A program made the translations under genes and the position numbers. A model generated the notes under the pieces. That model searched no databases. It saw only the letters and a list, made by a program, of their open reading frames with translations, and was not told the DNA's origin. Source: Paludibacter sp. (GTDB lineage: Bacteria > Bacteroidota > Bacteroidia > Bacteroidales > Paludibacteraceae). Taken from it: 47,450 nt of DNA. Location: the NCBI GenBank assembly GCA_028691965.1, contig JAQUYE010000006.1:13384-60833 (forward strand). The letters are read 5' to 3'. Of this stretch, positions 1-47,450 are shown piece by piece. Within the stretch, counting starts at the first letter, position 1, and each line of letters starts with the position of its first letter.

Positions 1-1242
1 TTTGCATTCATTGAAAAAGGAATTGGGGTAATCAATTCCAATTCAAAAATTAGCTATATAGTTCCCAATTCATGGTTGAAAAATCTTATGATGTCAGAAT
101 GTCGAAAATTCATTTTGACAAATCTAGGGTTGGAAGAAATAATCCCTAATTTGGGGAATGTATTTCCAGATGCATCAGTAGATACGATGATATTTGTAGG
201 ATCAAAAAATATGGATAATGACAAAATCAATATTTCTGAGTTTAAAGATTCTGTAATCCAGTTTAAACACCAAATAAGTAAAGAAAGAATAACAAAGAAT
301 TTAGGTTTTGTTTTTGATGTTGAAGTAAGTGAAAAAATACTTCCTATCATGTTAAAAATGAAAGACAACACTTCAACAGTTGAATCACTTTTTGATATAA
401 TTAGAGGTATAAATCCATATGATATTTATACTGGACAAACTAAAGAAATCATTGAAGCTAGAGCATACCATGCCTCATTTAAAAAAGATGAAACATTTGT
501 TCCTGAATTGAAAGGGAAGCATGTTGGAAGATATTCTTACAACTGGGACAATATGCATTATATTAGTTATGGCTCTTGGTTAGCTGCTCCCCGTGACCTT
601 AAATATTTTGAAGGAGAAAGAATCGTTTTTAGAGAAATATTGGGAAAAACATTAGTAAGCACTTTAATTTCAGAAGATTTTAAGATTGATAGAAGTTTAT
701 ACATTGCTAAACTTCTAGAGGAAAAGAAGGATATCTATGATGTAAAATTCATTTTAGGGATTCTTAATTCTACACTTTTAGCATATTATTTTAGGTTCTC
801 AAATAACGAATTTGATAATTTATTTCCCAAAATTAGGGTTGCTGAATTTAAAAAACTACCAATCAAAAATGTCTCACTTTCAAATCAAAAAAAGGTTGCT
901 GAATATGTTGATAAATTACTTTCCTTAAACAAACAGTTTCAGGAAAACGCACAAAAGTTTCAGCGCACCATACAACGAAAATTTAATCTCGAAGAATTAT
1001 CGGGCAAATTGAAAGATTGGTATTTGCTTTCCTATGCCGAATTCATCAAAGAGTTGGGCAAAAAGAAGGTGAAGCTTTCGCTTTCGGAAGAAGCCGAATG
1101 GGAAGAATACTTCCTTCAGGAACAGAAAAAAGCCATCGATATTAAACACCAAATCGACACCACTGACAAAGATATTGACCAAATGGTTTATGAGTTATAT
1201 GGTTTAACTGATGATGAAATTGCAATAGTGGAGAATTCATAA
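1..1242 (+). CDS. Type IIG-like restriction-modification / N6-adenine DNA methyltransferase, C-terminal part
   Basis: The reading frame is open from the first base, so the 5' end lies outside the window; 413 residues are visible. The first residues (YIVPNSWLKN) match the stretch just after the NPPY catalytic motif of Eco57I-type adenine methyltransferases. Residues about 140-300 resemble the TaqI-like target-recognition domain (ending with KIRVAEFKKLPI and a QKKVAEYVDKLL helix), and residues 320-413 form the charged helical C-terminus common in this group, ending DQMVYELYGLTDDE. The family methylates, and often also cleaves, DNA. The catalytic and any nuclease domains cannot be seen, so activity is unknown. 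Base composition changes within the gene: positions 721-780 hold 15 G/C of 60, positions 1081-1140 hold 26 of 60, suggesting the recognition domain was exchanged or acquired. A BREX PglX-like methylase is a less likely alternative. Confidence 0.8.
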   Translation, partial: FAFIEKGIGVINSNSKISYIVPNSWLKNLMMSECRKFILTNLGLEEIIPNLGNVFPDASVDTMIFVGSKNMDNDKINISEFKDSVIQFKHQISKERITKNLGFVFDVEVSEKILPIMLKMKDNTSTVESLFDIIRGINPYDIYTGQTKEIIEARAYHASFKKDETFVPELKGKHVGRYSYNWDNMHYISYGSWLAAPRDLKYFEGERIVFREILGKTLVSTLISEDFKIDRSLYIAKLLEEKKDIYDVKFILGILNSTLLAYYFRFSNNEFDNLFPKIRVAEFKKLPIKNVSLSNQKKVAEYVDKLLSLNKQFQENAQKFQRTIQRKFNLEELSGKLKDWYLLSYAEFIKELGKKKVKLSLSEEAEWEEYFLQEQKKAIDIKHQIDTTDKDIDQMVYELYGLTDDEIAIVENS

Positions 1243-1440
1243 AGCTATCACCGCTAAACAATGCTCAAAAGAAGAACACGCTTATTAGGAGCATAAAACA
1301 AAAATATTTGGCAGATAAGCCATTGAACAGTACCACTTTTTTTTTATATTTATGACCTTCGTTTAAGAAAAAGGCACATGTCACTGCGAAAAATACTATC
1401 CCTATTCCGAAAAATAGGTTTGTAATAAGCAAAAAGGCAT

Positions 1441-1503
1441 CTGCAACATGGAAAAACCAATTTGCAACATGGGAAAACCAAATTTAAACGAGGAAAAATA
1501 AAA
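1441..1503. repeat. 21-bp imperfect tandem repeat
   Basis: Two near-identical 21-base units (1441-1461 and 1462-1482, differing at a few positions) are followed by a decayed third copy (1483-1503). The core is GCAACATGG, an A-rich run, then ACCAA. The unit is seven codons long and in one frame would read as a heptapeptide repeat built around LQHGKTN, but that frame is only about 30 codons (stop at 1426-1428 upstream, TAG downstream) and has no start codon. It lies in the gene-free stretch 1243-1548, in which I see nothing else of note. Probably a relic of a repeat-bearing coding end or an intergenic repeat. Confidence 0.5.
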
Positions 1504-1548
1504 AAAGCAATTGCGAAGAATTAGTAAAACCCATAAAATTGCTAACTT

Positions 1549-1923
1549 ATGAAACGTCTTATAGTATTATTAGTAATGGCACTGGTATTGTCTAGTTGCA
1601 ATGATGATAACAACATCAATAACAAGATTGCTATTAGTGTATGTGGAGAAACATCACCAACCTGGTTAATAAACGAGATTAATTCAATTTTACAACCCGT
1701 TGAGCCAAACTATCGCCCTGTCTCTGTCTATTCTATCAACTTAAATAACGAAACCTATGTGTTGGTAACGGATTTGGTTAACAACGCAGCTGCTTACATG
1801 CTTCGTTTTTTCACCTGTGCCGGTGAATCTGTTCAATTTGAAACAGAACAATATAACACATTACAGAGTAGTTATAATGAAAATAGAGAAGATTTCAGAC
1901 TATTATGGTCTAATTCAAAATAA
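1549..1923 (+). CDS. Small hypothetical lipoprotein
   Basis: 124 residues. The N-terminus is a clear type II signal peptide (MKRLIVLLVMALVLSSC) with the lipidated cysteine at position 17, followed by NDDNN; an acidic run just after the cysteine is what the Bacteroidota surface lipoprotein export signal looks like, so outer-surface exposure is plausible. The mature part has no family I recognise; it contains two further cysteines (in SVCGETSP and FFTCAGES), which may pair, and reads like a small beta-rich domain related to the short DUF-type putative beta-lactamase-inhibitor-like proteins. The gene is AT-rich like the flanking methyltransferase and unlike the rest of the window, pointing to an accessory origin. 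It stands alone, and the same frame continues past its stop into the regulator remnant at 1927. Confidence 0.6.
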   Translation: MKRLIVLLVMALVLSSCNDDNNINNKIAISVCGETSPTWLINEINSILQPVEPNYRPVSVYSINLNNETYVLVTDLVNNAAAYMLRFFTCAGESVQFETEQYNTLQSSYNENREDFRLLWSNSK

Positions 1924-1926
1924 TAT

Positions 1927-2052
1927 ACCCCGCAAGTTACCCCACAAGTTACCCCGCAAGTAAAAGCGTTGATTCTATTAATGGAAAGTGTATATTCGAG
2001 AAGCGAATTGACGGTTTTATTGCAATTTAAGCATGAATCGCCTTACCGCTAA
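1927..2052 (+). pseudogene. C-terminal remnant of an AlbA/COG2865-type ATP-binding regulator
   Basis: The DNA carries three 12-bp units (1927-1962) coding TPQV-TPQV-TPQV, followed in the same frame by KALILLMESVYSRSELTVLLQF and a stop at 2050-2052. Repeated (V)TPQ linkers followed by a short winged-helix (ALL..., SRSELQ...L.LK) are typical of the tail of AlbA_2/COG2865 'ATP-dependent DNA helicase RecG-related' regulators in Bacteroidota. Nothing of the N-terminal AlbA or ATPase-like region is present, and the winged helix is cut after about 25 residues, so this is a decayed fragment. It lies immediately after the lipoprotein stop codon and in its frame. Family assignment is from memory of the linker motif. 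Confidence 0.6.
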
Positions 2053-2100
2053 CGATGGGTCATTGAAAGAACACTTGAAAAAGAAAAGATCAGGTTTTCT

Positions 2101-2679
2101 CTACACCAAATCACACGCATCGCCCGGCATCCAGTGCTTGTCCTGCCCGTCCCATTTTACATTGCAACCGATCGGGTTGGTGAGGGGTACGCTGATGGGC
2201 TTGCCGGAGAGATGCTCGTCGAGGGCGCGTTCCAAATCGTTGACAGTGATGCGGGAGGCATCGCGGGGACTGTCGACGGCACGGCCGGTGTAGATGAGCT
2301 TGCGCTGCTTGTCGAAGACAAAGAAATGGGGAGTGCGCAGGGCTCCGTAAGCTAAGGCTACTTCCTGTGTTTCGTCGTGTAGGTAAGTCCACGGGAACCG
2401 GTGTTCTTCCATTCGCTTTACCATGTTCGGGAAACTATCTTCTTCGTAGGTATTCTTGCTGTTGGAGTTGATAGCTACGAAACTGACGTCGCTGTCGGCG
2501 TACTTTAATGCCGTGGCCCGGGTGACTTCATCCGACCCTACTACATAGGGACAGTGGTTACAGGTGAAAAAAACGACGAGTACCCCCGAAGTAAAATCAC
2601 TTAACTGATAGGTAGTACCGTCGGTGGCCGGAAGCCTGAAGTCCGGTGCTGATTGTCCGATATTTAATGTAAATGCCAT
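2101..2679 (-). CDS. Thioredoxin-fold peroxiredoxin-like protein (AhpC/TSA-Redoxin family)
   Basis: 192 residues, no signal peptide, so cytoplasmic. The start [19 protein letters not shown] is the usual opening of AhpC/TSA/redoxin proteins, and the active-site region reads [13 protein letters not shown]: a CxxC with a following Pro, typical of the PRX-like subgroup of thioredoxin-fold proteins. A cis-Pro segment ([10 protein letters not shown]) and the C-terminal [12 protein letters not shown], which carries a third cysteine, are also as in that subgroup. Likely role: thiol-dependent reduction of peroxides or disulfides; the substrate is unknown. It is divergent from the cobalamin riboswitch operon and shares its roughly 100-bp upstream region. 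I saw no TAnnTTTG element for it. Confidence 0.88.
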
Positions 2680-2770
2680 AAGTGTTTGTTTTTTAATAAT
2701 AACACGGAAGCCTGAGAATTGTTTTTCGGGTAAATCGGGTTTGCCCTGCCTGATATTAAATCATTATTCC

Positions 2771-2778
2771 TATCTTTG
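2771..2778 (+). promoter_or_regulatory. -7 promoter element of the btuB operon
   Basis: TATCTTTG matches the Bacteroidota -7 consensus TAnnTTTG. Transcription would begin roughly at 2784, exactly where the cobalamin riboswitch fold starts. A TTTG at 2740-2743 is somewhat too far upstream to be a well-placed -33 box. Confidence 0.7.
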
Positions 2779-2783
2779 CGCCT

Positions 2784-2999
2784 GCATTGGTTCTCCTGCT
2801 GCATTCGCTGCCGGAGATGAAAAGGGAATCAGGTGTAAATCCTGAACAGTCCCGCTGCTGTAAGCTCTTAGTTTCGAACAGCTATCTCACAAAGATACCT
2901 GCAGAAACTGAAGTCGTGAACAAATCTCAATCCACTATTCCACATCCTGGGATGGGAAGGAGGTTCAACGATGGAGTAAGTCAGAAGACCTGCCATGCT
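2784..2999 (+). promoter_or_regulatory. Cobalamin (adenosylcobalamin-type) riboswitch
   Basis: Two conserved parts are visible. Positions 2824-2865 hold the core GGGAATCAGGTGTAAATCC followed by CAGTCCCGCTGCTGTAAGC, and 2979-2994 hold the B12 box AGTCAGAAGACCTGCC. The outer stem P1 can be formed between GCAT-GG at 2784-2790 and CCATGC at 2993-2998. Cobalamin binding to such elements lowers expression of the downstream uptake genes; here those are btuB and btuG, which fits perfectly. About 177 bases separate the aptamer from the btuB start; I see no poly-U terminator there, so control is more likely at translation. Confidence 0.95.
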
Positions 3000-3088
3000 T
3001 GATGTTAGTTTTTAGCTTTCGAGGAAAGGGCTAAAGAACCAAAAAAAGGGTAATCAACTTTTTACGTACAGCTGGTAGTGTAGTGTTG

Positions 3089-3103
3089 CATGGCGTTGCC
3101 ATG
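3089..3103 (+). other. Perfect short hairpin in the btuB leader
   Basis: CATGGC-GTT-GCCATG forms a 6-bp stem with a 3-base loop between the riboswitch aptamer and btuB. There is no U-tract after it, so it is not a classical terminator. It might belong to the expression platform, or occur by chance. Apart from this, 3000-3176 shows only an untranslated leader. Confidence 0.35.
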
Positions 3104-3176
3104 GGTCTTATCCTGCTTTTATTCTTTATCATTCAATTCTGACGAAAGCAATTTTTGAAATGTAAACAACTATTTC

Positions 3177-5201
3177 ATGAAATTGCAAGGTATTCTGGTG
3201 CTGATGTTATCAGCAGGTACATTGGCCTACCCCCAACTTCCACTTGATAGTGTGCTGCACTTACAGGAACTGGAGGTGGTGGCCAGTCGTTATCAGGAGG
3301 TAATCCCGGCACAGCGTCTTAGTGGCGATCAGCTCGAGGCGCTTAATAGTTTTTCGGTTGCCGACGCTATCCGCTACTTTTCGGGTGTTCAGCTGAAAGA
3401 TTATGGTGGCATTGGCGGACTGAAAACAATTGATATCCGAAGCATGGGTACCAACCACATGGGGGTGTTCTACGATGGAATTCAACTGGGGAATGCGCAA
3501 AACGGACAGGTCGATTTGGGCAAGTTCTCACTCGACAATGTGGAGGAGATTACGCTCTACAATGGTCAGAAGAGTGCCATCTTTCAATCAGCAAAGGATT
3601 TCAGTTCGTCGGGTACTATCTATATCCGCAGCCGCCGCCCCCGTTTTAAAGCTAATAAATCGAATAACCTTAAAGCTCTTGTTCGTTCCGGATCATTCGA
3701 CCTTCTGAATGCTTCTGCCCTGTGGGAGCATGCGCTGTCGGATCGTATTTCTTCATCGATGAATGTCGAACATATCAGTGCTTCGGGGAAGTATCCGTTT
3801 CGCTACCGGCGATTGCATGCAAACGGAACTGTGGCCTACGATACCACAGCGATACGCCAAAACGGGGACGTGCAGGCGCTGCGAATCGAAGCCGGACTCT
3901 TTGGTGATATCGACGACGGGCGCTGGAATGCGAAACTCTATTTCTATGATTCGGAACGGGGCATCCCGGGAGCTATCGTAAATAATGTATGGAAACGTTC
4001 GCAACGTCAGTGGGATCGTAACTTTTTCGCACAGGCTTCGTGGCAGAAATCGGTAACCCGCCGGTACGACCTGCTCATCAATGCGAAGTATGCCCGCGAT
4101 TATATGCGCTACCTGAACCCGGACACTACGCTTATGTACATCGATAATGCATTTTTACAACACGAAATGTATGCCTCGGTGGCGAATAAGTTTTCGGTTC
4201 TTAAGAACTGGGATATTAATGTGTCGACCGACTTGCAATATAATTCATTGCAATCGACAATGGCCGGCTTTGTACGTCCGTCGCGACTAAGCTCTCTCCT
4301 CGCCCTGGCAAGCTCCCTATCGGTACAGCAACTTAAGATTCAGGGGAGTTTGCTGGCAAGCGCCGTAAGGGAAAGTTCGCTGGCGGGCAGTTCGGAGAGT
4401 GCGAAAACTGCTGCGGATAACCGGGAAGTATCGCCGGCTCTGTTCGTTTCCTTCCGCCCTGTCGGCCTGCCTGCGCTGCAGCTCAGGGCATTCTACAAAC
4501 ATATTTTCCGCATGCCTACCTTCAATGATCTGTATTATACCGATATCGGAAATGCAGCGTTGAAGCCCGAATTCACACATCAATATAACCTTGGATTTCA
4601 GTATTCGAGCTACAATGCGGTGCACTGGCTCCGAAACTGGCAGGTGCAGGCCGATGCCTACTATAATGAAGTGAGTGATAAAATTGTGGCCGTACCCAAA
4701 GGAAACGGGATGTATCGGTGGATGATGATGAACCTGGGCTATGTTGAAATCAGAGGCCTGGATGTGGCAGCAAGCGGTCAGTTCGTGCTTAACAACAACC
4801 TGCATGCGCACGTGAAGCTTTCGTACACCTTCCAGCGTGCCCAGGACTTTACCCAGCGCAGGAATCAGGATCTGCAACGGCTCACCTGGGGTGGCCAGAT
4901 TCCCTATATTCCATGGCACAGCGGATCGGTGATTGCAGGTGTCGCGTATCGCTTGTGGCGACTCAACTATAGTTTTATTTACGTGGGTGAGCGGTATCAT
5001 AACTCAGCCAACATCCCCGAAAACTACGAACAACCCTGGTACACGCATGATCTTTCGGTGAGCCGGAATTTTAGCTGGTCCGACTGGTCGGGTAAACTCT
5101 CACTCGAAGTAAATAACCTGCTGAGTCAGGATTACGAGGTGGTGCTTAACTACCCCATGCCCCAACGCAATTACAAACTCGCCCTGACGCTTGAATTCTA
5201 A
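3177..5201 (+). CDS. btuB: TonB-dependent outer-membrane cobalamin receptor BtuB
   Basis: 674 residues with a signal peptide (MKLQGILVLMLSAGTLAYPQ). The plug domain runs from about residue 28 to 155: LQELEVVASRY near the N-terminus (possible TonB-box region), SVADAIRYFSGVQLKDYGG, IDIRSMGTNHMGVFYDGIQL and VEEITLYNGQKSAIFQ are typical of BtuB-like plugs. The remainder is a 22-strand-type barrel ending in LALTLEF with a terminal phenylalanine, the usual outer-membrane signature. There is no CarboxypepD_reg extension, unlike SusC receptors. The upstream cobalamin riboswitch and downstream BtuG make corrinoid uptake the clear role: energised transport of cobalamin across the outer membrane. The ATG at 3177 follows an AT-rich leader; btuG begins 26 bases downstream, so the genes form an operon. 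Confidence 0.93.
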   Translation: MKLQGILVLMLSAGTLAYPQLPLDSVLHLQELEVVASRYQEVIPAQRLSGDQLEALNSFSVADAIRYFSGVQLKDYGGIGGLKTIDIRSMGTNHMGVFYDGIQLGNAQNGQVDLGKFSLDNVEEITLYNGQKSAIFQSAKDFSSSGTIYIRSRRPRFKANKSNNLKALVRSGSFDLLNASALWEHALSDRISSSMNVEHISASGKYPFRYRRLHANGTVAYDTTAIRQNGDVQALRIEAGLFGDIDDGRWNAKLYFYDSERGIPGAIVNNVWKRSQRQWDRNFFAQASWQKSVTRRYDLLINAKYARDYMRYLNPDTTLMYIDNAFLQHEMYASVANKFSVLKNWDINVSTDLQYNSLQSTMAGFVRPSRLSSLLALASSLSVQQLKIQGSLLASAVRESSLAGSSESAKTAADNREVSPALFVSFRPVGLPALQLRAFYKHIFRMPTFNDLYYTDIGNAALKPEFTHQYNLGFQYSSYNAVHWLRNWQVQADAYYNEVSDKIVAVPKGNGMYRWMMMNLGYVEIRGLDVAASGQFVLNNNLHAHVKLSYTFQRAQDFTQRRNQDLQRLTWGGQIPYIPWHSGSVIAGVAYRLWRLNYSFIYVGERYHNSANIPENYEQPWYTHDLSVSRNFSWSDWSGKLSLEVNNLLSQDYEVVLNYPMPQRNYKLALTLEF

Positions 5202-5227
5202 CACTAACTTTTATAAAATAAAAAAAC

Positions 5228-6388
5228 ATGAGAAAAGTATTTAGTTTAGCAGTACTGGCATTGCTGCTGCTTTCGTGCCGCGATGAACTGGTAGTAACGC
5301 CCGGTGATGAACAACAAGTGGATTCGCTGCGCGCGAATGTGGAGTATAGCGGCTTTTACCTCCTGAACGAAGGGAATATGGGCTCTAATAAAGCTACGCT
5401 CGATTTCTTCAACTTCGAAACGGGGATCTACCATAAAAACATTTTTGCCACTATCAATCCGGATGTTCCCAAGGAATTAGGGGATGTGGGCAACGACCTG
5501 AAGATATATGGTGCACGACTCTATGCTGTAATCAACGCCTCCAATAAGGTGGAGGTAATGGATGCCCGCACGGCCCGCCGGCTCGGGCAGATTGACATCC
5601 CGAATTGTCGCTACATTAGCTTTCACGAAGGCTATGCCTATATAACGTCCTATGCCGGACCGATTGAAATTAATCCCGATTATGCTCAGAAGGGCTATGT
5701 GGCGAAAGTGGACACGGCCACCCTTCAGGAGGTAGGCCGCTGCCTGGTGGGGTATCAGCCTGACGAACTGACATGTTCGGGGACTAAACTCTATGTTGCC
5801 AACTCGGGCGGCTACATGGGTGCGGGTTCTACTTCGGGCTATGAACAGAGTGTGTCGGTGATTGATTTGAATTCATTTGAGGAAGAAAAACGTATCACTG
5901 TTGATTATAACTTACACCGCATCCGAACCGATAGTCGGGGTGATTTGTGGGTCAGCTCCAGGGGCGATTACATCAGTCGGCCTTCGCGCTTATTCGTGAT
6001 CGATGGGAAAAGTGAAACAGTAATTGACAGTCTGGATATAGCGACAAGTAACTTTTGCATTGCCGGTGACTCATTGTATAGCATCAGCGTTCAGTGGAGC
6101 TATGTGTCGTACACCAACGAAATCACCTATGCCATCGTGAATACCCGGACACGTGAAATCGTGACACGGAATTTTATTACCGACAGTACCGATATGCAGA
6201 TCGAAATGCCTTATGGTATCCTGGTGCACCCGAACACCCGCGAAGTTTTTGTAACCGATGCCGGCAATTATGTAAGTCCGGGGCAACTGTATTGCTTTGA
6301 TGCATCAGGGAAAAAGAAATGGAACGTTCAAACCGGCGATATCCCGGCGCACCTTACCCTTTTAACAACTACTAATTCAAAAAAATAA
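5228..6388 (+). CDS. btuG: Surface corrinoid-capture lipoprotein, beta-propeller (BtuG-like, DUF5074/YncE)
   Basis: 386 residues. Lipoprotein signal MRKVFSLAVLALLLLSC with the lipid cysteine at 17, followed by RDE. The mature protein is a YVTN/YncE-like propeller; recurring blade segments include GFYLLNEGNMGSNKATLDFF, LGDVGNDLKIYGARLYAVI, NKVEVMDARTARRLGQIDIP, GYVAKVDTATLQEVGRCLVG and YGILVHPNTREVFVTDAGNY. BtuG of Bacteroides thetaiotaomicron is a surface-exposed propeller that binds vitamin B12 extremely tightly and sits on BtuB; this gene has the same make-up and the same position next to btuB under a cobalamin riboswitch. Role inferred: capture of cobalamin and hand-over to BtuB. Its TAA is followed at once by the ATG of the next gene, implying translational coupling. 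Confidence 0.9.
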   Translation: MRKVFSLAVLALLLLSCRDELVVTPGDEQQVDSLRANVEYSGFYLLNEGNMGSNKATLDFFNFETGIYHKNIFATINPDVPKELGDVGNDLKIYGARLYAVINASNKVEVMDARTARRLGQIDIPNCRYISFHEGYAYITSYAGPIEINPDYAQKGYVAKVDTATLQEVGRCLVGYQPDELTCSGTKLYVANSGGYMGAGSTSGYEQSVSVIDLNSFEEEKRITVDYNLHRIRTDSRGDLWVSSRGDYISRPSRLFVIDGKSETVIDSLDIATSNFCIAGDSLYSISVQWSYVSYTNEITYAIVNTRTREIVTRNFITDSTDMQIEMPYGILVHPNTREVFVTDAGNYVSPGQLYCFDASGKKKWNVQTGDIPAHLTLLTTTNSKK

Positions 6389-8161
6389 ATGAGTATGAAA
6401 AAACGATTTACCCTTTCTGTGTTAATGGCTGTGTGTATGTTTGTACCTATCATGGCCGATTCGCCTTCTGTTAACAAGGTACCTGATAACTCTACTGCAA
6501 CGCAGTCTGTTTATTCGATACAGGTACCCGCAGAGGCTACGCTTGTGGTAGGAACTAAAACGGCTCACTTCAAACGGTTTACTACACTAAGTCCCGATAG
6601 CATTGTTGGTTCGGGCGAAACAGATGTACGTTATTTCAGTTTAGCTGCTTCGCAGGTGTACAACTACCGGGTGTCGCAAGCATCGAAAGTGACCTATGCA
6701 GGTACTTTTAAAATGTCGTCGACCCTGGCTCCGCTGAGCATTCCCGCAGAGTTGCTCGAAGGAGATCCCCGGCGTATCGACCGTGACCTGAAGGCTAACT
6801 CCAACTTCAATGTGGCCGACATCTTACTGAATATTAATGAAAGAGGACATCTGAAATTAACTACGGGCGACAGCTATCAGTTGGTGACTATCCGGGCCTG
6901 GCAGGCGGTGGATAATATCATTAATAATTATTTTATCGATCCTGATTACCGGTACCGGGTGATGAACGAAGAGGGACAGGCTGATGCCACGGTGGTAACA
7001 GTCGATCATAGCGGACGATTATCGGCCGTGGGTACCGGTACTGCCATCGTGTTGGTAAGTTATGATGCTATAAATAGTAGTACTGCTGCCGGCGGACCGT
7101 TCTTCGGCGCGTTGTGGCCCGAAAATACGGGAGTGTTTGTGGTAACAGTGGGTGCTCAGCAGGCGGATGTACTTACCGGAATGAAACTGAACGAAGCTGC
7201 CAACGCTGCTACTATCGAAAGCAAACTGGCCGGAGCAGCTATCGACGCTGAACTGGATGTATTGTATTATCCCGAAGCTGATGGAGCGTATGCCTACACC
7301 TTTACTCCCGAAAGTGGTGCTGTGGTTACCCTGGCAAAGCCCGTAATCACGGGGGATGAGCTAAGCTATTCCGGTTTTAGTGCCAACGGAGTGGTACCCA
7401 ACACTGATGGTAGTTTTACCACACAGTTGGTAAACGGACCTAATATTATACGTATTGCAACAGAGACAGCTGTCAGTTACCAGGTGCTACGGGCCAAGCC
7501 TGTAACCTATACGCTTACTAACCTTTCGGCGCCCGAAGCAGCTATTCATCCGGGGGATGAGGTAACTGTACTTTTCAACAGCGTGTTTCATCCTGTACAT
7601 AAATTAGCCGGAGTATATAATATGTCGGCACGGATTTCGTATCAGGCCGCAACTTCTACTGTTACCGGAGCAGCTAACCAATACACGTTTGCAGCTACCG
7701 CGAAAGCTCAAACCCTTACCTTCACCATTCCCGACAACTGGGATACGACGCAACCCTTCCTGCTGAACGGTGGGGCGATCCTTGCAAGTGGCTACGGTGA
7801 TCCGTATGGCGGTCACCGGGGCATAACCCTTGAAAAAGGGAAGGATGTGAATTTCGGGGCATTGATGCGAAAAGCGTATTTCGGGGCATTACCTGACATA
7901 GCCATTCCGGTGCAGTCATCCATCTCAACCGGCATCGACCAGCATCCGGCTGTCCGGCTTCAGGTATATCCTAATCCGTTTACTGAAGTGCTGACGGTGC
8001 AAACCGACTCAGCAGTTCCGGCGAGAATCTATACTGTTTCGGGACAACTGGTAGTGGAAACCACTCTTCAGGAGGGCTCCAACCGAATTGATGTTTCGAA
8101 TCTGGCGCAGGGTGCTTATGTTATACACTGCGGTGATGCTATTCAACGGATTGTAAAATAA
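6389..8161 (+). CDS. Uncharacterised T9SS-exported protein of the cobalamin operon
   Basis: 590 residues. A Sec signal peptide (MKKRFTLSVLMAVCMFVPIMA) may start at 6389 or at the second ATG, 6395. Domains seen: an N-terminal beta-rich region (to about residue 165) of unknown family; a segment around 140-260 whose VTVDHSGRLSAVGTGTAIVLVSYD resembles a bacterial Ig-like group 2 (BIG_2) repeat; a beta-rich middle part (260-510); and a C-terminal type A T9SS sorting domain (from about 528: VYPNPFTEVLTV, IYTVSGQLV, NLAQGAYVIHCG, ending RIVK). It should therefore cross the outer membrane by T9SS and be anchored or released. It is last in the btuB-btuG operon with zero spacing after btuG, and a strong terminator follows. 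Role unknown; being under the riboswitch suggests corrinoid binding or scavenging (compare BtuH-type accessory proteins). Confidence 0.8.
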   Translation: MSMKKRFTLSVLMAVCMFVPIMADSPSVNKVPDNSTATQSVYSIQVPAEATLVVGTKTAHFKRFTTLSPDSIVGSGETDVRYFSLAASQVYNYRVSQASKVTYAGTFKMSSTLAPLSIPAELLEGDPRRIDRDLKANSNFNVADILLNINERGHLKLTTGDSYQLVTIRAWQAVDNIINNYFIDPDYRYRVMNEEGQADATVVTVDHSGRLSAVGTGTAIVLVSYDAINSSTAAGGPFFGALWPENTGVFVVTVGAQQADVLTGMKLNEAANAATIESKLAGAAIDAELDVLYYPEADGAYAYTFTPESGAVVTLAKPVITGDELSYSGFSANGVVPNTDGSFTTQLVNGPNIIRIATETAVSYQVLRAKPVTYTLTNLSAPEAAIHPGDEVTVLFNSVFHPVHKLAGVYNMSARISYQAATSTVTGAANQYTFAATAKAQTLTFTIPDNWDTTQPFLLNGGAILASGYGDPYGGHRGITLEKGKDVNFGALMRKAYFGALPDIAIPVQSSISTGIDQHPAVRLQVYPNPFTEVLTVQTDSAVPARIYTVSGQLVVETTLQEGSNRIDVSNLAQGAYVIHCGDAIQRIVK

Positions 8162-8166
8162 TCAAT

Positions 8167-8208
8167 CCCTCCCGGCCTTTAGCATATTTAATAAAGGCCG
8201 GGAGGGTT
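8167..8208 (+). terminator. Rho-independent-type terminator of the btuB operon
   Basis: A perfect 14-bp stem (CCCTCCCGGCCTTT at 8167-8180 with its complement at 8193-8206) encloses a 12-base AT-rich loop and is followed by TT-G-TTT. It lies 5 bases after the last stop codon of the operon. Confidence 0.88.
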
Positions 8209-8224
8209 GTTTGCCATTTATGCA

Positions 8225-8232
8225 TATCTTTG
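8225..8232 (+). promoter_or_regulatory. -7 promoter element for the MFS gene
   Basis: TATCTTTG fits TAnnTTTG and lies 38 bases before the ATG at 8271. Its position, just downstream of the terminator, shows that the MFS gene has its own promoter and that in-frame starts upstream of 8271 (TTG at 8211, ATGs at 8220 region) are unlikely. Confidence 0.6.
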
Positions 8233-8270
8233 CGGATGCTTTTGTAGTACTACTCACACGACATTCAGCA

Positions 8271-9494
8271 ATGATCAACTTTATCCGCTTACTTATCGTT
8301 CCCTTCCGAACACTTAGGAACAAAACTTTTGCAAAGCTTTTTATCTCTCAAACAGCAAGTTTGTTCGGGGATGCTTTTACCTGGCTGGGTCTTGCCCTGT
8401 TGTCGTATGAACTGAGTCCGGAACACTCGGCGACGATATTAGCTTCGGCACTTACTATCCGTGTGATGGCGTACATTCTCTTTTCTCCTTTTGCCGGGGT
8501 AGTATCGGAACGTTTTCAACGAAAAAGGATTTTGTGGGTAACACAGAGTTTCAGGACGGTGGTGCTGTTGTTGCTACCGTTTGTTACTTCCGAATGGCAG
8601 CTATTTGCCATGATCTTTCTACTGAATGTTGCTGCTGCTTTTTTTACACCTACCTACCGGGCTATCATCCCGCAGGTGGTCGATCGTAAGGAATACCGCG
8701 AGGCAAATGGTTTGTCGATGGCTACCTTTCAGCTTTTGAGTGTATTTGGTCCTGCACTGGCGGGTATTCTTGCCCTGTGGCTGGGGGCAAAGCAATTGTT
8801 TTTCGTAAGCGGACTGATGCTGCTGATAGGCATACTTATTATTGCTTCGGTACCTGCCATCGACCTCCAAAAAGGAATTAGTGTTTCGAAAGGGGGTTTG
8901 AAAGAGGGCTGGGATGGAGTTACCAAAGGGGTGCGTTCGCTGTTTGGAAATAAGATTCTGCGTTTTTCGCTGAGTATAGAGTTTGTAGCAGCCATTGCCG
9001 GTGCATTGGTACTGGTAAATACGGTAGGTTTGGTAAAGACTTCGCTGATGCTTGATGATACCCGGTATGGTTTGGTGATGGCACTGTTCGGCGTCGGGGC
9101 TTCAATTACGGCTTTTTTGCTGGGGAGTCTGGATAAGACAAAAACGCGGGCTATCTCGTTGATTAGTGGCGCCTTGCTTATCGGATGCGCGGTGAGTGTG
9201 GCTAACTTTGTTTCCTTCAATGGCATATTGGTATTGTGGGTGCTCGCCGGTATCGGTCAGACGCTGGCCGACATGCCTTCCGAAACGCTGATTGGCGAGA
9301 ATATCCCTGCGACCGATCAGGCCAGAGTTTATGGTTCGCACTTTGCGTTTTCGCACCTCTGGTGGTTTATCGCCTACCCTTTTGCCGGGTACCTGGGAAC
9401 TACCTTCCCCAACCACTCCTTTTTGTACGGCGGAGTGATAACGGGGGTACTGGCAGTGGTAGCGGTTGTTCTGTTTAAACCATCGCTAAAGTAA
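8271..9494 (+). CDS. Major facilitator superfamily transporter (MFS_3/EntS-like)
   Basis: 407 residues from the ATG chosen at 8271 (MINFIRLLIVPFRTLRNK); the frame is open further upstream but a promoter element lies there. The protein is almost wholly hydrophobic, with about 12 membrane segments. SQTASLFGDAFTWLGLALLSYEL in segment 1-2, FAGVVSERFQRKRILW (the loop 2-3 basic motif) and RAIIPQVVDRKEYREANGL in the middle are characteristic of the MFS_3 group, which holds drug, siderophore (EntS-like) and metal exporters. The substrate cannot be told from sequence. It follows the cobalamin operon but is separated by a terminator, so a cobalamin link is unsupported. Inner membrane. Confidence 0.87.
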   Translation: MINFIRLLIVPFRTLRNKTFAKLFISQTASLFGDAFTWLGLALLSYELSPEHSATILASALTIRVMAYILFSPFAGVVSERFQRKRILWVTQSFRTVVLLLLPFVTSEWQLFAMIFLLNVAAAFFTPTYRAIIPQVVDRKEYREANGLSMATFQLLSVFGPALAGILALWLGAKQLFFVSGLMLLIGILIIASVPAIDLQKGISVSKGGLKEGWDGVTKGVRSLFGNKILRFSLSIEFVAAIAGALVLVNTVGLVKTSLMLDDTRYGLVMALFGVGASITAFLLGSLDKTKTRAISLISGALLIGCAVSVANFVSFNGILVLWVLAGIGQTLADMPSETLIGENIPATDQARVYGSHFAFSHLWWFIAYPFAGYLGTTFPNHSFLYGGVITGVLAVVAVVLFKPSLK

Positions 9495-9581
9495 AAACAC
9501 TTTCCGGCATATGTATTTATACGGTAGGAAGTTTGAGGAGTTCTATAAGTGGTTGATTGGCACTACAGATTATATAAACTT

Positions 9582-9986
9582 ATGAGTAAGGATAAAGCAC
9601 TTTTTTTTGCAACGCAATGGGATTTCAGGAAGTGGCTGGAAGAGCACCACGCAACAGCCCCCGAACTGGTAGTCGGTTTTTATCGGGTGAAAAGCGGTAA
9701 GCCCTCCATGACCTGGTCGGAATCGGTCGATCAGGCAATTTGCTTTGGCTGGATAGATAGTATCCGCAGATCTATCGACAGTGAGAGCTACAGTATTCGC
9801 TTTACACCGCGCAGAAATACCAGCAACTGGAGTACCATAAATATTGAAAAGGTAGAAAGGCTGACAAAAGACGGACTTATGACTCCTGCAGGATTGAAAG
9901 CGTATACCTACAAATCGGAAGCTAAATCGGGCGTGTATTCGTATGAAAAACAATCACCACAAAAAGGCAACGAAAAAAGTGAATAA
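9582..9986 (+). CDS. YdeI/OmpD-associated-family protein, short form
   Basis: 134 residues from the ATG at 9582 (MSKDKALFFATQWDFRKWL); a GTG at 9549 would add 11 unlike residues. The core is a clear YdeI_OmpD-AL family match: PELVVGFYRVKSGKPSMTWSESVDQAICFGWIDS, then SYSIRFTPRRNTSNWSTINI and LMTPAGLKAY. Members are usually about 190 residues with a C-terminal helical domain containing a W-rich stretch; here that domain is absent and the protein ends in a charged tail (KQSPQKGNEKSE), so it is truncated by evolution or by a lost end. The biochemical role of the family is poorly known (linked to bacteriocin or envelope-stress protection in some reports). It converges on the next gene, with only one base between stop codons. 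Confidence 0.82.
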   Translation: MSKDKALFFATQWDFRKWLEEHHATAPELVVGFYRVKSGKPSMTWSESVDQAICFGWIDSIRRSIDSESYSIRFTPRRNTSNWSTINIEKVERLTKDGLMTPAGLKAYTYKSEAKSGVYSYEKQSPQKGNEKSE

Positions 9987-9987
9987 T

Positions 9988-11784
9988 CTACAGCAGCTCC
10001 TCTATCGATGTGACATGGTGTTTCTTGTTGATAACCATATCCCACCATACGGCGAGGGTAAGTAAGTTGATCAGCTGATTGGATTTCACCTGGTGATACC
10101 AGAACCAGTAAGGTTTAGTGCTCATCGAACGATCATAGTCCTGTACTAATTGTTCGATGTCGTGGGGGTTGAACAGGGCTTTTGCCATGTCGGAGCTTTT
10201 AATGTAGTCGCACACTAGTTTCCGTTGTTTGTCGTCGCTAAGGAATATGGCCAGTGGTGCAAAGCCTCCCTGCTTTTTACGTTCAGTAATTTCGGTCGGG
10301 AGTTTTGGATGAAGATAGCTCTTGTGTAGGGATTTGGAAACACCCCGCCCAGCTGCCAGGTCGTCGACACTTCCCTTGAATTTGTAGTTAACCGGCAATC
10401 CGCAAAGGAAATTATACAGGTCGGTACTCATGTAGGGAAAAGACATTGTCGTGTTGAAGAGTTCGGACATGCGCGAGGATTTGTACAGGATTACTTCGTC
10501 GATTACCTGGCGGATGTCGATATTATAGTTGCGACTATAATAAAACTCTTCGAACGATTTATAACTTACGGGATCTTGCAGCAGGTAATCGAAACGACGG
10601 ATAGTGGGTTTTGTTTTGGAAATTCGTTTAAGGGCTGCCAGGGTAAAGCCGAAGGTATCACTTTCCTGGATATGAAGTATCTTACGGTTATGAAACTGCA
10701 TCCGGAACAGGATATTATCTTTCTCGAAGAGCGAACTGATATTCCCAAGTCCGTCCATTGCCTTTTGCAAAGGTTGAAGTCCCATGCGTTTAATCTTCCA
10801 GTGCATGGCCAGCTCTTTACCGGATGTTCCGAAATGCTGGTCGTTTCCGTCGCCTCCGAGTATGATGCCGGGGTTCTCGCCGGTCTGCTCAACGAGCTTC
10901 ATTACCGAGTAATTGACCAGCAGTCCTCCCTCCTGAAAGGGATCGCCGGTTGCCTGAAGGATATGGGGCAAGTGCATAATTTCGGAACCATCAATCTCAT
11001 ACTCGTAATGCCGGGAGTTGTACCTGTCGGCAAGGATGCGCGCCAATGGCAGTTCCGACCATGAATTATTTTTAAAACCGATAGAATAGGAAACCACATC
11101 TCCCTGGTACACATCCCTCAGGGCCGAGATATTCCCTCCTGAGTCGTAACCACCGCTTAATAGTAATCCCACTTTCGACTTCCCTTCTATTCTTTTTGCA
11201 ATCGCCGATTTATGTAAGTCTTCGTACTTCCTGATGGCATCCGGCTCGGAGATTTCATTTTTTCCTGCGGCTTCGAAGTAGCTTTGCTGATCGAACAGGT
11301 CAATAACCGTAAATGTACAGCCGGAGACTACAAGCGCATGACCGGCTTTCAGTTTGGAAACTGTTTTCAGAGAGGTTTGCGGAGCCGGGATGTACCCGAT
11401 ACTCAGGAAAGTCAGCAGTGCATCCACGTCGGGTTCGCAAACAAAGTCGTCGATACCGGTAAAGGCCAATAAAGAATGAGCAACCCAATTGCTGGTATAG
11501 AAGAGTTGTGCCCCCACCCCGTGCCTGTCGCGTATAAAGGTAAGCTTATTCGCTTCGGCAACTAGCAGTAAAAAGTCGCCATCCAGCCGTGTAAAGGCGC
11601 TCATACCGATAGTAGAGAAATCGGCCAGCAACCGTTCGGGAGTTGAATTAAAGAGCCTTCCTTTTAGGTAAAGTGTAAACTTACCGGAAGTAACTTTGAT
11701 GAAAGACTGCAGAAAAGGATTATGCTCCTCATGAAGGGTGGCAAAGTCCGAATAAGTGCGGGATGGTGTTGGATTCATCAGCAT
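9988..11784 (-). CDS. Asparagine-synthetase-like ATP-dependent amide ligase without glutaminase cysteine
   Basis: 598 residues, cytoplasmic. The C-terminal half is an Asn_synthase domain: the PP-loop LLLSGGYDSGG (SGGxDS at residues 210-215) binds ATP, and GGDGNDQHFG replaces the usual SGxGxDExFGGY. The N-terminal region (1-160) still has the fold of an Ntn glutamine amidotransferase (LDGDFLLLVAEANKLTFIRDRHG), but the protein starts MLMNPTP, so the catalytic Cys2 and its surrounding CGI motif are missing and no glutamine hydrolysis is expected. Family members with this loss include ligases using other amines, such as beta-lactam synthetases and lasso-peptide cyclases; none of their partner genes is visible here. 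Probably it forms an amide via adenylation, using free ammonia or an unknown amine. It is divergent from the lipoprotein gene at 11873. Confidence 0.82.
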   Translation of the reverse strand: MLMNPTPSRTYSDFATLHEEHNPFLQSFIKVTSGKFTLYLKGRLFNSTPERLLADFSTIGMSAFTRLDGDFLLLVAEANKLTFIRDRHGVGAQLFYTSNWVAHSLLAFTGIDDFVCEPDVDALLTFLSIGYIPAPQTSLKTVSKLKAGHALVVSGCTFTVIDLFDQQSYFEAAGKNEISEPDAIRKYEDLHKSAIAKRIEGKSKVGLLLSGGYDSGGNISALRDVYQGDVVSYSIGFKNNSWSELPLARILADRYNSRHYEYEIDGSEIMHLPHILQATGDPFQEGGLLVNYSVMKLVEQTGENPGIILGGDGNDQHFGTSGKELAMHWKIKRMGLQPLQKAMDGLGNISSLFEKDNILFRMQFHNRKILHIQESDTFGFTLAALKRISKTKPTIRRFDYLLQDPVSYKSFEEFYYSRNYNIDIRQVIDEVILYKSSRMSELFNTTMSFPYMSTDLYNFLCGLPVNYKFKGSVDDLAAGRGVSKSLHKSYLHPKLPTEITERKKQGGFAPLAIFLSDDKQRKLVCDYIKSSDMAKALFNPHDIEQLVQDYDRSMSTKPYWFWYHQVKSNQLINLLTLAVWWDMVINKKHHVTSIEELL

Positions 11785-11841
11785 TAAGATTTAGGGGGTA
11801 AAAATAGTGAAAATTTTCTTTCTATAACAAAGTTGTTTAAT

Positions 11842-11849
11842 TACATTTG
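11842..11849 (+). promoter_or_regulatory. -7 promoter element for the 11873 lipoprotein-DUF418 operon
   Basis: TACATTTG fits the Bacteroidota TAnnTTTG consensus and lies 23 bases before the ATG at 11873. Confidence 0.6.
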
Positions 11850-11872
11850 CAGACTTATAAATTTAACTTAGC

Positions 11873-12310
11873 ATGAAAACCCTAATCGGCATCTCTATTC
11901 TCTTTCTGTTTCTTAGCTGTGAAAAGACTACCAGCACTACTGACAGCATCCAGGTAATTAATGAATCCGAACGAACATTGGTTGTTGAGTACACTACTGA
12001 AAATAATGTATTGGAGCGTGACACCTTAACACCAACTAACATAACAGGTCAATTTGCTGTCAAGCAGTACCCGACAAATAAGGATAAACTCAACAACAAG
12101 GAATTGTCGGCTATTATCAACCGTTTGAAAATCTATCTGCTCAACGGGACTGAAACTACCGCGCTTCCCGAAAGTCTTTATAATTCTCCTGATAAATGGG
12201 AATATGCCCTAACCATAGATATGAGTGATAAATGGAATATCTACTATTTTGTGGTAAGCGCTGATATGGTGGGTTCTACAGGTGGAACAACGGGCCCCTT
12301 ATCGAACTAA
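11873..12310 (+). CDS. Hypothetical lipoprotein
   Basis: 145 residues with a lipoprotein signal MKTLIGISILFLFLSC (lipid cysteine at 16) followed by EKTTSTTDS, a Ser/Thr-rich tether. The mature domain (about 30-145) has alternating hydrophobic/polar stretches suggesting beta-sheet; I recognise no family. It has its own promoter element, and the DUF418 gene starts 10 bases after its stop, so the two are likely cotranscribed and may act together at the envelope. The divergent neighbour is the asparagine-synthetase-like ligase. Confidence 0.7.
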   Translation: MKTLIGISILFLFLSCEKTTSTTDSIQVINESERTLVVEYTTENNVLERDTLTPTNITGQFAVKQYPTNKDKLNNKELSAIINRLKIYLLNGTETTALPESLYNSPDKWEYALTIDMSDKWNIYYFVVSADMVGSTGGTTGPLSN

Positions 12311-12320
12311 TTTTAAATGA

Positions 12321-13499
12321 ATGGAAAGTTTAACACCAACAACCAACCGAATTACTGTAGTTGACGCACTCAGGGGTTTTGCCCTGGTTTCAATAATGTT
12401 ACTACACAATATCGAGCGCTTTGAAGTTTCGGGTTTACAGATTGCCCTGCCCGCCTGGATGGTGAGTCTTGACTCCATCCTGTGGGATTCCTTTTTCTTT
12501 GTGTTCGGGGGAAAGTCGTATGCAATCTTTGCTCTGCTGTTTGGATTAACCTTTTTTATTCAATCGCATAATCAGCAAAAGCAGGGGAAAGAGTTCAGAG
12601 GACGGTTTATCTGGAGATTAATATTATTACTGGTATTCGGATTTATTAATACCTTGTTTTACCAGGGTGAAATACTGGTGCTGTATGCGCTGGTGGGACT
12701 GGTACTGGTGCCGTTTGCAAAACTAAGTAATAAAACTATTTTTATCGCTGCGATCTTTTTCTTGCTGCAACCCCTCATCTGGATAGAGGTACTGATGGCT
12801 GTTAATAATCCGACTCCCGGCCCCGACACTCCCTTTTATATGGAGTTCTATCCAAAAGTGGGTTCTTTTCTCAGGGGTGATTCAATGGTAGAGCTGATGA
12901 AAAGTAACATCACCAATGGTAGAATTGCCTCGTTACTGTGGTATTGGGAAAACGGACGTGTAGATCAAACGATCGGACTGTTTCTACTTGGCTTCCTGTC
13001 GGGCCGAAAAGCTATCTTCCTGAATACCCCCAAAAACAAATCGTTCTGGAAGAAAACACTGATTTGTGCCGCTTTGGTATTCTATCCCTTGCTTTACCTG
13101 AAATCAAATTCCGCCTTGTTTTCCGAATGGGGCAATGTAAATCAGGCCATCGGCACGCTGTTCAACCTATGGTCGAACCTGGCACTTATGCTGGTGCTGG
13201 TTGCCGGATTCGTATTGCTGTTCTATACAACAACTTTCCAACCTTCGCTCAACAAACTTTCGCCCATCGGTAAAATGAGTTTATCGAACTACATCCTTCA
13301 ATCGATAGTGGGTGCCACGCTCTACTATGGATTCGGACTAGGCCTGTACCGTTACGTGGGGCCTACATATTCTTTATGTATAGGGATAGTACTGGCTATC
13401 GGCATGGGTATATTTAGCAACTACTGGATGAACACGCATCGCAGAGGACCGCTGGAGGGTTTGTGGCACAAATTAACCTGGCTGGGAGCCAGGAACTAA
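12321..13499 (+). CDS. DUF418 multi-pass membrane protein (YeiB-like)
   Basis: 392 residues, inner membrane, about 8-10 membrane segments. The N-terminal RITVVDALRGFALVSIMLLHNIE is the conserved opening of DUF418/YeiB and of the related heparan-alpha-glucosaminide acyltransferase superfamily (VDALRG...). The segment FFVFGGKSYAIFALLFGLTF and the C-terminal GKMSLSNYILQSIVGATLYYG are the hallmark conserved stretches of DUF418. Function is not established; a membrane acyltransferase-like activity is a reasonable guess from superfamily membership. It lies just downstream of a small lipoprotein in what looks like a two-gene operon. Confidence 0.88.
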   Translation: MESLTPTTNRITVVDALRGFALVSIMLLHNIERFEVSGLQIALPAWMVSLDSILWDSFFFVFGGKSYAIFALLFGLTFFIQSHNQQKQGKEFRGRFIWRLILLLVFGFINTLFYQGEILVLYALVGLVLVPFAKLSNKTIFIAAIFFLLQPLIWIEVLMAVNNPTPGPDTPFYMEFYPKVGSFLRGDSMVELMKSNITNGRIASLLWYWENGRVDQTIGLFLLGFLSGRKAIFLNTPKNKSFWKKTLICAALVFYPLLYLKSNSALFSEWGNVNQAIGTLFNLWSNLALMLVLVAGFVLLFYTTTFQPSLNKLSPIGKMSLSNYILQSIVGATLYYGFGLGLYRYVGPTYSLCIGIVLAIGMGIFSNYWMNTHRRGPLEGLWHKLTWLGARN

Positions 13500-13578
13500 A
13501 CCCATATACCATATATATAAGGTACAAAAAGCGTTTTCGCTCGTCTTGTTTTCAACGTATAAAAAACAGAGTAGAGGT

Positions 13579-16413
13579 ATGAAACGTATTTTAATGGTAG
13601 CTGCCCTTGTGGCGGGTGTAGTGATTAATGCAGTGGCACAGGGCCCGCGTACGGAAAGGGTATATCTTTCGGGACGGGGAGCTGATGATGTGGTGCAGTG
13701 GGACTTCATGATCGACAAGGGCATGAATGCCGGGAAATGGATGAAAATCGGAGTTCCTTCCTGCTGGGAGCAACAGGGTTTTGGTCAGTACCAATATGGT
13801 ATTAAGTTCTACGGCAAGGCTTTCCCCGATGGTGTTGCCGATGAAAAAGGAATGTACAAGCATGAATTCTTTGTCCCTGCCGAATGGCGCAACCGTCAGA
13901 TTCATATCGTCTTTGAAGCTTCCATGACGGATACCGAAGTTAAAATTAACGGTCAGAAGGCCGGCTCTGTACACCAGGGTGCTTTCTACCGATTTTCCTA
14001 TAATATCTCCGAACGGGTAAAGTTTGGCGGGAAAAACCTGCTTGAAGTTACTGTAGCTAAAGAAAGCACCAATGCCAGTGTAAACCTGGCTGAACGGAGA
14101 GCCGACTACTGGAACTTCGGTGGTATCTTCCGCCCTGTATTCCTGGAAGTGATGCCCGCTGTTCACCTGCAAACTATTGCTATTGATGCTCAAATGGACG
14201 GTACTTTCCGTTTCCGTGCCGATGTGAACCGCGGTGGTGTAGCGCATCAATTGAAAGTTGAACTGGCTGGTCCTGATAAGAGGGCGATTCAGTCGAAAGT
14301 AGTTGATATTAAAGAAGGTGGCGACCGCATCATGGATGTGATGAAGGTTAAACAGCCTCGCCTGTGGACTGCCGAAACACCGGTTCTCTATTCGGCTACC
14401 TTCACTTTACTGGACAAAAAGGGTACTCCCCTGCATACTGAACAGCAGAAATTTGGTTTCCGTACTATCGAGGTGCGCGAAAGTGACGGATTGTATATTA
14501 ACGGTGTAAAATTGAATATCCGTGGTGTCAATCGCCATAGCTTCCGTCCGGAAACGGGCCGCACACTCTCCTTCAGTAAGAATGTAGAGGACGTGGAGCT
14601 GATTAAGAGCATGAATATGAATTCAGTGCGCTTGTCGCACTACCCTGCTGACCCTGAATTCCTTGCTATCTGCGACTCGCTGGGTCTCTACGTGATGAAC
14701 GAACTGGCAGGATGGCATGGTAAATACGACACTCCAACGGGCAAACAGCATATTCAGTCGATGGTGGAACGTGACCAAAACCATCCTTCGATCATCTGGT
14801 GGGCCAATGGAAACGAAAAGGGATGGAACACCGAACTGGATTCGGAATTCAGTAAATACGATCTTCAAAACCGCCCGGTGGTACACCCACAGGGGAATTT
14901 CGGTGGGTTTGAAACCATGCACTACCGTTCGTATGGCGAATCGCAGGAATACATGCGCTTGCCTGAAATCTTTATGCCTACTGAATTTCTGCACGGACTG
15001 TACGATGGAGGTCATGGTGCCGGTCTGTATGATTACTGGGAAATGATGCGTAAGCATCCCCGCACTGCCGGTGGATTCCTTTGGGTTATGGCCGATGAGG
15101 GGGTGAAACGTACCGATAAGGACGGATACATCGATAACGTTGGTAATTATGGTGCCGATGGAATTGTTGGTCCGCACCACGAAAAGGAAGGTAGTTACTA
15201 TACCATCCGCGAACTCTGGAATCCGGTGCAGGTGGTGAATGCACAACTCGAAAACGGCTTCAGCTTTACGGTGGAGAATCGTTATAACTTCCTGAATACT
15301 ACTTCGACCCGCTTCGAATGGCAATTGGTAAAGTTCGCGGATATACGCGACAACAACGCTAAACTTACCATCCTTAAACGTGGTGAAGTAAAAGGTCCCG
15401 ACATCGCACCGGGAGCTACCGGCACTTTAACCATTAATGCTAAAGCAGACGACAAGGCCGAAGCGCTTTTCCTAACTGCTTATGATTATCGTGGTAAAGA
15501 ACTTTGGCGCTGGTCGTATCCGCTGAACGCTCCTGAGGTGGCAGAAGGAACTGCTACCGGACAGGCGCCGGGTTATACGGAAGACCTGAGAACATTGACC
15601 GTAAAAGCAGGTACGCATCAGTTTAACTTTAGTAAGACTACGGGGCTGCTGCAATCGGTACAGGTAAGTAACCGCACCATCAGCCTGGGTAACGGTCCGC
15701 GATTTACCGCTGCCCGTCGTGCCGACCGCTCACTGGATCAGTTCTACAACCACGATGATGATAACTCCCGCAAGAAGGAACGTACCTATACCTCCTTTAC
15801 CGATGCTGCCCGATTCACCGGCTTTGAAGTCACCACCGAAGGCAACCACCTGAAAGTGAAAGCTTCGTACCGTCTTGGCAACCTCGACGAGGCAGTGTGG
15901 ACCATCGCTCCTGATGGTACTGTGGAACTGGATTACCGCTATAACTTCAATGCCGTGGTCGATTTGATGGGTATTCAGTTCGACTATCCGGAAGAAAAGA
16001 TGCTGAACAAGCGCTGGCTGGGTAAAGGTCCGTACCGCGTATGGCAAAACCGTGTTCACGGTCCGGTGTACGATATGTGGCAAAACGATTACAACGATCC
16101 TATTCCGGGCGAAACATTTACTTATCCGGAATTCAAGGGTTACTTTGCGGGTGTGAAGGCTATGCATTTCACGACTACCGAAGGGGAGATAACGATTTAC
16201 AACGAAACACCTGAAAGTTATATTGGTGTTTACCAGCCCCGCGATGGTCGCGACCGACTCCTATACACATTGCCTGAAACGGGCCTGTCGGTATTGAATG
16301 TAATACCTGCTGTGCGTAATAAAGTGAATACAACCGACCTGATCGGACCTTCGTCGCAGCCTGTATGGGCAAGCGGTGAGAAGACGGGACGAGTGGTGAT
16401 GCAATTCCGTTAA
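13579..16413 (+). CDS. Secreted glycoside hydrolase family 2 (beta-galactosidase-like)
   Basis: 944 residues from the ATG at 13579 (MKRILMVAALVAGVVINAVAQ, a signal peptide; an in-frame upstream start would bury it). Domain order is GH2 sugar-binding (about 25-200; PSCWEQQGFGQYQYG, ADYWNFGGIFRPVFLEV), immunoglobulin-like (205-310), TIM barrel (310-600) and a C-terminal Bgal_small_N-like domain (about 670-940). The general acid/base is probably Glu413 in WWANGNEKGW and the nucleophile Glu469 in MPTEFLHG. The reaction is exo-hydrolysis of beta-linked sugars, probably galactosides, with retention; other GH2 specificities (glucuronidase, mannosidase) cannot be excluded. GH106 follows after 21 bases, so the two form an operon and likely attack the same glycan in the periplasm. 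Confidence 0.88.
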   Translation: MKRILMVAALVAGVVINAVAQGPRTERVYLSGRGADDVVQWDFMIDKGMNAGKWMKIGVPSCWEQQGFGQYQYGIKFYGKAFPDGVADEKGMYKHEFFVPAEWRNRQIHIVFEASMTDTEVKINGQKAGSVHQGAFYRFSYNISERVKFGGKNLLEVTVAKESTNASVNLAERRADYWNFGGIFRPVFLEVMPAVHLQTIAIDAQMDGTFRFRADVNRGGVAHQLKVELAGPDKRAIQSKVVDIKEGGDRIMDVMKVKQPRLWTAETPVLYSATFTLLDKKGTPLHTEQQKFGFRTIEVRESDGLYINGVKLNIRGVNRHSFRPETGRTLSFSKNVEDVELIKSMNMNSVRLSHYPADPEFLAICDSLGLYVMNELAGWHGKYDTPTGKQHIQSMVERDQNHPSIIWWANGNEKGWNTELDSEFSKYDLQNRPVVHPQGNFGGFETMHYRSYGESQEYMRLPEIFMPTEFLHGLYDGGHGAGLYDYWEMMRKHPRTAGGFLWVMADEGVKRTDKDGYIDNVGNYGADGIVGPHHEKEGSYYTIRELWNPVQVVNAQLENGFSFTVENRYNFLNTTSTRFEWQLVKFADIRDNNAKLTILKRGEVKGPDIAPGATGTLTINAKADDKAEALFLTAYDYRGKELWRWSYPLNAPEVAEGTATGQAPGYTEDLRTLTVKAGTHQFNFSKTTGLLQSVQVSNRTISLGNGPRFTAARRADRSLDQFYNHDDDNSRKKERTYTSFTDAARFTGFEVTTEGNHLKVKASYRLGNLDEAVWTIAPDGTVELDYRYNFNAVVDLMGIQFDYPEEKMLNKRWLGKGPYRVWQNRVHGPVYDMWQNDYNDPIPGETFTYPEFKGYFAGVKAMHFTTTEGEITIYNETPESYIGVYQPRDGRDRLLYTLPETGLSVLNVIPAVRNKVNTTDLIGPSSQPVWASGEKTGRVVMQFR

Positions 16414-16434
16414 CCAGTTTAAACCCCTGTACTC

Positions 16435-19400
16435 ATGCAAAGGCTTCGTTCTTTTCTGATTGTCGGCATTCTGATGCTGTGCTTCTCCTTACCGGCAGTC
16501 AACCCCTCATCCGTTCAACCAACTGAAAGTCAGCTCTGGCAACGCTTCACCACTCCTCCTGCTGAAGCCCAACCATGGACCTTCTGGTATTGGATGCACG
16601 GTGCAGTATCGAAGCCCGGTATCGCTGCCGATCTGAAAGCCATGAAGGAGATCGGACTGGGCGGCGCGTACCTGATGACGATTCGGGGAACAGAGAACGG
16701 CGACTATCCCGGAGCAGTGGAACAGCTGACTCCTGAATGGTGGGAGATGATCCGCTATGCTATGCAACAGGCGGATAGTCTGGGATTGCAGCTGGGCATG
16801 CACATAAGTGATGGTTTTGCTCTGGCCGGGGGACCGTGGATTAAGCCGGAGGAATCGATGCAGAAGCTGGTGTGGACGGATACGATAGTCGGCGGAGGGA
16901 AACAGGTGCTGCAACTTACCCGGCCGGAAACCATAGCCGATTATTACCGCGATGTAGCGGTGTATGCTATCCCGGTAGGGGTGCAAAAAGATATTGCACA
17001 GGCGACTCCTGTGATTAGCTCTAATCATCCCGACGATCCGCATCCGTTCTCTGTTAAAGGTAAATCCTTTCGGGCCAGTGAACCTTGCTATATTCAGTTC
17101 GATTATCCGGAAAGTTATTTATTGCAGTCGATCGAAATTGTTCCTTCGGGCAACAACCTTCAGTCGCAACGCCTGCGACTTCTGGTGAGTGACGACGGAC
17201 AACTTTTCATGGAACATTGGCAGATGCAGCCGCCGCGACAAGGATGGCAGAATACCGGGTTTAATTATACCTATGCTGTTCCTCCTGTAAGGGCACGCTA
17301 TTTCCGTTTTCACTGGACACCCGAAGGTACGGAGCCCGGGAGTGAAGAACTGGATGCTGCCAAGTGGCGTCCGCGATTAAGCGTCAGCGCAATTCGCCTA
17401 AGCTCCGAAGCCCGTGTGCAGCAGTGGGAAGCTAAATCGGGACTGGTATGGAGAATCGATCAGCAAGACAGTCAGCAGCAACAGGTTCCTGCACTGGCAT
17501 CGGTGCGTACGCTCACTGCTCAGTTCGACGGCCAAACACTGCGCACTCAACTTCCGGCAGGGAAATGGCGTATCCTGCGCATCGGACATACTTCGACCGG
17601 ACATACGAATGCTACCGGAGGTGCCGGCAGGGGACTTGAATGCGATAAGTTCTCGACAGCTGCAGTACAGAAGCAATTCGACAACTGGTTTGGTGCAGCT
17701 TTCGGAGCTACCGATCCGGCACTTGCCCGCAGGGTACTTACTCATATGCACATCGACAGCTGGGAGTGTGGTAGTCAGAACTGGAGTGCAAACTTTGCAG
17801 CCGAGTTCCGCAAACGCCGGGGCTACGACCTGATGCCCTGGTTACCGGTAATGGCCGGCTTCCCACTGGTGAGTCAACAGAAAAGCGAGGCAGTGTTGCT
17901 CGATGTGCGGACAACCATCAATGAACTTATTCAGGAGGTATTCTTTGCTACCTTCTCACAGAATGCCCGGACTATCAACTGTCGCTTCTCTGCCGAATGT
18001 GTAGCTCCTACGATGATTAGTGACGGACTGCAACATTATTCGCAGGTTGACCTGCCGATGGGTGAATTCTGGCTGCAGAGTCCGACACACGACAAACCCA
18101 ACGATATGCTCGATGCAATCAGTGGTGCGCGTATCTATGGAAAGAATATTATCCAGGGTGAAGGGTTCACACAGTTACGGACTACCTGGAACGAACATCC
18201 TGGTATGCTGAAGTCGTTACTCGAGCGTAACTTTGCGATGGGACTCAATAAACTATTCTTCCATGTGTATGTGCATAATCCTTATACCGACCGTGCTCCG
18301 GGCACTACCCTCGATGGTATAGGATTATTCTTTCAGCGTGACCAGACCTGGTGGAAACCGGGGAAGGCTTTTACGGAATACATCACCCGCACTCAATCGC
18401 TGTTGCAGTTTGGAAGTCCGGTAACCGATATTGCTGTATTTACAGGAGAGGAAATGCCTCGCCGCTCGCTGACTCCTGATAAGCTGGTACCACTCATACC
18501 CGGATTAATCGGTGACAAACGCCTGAAAGAAGAAGCGGAACGACTGGCCAATGTGGGACAACCCATTCGAGAGATGCCTGTAAAGGTGTTTCATAGTGCC
18601 AACATCTTCGATCCTGCCGGGTGGGTTGATCCGCTGAAGGGATACGCCTACGATTCGTTTAATAAGGATGCATTGCTACGACTTGCCCGGGTAGAAAACG
18701 GACGCATGGTTTTACCCGGTGGTGCCTCGTACCGTGTTGTTATCTTCCCCGACGAAGCCTGGTATAGTGCAGAAACGCGTGCTAAGATAAATGAACTGCG
18801 CCGGCAGGGAGTTGTTATCCCCGGCTTACCGGTGGTAACCGGTGGAGAAGCTGCGCTGGGTGTGGCTCCTGATGTGGTTGCGCCTGATGATATTGCATGG
18901 ACTCATCGCAGTGACGGAACTACGGATCTGTATTTTATTTCCAATCAGCAGGAGAAGTCACGGAATGTGGAGCTTAGTTTCCGCATCAACGACCGCATCC
19001 CTCAGCTGTGGGATCCGGTGAGTGGAAAAGCGATGCATGTGGTTTGGGAGAGAGCGGGTGACCGTACCCGGCTTAAACTGGAACTCCCCGAAGCAGGATC
19101 GGTATTCGTGGTATTCGAACCTTTCAGTCCTACAACAGTACTCCCTGTTAAGCTTGCAAAACAGCAATCCCTGAATGCTCAGCCCTGGGAATTGTATTTT
19201 GAACGTACCGGTAGTAAACTTACAACGAATACCTTATTCGACTGGTCGCAGCATAAAGATCATCGTATCCGGTATTATTCGGGAACAGTACGGTATACTA
19301 CTCAGTTTGAATGGGACGCTGAGACAGAAGAGGTATATCTTCAGCTCGAAGAACTGAATAATATGGCTACGGTAATTGTGAATGGTGTGGAGTGCGGAAC

Positions 19401-19638
19401 GCTTTGGACGCCTCCCTATCGTACCGGCATTGGTCATGCACTCAAAAATGGAGTAAATACCCTGGTACTGGAAGTTACCAACACCTGGGCAAATGCAATT
19501 ATGGGTTCTGATAGTGGTTTTCCGCCTTTCGAGGGGATATGGACCAATGGGAAGTATCGCAAGAACAGTACTGAGCCCGAACCTTCGGGTATCAGGGGAG
19601 TCAGCCTGCTTAGCCCAGCTTCACCGAAGTCATTGTAA
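16435..19638 (+). CDS. Secreted GH106 alpha-L-rhamnosidase
   Basis: 1067 residues with signal peptide MQRLRSFLIVGILMLCFSLPA. The opening block WQRFTTPPAEAQPWTFWYWMHGAVSK and IAADLKAMKEIGLGGAYLM is the GH106 hallmark, and the C-terminal 150 residues form a galactose-binding-like beta-sandwich (VYLQLEELNNMATVIVNGVECGTLW). Glu444 (DSWECGS) and Glu576 (IIQGEGFTQ) lie 132 residues apart, the same spacing I recall for the catalytic glutamates of BT0986, supporting an active inverting rhamnosidase. Together with the upstream GH2 it suggests removal of terminal rhamnose and galactose from a pectin-like or algal side chain. Its 3' end overlaps the convergent ygiD gene by 29 bases, with no terminator between them. 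Confidence 0.88.
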   Translation: MQRLRSFLIVGILMLCFSLPAVNPSSVQPTESQLWQRFTTPPAEAQPWTFWYWMHGAVSKPGIAADLKAMKEIGLGGAYLMTIRGTENGDYPGAVEQLTPEWWEMIRYAMQQADSLGLQLGMHISDGFALAGGPWIKPEESMQKLVWTDTIVGGGKQVLQLTRPETIADYYRDVAVYAIPVGVQKDIAQATPVISSNHPDDPHPFSVKGKSFRASEPCYIQFDYPESYLLQSIEIVPSGNNLQSQRLRLLVSDDGQLFMEHWQMQPPRQGWQNTGFNYTYAVPPVRARYFRFHWTPEGTEPGSEELDAAKWRPRLSVSAIRLSSEARVQQWEAKSGLVWRIDQQDSQQQQVPALASVRTLTAQFDGQTLRTQLPAGKWRILRIGHTSTGHTNATGGAGRGLECDKFSTAAVQKQFDNWFGAAFGATDPALARRVLTHMHIDSWECGSQNWSANFAAEFRKRRGYDLMPWLPVMAGFPLVSQQKSEAVLLDVRTTINELIQEVFFATFSQNARTINCRFSAECVAPTMISDGLQHYSQVDLPMGEFWLQSPTHDKPNDMLDAISGARIYGKNIIQGEGFTQLRTTWNEHPGMLKSLLERNFAMGLNKLFFHVYVHNPYTDRAPGTTLDGIGLFFQRDQTWWKPGKAFTEYITRTQSLLQFGSPVTDIAVFTGEEMPRRSLTPDKLVPLIPGLIGDKRLKEEAERLANVGQPIREMPVKVFHSANIFDPAGWVDPLKGYAYDSFNKDALLRLARVENGRMVLPGGASYRVVIFPDEAWYSAETRAKINELRRQGVVIPGLPVVTGGEAALGVAPDVVAPDDIAWTHRSDGTTDLYFISNQQEKSRNVELSFRINDRIPQLWDPVSGKAMHVVWERAGDRTRLKLELPEAGSVFVVFEPFSPTTVLPVKLAKQQSLNAQPWELYFERTGSKLTTNTLFDWSQHKDHRIRYYSGTVRYTTQFEWDAETEEVYLQLEELNNMATVIVNGVECGTLWTPPYRTGIGHALKNGVNTLVLEVTNTWANAIMGSDSGFPPFEGIWTNGKYRKNSTEPEPSGIRGVSLLSPASPKSL

Positions 19639-20428
19639 GCGAGCCGGCCACGGGCTTATCGTTAAACAGACTTACTGCTTCGTTCTTTTCCTGTAAGGCA
19701 AGTACGTAAAGTAAGGGCAGAAAGTGTTCGGGAGTCGGGATGGCAAGTTGAAAGGCTGTACCTTGCTTTTGAAAATCGATAAGCGGCTGGTGATTGCCAC
19801 TCAGGATACTCGTGCGCATCAGGGCATCGGCTTCCATCGCCCATTCAAAGGCAAAGCTCTCGTTGAGCCGCCGCCAGTCGACCATCCGCAGGTTATGTAC
19901 CATATTACCACTTCCTATTATAAGTACATTTTTATTCCGCAGGGGTTTTAGTTGCTGTGCCAGTTCGTAATGATACAGGGCGGGTTTTGTGTAGTCAATA
20001 CTCATCTGAACGACCGGAATATCAGCCTTAGGGTACAAGTGCTTAATGACACTCCAGGCACCATGATCGAGCCCCCAATTGTAATCCATCTCTACCCCGG
20101 TGGTAGTAATTAGCTGTGCAGTGTCACCGGCAAGAGCCGGATGACCGGGAGCAGGATATTGAACGGCAAACAATTCAGCCGGAAACCCACCGAAGTCGTG
20201 AATCGTTGCCGGTTGCTCCATGGCGGTAACAAAGGTTCCACGCGTTTCCCAGTGAGCTGAGATACAGAGTATGGCATCGGGACGGCGGAGCTCAGCACTT
20301 AATTTACGAAAACCGGCTACAAATTCGTTTTCTTCGATGGCGTTCATCGGACTACCATGGCCTAAAAACAATACAGGCATGGGACTGGAAGAAGAACCTG
20401 TTAGTTTTGTTAAGTCGTTCAGTTTCAT
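19610..20428 (-). CDS. ygiD: YgiD-type extradiol dioxygenase (DODA / LigB family)
   Basis: 272 residues, cytoplasmic. The N-terminal PMPVLFLGHGSPMNA supplies the first metal histidine; further conserved points are ISAHWETRGTFVTA, IHDFGGFPAELF, MDYNWGLDHGAWSVI, IIGSGNMVHNLR and the C-terminal TPEHFLPLLYVLA. This is the YgiD/4,5-DOPA extradiol dioxygenase family: metal-dependent ring opening of catechols; the physiological substrate in most bacteria is unknown. It begins 11 bases after the menE stop on the same strand and so is the last gene of the menaquinone block. Whether it acts on a quinone-pathway catechol or just hitch-hikes is open. Confidence 0.88.
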   Translation of the reverse strand: MKLNDLTKLTGSSSSPMPVLFLGHGSPMNAIEENEFVAGFRKLSAELRRPDAILCISAHWETRGTFVTAMEQPATIHDFGGFPAELFAVQYPAPGHPALAGDTAQLITTTGVEMDYNWGLDHGAWSVIKHLYPKADIPVVQMSIDYTKPALYHYELAQQLKPLRNKNVLIIGSGNMVHNLRMVDWRRLNESFAFEWAMEADALMRTSILSGNHQPLIDFQKQGTAFQLAIPTPEHFLPLLYVLALQEKNEAVSLFNDKPVAGSLTMTSVKLG

Positions 20429-20439
20429 TGGAGCGGGAT

Positions 20440-21489
20440 TTAATTGTGAAGTTTCAGTGTCTCGGCACGCAACACTTTGTTACCTGTTGAATACACAAAC
20501 CGGGGAATGCAGAGAAGCTGGCCGGGCAGTTCGTAGCGTCCCAATTCAGGCTTTATACGTTCGAGCAGCTCTGCCTTTAGTTCTTCCTGAAGATCGTCGC
20601 ATTCGAGTACCAGTACCACTTGTTGTCCGAGACTCTCATGGGGTTTCGAACTGATAAAGAAGGGCAGGTCAATTACCGACTCCAACTTACGCTCTACCTG
20701 CTCGGGAAATATCTTTATTCCTCCACTGTTGATTACCCGATCGGCTCTTCCCAGCCAGCGGAACGAATAATTGTCGACCAGCTCCACTAAATCGTTGGTG
20801 ATTAATTGTTCATTGTGAAGATGGGGGGCATCAATAACCAGACAAGAACGGTCGTCAAGACTCAGCCTTACGCCCTCCAGGGTCTGGAAGCTTGCGGAGG
20901 CTTCTTTCCCATTGAAGCGACGAAGAGCAATATGCGATGCTGTTTCAGTCATCCCAAAGGTTTCGTACAGCGCTACCGGCCATTCGGCAGTCAGCTCTTC
21001 CATGGCAGGGGTTACCGGACTTCCTCCTACAATAATATTAGTAATATTACGGCGGGGGAGGTCGCCGGCAGAATGGAGTAACTGGTAAGGAGTGATGGCT
21101 GAAAAGTCAAGTGCCGGTAATTCTTCAGTTGCAAAGGGATTGGCAGAGGGTGCTACGGCATGCAGGATATAATTTCCTGCGATAGCACGTACGAGCATCA
21201 TCTTACCGGCAATATATGAAGCAGGCAGACAAAGCAAGGCAACACTCCTCGGCTGCAATCCGAAAAAGCGATTGGTAAGCTGTGCCGATCGGAGCATGGT
21301 TGTTTTAGGGAGCTGAATAAGTTTTGGTTCACCTGTCGAACCGGAAGTCTTTACCTCCACATAGTCGCTATCGTCAAACCAATGTTGCAGAAAATCGATA
21401 ATTTCCTGCTGCCAGGGTTCTGTTACATTGTCGTGCAACAGCGTTGCGCGGGAAGCTGGTGAACTATAATTTCCGGGTACTAATTTCAT
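20440..21489 (-). CDS. menE: o-Succinylbenzoate-CoA ligase MenE
   Basis: 349 residues from the ATG at 21489 (MKLVPGNYSSPAS); a GTG at 21516 would overlap menC by 16 bases and adds unconserved residues. It is a short ANL-family adenylating enzyme: the P-loop VKTSGSTGEPKLIQ, the A5-type YETFGMTETASHIALR, the hinge region WLGRADRVINSGGIKI (GRxDxxIxSGG) and the C-terminal Lys in STGNKVLRAETL. It joins CoA to o-succinylbenzoate (OSB) using ATP. It is shorter than MenE of Bacillus or E. coli (about 450-490 residues) because the N-terminal part is reduced, a form common in Bacteroidota. Identity rests on motif plus the surrounding men genes. Confidence 0.9.
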   Translation of the reverse strand: MKLVPGNYSSPASRATLLHDNVTEPWQQEIIDFLQHWFDDSDYVEVKTSGSTGEPKLIQLPKTTMLRSAQLTNRFFGLQPRSVALLCLPASYIAGKMMLVRAIAGNYILHAVAPSANPFATEELPALDFSAITPYQLLHSAGDLPRRNITNIIVGGSPVTPAMEELTAEWPVALYETFGMTETASHIALRRFNGKEASASFQTLEGVRLSLDDRSCLVIDAPHLHNEQLITNDLVELVDNYSFRWLGRADRVINSGGIKIFPEQVERKLESVIDLPFFISSKPHESLGQQVVLVLECDDLQEELKAELLERIKPELGRYELPGQLLCIPRFVYSTGNKVLRAETLKLHN

Positions 21490-21500
21490 AGGCTTTGTGT

Positions 21501-22544
21501 TCAGAGGGAATACCACAACGATGCATTGCGAATCTCCAATGGTGAGGGTATATTATTATGGTATAGCTGTCCGGTTCCCAGTCCCTGAGGCATCGGGTTA
21601 TTCAGGGTGAATGTCCATTGAGCAATGGCATTTAAGCCTATATTCGATTCGAGTGCCGAGGTTACCCACCAGCCGGTAGAAGTATTTTCGGCAGCAGCAA
21701 TCCATTGCCGTGCGCTTTCAAAACCTCCGATCAGGGAGGGCTTAAGAATAATGTAGGCCGGGCGTAGGGTTTGGAGCAAGGCTTCAGCTTGTCCGGGCTG
21801 ACAGGCAATCAGCTCTTCGTCGAGTGCAACGGGAATGGGTGAAGTGCGACAAAGGAGTTCCATCTCCCCGGCTTGTCCCGCGTGAATGGGCTGTTCGATG
21901 GAATGAATGGTGAACTCAGCAAGGGCAGTTAAGTACTCCATTGCCTTGTCGGCCGGAAATGCTCCGTTGGCATCTACCCTTAGTTCAAGATCTGCCGGAC
22001 TGAAATAGCGCCGGATGGTGCGGAGGATGGTTAGTTCGGTATCGAAATCAAGAGCTCCCACTTTCATCTTCAGACACCGATAGCCTTCGTCGAGCTTGCG
22101 ACTGATCTGCTCCTGCATATACTGTTTATCGCCCATCCATATTAGTCCGTTGATAGGAATCCCCTGCTTCCCTTCGGTAAATGCTGAAGGGAAAAGCAGA
22201 TGCCTGCCGGCAAGGTTCACCTGAGTTACCTGTTCAGATGAACGGGCCTGATTCAACTCCAGCAGAGCAGTCTCGAGTCCGAAACGAATAGAAGGGAACT
22301 CACTCAGGTCGACAGCTTCAGGGGATTGACCGTGATTGATAGCTTCACAGAGTTCATCCAGTTTAGCACTGTAGGTATCCATGGGATCCGGACTCAGGCC
22401 CGGAATGGTTGAACACTCACCGGTTCCACTTAACTGGTTATCGGAAAGCACCAGGAAAGACGACTCCTTGACGTGCAAAACTCCCCTTGATGTTCCGGCA
22501 GGAAACTTAAAATCAAATTGACGGGTGAAATGTCGTGCGTTCAT
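21501..22544 (-). CDS. menC: o-Succinylbenzoate synthase MenC
   Basis: 347 residues. Enolase-superfamily member of the MLE/OSBS subgroup: the catalytic lysines in RCLKMKVGALDFD (KxK), metal ligands in RVDANGAF, HSIEQPIH and VALDEELI, and the barrel lysine in YIILKPSLIGGF. It dehydrates SHCHC to o-succinylbenzoate. It lies between menA (7 bases upstream) and menE (11 bases downstream) on the minus strand. The N-terminal RQFDFKFPAGTSRGVLH is the capping-domain strand with the twisted motif common to OSBS proteins. Confidence 0.93.
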   Translation of the reverse strand: MNARHFTRQFDFKFPAGTSRGVLHVKESSFLVLSDNQLSGTGECSTIPGLSPDPMDTYSAKLDELCEAINHGQSPEAVDLSEFPSIRFGLETALLELNQARSSEQVTQVNLAGRHLLFPSAFTEGKQGIPINGLIWMGDKQYMQEQISRKLDEGYRCLKMKVGALDFDTELTILRTIRRYFSPADLELRVDANGAFPADKAMEYLTALAEFTIHSIEQPIHAGQAGEMELLCRTSPIPVALDEELIACQPGQAEALLQTLRPAYIILKPSLIGGFESARQWIAAAENTSTGWWVTSALESNIGLNAIAQWTFTLNNPMPQGLGTGQLYHNNIPSPLEIRNASLWYSL

Positions 22545-22551
22545 AACATCA

Positions 22552-23466
22552 TCAGTTGATTAATAAACCAAGGGAGAAGAGGAGTGCGACGAACAGACTG
22601 GCCATTGAGAGGCGTTTTAGTTCGGGGAATAAGTGCACATGCTCTTTAAAGCTCTGTACGGCACGCAGGTTTCGGTACACCATAGGAAAGGCCGCCCAGA
22701 AAATCCACTGCCAGGCAGAATGGTACTCTATCATCGTATAAACGGATAAGAGCAGAAAAGCTCCTATTAACAGTATACTGTGGTAAATACGGGCTTTCCG
22801 GATTCCCAACAGTACTACAAGAGTCTGCTTGCCCGTTTTCTGATCAGTTTCATAATCGCGGAGGTTATTAAGATTTAACACCCCCATACTCAGGAAGCCA
22901 ATGGCCGATGCGGGTAATATGAGTGCCGCCTCCACCTGAAATGTATGCAGGAAATAGGTACCTATCACCCCTACCAATCCGAAGAAGATGAATACAAAGA
23001 AGTCGCCCATAGCCTTATAGCCATAGGGATTCTTACCAACTGTATAGGTGATGGCTGCTGTAATGGCGCCGAGACCTAACAGTATAAACAGAATGGATGC
23101 GGGTAGAAGTGACTCTGATGGTGAAGTGCGATTAGTGAAACCCGCAACGATTAACCCTATTCCTGATAGCAGTGCCAGGCTTACCACTATAGCAATGCCC
23201 CGCAGCATGGAAGCAGGACTTATCTTACCTGATTGTACCATGCGACGAGGACCGATTCGCTCTGCGGTATCCTTACCATTCTTGAAATCACCGTAATCGT
23301 TGGCCATGTTCGACAAAATCTGTAAGAGCAGCGTAGTGATTGCGGCCAGCAACAGTACGGGCCAGCGGAAACCATCGGCAACCCACGCAAGTGCACTGCC
23401 GGTTATGGTGTTAGCAAGCGCCAGCGGAAGGGTCCGCAGACGCATTGATTCTATCCAGTATTTCAT
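22552..23466 (-). CDS. menA: 1,4-Dihydroxy-2-naphthoate prenyltransferase MenA
   Basis: 304 residues, 8-9 membrane segments. The two Asp-rich motifs of UbiA-type prenyltransferases are present: NMANDYGDFKNGKDTAERIG and NLRDYETDQKTGKQTL. The IESMRLRTLPLALANTI opening is typical of MenA. It attaches the isoprenoid tail to DHNA, giving demethylmenaquinone, in the inner membrane. Its start codon shares one base with the menB stop codon (TGATG), so translation is coupled. Confidence 0.95.
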   Translation of the reverse strand: MKYWIESMRLRTLPLALANTITGSALAWVADGFRWPVLLLAAITTLLLQILSNMANDYGDFKNGKDTAERIGPRRMVQSGKISPASMLRGIAIVVSLALLSGIGLIVAGFTNRTSPSESLLPASILFILLGLGAITAAITYTVGKNPYGYKAMGDFFVFIFFGLVGVIGTYFLHTFQVEAALILPASAIGFLSMGVLNLNNLRDYETDQKTGKQTLVVLLGIRKARIYHSILLIGAFLLLSVYTMIEYHSAWQWIFWAAFPMVYRNLRAVQSFKEHVHLFPELKRLSMASLFVALLFSLGLLIN

Positions 23467-24281
23467 CAGGGCATCTTCGGGTATTTCTTAAAATCAGGCT
23501 TGCGCTTTTCGAGGAAAGCTTTTTTGCCTTCGTGTGCTTCTTCGGTCATGTAGTACAACATCGTTGCATTACCTGCCAACTCCTGAATACCTGCCTGTCC
23601 GTCGAGCTCAGCATTCAGTCCCGCCTTTATCATGCGCAGGGCAAGCGGACTGTGTTGCATCATTTCCTGACACCACTTCACCGTTTCATCTTCGAGTTGA
23701 TCGAAAGGTACAACAGCATTCACCAATCCCATCTCCAGGGCTTCGGCAGCAGAATACTGGCGACAAAGGAACCATATTTCGCGGGCTTTCTTTTGACCTA
23801 CAATACGAGCGAGGTACGACGAACCGAAACCGGCATCGAAACTTCCCACCCGCGGACCGGTCTGCCCGAAGATTGCATTCTCAGAAGCAATAGAAAGGTC
23901 GCACACTACGTGCAGTACATGTCCACCGCCGATGGCATAGCCGTTTACCATGGCAACAACGGGTTTCGGCAGACTCCGAATCATTTTCTGAAGGTCGAGA
24001 ACGTTCAGGCGGGGAACACCATCTTTCCCGATATATCCGGCGATGTTCTTAACGTTTTGATCGCCTCCTGCACAGAATGCTTTATCGCCTTCGCCGGTGA
24101 GGATAACTGTAGCGATATCCTGACTTTCGCGACAAAAAACCATGGCTTCAATAATCTCCTTGATAGTATCGGGTGTGAATGCATTGCGGTAGCGGGGACG
24201 ATTAATTGTTATTCGGGCAATCCCTTCGAAATAATCAAATTTTATTTCTTCAAACTCTTTGATGGTAGTCCAGTTTCTCAT
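23466..24281 (-). CDS. menB: 1,4-Dihydroxy-2-naphthoyl-CoA synthase MenB
   Basis: 271 residues from the ATG at 24281 ([15 protein letters not shown]), one base after the end of menD; an upstream in-frame start would overlap menD by 50 bases. Crotonase fold: oxyanion-hole segments [15 protein letters not shown] and [17 protein letters not shown], then [22 protein letters not shown] and the C-terminal [19 protein letters not shown], almost residue for residue as in E. coli-type MenB. It closes the second ring: OSB-CoA to DHNA-CoA (Dieckmann-type). It is cytoplasmic and acts with MenE and MenI encoded in the same operon. Confidence 0.95.
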
Positions 24282-24282
24282 T

Positions 24283-25944
24283 TTATCGTATGTGTTTAAA
24301 TAATTCTTTGTAGGTGGATACATTTGTTTCACGATCGGTCAGCACTTCGAGTACCTGTGGACCATCGGCCTCAAAAAAACGATTTAATTCCTGTTTGAGG
24401 TCGGAAGAGGCATCGCAACTTGCAAACCTGATTCCATAAGCTTCGCTGAGGGATCTCAGATTAACGGTATGCCCGGCATCGAAGAAAGGCTGGCAACGTT
24501 CTATCACTTTCTGATCGCCTATCATGCTGAATATATTGGCTCCTCCGTTATTTAGTACGATGATATGCAGATTCGGCGGGAAGTTAACATTCCACATACC
24601 GTTGGAATCGTACAGGAAGGATAAATCGCCTGAAAGAAGCAGTGTTTGCTTGCCGGAGGCCACTGCCGAACCGGCGGCTGTTGCTACACTACCTTCGATG
24701 CCCGAAGTACCCCGGTTACCAAAATACTGAATGTCGGCGCGGGTAGGAAACAACTGCGAGATGCGCACCGGCGTACTGTTGGCAAGCTGCACTACCCATC
24801 CGGAGGGAACCTGAGTGAGCACCTCACCAATCACAGTTGTATCGCAGAAAGGGAGAGCATTCAGGTAGGTGTTGGTACGATCTGACAGACGTTTTTGTAT
24901 GTCAGCCACCAGACTCCTGAAGGTAGTTGTTTGTTCCTCCTTTTCTACGGATGAAAGTAAGTGTACGGCTTTCACCGGAACACTATAGTTTAGCGATCGA
25001 TAGGTATCGGCATAGGGAAGTTCGGTCTGCACCTGCCAGTGCTCCTTAGGCTGATGCGTACGAAGATACTGTTTCAGTTGTTTGGATATCACCGAATGTC
25101 CAATCGTGATTAAGAGATCGGGTACCAGCAATTGTTTTTCTTCTTCACGTGGAGCTCCAAAAAACAGATCGGGAATAGTAATCAGTGCATCACCGCTGAT
25201 ACCTGACAGGTTTTCGGCAACTACCAGTGTTTCGGTAGTTGTTGCAAGTCTATTCAGTAAGTTGTTTAATTCCGGATCAGCAGTTCCTGTCCCGGCAATG
25301 ATCATGCGGCGGGATGCTTTGTTCCACGCAGCTGTAAACTGCGACAAGGTTGATGGCGAAGGCAGCGTTTCGGTCGACAGGCTTTTGATAACCCGTGGCT
25401 GTACGGGCGAATCGGGCATTTCCACATAGAGTGGGTCACTAAGCGGAACATTCAGGTGAACCGGTCCACGCGGGAACTGCAACGCCATATCCACAGCCTG
25501 TGCTGCCAGTCGGTCGGAATGCTCCGTATTCATAGAATTCTGATCGGAAGGGAGTTGAAAGGAGGCTTTGCAATAGTTGGCGTAGATATTCTGCTGGCGA
25601 ATGGTTTGTCCGTCGGACTGATCGATCCACTCCGAAGGTCGGTCGGCCGTAATAACTATCAGCGGAAGATGCTGATAATACGCTTCCACCACTGCCGGAG
25701 CAAAGTTCAACACAGCCGAGCCTGAAGTACATACCAGCACCACCGGTTCGTGGGTATACTGAGCCATACCCAGGGCGAAAAACCCAGCCGAACGCTCGTC
25801 GGTAACGGGATAGCATTGAATATCCTCCCGGGCGGTAAATGCCAGGGTAAGGGGTGTGTTACGGGAACCCGGGGCAATAACTGCCCGACGTACTCCCAGC
25901 TGCGCACAGATAGAGGCGAGATTCTTAATGTCCTGTCTGAACAT
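24283..25944 (-). CDS. menD: SEPHCHC synthase MenD
   Basis: 553 residues, full length for the family. Thiamine-diphosphate enzyme: N-terminal [19 protein letters not shown], the conserved Glu in [31 protein letters not shown] and the C-terminal ThDP/Mg segment [16 protein letters not shown]. It combines isochorismate with 2-oxoglutarate to give SEPHCHC, the first committed step to menaquinone. It overlaps the end of menF by 20 bases, and menB begins one base after its stop, so the three are translationally linked. Confidence 0.95.
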
Positions 25945-27040
25945 GCATTACATTTAAAAGTGTCTTCATCTTATTCTCTGTTTCCATCCATTCCTTTTCA
26001 GGATCAGAGTGAGCAGTAATACCGGCTCCGCTGTACAAAACAAGTTGGTCGGCGAAAAGTTGCATACACCGGAGATTTACATAGAGATGGGTTTCGCCTT
26101 TCAGCTGTACCGGACCTACCAGTCCGCTGAAATAGCTCCTGTTGTACTGTTCGGTCTTTTTTATAAACTCCAGCGACTCGTCACGTGGTAAACCTGCCAC
26201 TGCCGGAGTAGGATGTAGCCGGGCAATGAATCGTCCGCGTGAAACCCTCAGGTTATCGGATTCAAACTGAAAACCGGTTGCCAGGTGCACCAGGTTTCCG
26301 GCTCTGAAGTTGCGGGGACCGTCAATTTCCATGGCTTCGACACCCATCTTATCAAGTAATTGAACAATAAACCGGGAAACAAAAGCCTGCTCGGCTATTT
26401 CTTTGGCTTTCCAGCAGTACTCTTCTAAATCAGGTTGAAAGTACAGTTGAGTCCCGGCCAGCGATAAAGTCGATATCCGACCCTGTTGCTCACGCATCAG
26501 TACTTCGGGGGTTGCACCCAGCCAACTTCCCACACCGGGTAGTTGCCAGTAATAGACAAATGCATGCTCGTATTCGGCACACAATTCGGCAAAGAAGCGT
26601 TCGGGGCGAAATTCGTGAGGACGATCCACGGCCTTGTTGCGGGAAATGATAACCTTATTAAACTCTTCAGCACGGATTGCTTCAACAGCCAACTGTACCT
26701 GTTTCACGTACTCTTCGTGCGTAGTATCCGTGGACTTTCCGGGAGATAGCAATGCAGTGGGGTTATGGCGATGAAGCACATCTCCTAACTTTGCCGGGGC
26801 TTCTTCAGGGGCACAAACCAAATCCGGTTGCAGCAGATACGCTTTTTCACCTCCGTTAACCGGAAAAGGAGCAATCAGAAATCCGGGCAACTCAGGCAAA
26901 TCGTCGAGTTTATCCACCGGAAGTGGAAGGGAACTGTATTGCACCATCAGGTGCACCGATGATTCACCCGGAAGGCGATACATGGCAAAGGGAACTGCAC
27001 GCTCCCTCAGCAAATCGAACAATTCATCCATATCCTTCAT
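25925..27040 (-). CDS. menF: Isochorismate synthase MenF
   Basis: 371 residues. Chorismate-binding family; the C-terminal catalytic half carries FNKVIISRNKAV, VGSWLGATPEVLM, HLATGFQF, LHPTPAVAGLPRDE and YSGLVGPVQL-type segments, ending in YSGAGITAHSDPEKEW, all standard for MenF/EntC isochorismate synthases. It diverts chorismate to isochorismate. The ATG directly abuts the menI stop codon and the 3' end overlaps menD. It is slightly shorter than E. coli MenF (about 430), lacking part of the N-terminal domain. Confidence 0.94.
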   Translation of the reverse strand: MKDMDELFDLLRERAVPFAMYRLPGESSVHLMVQYSSLPLPVDKLDDLPELPGFLIAPFPVNGGEKAYLLQPDLVCAPEEAPAKLGDVLHRHNPTALLSPGKSTDTTHEEYVKQVQLAVEAIRAEEFNKVIISRNKAVDRPHEFRPERFFAELCAEYEHAFVYYWQLPGVGSWLGATPEVLMREQQGRISTLSLAGTQLYFQPDLEEYCWKAKEIAEQAFVSRFIVQLLDKMGVEAMEIDGPRNFRAGNLVHLATGFQFESDNLRVSRGRFIARLHPTPAVAGLPRDESLEFIKKTEQYNRSYFSGLVGPVQLKGETHLYVNLRCMQLFADQLVLYSGAGITAHSDPEKEWMETENKMKTLLNVMHVQTGH

Positions 27041-27451
27041 TCAGGGAGGAGGTATAATAGTGTTGGTAATACGACAGATGGTTATTGTCTTACCGCTTTC
27101 GTTGCTAACAATTACTTCCCACACATGATGCAATCGTCCACCGTGCAGAAGTCGGCCGACAGCTGTAACCATAGTTCCGGGTTTGGCAGCTCCTACATGA
27201 CTCGCACTAACTTCAGAACCAACAACGAGGGTACGTTCGTTTTCCACCATTGCCCACGAGGCTGCACTGGCAACCGATTCAGCAAGGGCTATCGCCGCAC
27301 CGCCATGAAGTCGCCCGAAGGGTTGTACATTTCGTTCATCCACCGGCATTTCAGCTTTCACCATGCCCGGCTCTGCTTCGGTAAAACGAATGGAGAGATG
27401 TCCCATCAGACTTGAAGGGCATAATGCGTTTAATTGTTCTAAGGTCTTCAT
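27041..27451 (-). CDS. menI: DHNA-CoA thioesterase, hotdog fold (MenI/YdiI-like)
   Basis: 136 residues, cytoplasmic. PaaI/YdiI-type hotdog thioesterase: the catalytic stretch FGRLHGGAAIALAESVASAAS holds the HGG turn and the Glu expected to act as base, and SEVSASHVGAAKPGTMVTAVG is the second conserved element. Located directly upstream of menF with no gap and otherwise surrounded by men genes, it most likely hydrolyses DHNA-CoA to DHNA, the step between MenB and MenA. It starts 2 bases after the GH43 stop codon. Confidence 0.87.
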   Translation of the reverse strand: MKTLEQLNALCPSSLMGHLSIRFTEAEPGMVKAEMPVDERNVQPFGRLHGGAAIALAESVASAASWAMVENERTLVVGSEVSASHVGAAKPGTMVTAVGRLLHGGRLHHVWEVIVSNESGKTITICRITNTIIPPP

Positions 27452-27453
27452 CT

Positions 27454-28467
27454 TTATTCTTTATCGTCGCGATCCTGACCAAAATCGGGCATTCCGTCGG
27501 ACGTCCAACGCAACACACGGGCACGGGTGTGACGGTTCGGGTCGTAAAGCGGTTCACCTTTTATATCCTTGTAGTCGCGGGCATGATAAATCATAATATC
27601 CGACTTTCCGTCTTTTGACCTGGTAAAGCTATTATGTCCCGGCCCGAAGCGCTTCAGGCTCTCGTTCGAATAGAAAACCGGTTCGGGCAGTTTATTCCAG
27701 GAAGCCGGATCGACTAAGTCGGCATTTTCGTCGGCCCAAAGGAGTCCGATGCAATAGTTAGCATCGGTGGCGCTGGCAGAGAAGGCTACAAATACTTTTC
27801 CGTTACGAATTAGTACTGCAGGTCCTTCGTTTACACGATGACCCCTGATTTCCCATGGGAATTCAGGTTGAGTGATGACTACCTGTTTAGCATCCAGGGT
27901 GGTAGGATTAATCATCTTTGCAATGAACAAACCGGTATTGATTACAGTATTCGATGCGCGATCGGTCCATATCATGTAACGCTGTCCGCGATGCTCAAAG
28001 GTAGTAGCATCAAGGGCGAAGCGATCTACATTACTTTTCACCTGACCTTCTTCCTTCCACTGGCCTTTGGTAGGATCTTTTGAGGGATTTGACAATACAT
28101 ACATACGGATCTTCCATTTATCCTCAGCCGATCCGGCTGCGAAATAAATATACCATTTACCATCGATACGGTGTAACTCAGGGGCCCAAATATGATTTCC
28201 CATGGGGCCCTTTGAGTGTTTACGCCATACAACTACCGGTTTTGTATCCTTTATTCCGTTAATGGTTTTGGACTTACGTATCTCGATCCGGTCGTACTCC
28301 GGAACAGTTGCAATAAAATAATAATTCCCGTTGGCATGGGTTACAAACGGATCGGCACGCTGTTCAGCAAGCGGATTGTCAAAAGGAGTATTGCTGTTCT
28401 TTTTTGCTTCTCCGGCAACAGCAGTCAAGGTGAACAGTACCAGGAGAACATAACGGATTAATTTCAT
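27454..28467 (-). CDS. Secreted glycoside hydrolase family 43 (arabinan/arabinofuranosidase-type)
   Basis: 337 residues with signal peptide MKLIRYVLLVLFTLTAVAGEA. Five-bladed GH43 propeller: the catalytic base is probably Asp39 (RADPFV), the pKa modulator Asp153 (RFALDATTF) and the acid Glu214 (RVNEGPAVL); WAPELHRIDGKWYIYFAA is a standard GH43 block. Likely action: inverting removal of alpha-L-arabinofuranose or beta-xylose units in the periplasm. Oddly, it stands at the head of the menaquinone gene block, its stop only 2 bases before menI, so the vitamin K genes seem to share its transcript. A possible -7 element is at 28530-28537. Confidence 0.88.
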   Translation of the reverse strand: MKLIRYVLLVLFTLTAVAGEAKKNSNTPFDNPLAEQRADPFVTHANGNYYFIATVPEYDRIEIRKSKTINGIKDTKPVVVWRKHSKGPMGNHIWAPELHRIDGKWYIYFAAGSAEDKWKIRMYVLSNPSKDPTKGQWKEEGQVKSNVDRFALDATTFEHRGQRYMIWTDRASNTVINTGLFIAKMINPTTLDAKQVVITQPEFPWEIRGHRVNEGPAVLIRNGKVFVAFSASATDANYCIGLLWADENADLVDPASWNKLPEPVFYSNESLKRFGPGHNSFTRSKDGKSDIMIYHARDYKDIKGEPLYDPNRHTRARVLRWTSDGMPDFGQDRDDKE

Positions 28468-28529
28468 ATTCAGTTCTTTTAAATAGTTACTACAAATCGT
28501 ACGGGTATGCTTCGATCTATTCAGCGCTA

Positions 28530-28537
28530 CAAAAATA
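28530..28537 (-). promoter_or_regulatory. Possible -7 element for the GH43-men operon
   Basis: On the minus strand the bases read TATTTTTG, matching TAnnTTTG, 62 bases before the GH43 ATG. The site lies in an A/T run, so a chance match is possible. Confidence 0.35.
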
Positions 28538-28548
28538 ATAAAAATAAA

Positions 28549-29070
28549 CTAGTCCGGGGCTCCATCCTTCAGGACTTTCTCGTAAGCTAACCGTGCTGAT
28601 CCTCTGAAATAGACTTCACCGCAATAAACAAATCCCAACTTGAGAAATGTTCGTAACATGGCCGGATTATCATAATTGGTATCTGCTCTCAGACTATAAA
28701 TACCCTTACTACGGGCAAAATCGGCTGCAAAATTAAGAATCTCTCCTGCCAATCCTTGTCCCAGGTACCCGTCACTAATGGCTATACGATGTATAACAAC
28801 AAAATCGCCATTGGTATTCCACCGGCCTCTGATACGGGCATACTCGGGCTCATCGTTTATTATTACTGCACTATAACCAATAATTGCATCATTAGTTGTC
28901 AGCACAAAACCGACTCCCCTGTCAATATCACCTTGTACTACATCCCGATTGGGATAACCATCCTGCCACTGATTGCTTCCGTCGGATTTTCGCCGGCGGA
29001 TGGCTTGTTGAAGGATTTCCCAGATAACAGGAATCTCTTCGGGTACTGCTTTTCTGAATTGTAACTTCAT
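28549..29070 (-). CDS. GNAT-family N-acetyltransferase
   Basis: 173 residues, cytoplasmic. GNAT fold: FRKAVPEEIPVIWEILQQAI at the start, the central strand FVVIHRIAISDGYLGQGLAGEIL with the acetyl-CoA-binding Q-x-x-G-x-A loop, and LRADTNYDNPAMLRTFLKLGFVYCGEVYFRG. This matches the small group of GNATs annotated for amino acid or peptide acetylation; the substrate is unknown. It has its own promoter element, and an 81-base gap separates it from GH43 on the same strand. Confidence 0.88.
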   Translation of the reverse strand: MKLQFRKAVPEEIPVIWEILQQAIRRRKSDGSNQWQDGYPNRDVVQGDIDRGVGFVLTTNDAIIGYSAVIINDEPEYARIRGRWNTNGDFVVIHRIAISDGYLGQGLAGEILNFAADFARSKGIYSLRADTNYDNPAMLRTFLKLGFVYCGEVYFRGSARLAYEKVLKDGAPD

Positions 29071-29089
29071 AAGGTAAACTTAAATGTAT

Positions 29090-29097
29090 CAAAGATA
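29090..29097 (-). promoter_or_regulatory. -7 promoter element for the GNAT gene
   Basis: The minus strand reads TATCTTTG, a match to TAnnTTTG, 19 bases before the ATG at 29070. Confidence 0.6.
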
Positions 29098-29215
29098 CAA
29101 ATTTACTACTCTTTATGCATAAAGGGAGATTAAAAAAGCAGCAAGAGGGTGGAAAAAACCGGGGAGAATGAAACAAAAGCCGGACTTATTCGTCATACTG
29201 GTAAAAACTGATAAT

Positions 29216-30637
29216 ATGTTTCCACGAATATTGCTTTTTCTCTTTTTGACGACCGCAGCTGTAATGCAGGCAGAAGTGAAGTTACCGGCATTGTTTACCG
29301 ATGGTATGGTAGTGCAGCAGAATACAATAATCACCCTGCGCGGCAGTGCAACAGCCAACAAAAAGGTTAGTGTGACAGCCAGCTGGAACAAACGTTCTGT
29401 TGTGACCCGTGCAGCTGATGACGGCAGCTGGGAAGCTCAACTGTCGACTCCAAAAGCAGATGGCATTGCTCACAGCATAACCATCAGCGATGGTGAAAAG
29501 CTTACCTTATCCAATTTACTGTTGGGTGAAGTGTGGCTATGCTCCGGACAAAGTAATATGGAGATGCCTATGAAAGGGTTTAAAAATCAACCCGTGGAAG
29601 GTTCGAATATGGACATCCTTAAAAGTGCCAATCCTAATATCCGTCTATTTACAGTTAAACGTAACTCGACCATAGAACCACAAACAACGGTAAGTGGTCA
29701 GTGGCAGGAAGCCCGGCCGGAAACGGTAAGGGAATTCAGTGCCACAGCCTGGTATTTCGGACAATTACTGGAGGAGAGTATGCAGGTACCGGTGGGCCTT
29801 ATTGTAAGCTCATGGGGAGGTTCGAGCGTAGAAGCCTGGATGAGTGAAGAAATGTTGCGCAGCTTTCCACAGGTAAACATACCCCGAAAAGAATCGGACA
29901 TAAAAGAAAAGAACCGCACTCCCACTACCTTGTATCAGGCCATGATACATCCCCTGGTGGGCTTCCCCATAAAAGGGATTATCTGGTACCAGGGTGAATC
30001 GAATTACGATCGTGCTCATACTTACACGTCCATGTTCAGCACCATGGTAAAAGGCTGGAGAGAGCAATGGGCTCAACAGGATACCATACCCTTCTACTAC
30101 TGTCAGATTGCCCCCTATGAGTATAGTATAATTACTGCAAAGGGAAAGGATGTGATTAATTCAGCCTACCTTCGTGAAGCTCAGTTAAACGCTTTGAAGC
30201 AGGTACCTGCATCGGGGATGGCAGTATTACTGGATGCCGGACTTAAAGAAGGAATTCATCCTCCCAAAAAGCGTATTGCCGGCGAACGACTGGCATTACT
30301 GGCCTTAGGGAAAACATACGGAATGAAAGGTTTTGCTTGCGAGAGTCCCGAATATGATTCGATGGAAGCAAAGAACGACACCCTGATTCTCAGTTTCAAA
30401 AAAGCAGACATGTGGCTTACAGCTCCGGCAGGTGAATCGAAGTTATTTACAGTGGCAGGCGAAGATCGCATCTTCCATCCCGCCAAAGCCTGGATTGTCC
30501 GCAGCAAGGTATATGTGCACTGTCCGTCGGTAGCCAAACCGGTAGCTGTACGGTATGCATTTGATAATTACGCAGAGGGTGATTTAACCGGCACCGAAGG
30601 TTTACCGGTTTCGTCGTTCCGCACTGATAACTGGTAA
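29216..30637 (+). CDS. Secreted SGNH carbohydrate acetylesterase (sialate O-acetylesterase / SASA family)
   Basis: 473 residues from the ATG at 29216 (MFPRILLFLFLTTAAVMQA signal peptide); the in-frame start at 29168 would hide it. SGNH blocks are complete: nucleophile Ser113 in CSGQSNMEMPM, block II SSWGGSSVEAW, block III WYQGESNYDRA, and the Asp/His block DAGLKEGIHPPKKRIAGERL. The family removes O-acetyl groups from sialic acid or from plant polysaccharides; next to GH95-like and pectin-type enzymes a pectin or xylan acetylesterase is more likely than sialic acid. The DUF5703 gene starts 3 bases after its stop, so they form an operon. Confidence 0.9.
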   Translation: MFPRILLFLFLTTAAVMQAEVKLPALFTDGMVVQQNTIITLRGSATANKKVSVTASWNKRSVVTRAADDGSWEAQLSTPKADGIAHSITISDGEKLTLSNLLLGEVWLCSGQSNMEMPMKGFKNQPVEGSNMDILKSANPNIRLFTVKRNSTIEPQTTVSGQWQEARPETVREFSATAWYFGQLLEESMQVPVGLIVSSWGGSSVEAWMSEEMLRSFPQVNIPRKESDIKEKNRTPTTLYQAMIHPLVGFPIKGIIWYQGESNYDRAHTYTSMFSTMVKGWREQWAQQDTIPFYYCQIAPYEYSIITAKGKDVINSAYLREAQLNALKQVPASGMAVLLDAGLKEGIHPPKKRIAGERLALLALGKTYGMKGFACESPEYDSMEAKNDTLILSFKKADMWLTAPAGESKLFTVAGEDRIFHPAKAWIVRSKVYVHCPSVAKPVAVRYAFDNYAEGDLTGTEGLPVSSFRTDNW

Positions 30638-30640
30638 ACA

Positions 30641-32911
30641 ATGAAATCAACTTCCGCAGGTCTTTTACTTATAATTGGTATTCTGTTGGGCATTGGCTCC
30701 AATGGTACGCTTACTGCCACACTGATGCCCGATGATTATGTATGGAATTCACCATCCCGCAATTCATCCGAATCGATGCCGCTGGGAGGAGGTGATACCG
30801 GACTGAATGTATGGGTAGAGAATGGTGCAGTGTACTTCTACATGTCGCGAAGCGGAGCATGGGATGAAAATAACACCCTCCTGAAACTGGGAAGAGTAAA
30901 AGTAGAACTGCAACCCAATCCATTTAAGGACACTTCGGATTTTGAACAACGTTTACGCCTGCGCGACGGATCGATGGAGATAAAAGCGAGCGATGTGAGC
31001 CTGCGATTATGGGTGGATGTGTTTAAACCTGTAATTCATGTACAGATGCAGTCGAAAAGTCGCCATCAACTGCTGGTATCCTACGAAAGCTGGCGATATG
31101 CCGACAGGCAATTACAAAAAGGAGAAAGTCAACAGAATTCGTACAAATGGGCTGCTCCTGCCGGACTGGAAATGCGGCGTGACTCGATGGAGGTACTGGA
31201 CGATAAACTGTTCTTTTACCACCACAATCCGAAGGAAACCATTTTCGACATCACTGCTCGCCAGCAGGGAATGGAACAACAAATAACCACACTCTATAAT
31301 CCTCTTGCACATCTTATTAGCGGAGGTATGCTTAGCGGCGGCGATCTGGAATTTAAGAATGTAAGCGACGGAATATATGCCCGTCAATCTTTCCGCAGCT
31401 GGAACTTCAGCACTAAACGCGCAGTTCGCAGCAGCACATTTACCATTGCTTTACACCAGCAACAAAGCAGTGAGCCATCTGTATGGAAAGATGCTCTTCT
31501 TACTAGCTGTAAAAGGATCAGTAATAAGGACCAAAAGGCTACGGCCGACTGGTGGAAAAGTTTTTGGGGACGTAGTTTTGTGCACGCAACCGGAGATGCA
31601 GCTACCATCACCCGTAATTACACCCTTTTCCGCTATATGTTGGGATGTAATGCTTTTGGCACTGCTCCTACCCGCTTTAACGGCGGACTCTTTACCTTTG
31701 ATCCGGAATATGTGGATGCCAAACAGGCGTTTACACCCGATTACCGTAAATGGGGTGGCGGAACCTTTACTGCACAAAATCAGCGACTTGTATACTGGCC
31801 CATGTTGAAAAGCGGGGACGCCGACCTGATGAAACCTCAGTTTGAATTCTACCGTCGACTTCTGCCAACAGCAGAGGCACGGAGCAGAACGTACTGGAAT
31901 CATGGGGGTGCATGCTTTACCGAACAAACCGAGAACTTTGGAATGCCGAATCCCTCGGAGTACGGCTGGAAGCGACCGGAGAGCTTTGACAAAGGTATCG
32001 AGTACAATGCCTGGCTGGAGTACCAGTGGGAAACCGTACTGGAGTTCTGCCAGATGATACTGGAAACCAACCGTTATACCGGTGCTGATATCAGCAGCTA
32101 TCTTCCTTTAATTGAAAGTTCCGTTTTTTTCTTTACAGAACATTATGCCTACCTGGCTTCGGAACGTGGCCGTCGTAAACTGGATGGCAACAACCAGCTG
32201 GTGATTTATCCGGGTTCGGCCTGTGAAACCTATAAGATGGCCCATAACCCTGTTAATACCATCGCAGGACTAACACGGGTGTTATTGACTCTGAAGGAAG
32301 TGAAAACGAACCACCCGGAATATACTTCAGGGTCTTTGTTTAGTCTGCACCAAACCGACTCTCTGTTAAGACTGATTCCACCAATGCCTGTACGGGAACT
32401 GAACGGGCATGCAATGATAGCTCCTGCCCTCTCATGGGAACGAATTAATAATACCGAGGTTCCACAACTGTACCCGGTATTTCCATGGCGTTTTTTTAAT
32501 AGCAGGAATGATACGCTGCACCATGCCCGCAATACCTGGTACCACGACCCGGATGTTCAGAAATTCCGCAGCCATGTTGGCTGGAAACAGGATAACATAT
32601 TTGCTGCCTGTCTGGGACTCACTGCTGAAGCCTGGGAATTAAATACCTTAAAACTGGGTGACGGTCCGCACCGATTCCCTGCATTCTGGGGTCCCGGCTT
32701 CGACTGGACGCCCGACCACAACCATGGCGGAAGTGGGATGATTGGACTTCAGGAAATGCTGTTACAGGAAACTGAGTCGGGAGAACTTCTCCTCTTCCCG
32801 GCCTGGCCCATGGATAAGGATGTACACTTCCGACTCCACGCCTCCGGTGGCCGGGTGGTGGAAGCACGCCTGGAAAACGGGAAAGTAGTACTGCAACAAC
32901 AGGGGAAATAA
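30641..32911 (+). CDS. Secreted DUF5703 / GH95-like glycosidase candidate
   Basis: 756 residues, signal peptide MKSTSAGLLLIIGILLGIGSNGTLTA. The mature N-terminus VWNSPSRNSSESMPLGGGDTGLNVWVENG and YMSRSGAWDENNTLLKLGRVKVEL is the DUF5703 beta-sandwich, closely resembling the N-terminal domain of GH95 alpha-fucosidases. The rest (about 290-700) is an alpha/alpha toroid with conserved stretches such as YWNHGGACFTEQTENFGMP, NNQLVIYPGSACETYK and FGPGFDWTPDHNHGGSG-like HNHGGSGMIGL. No activity has been established for DUF5703 to my knowledge; exo-alpha-L-fucosidase or galactosidase action is inferred from the fold. It is coupled to the acetylesterase. Its stop codon abuts that of the convergent serine hydrolase with no base between. 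Confidence 0.82.
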   Translation: MKSTSAGLLLIIGILLGIGSNGTLTATLMPDDYVWNSPSRNSSESMPLGGGDTGLNVWVENGAVYFYMSRSGAWDENNTLLKLGRVKVELQPNPFKDTSDFEQRLRLRDGSMEIKASDVSLRLWVDVFKPVIHVQMQSKSRHQLLVSYESWRYADRQLQKGESQQNSYKWAAPAGLEMRRDSMEVLDDKLFFYHHNPKETIFDITARQQGMEQQITTLYNPLAHLISGGMLSGGDLEFKNVSDGIYARQSFRSWNFSTKRAVRSSTFTIALHQQQSSEPSVWKDALLTSCKRISNKDQKATADWWKSFWGRSFVHATGDAATITRNYTLFRYMLGCNAFGTAPTRFNGGLFTFDPEYVDAKQAFTPDYRKWGGGTFTAQNQRLVYWPMLKSGDADLMKPQFEFYRRLLPTAEARSRTYWNHGGACFTEQTENFGMPNPSEYGWKRPESFDKGIEYNAWLEYQWETVLEFCQMILETNRYTGADISSYLPLIESSVFFFTEHYAYLASERGRRKLDGNNQLVIYPGSACETYKMAHNPVNTIAGLTRVLLTLKEVKTNHPEYTSGSLFSLHQTDSLLRLIPPMPVRELNGHAMIAPALSWERINNTEVPQLYPVFPWRFFNSRNDTLHHARNTWYHDPDVQKFRSHVGWKQDNIFAACLGLTAEAWELNTLKLGDGPHRFPAFWGPGFDWTPDHNHGGSGMIGLQEMLLQETESGELLLFPAWPMDKDVHFRLHASGGRVVEARLENGKVVLQQQGK

Positions 32912-34189
32912 TTACCTGAGAGCCTGATATACCAGGTTTTGAAAGAGTACTTTCAGATCTTTATCCGGCAGCGAAGGTTGCATATTGATGTAAAAGAGAA
33001 CAATCAGTTCTTCCTTCGGGTCGATGAGGTAATCCGTACCAAACCAGCCTCCCCACCGCAGTGAGCCTTCAGAGGCTATTGAACGATAGGAGTATTCAGG
33101 TCGGAAATCATCGAAGGCAAGACCGAAACCAATCTCTCCCCGTTTGTCGCCGACGGCATTTTTTCGCATCATCTCCACTGTCTTGCGACTCAGTAATCGT
33201 TGTCCGTTGAATTCTCCTTCGTTAAGGATCATCTGGCACAGACGTGCATAATCCTCTATACTTCCATTCAATCCGGCTCCTGTACTGAAAAAGGTTTTAG
33301 CTCCGCTGTAAGCAGCATGCTGGTAAATGCCGTTTTCACGCATATTCAGTTTGTAGGCTTGCGGACCGGCATATTCGTACAGCTTCACTAGCCTGGGCTC
33401 CAGTTCCTTTGGCAAGTAAAAACAAGAGGTGCGAATTCCCAGCGGTTCAAAAATTCGTTTACGGAAAAATTCATCGACAGGCATTCCTGAAACCTGTTCG
33501 ATAAGATAACCCAGCACATCAGTATTCATCCCGTAGGTGAATCGTTCGCCCGGATCGTGCTCAAGCGGACAGGCAGCCAGGATACGGATTACTTCACCGA
33601 GGGTACGTTTTTCAAGGCTAAACATGGGCGATAGAGGTATCCCACGCTTATCGTATACTTTGCGTGAAAGAGCATTCCCGTACGAGATACCTGCTGTATG
33701 CGTAAGTAAATGCCGGATCGTAACATCCCGTTTAGCCGGCCTGGTAACTGCGGAAGAATCGGCATTCACCGACACAAGCACCTGTGGGTTTTCAAACTCG
33801 GGTATGTATAGTTTCACAGGATCATCCAACAACAGTTTACCTTCTTCCATAAGCATCAGCACGGCAACGGCAGTAAAGGCCTTGGTCTGCGAGGCATTTC
33901 TGAATAAATCATCCTTGTGACAAGGAATTCCCGCTTCACGATCGCGCCATCCGAATGCTTTGTGGTGAACTACTACCCCCTTGTGAGCAACAAAGGTGAC
34001 TGCATGAGGAATCTCGCCCCTGTCGACCATCTGCTGAAATACTGAATCGATCCGTGCTAAGCGATGGGCATCGAAAGTAGATGGTACCTTGTTGGGATAA
34101 ACAAACTGTTGGGGATGTTCCGGTGCTCCGGCAACTAACGAGAGTAATGGTGATACAATAAGAACTAGTAAAAGCAATTTTCTAATCAT
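32912..34189 (-). CDS. Secreted serine hydrolase (class C beta-lactamase-like / EstB family)
   Basis: 425 residues from the ATG at 34189 (MIRKLLLLVLIVSPLLSLVAG, signal peptide); in-frame codons up to 34240 precede it, but a promoter element at 34213-34220 lies inside that extension. SxxK motif FRNASQTKAF gives nucleophile Ser100 and Lys103; a Tyr-containing motif (FTYGMNTDVLGYLIEQ) serves as the second site. Conserved HTAGISYG segment follows. The group includes esterases, D-Ala carboxypeptidases and unassigned periplasmic hydrolases; the substrate is unknown. Its context among glycan enzymes might mean an ester-cleaving role. Confidence 0.85.
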   Translation of the reverse strand: MIRKLLLLVLIVSPLLSLVAGAPEHPQQFVYPNKVPSTFDAHRLARIDSVFQQMVDRGEIPHAVTFVAHKGVVVHHKAFGWRDREAGIPCHKDDLFRNASQTKAFTAVAVLMLMEEGKLLLDDPVKLYIPEFENPQVLVSVNADSSAVTRPAKRDVTIRHLLTHTAGISYGNALSRKVYDKRGIPLSPMFSLEKRTLGEVIRILAACPLEHDPGERFTYGMNTDVLGYLIEQVSGMPVDEFFRKRIFEPLGIRTSCFYLPKELEPRLVKLYEYAGPQAYKLNMRENGIYQHAAYSGAKTFFSTGAGLNGSIEDYARLCQMILNEGEFNGQRLLSRKTVEMMRKNAVGDKRGEIGFGLAFDDFRPEYSYRSIASEGSLRWGGWFGTDYLIDPKEELIVLFYINMQPSLPDKDLKVLFQNLVYQALR

Positions 34190-34212
34190 GGTAGTAGTCA
34201 TTAAGTGAACTG

Positions 34213-34220
34213 CAAACTTA
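34213..34220 (-). promoter_or_regulatory. -7 promoter element for the serine hydrolase
   Basis: The minus strand reads TAAGTTTG (TAnnTTTG), 23 bases before the ATG at 34189. It supports that start. Confidence 0.55.
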
Positions 34221-34260
34221 GGTAAAAATGCCGGAAACAATTTGTATTTTATATAAAATA

Positions 34261-37212
34261 TCAGTTGATCATTAGCTTCTGTTGGTAACGGCTACCATCG
34301 ACTCCTGTCATACTAAGCAGGTAAAAACCCGGCTTCAAACCTCTAATGTCAATTGTTTCTTCTCCGGATTTAGTAAGTGTGCAATTCAGCACCTGCCTGC
34401 CCGCTGTATCATAAATAGCAAGCTCACCCGTTGTTGACTTGCGCAGTGTCAACCAATCACGGGCAGGATTGGGATACGCCAGCAAAGGAAGATATTCAGT
34501 ATTCAATACAGCGGTAGCACCGGTTAACAGACGAACAATCTCGGGATAAGTAAGCGCGTAGTTAAAAAAACGCAAATCGTCAATTTTACCTTTCAGGTAC
34601 GGATCGGCTGAAAACTGTGACTTTCCAATATAATTCTGCGTGATAGCTCCCAACTCATAGGGACGGAGGGTGAAATTAGTGTTCTTAGCAGTATTAACCC
34701 CGTTAACATACAGGGTCAGTGTATTATTACCAAGTGTAAGGACCAGGAAGGTCCATCCTCCGGTAGCCGGTCGGCGTGTGGTAGTCACTTTTTGTACAAC
34801 ACCCTTCACATTCATTTCAAACACCATCGCACTCCCGTTGTTCGGGGTCAGCATCATATAATTATTGGTACCACTACCAAAATCAAAGATACGCGACCAC
34901 ACCGATAATTCATCGGGATTTACCCAGCAGCTGACAGAGAAATTGCTTAACTTGTTAAGAAACCCTACCGGTAGCAGGGCGTAATCATTTATACCATCCA
35001 ATTGAAGAGCATTTCCGTATTTACCGGCATCAAATCCGGCTCCCCCAAACAATTCCGCATCCAACTTATACTCATTGGCATCGGCACTTACTGTGGCGGC
35101 AGATGATTCATCAAAGGGGTACCAGGGAAGCTGTGAAGTTGGCTCTTTCACCTCCACTTCGATAATTCCGGTCGATTGTACAGCACCAAGTAAATCATAC
35201 GCTTTGGCTTCCAGCCTGTACGTTCCGGCCGACAGATTTTTTAATTGATAATCGATGGTAGAGGTCTTAAGTGTATACACCAAACTGGTATTGAGGTAAA
35301 GTTCGACCTTTTCAATCTCTCCGTCGATATCAAAGGAACCAGCCTTAACGGTTATATTAGCAGGAGCTATATACTCTATCTCACCCGCTACAGGAGAAGT
35401 CATCGTTATAACCGGTTTAATATTTACCTGCGTTAATTCGGTATTTGAAAATACAGCAGTAGTAGTCATATCCTTATCGGAACTGGTTGCGGCAAAACCA
35501 ACCAGCAAGTCGCGACTAAGTGCTAACTCTACACTTCCCGCCTCAGTCCATTCTATTCCGTCGTTGGAAGTATATGCCTGAAAGTTATTTTCAACTCTCG
35601 TCATTTTTAACCATAAGGGGAAAGAACCTGTTGTTGTTTTTTCCTGTATTACTGTAACAGTTTCACCTTTATTTTCACGTTTACTGACTACCAGTTCGTT
35701 GGATGCATTTATACTCAGCATCACAAAGGGAGATTCCTGAGAAGCGTTTTCGCGAAACATGATCCCGGCCAAAGAGTTTGCATTTGTTGCTTCTAAAGAA
35801 TCAATCCGCGTAACGAAGACACCCTCATCAATAAGTCGCTGATAGACAAAATGAAAGTGATCTGCCTGACCGGTTATTCCACTTCCCGTAGCGTTGATCC
35901 TTATCACATCGTCAGAAAGACTGGTAGTTCCGTAATGTGCCTGCTTTACAATAGTGCGGGGCATTACGTCCATAGCTTCCCACGGCAAAACAGCAGTCCC
36001 GGAATCGGTGCGGAAAGTGAGCGTTGCTACGGCAGGATGATCATATGTATCAGGGTGAGCCGATAAAGCAGGGACATGAATGGAAGGTTGCTGTTGAAGA
36101 ATCTCGTACATACTTTGCACCTTCTCGCCTTCGTTGCGGCGACGCGCATAATGATTATAAATCATCTCCCAACCCGATCCGTATTTACCTCTTACCGCAC
36201 TACTAAGTTGTGGCTCTGTATAAGCAGTACAGTTTGACCCCATCAGGCGGGTATAACTTGTATAGGGAAGGTCGTTGTATTTGCCCTGCCCGTTTTCCAT
36301 AATATTATAGCGCGCTACATATTCGGCACCTTTCCGGTAACGACTGTCGTCATACCCGTAGAAGTCGACCCCCTGATTCCAGGCAATCTCACAGAAAACG
36401 CCGTACAGCATTAATCCGCCCATGGTATGTCCCTGATCACGTCCACTTTCTTCCCATTGTCCCCAGACAGGCGAATGAATATAATTTACTGCACGGTTGA
36501 TATTCCCGGTACCACTTCCACTCTTTGCATAGTTCAGGGCTTTTTCAAAACCATCACGATAATCACAAAGAATTGAAATCGCAATCATGGCATTCATATT
36601 ACAGGCATCCCAGTTAAGTCGATAGTTGGTTGCGCAGGCATCGTTGTGAGGGGCTCCCCAATTATTTCCTATAATAAAACGCTCGTTCATAGGATAATAA
36701 AAAACATTCATCATATACTCTTTGAACTGTTCCAGCTTAAATGCCGGATAATCGCGCATCAGTTCGGCGGCATTGGCAAACTGATAACCGTTCAAACCGG
36801 CCGCCAGGTAACGATCGGCATTGCCGGAAACTGATTTATTGACGGATGCCCAGGCATTCAGGATTTGTGCAGCCTTATCTCCATGAGCAGTTGATCCGGT
36901 GATGTTATATATAAGAGCATGAGCATAAGCAGCTGCCACATCACGATACATCAGTCCGATATTGTCGCCAGCGCCACCTCGGATAACTACTTCAACAGCC
37001 CTTGGGTTCCAGCCGAGTTGCGCTTCGGGACTGTTACGCAGATTATTCCATGCTGTATACCAGGGTTCAGCCTTTTCAGCTACTTTCTGCCTCATTCGGG
37101 CCAAATCAGATGCTTTGTGCAATACACCCGGATGTATAAATCCCTGCGCCGTGAATGTAACTGAAACAAGAAGGCTAACAAGGAGAAGGAGGCTCCGTCG
37201 AAAAGTGGTCAT
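34261..37212 (-). CDS. Large T9SS-exported alginate-lyase-like protein with Big_9, LamG and sorting domains
   Basis: 983 residues from the ATG at 37212 (MTTFRRSLLLLVSLLVSVTFTAQG signal); a promoter element at 37241-37248 excludes the start at 37251. Domain order: an alginate-lyase-like alpha/alpha toroid (about 25-370; HPGVLHKASDLARMRQ, LAAGLNGYQFANAAELMRD, WEESGRDQGHTMGGLMLYGVFCEIAWNQG), a beta-sandwich (about 400-595), an Ig-like Big_9-type repeat (about 600-690; MTSPVAGEIEYIAPANITVKA), a concanavalin/LamG domain (about 700-895) and a T9SS type A sorting domain (from about 905; YPNPARDWLTLRKS, LKPGFYLLSM). The lyase-like part probably cleaves an uronate-containing polysaccharide such as glucuronan (PL38-like) or alginate; LamG may bind glycan. 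Surface location is expected. Confidence 0.85.
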   Translation of the reverse strand: MTTFRRSLLLLVSLLVSVTFTAQGFIHPGVLHKASDLARMRQKVAEKAEPWYTAWNNLRNSPEAQLGWNPRAVEVVIRGGAGDNIGLMYRDVAAAYAHALIYNITGSTAHGDKAAQILNAWASVNKSVSGNADRYLAAGLNGYQFANAAELMRDYPAFKLEQFKEYMMNVFYYPMNERFIIGNNWGAPHNDACATNYRLNWDACNMNAMIAISILCDYRDGFEKALNYAKSGSGTGNINRAVNYIHSPVWGQWEESGRDQGHTMGGLMLYGVFCEIAWNQGVDFYGYDDSRYRKGAEYVARYNIMENGQGKYNDLPYTSYTRLMGSNCTAYTEPQLSSAVRGKYGSGWEMIYNHYARRRNEGEKVQSMYEILQQQPSIHVPALSAHPDTYDHPAVATLTFRTDSGTAVLPWEAMDVMPRTIVKQAHYGTTSLSDDVIRINATGSGITGQADHFHFVYQRLIDEGVFVTRIDSLEATNANSLAGIMFRENASQESPFVMLSINASNELVVSKRENKGETVTVIQEKTTTGSFPLWLKMTRVENNFQAYTSNDGIEWTEAGSVELALSRDLLVGFAATSSDKDMTTTAVFSNTELTQVNIKPVITMTSPVAGEIEYIAPANITVKAGSFDIDGEIEKVELYLNTSLVYTLKTSTIDYQLKNLSAGTYRLEAKAYDLLGAVQSTGIIEVEVKEPTSQLPWYPFDESSAATVSADANEYKLDAELFGGAGFDAGKYGNALQLDGINDYALLPVGFLNKLSNFSVSCWVNPDELSVWSRIFDFGSGTNNYMMLTPNNGSAMVFEMNVKGVVQKVTTTRRPATGGWTFLVLTLGNNTLTLYVNGVNTAKNTNFTLRPYELGAITQNYIGKSQFSADPYLKGKIDDLRFFNYALTYPEIVRLLTGATAVLNTEYLPLLAYPNPARDWLTLRKSTTGELAIYDTAGRQVLNCTLTKSGEETIDIRGLKPGFYLLSMTGVDGSRYQQKLMIN

Positions 37213-37240
37213 TTCGTATTGATATAAAAAGATTAACACA

Positions 37241-37248
37241 CAAACATA
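37241..37248 (-). promoter_or_regulatory. -7 promoter element for the T9SS lyase-like gene
   Basis: The minus strand reads TATGTTTG (TAnnTTTG), 28 bases before the ATG at 37212. Confidence 0.55.
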
Positions 37249-37407
37249 CAAAAAAAACGCCTGAACACGAAGGTAACGCTATAAAGAAAATCATCATTTA
37301 TGTGTTTTCGCTTTTGTACAAGCTGTGTAGTTATTACTTTTCAATCGTTTGCAATCGCTTTGTTTTGCTTTTTAGCTTCATACTGACAGGGTACCTTCTA
37401 AAAAAAT

Positions 37408-37415
37408 TACTTTTG
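37408..37415 (+). promoter_or_regulatory. -7 promoter element for GH97
   Basis: TACTTTTG fits TAnnTTTG and lies 28 bases before the GH97 ATG at 37444. The rest of the 37249-37443 divergent intergenic stretch is AT-rich without further motifs I recognise. Confidence 0.6.
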
Positions 37416-37437
37416 TAAACGCCAATGTAAAGCATAA

Positions 37438-39552
<2,115 letters not shown>

Positions 39553-39599
39553 AAAGCAAACGGGCAGTAGAGTAAACACTCTTACTGCCCGTTTGCTTT
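39553..39599 (+). terminator. Terminator after GH97
   Basis: The 5' arm AAAGCAAACGGGCAGTA-GAGT (39553-39573) pairs with 39578-39599 around a 4-base loop AAAC, with one bulged base, giving a stem of about 21 bp that starts right after the GH97 stop codon. The flanking A-run and T-run in the stem suggest it works in both directions. Confidence 0.9.
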
Positions 39600-39657
39600 G
39601 ATTACAAAAACCATTTTTCACCGTCTACCTCATGGATGTACATTTAACTATACAGGT

Positions 39658-42246
39658 ATGAAACGTTTTTTTTCGACAGTCGTGGTACTACTGGCTGCCA
39701 GTGGTCTTTTTGCACAACACCATTCTGTTGCCGGCTTTTTTCCATTGGAGGATAGCGGTCGACAGATTTATAATTTCAATCCCGGCTGGCGTTTTATGCC
39801 TGGCGATGTTTCCGGTGCTGAGACTACCGGGTTCGACGATAGTAACTGGGAGTTTGTAAACCTGCCTCATTCGGTGGCCTTAGTTCCGGCAGAAGCCAGT
39901 GGGGGTCGTAACTACCAGGGTATTGCCTGGTATCGTAAACGATTTGTAGTACCTGTCGATGCAAGTTCAAAGGATATATCCCTCCATTTTGAAGCCATTA
40001 TGGGAAAGCAAAAATTCTTCCTGAATGGTAAATTGGTAAAGGAACACCGGGGAGGATATTTACCGGTAACCATCAACCTTACTGATCTTGGGCTGGAAGC
40101 TGGCGACAGCTGCCTGATAGCCGTTATGGCCGACAACAGTAATGACAAGAGCTACCCTCCCGGCAAGCCGCAATACACGCTCGACTTCTCCTATCATGGT
40201 GGTATTTACCGTGATGCCTGGATGATTGTTAAAAACCAGACTGCTATTACTGATGCCCTGGAAGCCGATAAGGTTGCCGGTGGCGGTGTGTTTATACACT
40301 ATGATGAGATAAGTCGTGAAAAAGCACGCTTGTTTGTTGATACTGAGGTAAAAAATAACAATTCCCGCTCAGGCCGGTTTACACTTGAAACCATCATAAA
40401 GGATCCAAACGGGAAAGTTATTGCCCGCATGAACAAGGCCGTGCGACTGGCTGCCGGTACAGAACAAACAGTACGTCAACAGACCGTAGTTCACTCTCCC
40501 CTGCTTTGGACACCCGAAACGCCTTCACTCTATACTGTGGAAATCAGACTAAAGGAGGGACGAAAGGCTATTGATGGAGGCATGATACGTACCGGTATTC
40601 GCAAAGCAGAGTTCCGTGGCAAGGACGGATTCTACCTGAACGGAAAACCCTACAAACAATTAATCGGCGGCAACCGTCATCAGGATTTTGCACTGATTGG
40701 CAATGCTATGCCCAACTCACAGCAATGGCGTGATGCAAAACGCCTTAAGGAAGCCGGCTTTAATATTATCCGCACCGCCCACTACCCGATGGACCCCTCC
40801 TTTATGGAAGCATGCGATGAACTCGGTCTTTTTGTAATAGTAGCTACTCCGGGTTGGCAATACTGGAATAAAGATCCTGAATTTGCTGAACTTGTTCACC
40901 GCAACACCCGCAACATCATCCGCCGCGACCGCAATCACACTTCTGTCCTGATGTGGGAGCCTATTCTGAATGAAACACGCTTTCCGCTAGAATTCTCGAT
41001 GAAGGCATTGCAAATTACCAAGGAAGAATTCCCATACCCGGGAGCCCCTGTTGCCGCTGCCGATATGCACTCAGAGGGTGTTTCGGAGCATTACGGAGTA
41101 GTTTACGGATGGTATTACGACCTGGGCAAGGTTAATCAGAGCTTATTCACCCGGGAGTTTGGCGAAAACGTTGACGACTGGTACGCACATAATGCCAACA
41201 ATCGTTCTGCCCGCCACTGGGGTGAAAAACCCATGAAGGTAGCAGCACTTTCGCTGGCCGAAACCTATAGTCAGCTTTTCCCCGAAGGACGTCAGTTCAT
41301 CGGCGGAGCACACTGGCATCCTTTTGATCATCAACGTGGCTACCATCCCGACCCTTACTGGGGCGGTATGTTTGATGCGTTCCGTCAGCCTAAATACGCC
41401 TATTACTTCTTTAAAAGTCAGACCGACCCCCGTGTAGAGATACCTTCTGTTGATGGCGGACCGATGCTTTTCATCCTTAATGAGATGACCCCTTTCTCCG
41501 ATGCTGATGTGGTTGTATTTACGAATTGTGATTCAGTACGTCTCACCCTGAATGAAGGCCAAAAGATTATAACTAAAGCAGTCGTTAAGGAACCGAATAA
41601 AATGTCGGCACCCCCGCTCGTATTTGAAAATATCTTTGACTTTTGGGAAATGAGGGAAGTGACCTATGGTCAGAAAAAACCGGACATGGTAAGCATCAGG
41701 GCTGAAGGATACCTCGATGGTAAAATCGTTTGCACAGAAATACGAAAGCCCTCTCGTCGTTCCACAAAGATTCGCCTGAGTATCGATCGTCACGGTCGTG
41801 ACCTTGTAGCCGACGGATCAGATATTATGGTAGTGGTTGCTGAAATCACAGATGATAATGGAAATGTACGTCGAATGGCAAAAGAGAATATCTTATTCAC
41901 AGTCGAAGGCGAAGGGGTTGTTGTTGGCGACGAGACTATTGGTGCCAATCCGCGTGCCGTCGAGTTCGGTTCGGCCCCTGTACTGATCCGCTCAACCCTT
42001 AAGCCGGGGAAAATTAAAGTTAAAGCAAGGGTACTTCATGAAGGAACCCATGCTCCTACTCCTGCTGAGATTGAATTCAACTCAGTTGCATCCGATTTCA
42101 TGTTCAACTACACGGAAACGAGCGCCACTAACGCCCTAAGAATTCAACATCAAAAGCAACAATCCTCCCAACTAACAGAGGAAGAAAAAAGGCGTTTATT
42201 GCAAGAGGTGGAAGTCCAGCAGACCGAATTTGGTATCCCAAAATAA
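39658..42246 (+). CDS. Secreted glycoside hydrolase family 2
   Basis: 862 residues from the ATG at 39658 (MKRFFSTVVVLLAASGLFAQ signal peptide); in-frame codons upstream overlap the terminator and are not coding. GH2 architecture: sugar-binding jelly roll (about 25-200; NPGWRFMPGD, LPHSVALVPAEASGGRNYQG, GIAWYRKRFVVP), Ig-like (215-315), TIM barrel (320-600) and C-terminal DUF4982-like and beta domains. Probable acid/base Glu439 in EPILNETRFP and nucleophile Glu500 in FTREFGENV. Beta-galactosidase or beta-glucuronidase activity is likely; specificity cannot be read. A weak TACATTTA element (39639-39646) may be its promoter. The end (about 820-862) is a Gln/Glu-rich, perhaps coiled-coil tail. 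Confidence 0.88.
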   Translation: MKRFFSTVVVLLAASGLFAQHHSVAGFFPLEDSGRQIYNFNPGWRFMPGDVSGAETTGFDDSNWEFVNLPHSVALVPAEASGGRNYQGIAWYRKRFVVPVDASSKDISLHFEAIMGKQKFFLNGKLVKEHRGGYLPVTINLTDLGLEAGDSCLIAVMADNSNDKSYPPGKPQYTLDFSYHGGIYRDAWMIVKNQTAITDALEADKVAGGGVFIHYDEISREKARLFVDTEVKNNNSRSGRFTLETIIKDPNGKVIARMNKAVRLAAGTEQTVRQQTVVHSPLLWTPETPSLYTVEIRLKEGRKAIDGGMIRTGIRKAEFRGKDGFYLNGKPYKQLIGGNRHQDFALIGNAMPNSQQWRDAKRLKEAGFNIIRTAHYPMDPSFMEACDELGLFVIVATPGWQYWNKDPEFAELVHRNTRNIIRRDRNHTSVLMWEPILNETRFPLEFSMKALQITKEEFPYPGAPVAAADMHSEGVSEHYGVVYGWYYDLGKVNQSLFTREFGENVDDWYAHNANNRSARHWGEKPMKVAALSLAETYSQLFPEGRQFIGGAHWHPFDHQRGYHPDPYWGGMFDAFRQPKYAYYFFKSQTDPRVEIPSVDGGPMLFILNEMTPFSDADVVVFTNCDSVRLTLNEGQKIITKAVVKEPNKMSAPPLVFENIFDFWEMREVTYGQKKPDMVSIRAEGYLDGKIVCTEIRKPSRRSTKIRLSIDRHGRDLVADGSDIMVVVAEITDDNGNVRRMAKENILFTVEGEGVVVGDETIGANPRAVEFGSAPVLIRSTLKPGKIKVKARVLHEGTHAPTPAEIEFNSVASDFMFNYTETSATNALRIQHQKQQSSQLTEEEKRRLLQEVEVQQTEFGIPK

Positions 42247-42249
42247 TGT

Positions 42250-42257
42250 TACCTTTG
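42250..42257 (+). promoter_or_regulatory. -7 promoter element for the HTCS regulator
   Basis: TACCTTTG fits TAnnTTTG and lies in the 36-base gap between the GH2 stop and the HTCS ATG (25 bases before it), implying the regulator is transcribed on its own. Confidence 0.6.
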
Positions 42258-42282
42258 TAGCTTATACAGAAATATTACCAGC

Positions 42283-45200
42283 ATGTTCCAAAGAAAAAAC
42301 AGACATCACAGAATCGGTTGGGTAATCCTGCTAACCATGGTCAGCACACAACTTAGTGCGCTAAAAAACATGATTGTACAGGAATACACGACCGAAAACG
42401 GCCTTCTTCACAATACGGTGTATTGTACCATGAAAGATGCCGATGGGTTTGTATGGCTGGGAACCTGGTACGGGTTGAACAGCTTTGATGCTGTAAAATT
42501 CAAACCTTACAATACACGGGGAGATTTCAACACCGACATACCGCCGCACAAGCTTCAGAACATCATGGAAGCACCCGACGGCAATCTGTGGATCAAAACT
42601 ATCGACCATAAGCTATACTTGTTTGATAAAAAGAACGAATTGTTTTTTGATGTTTTCACTACCATCCGTCAAAAGTATACGGTAAGCTCACGTATCATTA
42701 AAATTCAGCTGGCTGAAAACGGCGATTTGCTGATGCTTACCAAAAACAAAGACTTACTACAGGGACATTCAGCCGGCAAAGGGAAGATTGATGTCGAACT
42801 GCTTTACGACTCCAAAAGCACCAGGGAAAACAAACTTACAAACAACCTGCTGGTCGAGAATCAGCATTATATCAACTGGATCGGTATTGATTATAAAATA
42901 ATCTCGCTGCGAAAGGCTGATTTATTAAAGGATAAACCTGCCGATTACCTGATCCGGAAAATCAGCCGGCAGCAACCACAGGTGTACACTGCAGCTCATG
43001 ACGATCATCACCTCTTATGGCTGGGTACTGAAGAAGGAGTAGTGTACCGTGTTAATGTACACAACGGTTCCATTTCCCGGTGGGAACAGTTTAAAGGCAA
43101 AGGAAGCATTGAAAATCTGATCGTCGCAGGAGATCAGACGATAGCTGTGAGTGTAAAGGGAAAAGGAATCTATCTCTTGGACGAAACCACGGGGAGCTAC
43201 ACACTGGCAGCACCACTTTCAGCAAGTCAGAGTGTGACTAACTCATTCATCGACGGATACGAAAAGCTCTGGGTTATTCTCAACGAAAAGGACGTGTTGT
43301 ATTATGACCCCTTCAATAATTATCAAAAATTAATTACACTACCGGAGGGGAAAGTAAACAGAAACCTCAAGTGTGTAGATGGCAAAGAAGAAGGAATGTT
43401 CTTTCTGACTACAGGTGGTGATATCTACACAATTGATCGTAATACTCTTGAAGCTTATAATCTGAATCAACACCCCGACCTGAACGGTAGGGATGAACGT
43501 CCGTTATTTCTGGACCTGATGTTCGACAATGACCAGATCCTATGGCTTTCCACAACATCCAGCGGCGTCTTCCGGATTAATTTCCCCAAAGCTCAGTTCC
43601 AACTAACACAACTACCTACCGGAAACGGCACTGAGGATGCTGATAAGGCAATGAAAGCAATGTTTCAGGCCAGTAACGGTGAAATATGGGTAGGATCACG
43701 TAACGGAGAAGTGTTCCGGATGAATAAGGAGGGTGAGCTGAAACAAACTTTCTCAACCGACAACTACTACATCGGAAATGTGTATCACATTATGGAAGAC
43801 CATTTGGGGAATCTCTGGTTTTCCACCAAAGGCAGCGGGCTGGTAAAGGCCGTTAAAGACAGTAAATCACGCCTTGGATACAGCTTCACACGTTTCATGT
43901 ATTCCGACAACGATCCCGGATCGCTAAGTAGTAATGACATCTATTATACAATTGAAGATAGTAGAAAGCGAATTTGGGTTGCATCTTTTGGGGGAGGACT
44001 GAACCTGCTTACTGAGGAAAACAATCGGGTGTACTTCCGGAACAAGTATAACAGCTTCCATCACTACCCAAAACTGGGTTTGTATATGGAAGTCCGTAAT
44101 CTTGCAGAAGATGAAACCGGGCGTATCTGGATGGGTACCAGTGATGGTTTATTGTCGTTCGACGGGGATTTCACCAGTCCTGATAAAATCGCATTTGAAA
44201 TTTACCGCAACGATGGTAACAAGATCAATGTCTTTGATAATGATGTGTATGTATTGTACAAAGATGCCGATAATCGTATCTGGATGAGTGTATTTGGAGG
44301 AGGACTTTACAAACTACTTTCGTACGACAAAGCCAACAAGCAACCTGTTATCCAATCGTATGGTGTTAACGAAGGGTTAAAAAGCGATGTAATTCTTTCC
44401 ATTACAGAAGATAATAACAACGGACTTTGGCTTACCACCGAAAATGCTATTACACGGTTTGATAAAAGCAGTGAAAGCTTCCGGAATTTCGACCGTTACG
44501 ACGGTCTGCAGCCCGTGCAAATGGAGGAAGAAAGTGCCCTGCAGCTTGAGTCGGGCATCTTGTGGTTTGGCAACCGAAAGGGCATCATCAGCTTTGACCC
44601 ACAGTCGATAAGTACCTATCAGTCGGTTTACAAGACCTATATTGTTGATTTTTGGGTTTCCAATCAGGAACTTAAAAATGTGGGTGAAGAACCTATCCTT
44701 CGTTCTTCCATCAGTTACGCTAAATCAATTCGATTGAAACACAACCAATCCAGTTTTGCTATCGAATTTGCAGCATTGAACTTTTACAATCCTAACAGGG
44801 TATCCTATAAATATATTCTCGAAGGTTACGAGGATGAATGGCATTTCAATGCGCGTAACCGCATTGCCTCCTATCCGAATGTTCCTCCCGGCGAATACAA
44901 CTTTCGCGTTGTTGCTATTGACGAAGCCAACAAAGAACTGGAATCATCCACTTCGCTTAAGATTATCGTACTACCCCCCTGGTGGTTTACCTGGTGGGCT
45001 AAAACTATTTATCTGATACTGATACTGGTGGCACTCTACTTTATATTACGTGCTTCCTATCTGTACATCAGGATGCGTAACGAAATGTACGTTGAACAGC
45101 GCGTTTCGGAACTTAAAATTCGTTTCTTCACCAATATCTCTCATGAACTACGTACTCCATTGACGCTGATAATGGGTCCGATTCAGGAACTGAGACAAAA

Positions 45201-46704
45201 ACAGCAACTTAACGAAAAGGGACAACACTATGTTACCATGATCGAAAAGAATGCCCGCCAGATGCTCCAACTGGTAAATCAGATCCTTGACTTTAGGAAA
45301 ATTCAAAACGGGAAGATGGTACTGCATGTCTCACAAAGCGATGTAAACGAACTGGTGCGAGGACTTCATTCCGAATTTTCGGTAATGTCGGAAGAGAATG
45401 AAATCAGCTTCCTTTATCAAACCATGGATGAAAGTCCGGATGTGTGGATCGACAAGGAGAAAATGGAAACGGTAGTGCGTAACCTCTTGTCGAATGCATT
45501 TAAATTTACAAAAGCGGGAGGAAGTATCTATTTATCGTGCGGACTTACCCCCGATCGTAAACATTGCTTTATAAGGGTAGAAGATACCGGTGTGGGTATT
45601 CCTCAAAATAAAGTTATAGAGATCTTTGAACGTTTCTTCCAGGATGAGAATGCTCTGAGCGCTCAATACCCGGGTACGGGAATCGGTCTGGCACTGGCCA
45701 AAGAAATTGTGACGCTGCATCATGGTACTATCCACGCCGAAAGTACTAAGGATAAAGGATCGGTATTTACAGTGGAATTACAGATTGGTCGCGCTCATTT
45801 TGAAGAAGGTGAAGTTAACTTCTACGTTACCGACACCCATGCTGAAAACAAGGAGATTACGAAGGAAGATCAACAGGAAGAAGAAAAGGCAAAAAGCTCA
45901 AAACCCGCCTTACCCACGCTGCTTGTTGTCGAAGATAACAAGGACCTGCGGGATCTGTTACATCTACAACTGGATGGTCAGTTCAATATCTTCACGGCAG
46001 CAAATGGTGTAGAGGGACTCAGAAAGGTAAATCTCTATCAACCGGATATAATCATTACCGACCAGATGATGCCGGAGATGACAGGAACGGAAATGATTTA
46101 CTCGATACGAAATGATTTCCAGATCAGCCACATTCCTATCATCATGCTTACTGCGAAAACCGACGATGAATCGAAAATTGAAGCTATTCACATGGGTGCC
46201 AATGTGTATATTACCAAACCCTTCAATATCGACTACCTCGTTGCTTGTATTGAGCAATTACTAAGCGACCGGAAAGTGTTCCGGGAAAAGATATGGAAAC
46301 AGGAACAACCTCTTGCAATTGTTAGTCCGACTCAGAACGAAAGTTACGAGAAGTTTCTACAGGAAAAAGACTTTCAATTCCTTGAAAAAATACACCAGGT
46401 TATCGAAGAGAATCTCGATAACAGTGATTTCAATATCGACTCCATCGCCGACACGCTGGGTATCAGCCGTTCTGCATTCTATAAAAAATTAAAGAGTCTC
46501 ACTGGTCTGGCACCTGTGGACATGATAAAGGATTACAGACTTCAGAAATCACTCGAGCTGTTGCAGAATACCGATCTGAGTATTTCAGAAATAGCCTTTT
46601 CGGTAGGCTTCCGGGAAGCAGGATATTTCGGAAAGTGTTTCCGCAAAAAGTATAATCAGACTCCTTCGGATTATATTAGTAACCATCGTAAAAAAACGCC
46701 CTGA
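42283..46704 (+). CDS. Hybrid two-component system sensor-regulator (HTCS)
   Basis: 1473 residues in one chain. The N-terminal signal/anchor (about 1-26) leads into a periplasmic sensor of two propellers made of Reg_prop repeats (DADGFVWLGTWYGLNSFD, DHLGNLWFSTKGSGLVK, DADNRIWMSVFGGGLYKL and others), then a Y_Y_Y domain (about 800-895; YKYILEGYEDEWHFNARN), one transmembrane segment (about 905-925), HisKA with His954 (NISHELRTPLTLIMGP), HATPase (EDTGVGIPQNKV, GTGIGLALAKEIV), a receiver with Asp1260 (IIITDQMMPEMTG) and an AraC-type HTH (about 1375-1470; SIADTLGISRSAFYKKLKSLTGLAP). HTCS proteins bind a breakdown oligosaccharide in the periplasm and switch on the neighbouring PUL. The beta-helix gene starts 14 bases after its stop. 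Confidence 0.97.
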   Translation: MFQRKNRHHRIGWVILLTMVSTQLSALKNMIVQEYTTENGLLHNTVYCTMKDADGFVWLGTWYGLNSFDAVKFKPYNTRGDFNTDIPPHKLQNIMEAPDGNLWIKTIDHKLYLFDKKNELFFDVFTTIRQKYTVSSRIIKIQLAENGDLLMLTKNKDLLQGHSAGKGKIDVELLYDSKSTRENKLTNNLLVENQHYINWIGIDYKIISLRKADLLKDKPADYLIRKISRQQPQVYTAAHDDHHLLWLGTEEGVVYRVNVHNGSISRWEQFKGKGSIENLIVAGDQTIAVSVKGKGIYLLDETTGSYTLAAPLSASQSVTNSFIDGYEKLWVILNEKDVLYYDPFNNYQKLITLPEGKVNRNLKCVDGKEEGMFFLTTGGDIYTIDRNTLEAYNLNQHPDLNGRDERPLFLDLMFDNDQILWLSTTSSGVFRINFPKAQFQLTQLPTGNGTEDADKAMKAMFQASNGEIWVGSRNGEVFRMNKEGELKQTFSTDNYYIGNVYHIMEDHLGNLWFSTKGSGLVKAVKDSKSRLGYSFTRFMYSDNDPGSLSSNDIYYTIEDSRKRIWVASFGGGLNLLTEENNRVYFRNKYNSFHHYPKLGLYMEVRNLAEDETGRIWMGTSDGLLSFDGDFTSPDKIAFEIYRNDGNKINVFDNDVYVLYKDADNRIWMSVFGGGLYKLLSYDKANKQPVIQSYGVNEGLKSDVILSITEDNNNGLWLTTENAITRFDKSSESFRNFDRYDGLQPVQMEEESALQLESGILWFGNRKGIISFDPQSISTYQSVYKTYIVDFWVSNQELKNVGEEPILRSSISYAKSIRLKHNQSSFAIEFAALNFYNPNRVSYKYILEGYEDEWHFNARNRIASYPNVPPGEYNFRVVAIDEANKELESSTSLKIIVLPPWWFTWWAKTIYLILILVALYFILRASYLYIRMRNEMYVEQRVSELKIRFFTNISHELRTPLTLIMGPIQELRQKQQLNEKGQHYVTMIEKNARQMLQLVNQILDFRKIQNGKMVLHVSQSDVNELVRGLHSEFSVMSEENEISFLYQTMDESPDVWIDKEKMETVVRNLLSNAFKFTKAGGSIYLSCGLTPDRKHCFIRVEDTGVGIPQNKVIEIFERFFQDENALSAQYPGTGIGLALAKEIVTLHHGTIHAESTKDKGSVFTVELQIGRAHFEEGEVNFYVTDTHAENKEITKEDQQEEEKAKSSKPALPTLLVVEDNKDLRDLLHLQLDGQFNIFTAANGVEGLRKVNLYQPDIIITDQMMPEMTGTEMIYSIRNDFQISHIPIIMLTAKTDDESKIEAIHMGANVYITKPFNIDYLVACIEQLLSDRKVFREKIWKQEQPLAIVSPTQNESYEKFLQEKDFQFLEKIHQVIEENLDNSDFNIDSIADTLGISRSAFYKKLKSLTGLAPVDMIKDYRLQKSLELLQNTDLSISEIAFSVGFREAGYFGKCFRKKYNQTPSDYISNHRKKTP

Positions 46705-46718
46705 CAAGATCAATTCTA

Positions 46719-47450
46719 ATGAAACGTACCTTAGTTTTCCTCACAGCATTACTGGTAATTGTACAACTATCAGCACAACCCACTGTTCAGTATAAGAATG
46801 GCAGTTTTATATATCATTCGGATGATAGGGGTAACCGATTACCTGATTACTCCTACTGTGGATATAGTTCCTCAGAGCTTCCTCTACCCATTTACCCTGC
46901 AACCATAAGTGTTAGTCCTGTAGAAGGAGATGCAACCCTTTTGCTTCAGCAGGCTATTGAAACGATAGCACAACGCAAACCCGATGCTAATGGTCACCGG
47001 GGAGTAATTTTGCTCGAAGAAGGTACTTATTTGCTAAGCGGAAGCCTGAGGATTAACACTTCAGGAATTGTATTGAGAGGTAGCCATCCTCAACGCACCA
47101 AACTGGTAAAAACCGGTACAGGACGTGAGGCCCTTATTTATATAGAAGGTAAAAACGATATTCGATATACCGACACCCTCGAAGTTTCTCCCCGTTATTA
47201 CCCAGTAAACACCACTACTCTTCAATTAACAACAACCACTCAGTTACCCCAAGGCAGTCGGGTGAAAATAATTCGCACTTCCACAGCTGAATGGATAAAA
47301 TCAATCGGTTGTGATGTCTTTGGAGGAGGAAACAGCTACCTGGGGTGGAAACCCGGAGATATTGACCTTGCATGGGACAGAAAGCTGGTACAGTCGGCAA
47401 CCGGTTCATTACAATTGCATGCTCCTATTACTATGGCACTGGACCCAACA
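46719..47450 (+). CDS. Secreted right-handed beta-helix (pectate-lyase-superfamily) protein, partial
   Basis: The frame is open from the ATG at 46719 to the window end (244 codons), so the 3' part is missing. Signal peptide MKRTLVFLTALLVIVQLSAQ. The mature start (RGNRLPDYSYCGYSSSELPLP, VSPVEGDATLLLQQAIETIA) and GVILLEEGTYLLSGSLRI followed by GIVLRGSHPQRTKLVKTG are typical of Pectate_lyase_3-type beta-helix proteins, in which a short pre-helix leads into coiled strands. It could be a polysaccharide lyase or an exo-hydrolase; catalytic residues are not yet in view. Placed 14 bases after the HTCS, it may be cotranscribed with it. Confidence 0.8.
   Translation, partial: MKRTLVFLTALLVIVQLSAQPTVQYKNGSFIYHSDDRGNRLPDYSYCGYSSSELPLPIYPATISVSPVEGDATLLLQQAIETIAQRKPDANGHRGVILLEEGTYLLSGSLRINTSGIVLRGSHPQRTKLVKTGTGREALIYIEGKNDIRYTDTLEVSPRYYPVNTTTLQLTTTTQLPQGSRVKIIRTSTAEWIKSIGCDVFGGGNSYLGWKPGDIDLAWDRKLVQSATGSLQLHAPITMALDPT

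Follow-up and report, generated by a model that had tools for sequence, protein, structure and literature searches.

A type IX-sorted protein at the end of a cobalamin riboswitch operon in Paludibacter: a putative chimera of two genes linked to corrinoid capture

Introduction

Capture of vitamin B12 in Bacteroidota is described, in the accessible parts of PMC10404256 and PMC8941943, as a task of surface lipoproteins. In B. theta, BtuB and BtuG constitute a lidded transporter; the structures 8BLW and 8P97 represent BtuB1G1 and BtuB3G3, respectively (PMC10404256), and 7BIZ is the deposited structure of PMC8941943. For the BtuJ family (DUF4465), binding of B12 has been demonstrated with eight proteins (PMC13398666). 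The available portions of PMC8941943 and PMC10404256 do not mention T9SS, type IX or sorting, and those of PMC13398666 mention neither T9SS nor type IX.

Here we describe a cobalamin riboswitch operon of Paludibacter sp. whose last gene encodes a 590-aa protein with a sorting domain of the type IX secretion system (T9SS). The operon lies within a stretch of 47,450 nucleotides, hereafter the window. A sequence-only reading of the window had proposed this protein as a new corrinoid-capture factor that is brought to the surface by T9SS instead of a lipid anchor.

Results

Operon structure and neighboring genes

The operon is located on the plus strand and consists of the riboswitch, btuB, btuG, the gene of the 590-aa protein and a hairpin, in this order. 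It is headed by a cobalamin riboswitch (RF00174) at 2771..3011 of the window (G000:C33:16154-16394 in assembly coordinates), which was found by cmscan with 86.7 bits (E 4.1e-20) and covers the full model, positions 1-189. The first gene (3177..5201) encodes a btuB-type TonB-dependent receptor of 674 aa with Plug and beta-barrel Pfam matches (PF07715, PF00593) and 75% identity to the gene at the same position of the related locus L035. Among NCBIfam models, the protein best matches that of the B12 receptor, TIGR01779, with 97 bits far under the cut-off of 600. The second gene (5228..6388) encodes a btuG-type beta-propeller lipoprotein of 386 aa (DUF5074), assigned to this type because it matches both PF16819 (E 3.9e-18) and solved chains: the PDB entries 8ptd, 8ptf and 8blw are matched at E about 1e-33 (8blw at 1.6e-33), and 12 distinct PDB sequences, 8BLW and 8P97 among them, at E <= 0.001. 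Its N-terminus (..LLLLSC..) contains a lipobox as judged by eye.

The stop codon of btuG (6386-6388) is followed without any intervening base by the ATG of the last gene (6389..8161, 590 codons), which suggests that the two genes are translationally coupled. The sequence-only reading was accurate both on this open reading frame with its T9SS sorting domain and on its position next to btuG under the riboswitch. A terminator-like hairpin at 8163..8209 with a 10-base loop and a weak T run marks the end of the operon; its minimum free energy is -32.7 kcal/mol (z -6.1), and none of 200 shuffles was as good. This hairpin is absent from the consensus terminator scan, which accepts loops of 3-8 bases only and gave no excess over shuffles in the region (5 against 5.8). 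The source assembly comprises 3.04 Mb in 167 contigs and is 89% complete.

Domain content of the 590-aa protein

The C-terminal residues 526-585 (7964..8143, plus strand, as for all parts of the gene below) form a T9SS type A sorting domain that exceeds the cut-offs of both PF18962 (E 5.3e-11, 43.1 bits, cut-off 27) and TIGR04183 (E 2.6e-10, 40.2 bits, cut-off 23). Apart from it, one TcfC match under the cut-off is all that Pfam returned at E <= 1; neither DUF4465 (PF14717) nor DUF5074 was found among the Pfam matches, and the BtuH structure 7biz was not matched at E <= 1. The N-terminus has a basic start and a hydrophobic core, as judged by eye, and looks like a signal peptide. Two components of the T9SS machinery, SprA and GldM, were checked in the same genome: the SprA model matches on two contigs with 1630 and 844 bits (cut-off 200), and the GldM model with 380 bits (cut-off 180). 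Since both the sorting tail and these components are present, the protein is predicted to be exported and anchored at the surface.

Comparison with relatives, described below, divides the rest of the protein into three parts. Residues 1-31 (6389..6481), which would include the putative signal peptide and the first mature residues, apparently come from a BtuH-T9SS gene; residues 32-41 (6482..6511) constitute the junction zone of a putative in-frame deletion; and residues 42-508 (6512..7912) form a conserved module, of which eight copies were aligned.

Relatives with the full gene set

A full-length search of the same genome and 60 relatives returned matches to the 590-aa query in 49 of the 60. 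Matches to the sorting tail dominate such a search with the full protein, and among the matches listed all lie at or near the tail except those in two genomes of the same genus, G033 (66%) and G013 (53%). Two related loci, L035 of Paludibacter sp. 47-17 (66%; probably the same genome as G033) and L036 of G013 (53%), contain btuB, btuG, a BtuH protein and a large protein. The gene order in L035 is btuB, btuG and the genes of a 398-aa and a 1003-aa protein, and both loci lie under cobalamin riboswitches, that of L035 read on the G033 locus L037.

The 398-aa protein is a BtuH domain protein (7biz, E 7.4e-42; 8blw, E 3.3e-81). Its tail falls short of the PF18962 cut-off (22.2 against 27 bits), and its counterparts in L036 and in a third locus, L047, match TIGR04183 with 30 bits each against a cut-off of 23. 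The 1003-aa protein carries in its N-terminal part a DUF4465 domain (PF14717, E 3.3e-28) that matches the PDB DUF4465 chains 9qpm and 9fct, and continues with a linker (residues 291-446, no Pfam match at E <= 1), a stretch similar to the 590-aa protein and, at 34.9 bits, a sorting domain. L036 additionally encodes a DUF4465 protein in which a lipobox is visible by eye and another protein whose tail resembles a sorting domain. Because the neighboring and fused domains are BtuH and DUF4465, corrinoid capture by T9SS-borne proteins appears well supported in these relatives.

Putative chimeric origin of the gene

Residues from about 42 to 590 of the protein align with the second halves of the large proteins of L035 (1003 aa) and L036 (1009 aa). 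The first 31 residues align without gaps with the N-terminus of the BtuH protein of L035, with 13 of 31 positions identical. Among 256 secreted-like N-termini from the studied loci, a control set that includes the L035 BtuH start itself, the mean was 5.0 identities (sd 1.4) and the next best had 9. At the nucleotide level, 54 of the first 96 bases are identical to those at the beginning of the BtuH gene of L035, compared with 31 for the beginning of the large gene. The similarity to the BtuH start stops at about residue 31, and the similarity to the large proteins of L035 and L036 begins at about residues 40-42. Thus, the open reading frame looks like a chimera of the start of a BtuH gene and the second half of the large gene, and we infer that an in-frame deletion took place. 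With such a join, both known B12-binding domains, the body of BtuH and DUF4465, would be gone together with the linker; measured on L035, the putative loss is about 2.5 kb.

Both domain families are represented elsewhere in the assembly. DUF4465 is found in a lipoprotein-like gene on contig C163 behind a second riboswitch (162.6 bits) and, with 27.4 bits against a cut-off of 25, in a 518-aa open reading frame on C75. The sole other BtuH match is a lipoprotein-like gene on C122 with a lipobox identified by eye; two comparisons gave 41% and 33% identity to the L035 protein.

Over residues 42-508, the 590-aa protein and its L035 counterpart differ by dN of 0.207 and dS of 1.77, the latter near saturation, which points to purifying selection over the long term. 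Most of this divergence may predate the deletion, so the selection is read as long-term. The module is not faster in the window lineage, with 29 lineage-specific residues in the window and 42 in L035, and the same counts for btuB are 33 and 45. The btuG gene (31 against 13) and the sorting tail (11 against 3) look faster in the window lineage.

Distribution and identity of the module

A profile of three module copies was searched against 393 genomes of the order Bacteroidales and gave six matches in five genomes, including the genome under study; among the matches listed, the module occurs in two of the 60 relatives. Together with L035 and L036, this makes eight copies, of which the one in L051 is incomplete at a contig end. 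A cobalamin riboswitch is present in the same locus for seven of the eight copies (the window, L036, L037, L048, L049, L050 and L051). The remaining copy, L047, lies on a contig of 5,064 bases that shows no riboswitch and stops 291 bases past the neighboring BtuH gene. In five loci (the window, L035, L036, L048 and L049), genes of btuB and btuG type are found in the same stretch. With this company, the homologs do not lie mostly away from riboswitches and btuB/btuG, the outcome that had been named as evidence against a role in capture.

The domain context of the module varies. It is fused to DUF4465 in L035, L036 and L047. In L048 and L049, it stands behind the linker with no DUF4465 fused, and L048 has DUF4465 in a gene of its own next to that of the module. 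The L050 copy follows another N-terminal part, again with no fused DUF4465, and in L051, as far as the contig reads, the module follows a stretch that is 29% similar to a 468-aa protein of L036. NCBIfam models gave no sorting tail at E <= 0.001 in three proteins of L048 and in the L049 protein. That the module is linked to riboswitches whether or not DUF4465 accompanies it speaks for its involvement in corrinoid uptake.

The fold of the module was approached by several comparisons. An Ig-like segment, proposed from the sequence, stands as a weak resemblance: the module of the 590-aa protein matches no Pfam family at E <= 0.1, and a Big-like (Ig-like) match is seen in five of the eight copies (best E 0.0082). 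The eight-row profile has no credible relative in PDB (best E 0.86). The module was also considered as a divergent BtuH, a protein with which the sequence-only reading had suggested a comparison; this candidate was dropped given an hhalign probability of 1.1, no similar PDB chain, and no match of the eight-row profile to 7biz at E <= 10. No confident fold emerged from AlphaFold: mean pLDDT was 33.5 for the full-length protein, modelled with one homolog, and 47.8 for residues 365-511 alone.

A further candidate came from G200, where the gene order DUF4465, BtuH, a 728-aa protein, btuG and btuB mirrors operon 2 of B. theta as tabulated in the accessible part of PMC12751083. From this order, the 728-aa protein (L158:10725-12911) would be BtuL; it is a Recep_L_domain protein with matches in two of 295 genomes of the order, one of them G200. 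A relation to the module was not supported, since the module profile scores 5.4 bits against values up to 4.0 in the 190 of 300 shuffles that were reported.

T9SS tails on B12-binding domains

DUF4465 is found in 169 of the 393 Bacteroidales genomes. We examined 40 loci drawn at random from 132 genomes, one match each, among the matches listed, so weak matches are under-represented in the sample. A sorting tail was detected on 24 of the 40 proteins by a local profile, which is partly circular, having been derived from 13 tails of loci studied here; TIGR04183 confirmed all 24 at E <= 0.001. Nine proteins have an N-terminal lipobox according to a plain pattern, of whose 11 flags two (L104, L113) were far from the N-terminus and were discarded. 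Seven proteins have neither signal, two of these (L108, L122) being truncated at a contig end. Of the 40 loci, 32 contain a cobalamin riboswitch; among the 24 whose protein has a sorting tail, the number is 21 (none in L097, L099 and L125); a btuB, btuG or BtuH homolog was found by BLAST in the fetched stretch of 14 of these 24.

BtuH has a match at E <= 1e-10 in 93 of the 393 genomes. According to the local tests, the best 30 loci include nine proteins with a sorting tail, 18 with a lipobox and three with neither, in a ranking that leans to T9SS-tailed forms because four of the five query rows came from such proteins. TIGR04183 matches eight of the nine tailed BtuH proteins at E <= 0.01. Among seven tailed BtuH loci searched, one (L153) has a riboswitch within the 1.5-kb flanks.

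The presence of the same B12-binding domains on T9SS tails inside riboswitch loci makes the anchor look exchangeable, lipid or T9SS, with apparently both in L048.

Two InterPro codes are relevant to the novelty of this anchor: IPR026444, which we take to be the T9SS sorting domain, and IPR013424, presumably PEP-CTERM. As C-terminal extracellular targeting motifs, they are carried by 229 and 88 of 824 DUF4465 sequences, respectively, and such motifs do not co-occur (PMC12751083, accessible part). T9SS-type tails on BtuJ-family proteins are thus already in print by InterPro code, and the use of a T9SS anchor, put forward in the sequence-only reading as undescribed, is not wholly new; the available text of the same paper uses none of the words T9SS, type IX and sorting. 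For BtuH with a T9SS tail, no published account was found among the mainly open-access journal articles searched.

Discussion

The interpretation as T9SS-borne corrinoid capture seems right in kind for the family, given the BtuH and DUF4465 domains of the relatives. For the 590-aa protein the support is indirect, and capture of corrinoids by this protein itself is not supported: both domains are missing, and the module resembles neither BtuH nor any PDB chain. With moderate confidence, we propose that it is a T9SS-exported accessory protein made at cobalamin scarcity, which arose by a deletion in the btuH and DUF4465 genes and still serves capture. At low cobalamin, the riboswitch would be relieved, and BtuB and BtuG would form the lidded transporter. 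In the relatives, the set of BtuB, BtuG, a T9SS-tailed BtuH and a T9SS-tailed DUF4465-module protein would function in corrinoid capture with T9SS replacing the lipid anchor; once exported, BtuH and DUF4465 would be positioned at the cell surface or close to it and deliver ligand to the BtuBG pair. A deletion of about 2.5 kb would have fused, in frame, the beginning of btuH-T9SS with the latter half of the adjacent DUF4465-module-T9SS gene. In the strain of the window, the capture layer would then be reduced to the module and the sorting tail, with the known binding domains lost. Corrinoid binding could be performed by BtuG, the DUF4465 lipoprotein of C163 and the BtuH-type lipoprotein of C122, and the module would most likely be accessory at the BtuB-BtuG site, in display, docking or weak contact with the ligand.

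The module could instead be a new corrinoid-binding domain, and the 590-aa protein a genuine new T9SS-borne capture factor. We find this doubtful. It would agree with the riboswitch linkage of seven of the eight copies and with the aromatic nature of seven of the 37 invariant columns in the module alignment. The module occurs with no fused DUF4465 in L048, which encodes DUF4465 separately next to it, and in L049, L050 and L051 (the latter read to the contig end), and is thus more than an add-on to DUF4465. However, the module resembles neither BtuH (hhalign 1.1) nor any PDB chain (best E 0.86), its score with the BtuL-position protein is not meaningful (5.4 bits, best shuffle 4.0), and it is rare, being present in five of 393 genomes of the order and, among the matches listed, in two of the 60 relatives. 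A broader form of this idea seems unlikely to us: the module would be a structurally new, T9SS-delivered corrinoid-binding family beside BtuG, BtuH, BtuJ and, presumably, BtuK, and Bacteroidales would fuse, split and lose T9SS-tailed BtuH, BtuJ and module cassettes as a capture layer other than lipoproteins. Should the module bind corrinoids, a new fold would be added to those known to bind B12; should it dock to BtuB-BtuG, this would help to explain how the ligand is handed over from T9SS-exported binders.

It is likewise questionable that the module is a stalk which holds DUF4465 or other domains off the cell, so that the 590-aa protein would be a remnant with no function in B12 uptake. The weak Ig-like character of five of the eight copies fits this view, as does the absence of both binding domains, and the genome still has lipoproteins with DUF4465 and of BtuH type on other contigs (lipoboxes by eye). 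At the same time, the open reading frame is intact across 590 codons, the module is found in other riboswitch loci with no DUF4465 fused, and motifs in its C-terminal part recur in all seven full copies, a conservation that a plain stalk would presumably not need.

As the assembly is fragmented and incomplete, the deletion could be a misassembly, in which case the living genome keeps the full gene pair and the contig skips about 2.5 kb. We consider this rather improbable. The number of contigs (167) and the absence of the deletion from all seven other module copies agree with an artefact, but the reading frame continues across the join and leaves a coherent putative signal peptide, the other contigs of the 89%-complete assembly show no stray parts of the lost BtuH and DUF4465 genes, and no shared repeat that could mislead an assembler is evident by eye at the matching places of L035.

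Finally, it is hardly credible that the gene encodes ordinary T9SS cargo which has no relation to B12 and entered the operon by chance: sorting tails are common, with 49 of the 60 relatives matching the query and the listed matches mostly at the tail, yet seven of eight module copies lie in cobalamin riboswitch loci and three are fused to DUF4465.

Comparison with known systems

The accessory protein proposed here shares features with several described families. With T9SS type A cargo, it has in common the sorting domain (TIGR04183/PF18962) and a genome in which models of the machinery are matched; the titles and abstract openings surveyed tie T9SS to virulence factors, adhesins and gliding, and cofactor capture is not named there. 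The BtuL-position protein of G200 is similarly an extra surface protein, located between the BtuH-type and btuG-type genes of a B12 operon, but it differs by its Recep_L_domain, and the module profile gives it 5.4 bits only. The fold family of BtuG, a DUF5074 propeller lipoprotein, is present in the neighboring gene (5228-6388) and not in the 590-aa protein. In the case of BtuJ/DUF4465 (IPR027828; 9FCT), the large protein of the relatives carries the domain in its N-terminal part; in contrast, the 590-aa protein lacks it, and L035, L036 and L047 fuse it to the module. As for BtuH, the proteins BtuH1, BtuH2 and BtuGH of B. theta have lipidation signals (PMC12751083, accessible part), whereas the BtuH proteins of the relatives have T9SS-type tails. 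The BtuH domain itself (BtuH2 in 7BIZ; BtuG1 with a BtuH domain in 8BLW) corresponds to that of the btuG neighbor in L035; the open reading frame of the window is devoid of this domain and apparently keeps the start of its gene.

Anchor types in the B12 loci

One B12 gene cluster in genome G113 lies under a single riboswitch (locus L048:553-13350). Its contents after the riboswitch are btuB, btuG, a gene for a BtuH lipoprotein-like protein, and genes for a protein resembling BtuG weakly (E 2e-4), a BtuH protein, a DUF4465 protein and a protein with the module, i.e. the region corresponding to residues 42-508 of the 590-residue window protein. Sorting-like tails are present on the BtuH protein and the DUF4465 protein; NCBIfam called no sorting tail in the three proteins of this locus tested. 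Lipid and T9SS-type anchors apparently adjoin in this cluster.

Domain fusions and further proteins

The BtuH and DUF4465 domains are combined in single ORFs in two loci, with a C-terminal sorting domain in the first (L101:5491-7905; L113:4867-6672). The DUF4465 domain is also enclosed in two ORFs of 2,446 residues (L092:3577-10917) and 2,532 residues (L105:2620-10218), and local tests detected neither a lipobox nor a sorting tail in either of them. The 2,532-residue ORF is preceded by a cobalamin riboswitch; the search of L092 for this element found none.

A secreted-looking protein of 289 residues is encoded in L050 (5897-6766), with a cobalamin riboswitch on one side of its gene and the gene of a module protein on the other; none of the B12 proteins that served as references matched it. 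A 728-residue lipoprotein-like protein with a Recep_L_domain stands at the BtuL position, as judged by gene order, of a B12 operon in genome G200 (L158:10725-12911); its relatives occur in only two of the 295 genomes of the order, G200 itself included.

Further genes of the window's genome

The second cobalamin riboswitch of the window's genome (L001:1501-1696, contig C163) precedes a DUF4465 lipoprotein-like gene (L003:2231-2998). The next 1.5 kb there holds a Bacteroidales small SRP RNA, a tRNA and a Bacteroidales-1 (6S-like) RNA. Contig C122 carries a BtuH-type lipoprotein-like gene (L053:6841-7704) that resembles the BtuH protein of Paludibacter sp. 47-17 (41% identity in one comparison, 33% in another), and no riboswitch was seen in the surrounding 12 kb. 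A type IIG restriction-methylation protein is represented at the left edge of the window by its C-terminal part (76-1242; TaqI_C; PADLOC REase_MTase_IIG).

Comparison with known DUF4465 proteins

A DUF4465 protein of another Paludibacter genome, G013 (L036:5948-7111), begins with a lipobox-like sequence and, at its C-terminus, resembles sorting tails (29-33% over 58 residues). This combination contrasts with PMC12751083, according to which a lipobox and a C-terminal targeting motif are not found together in DUF4465 proteins.
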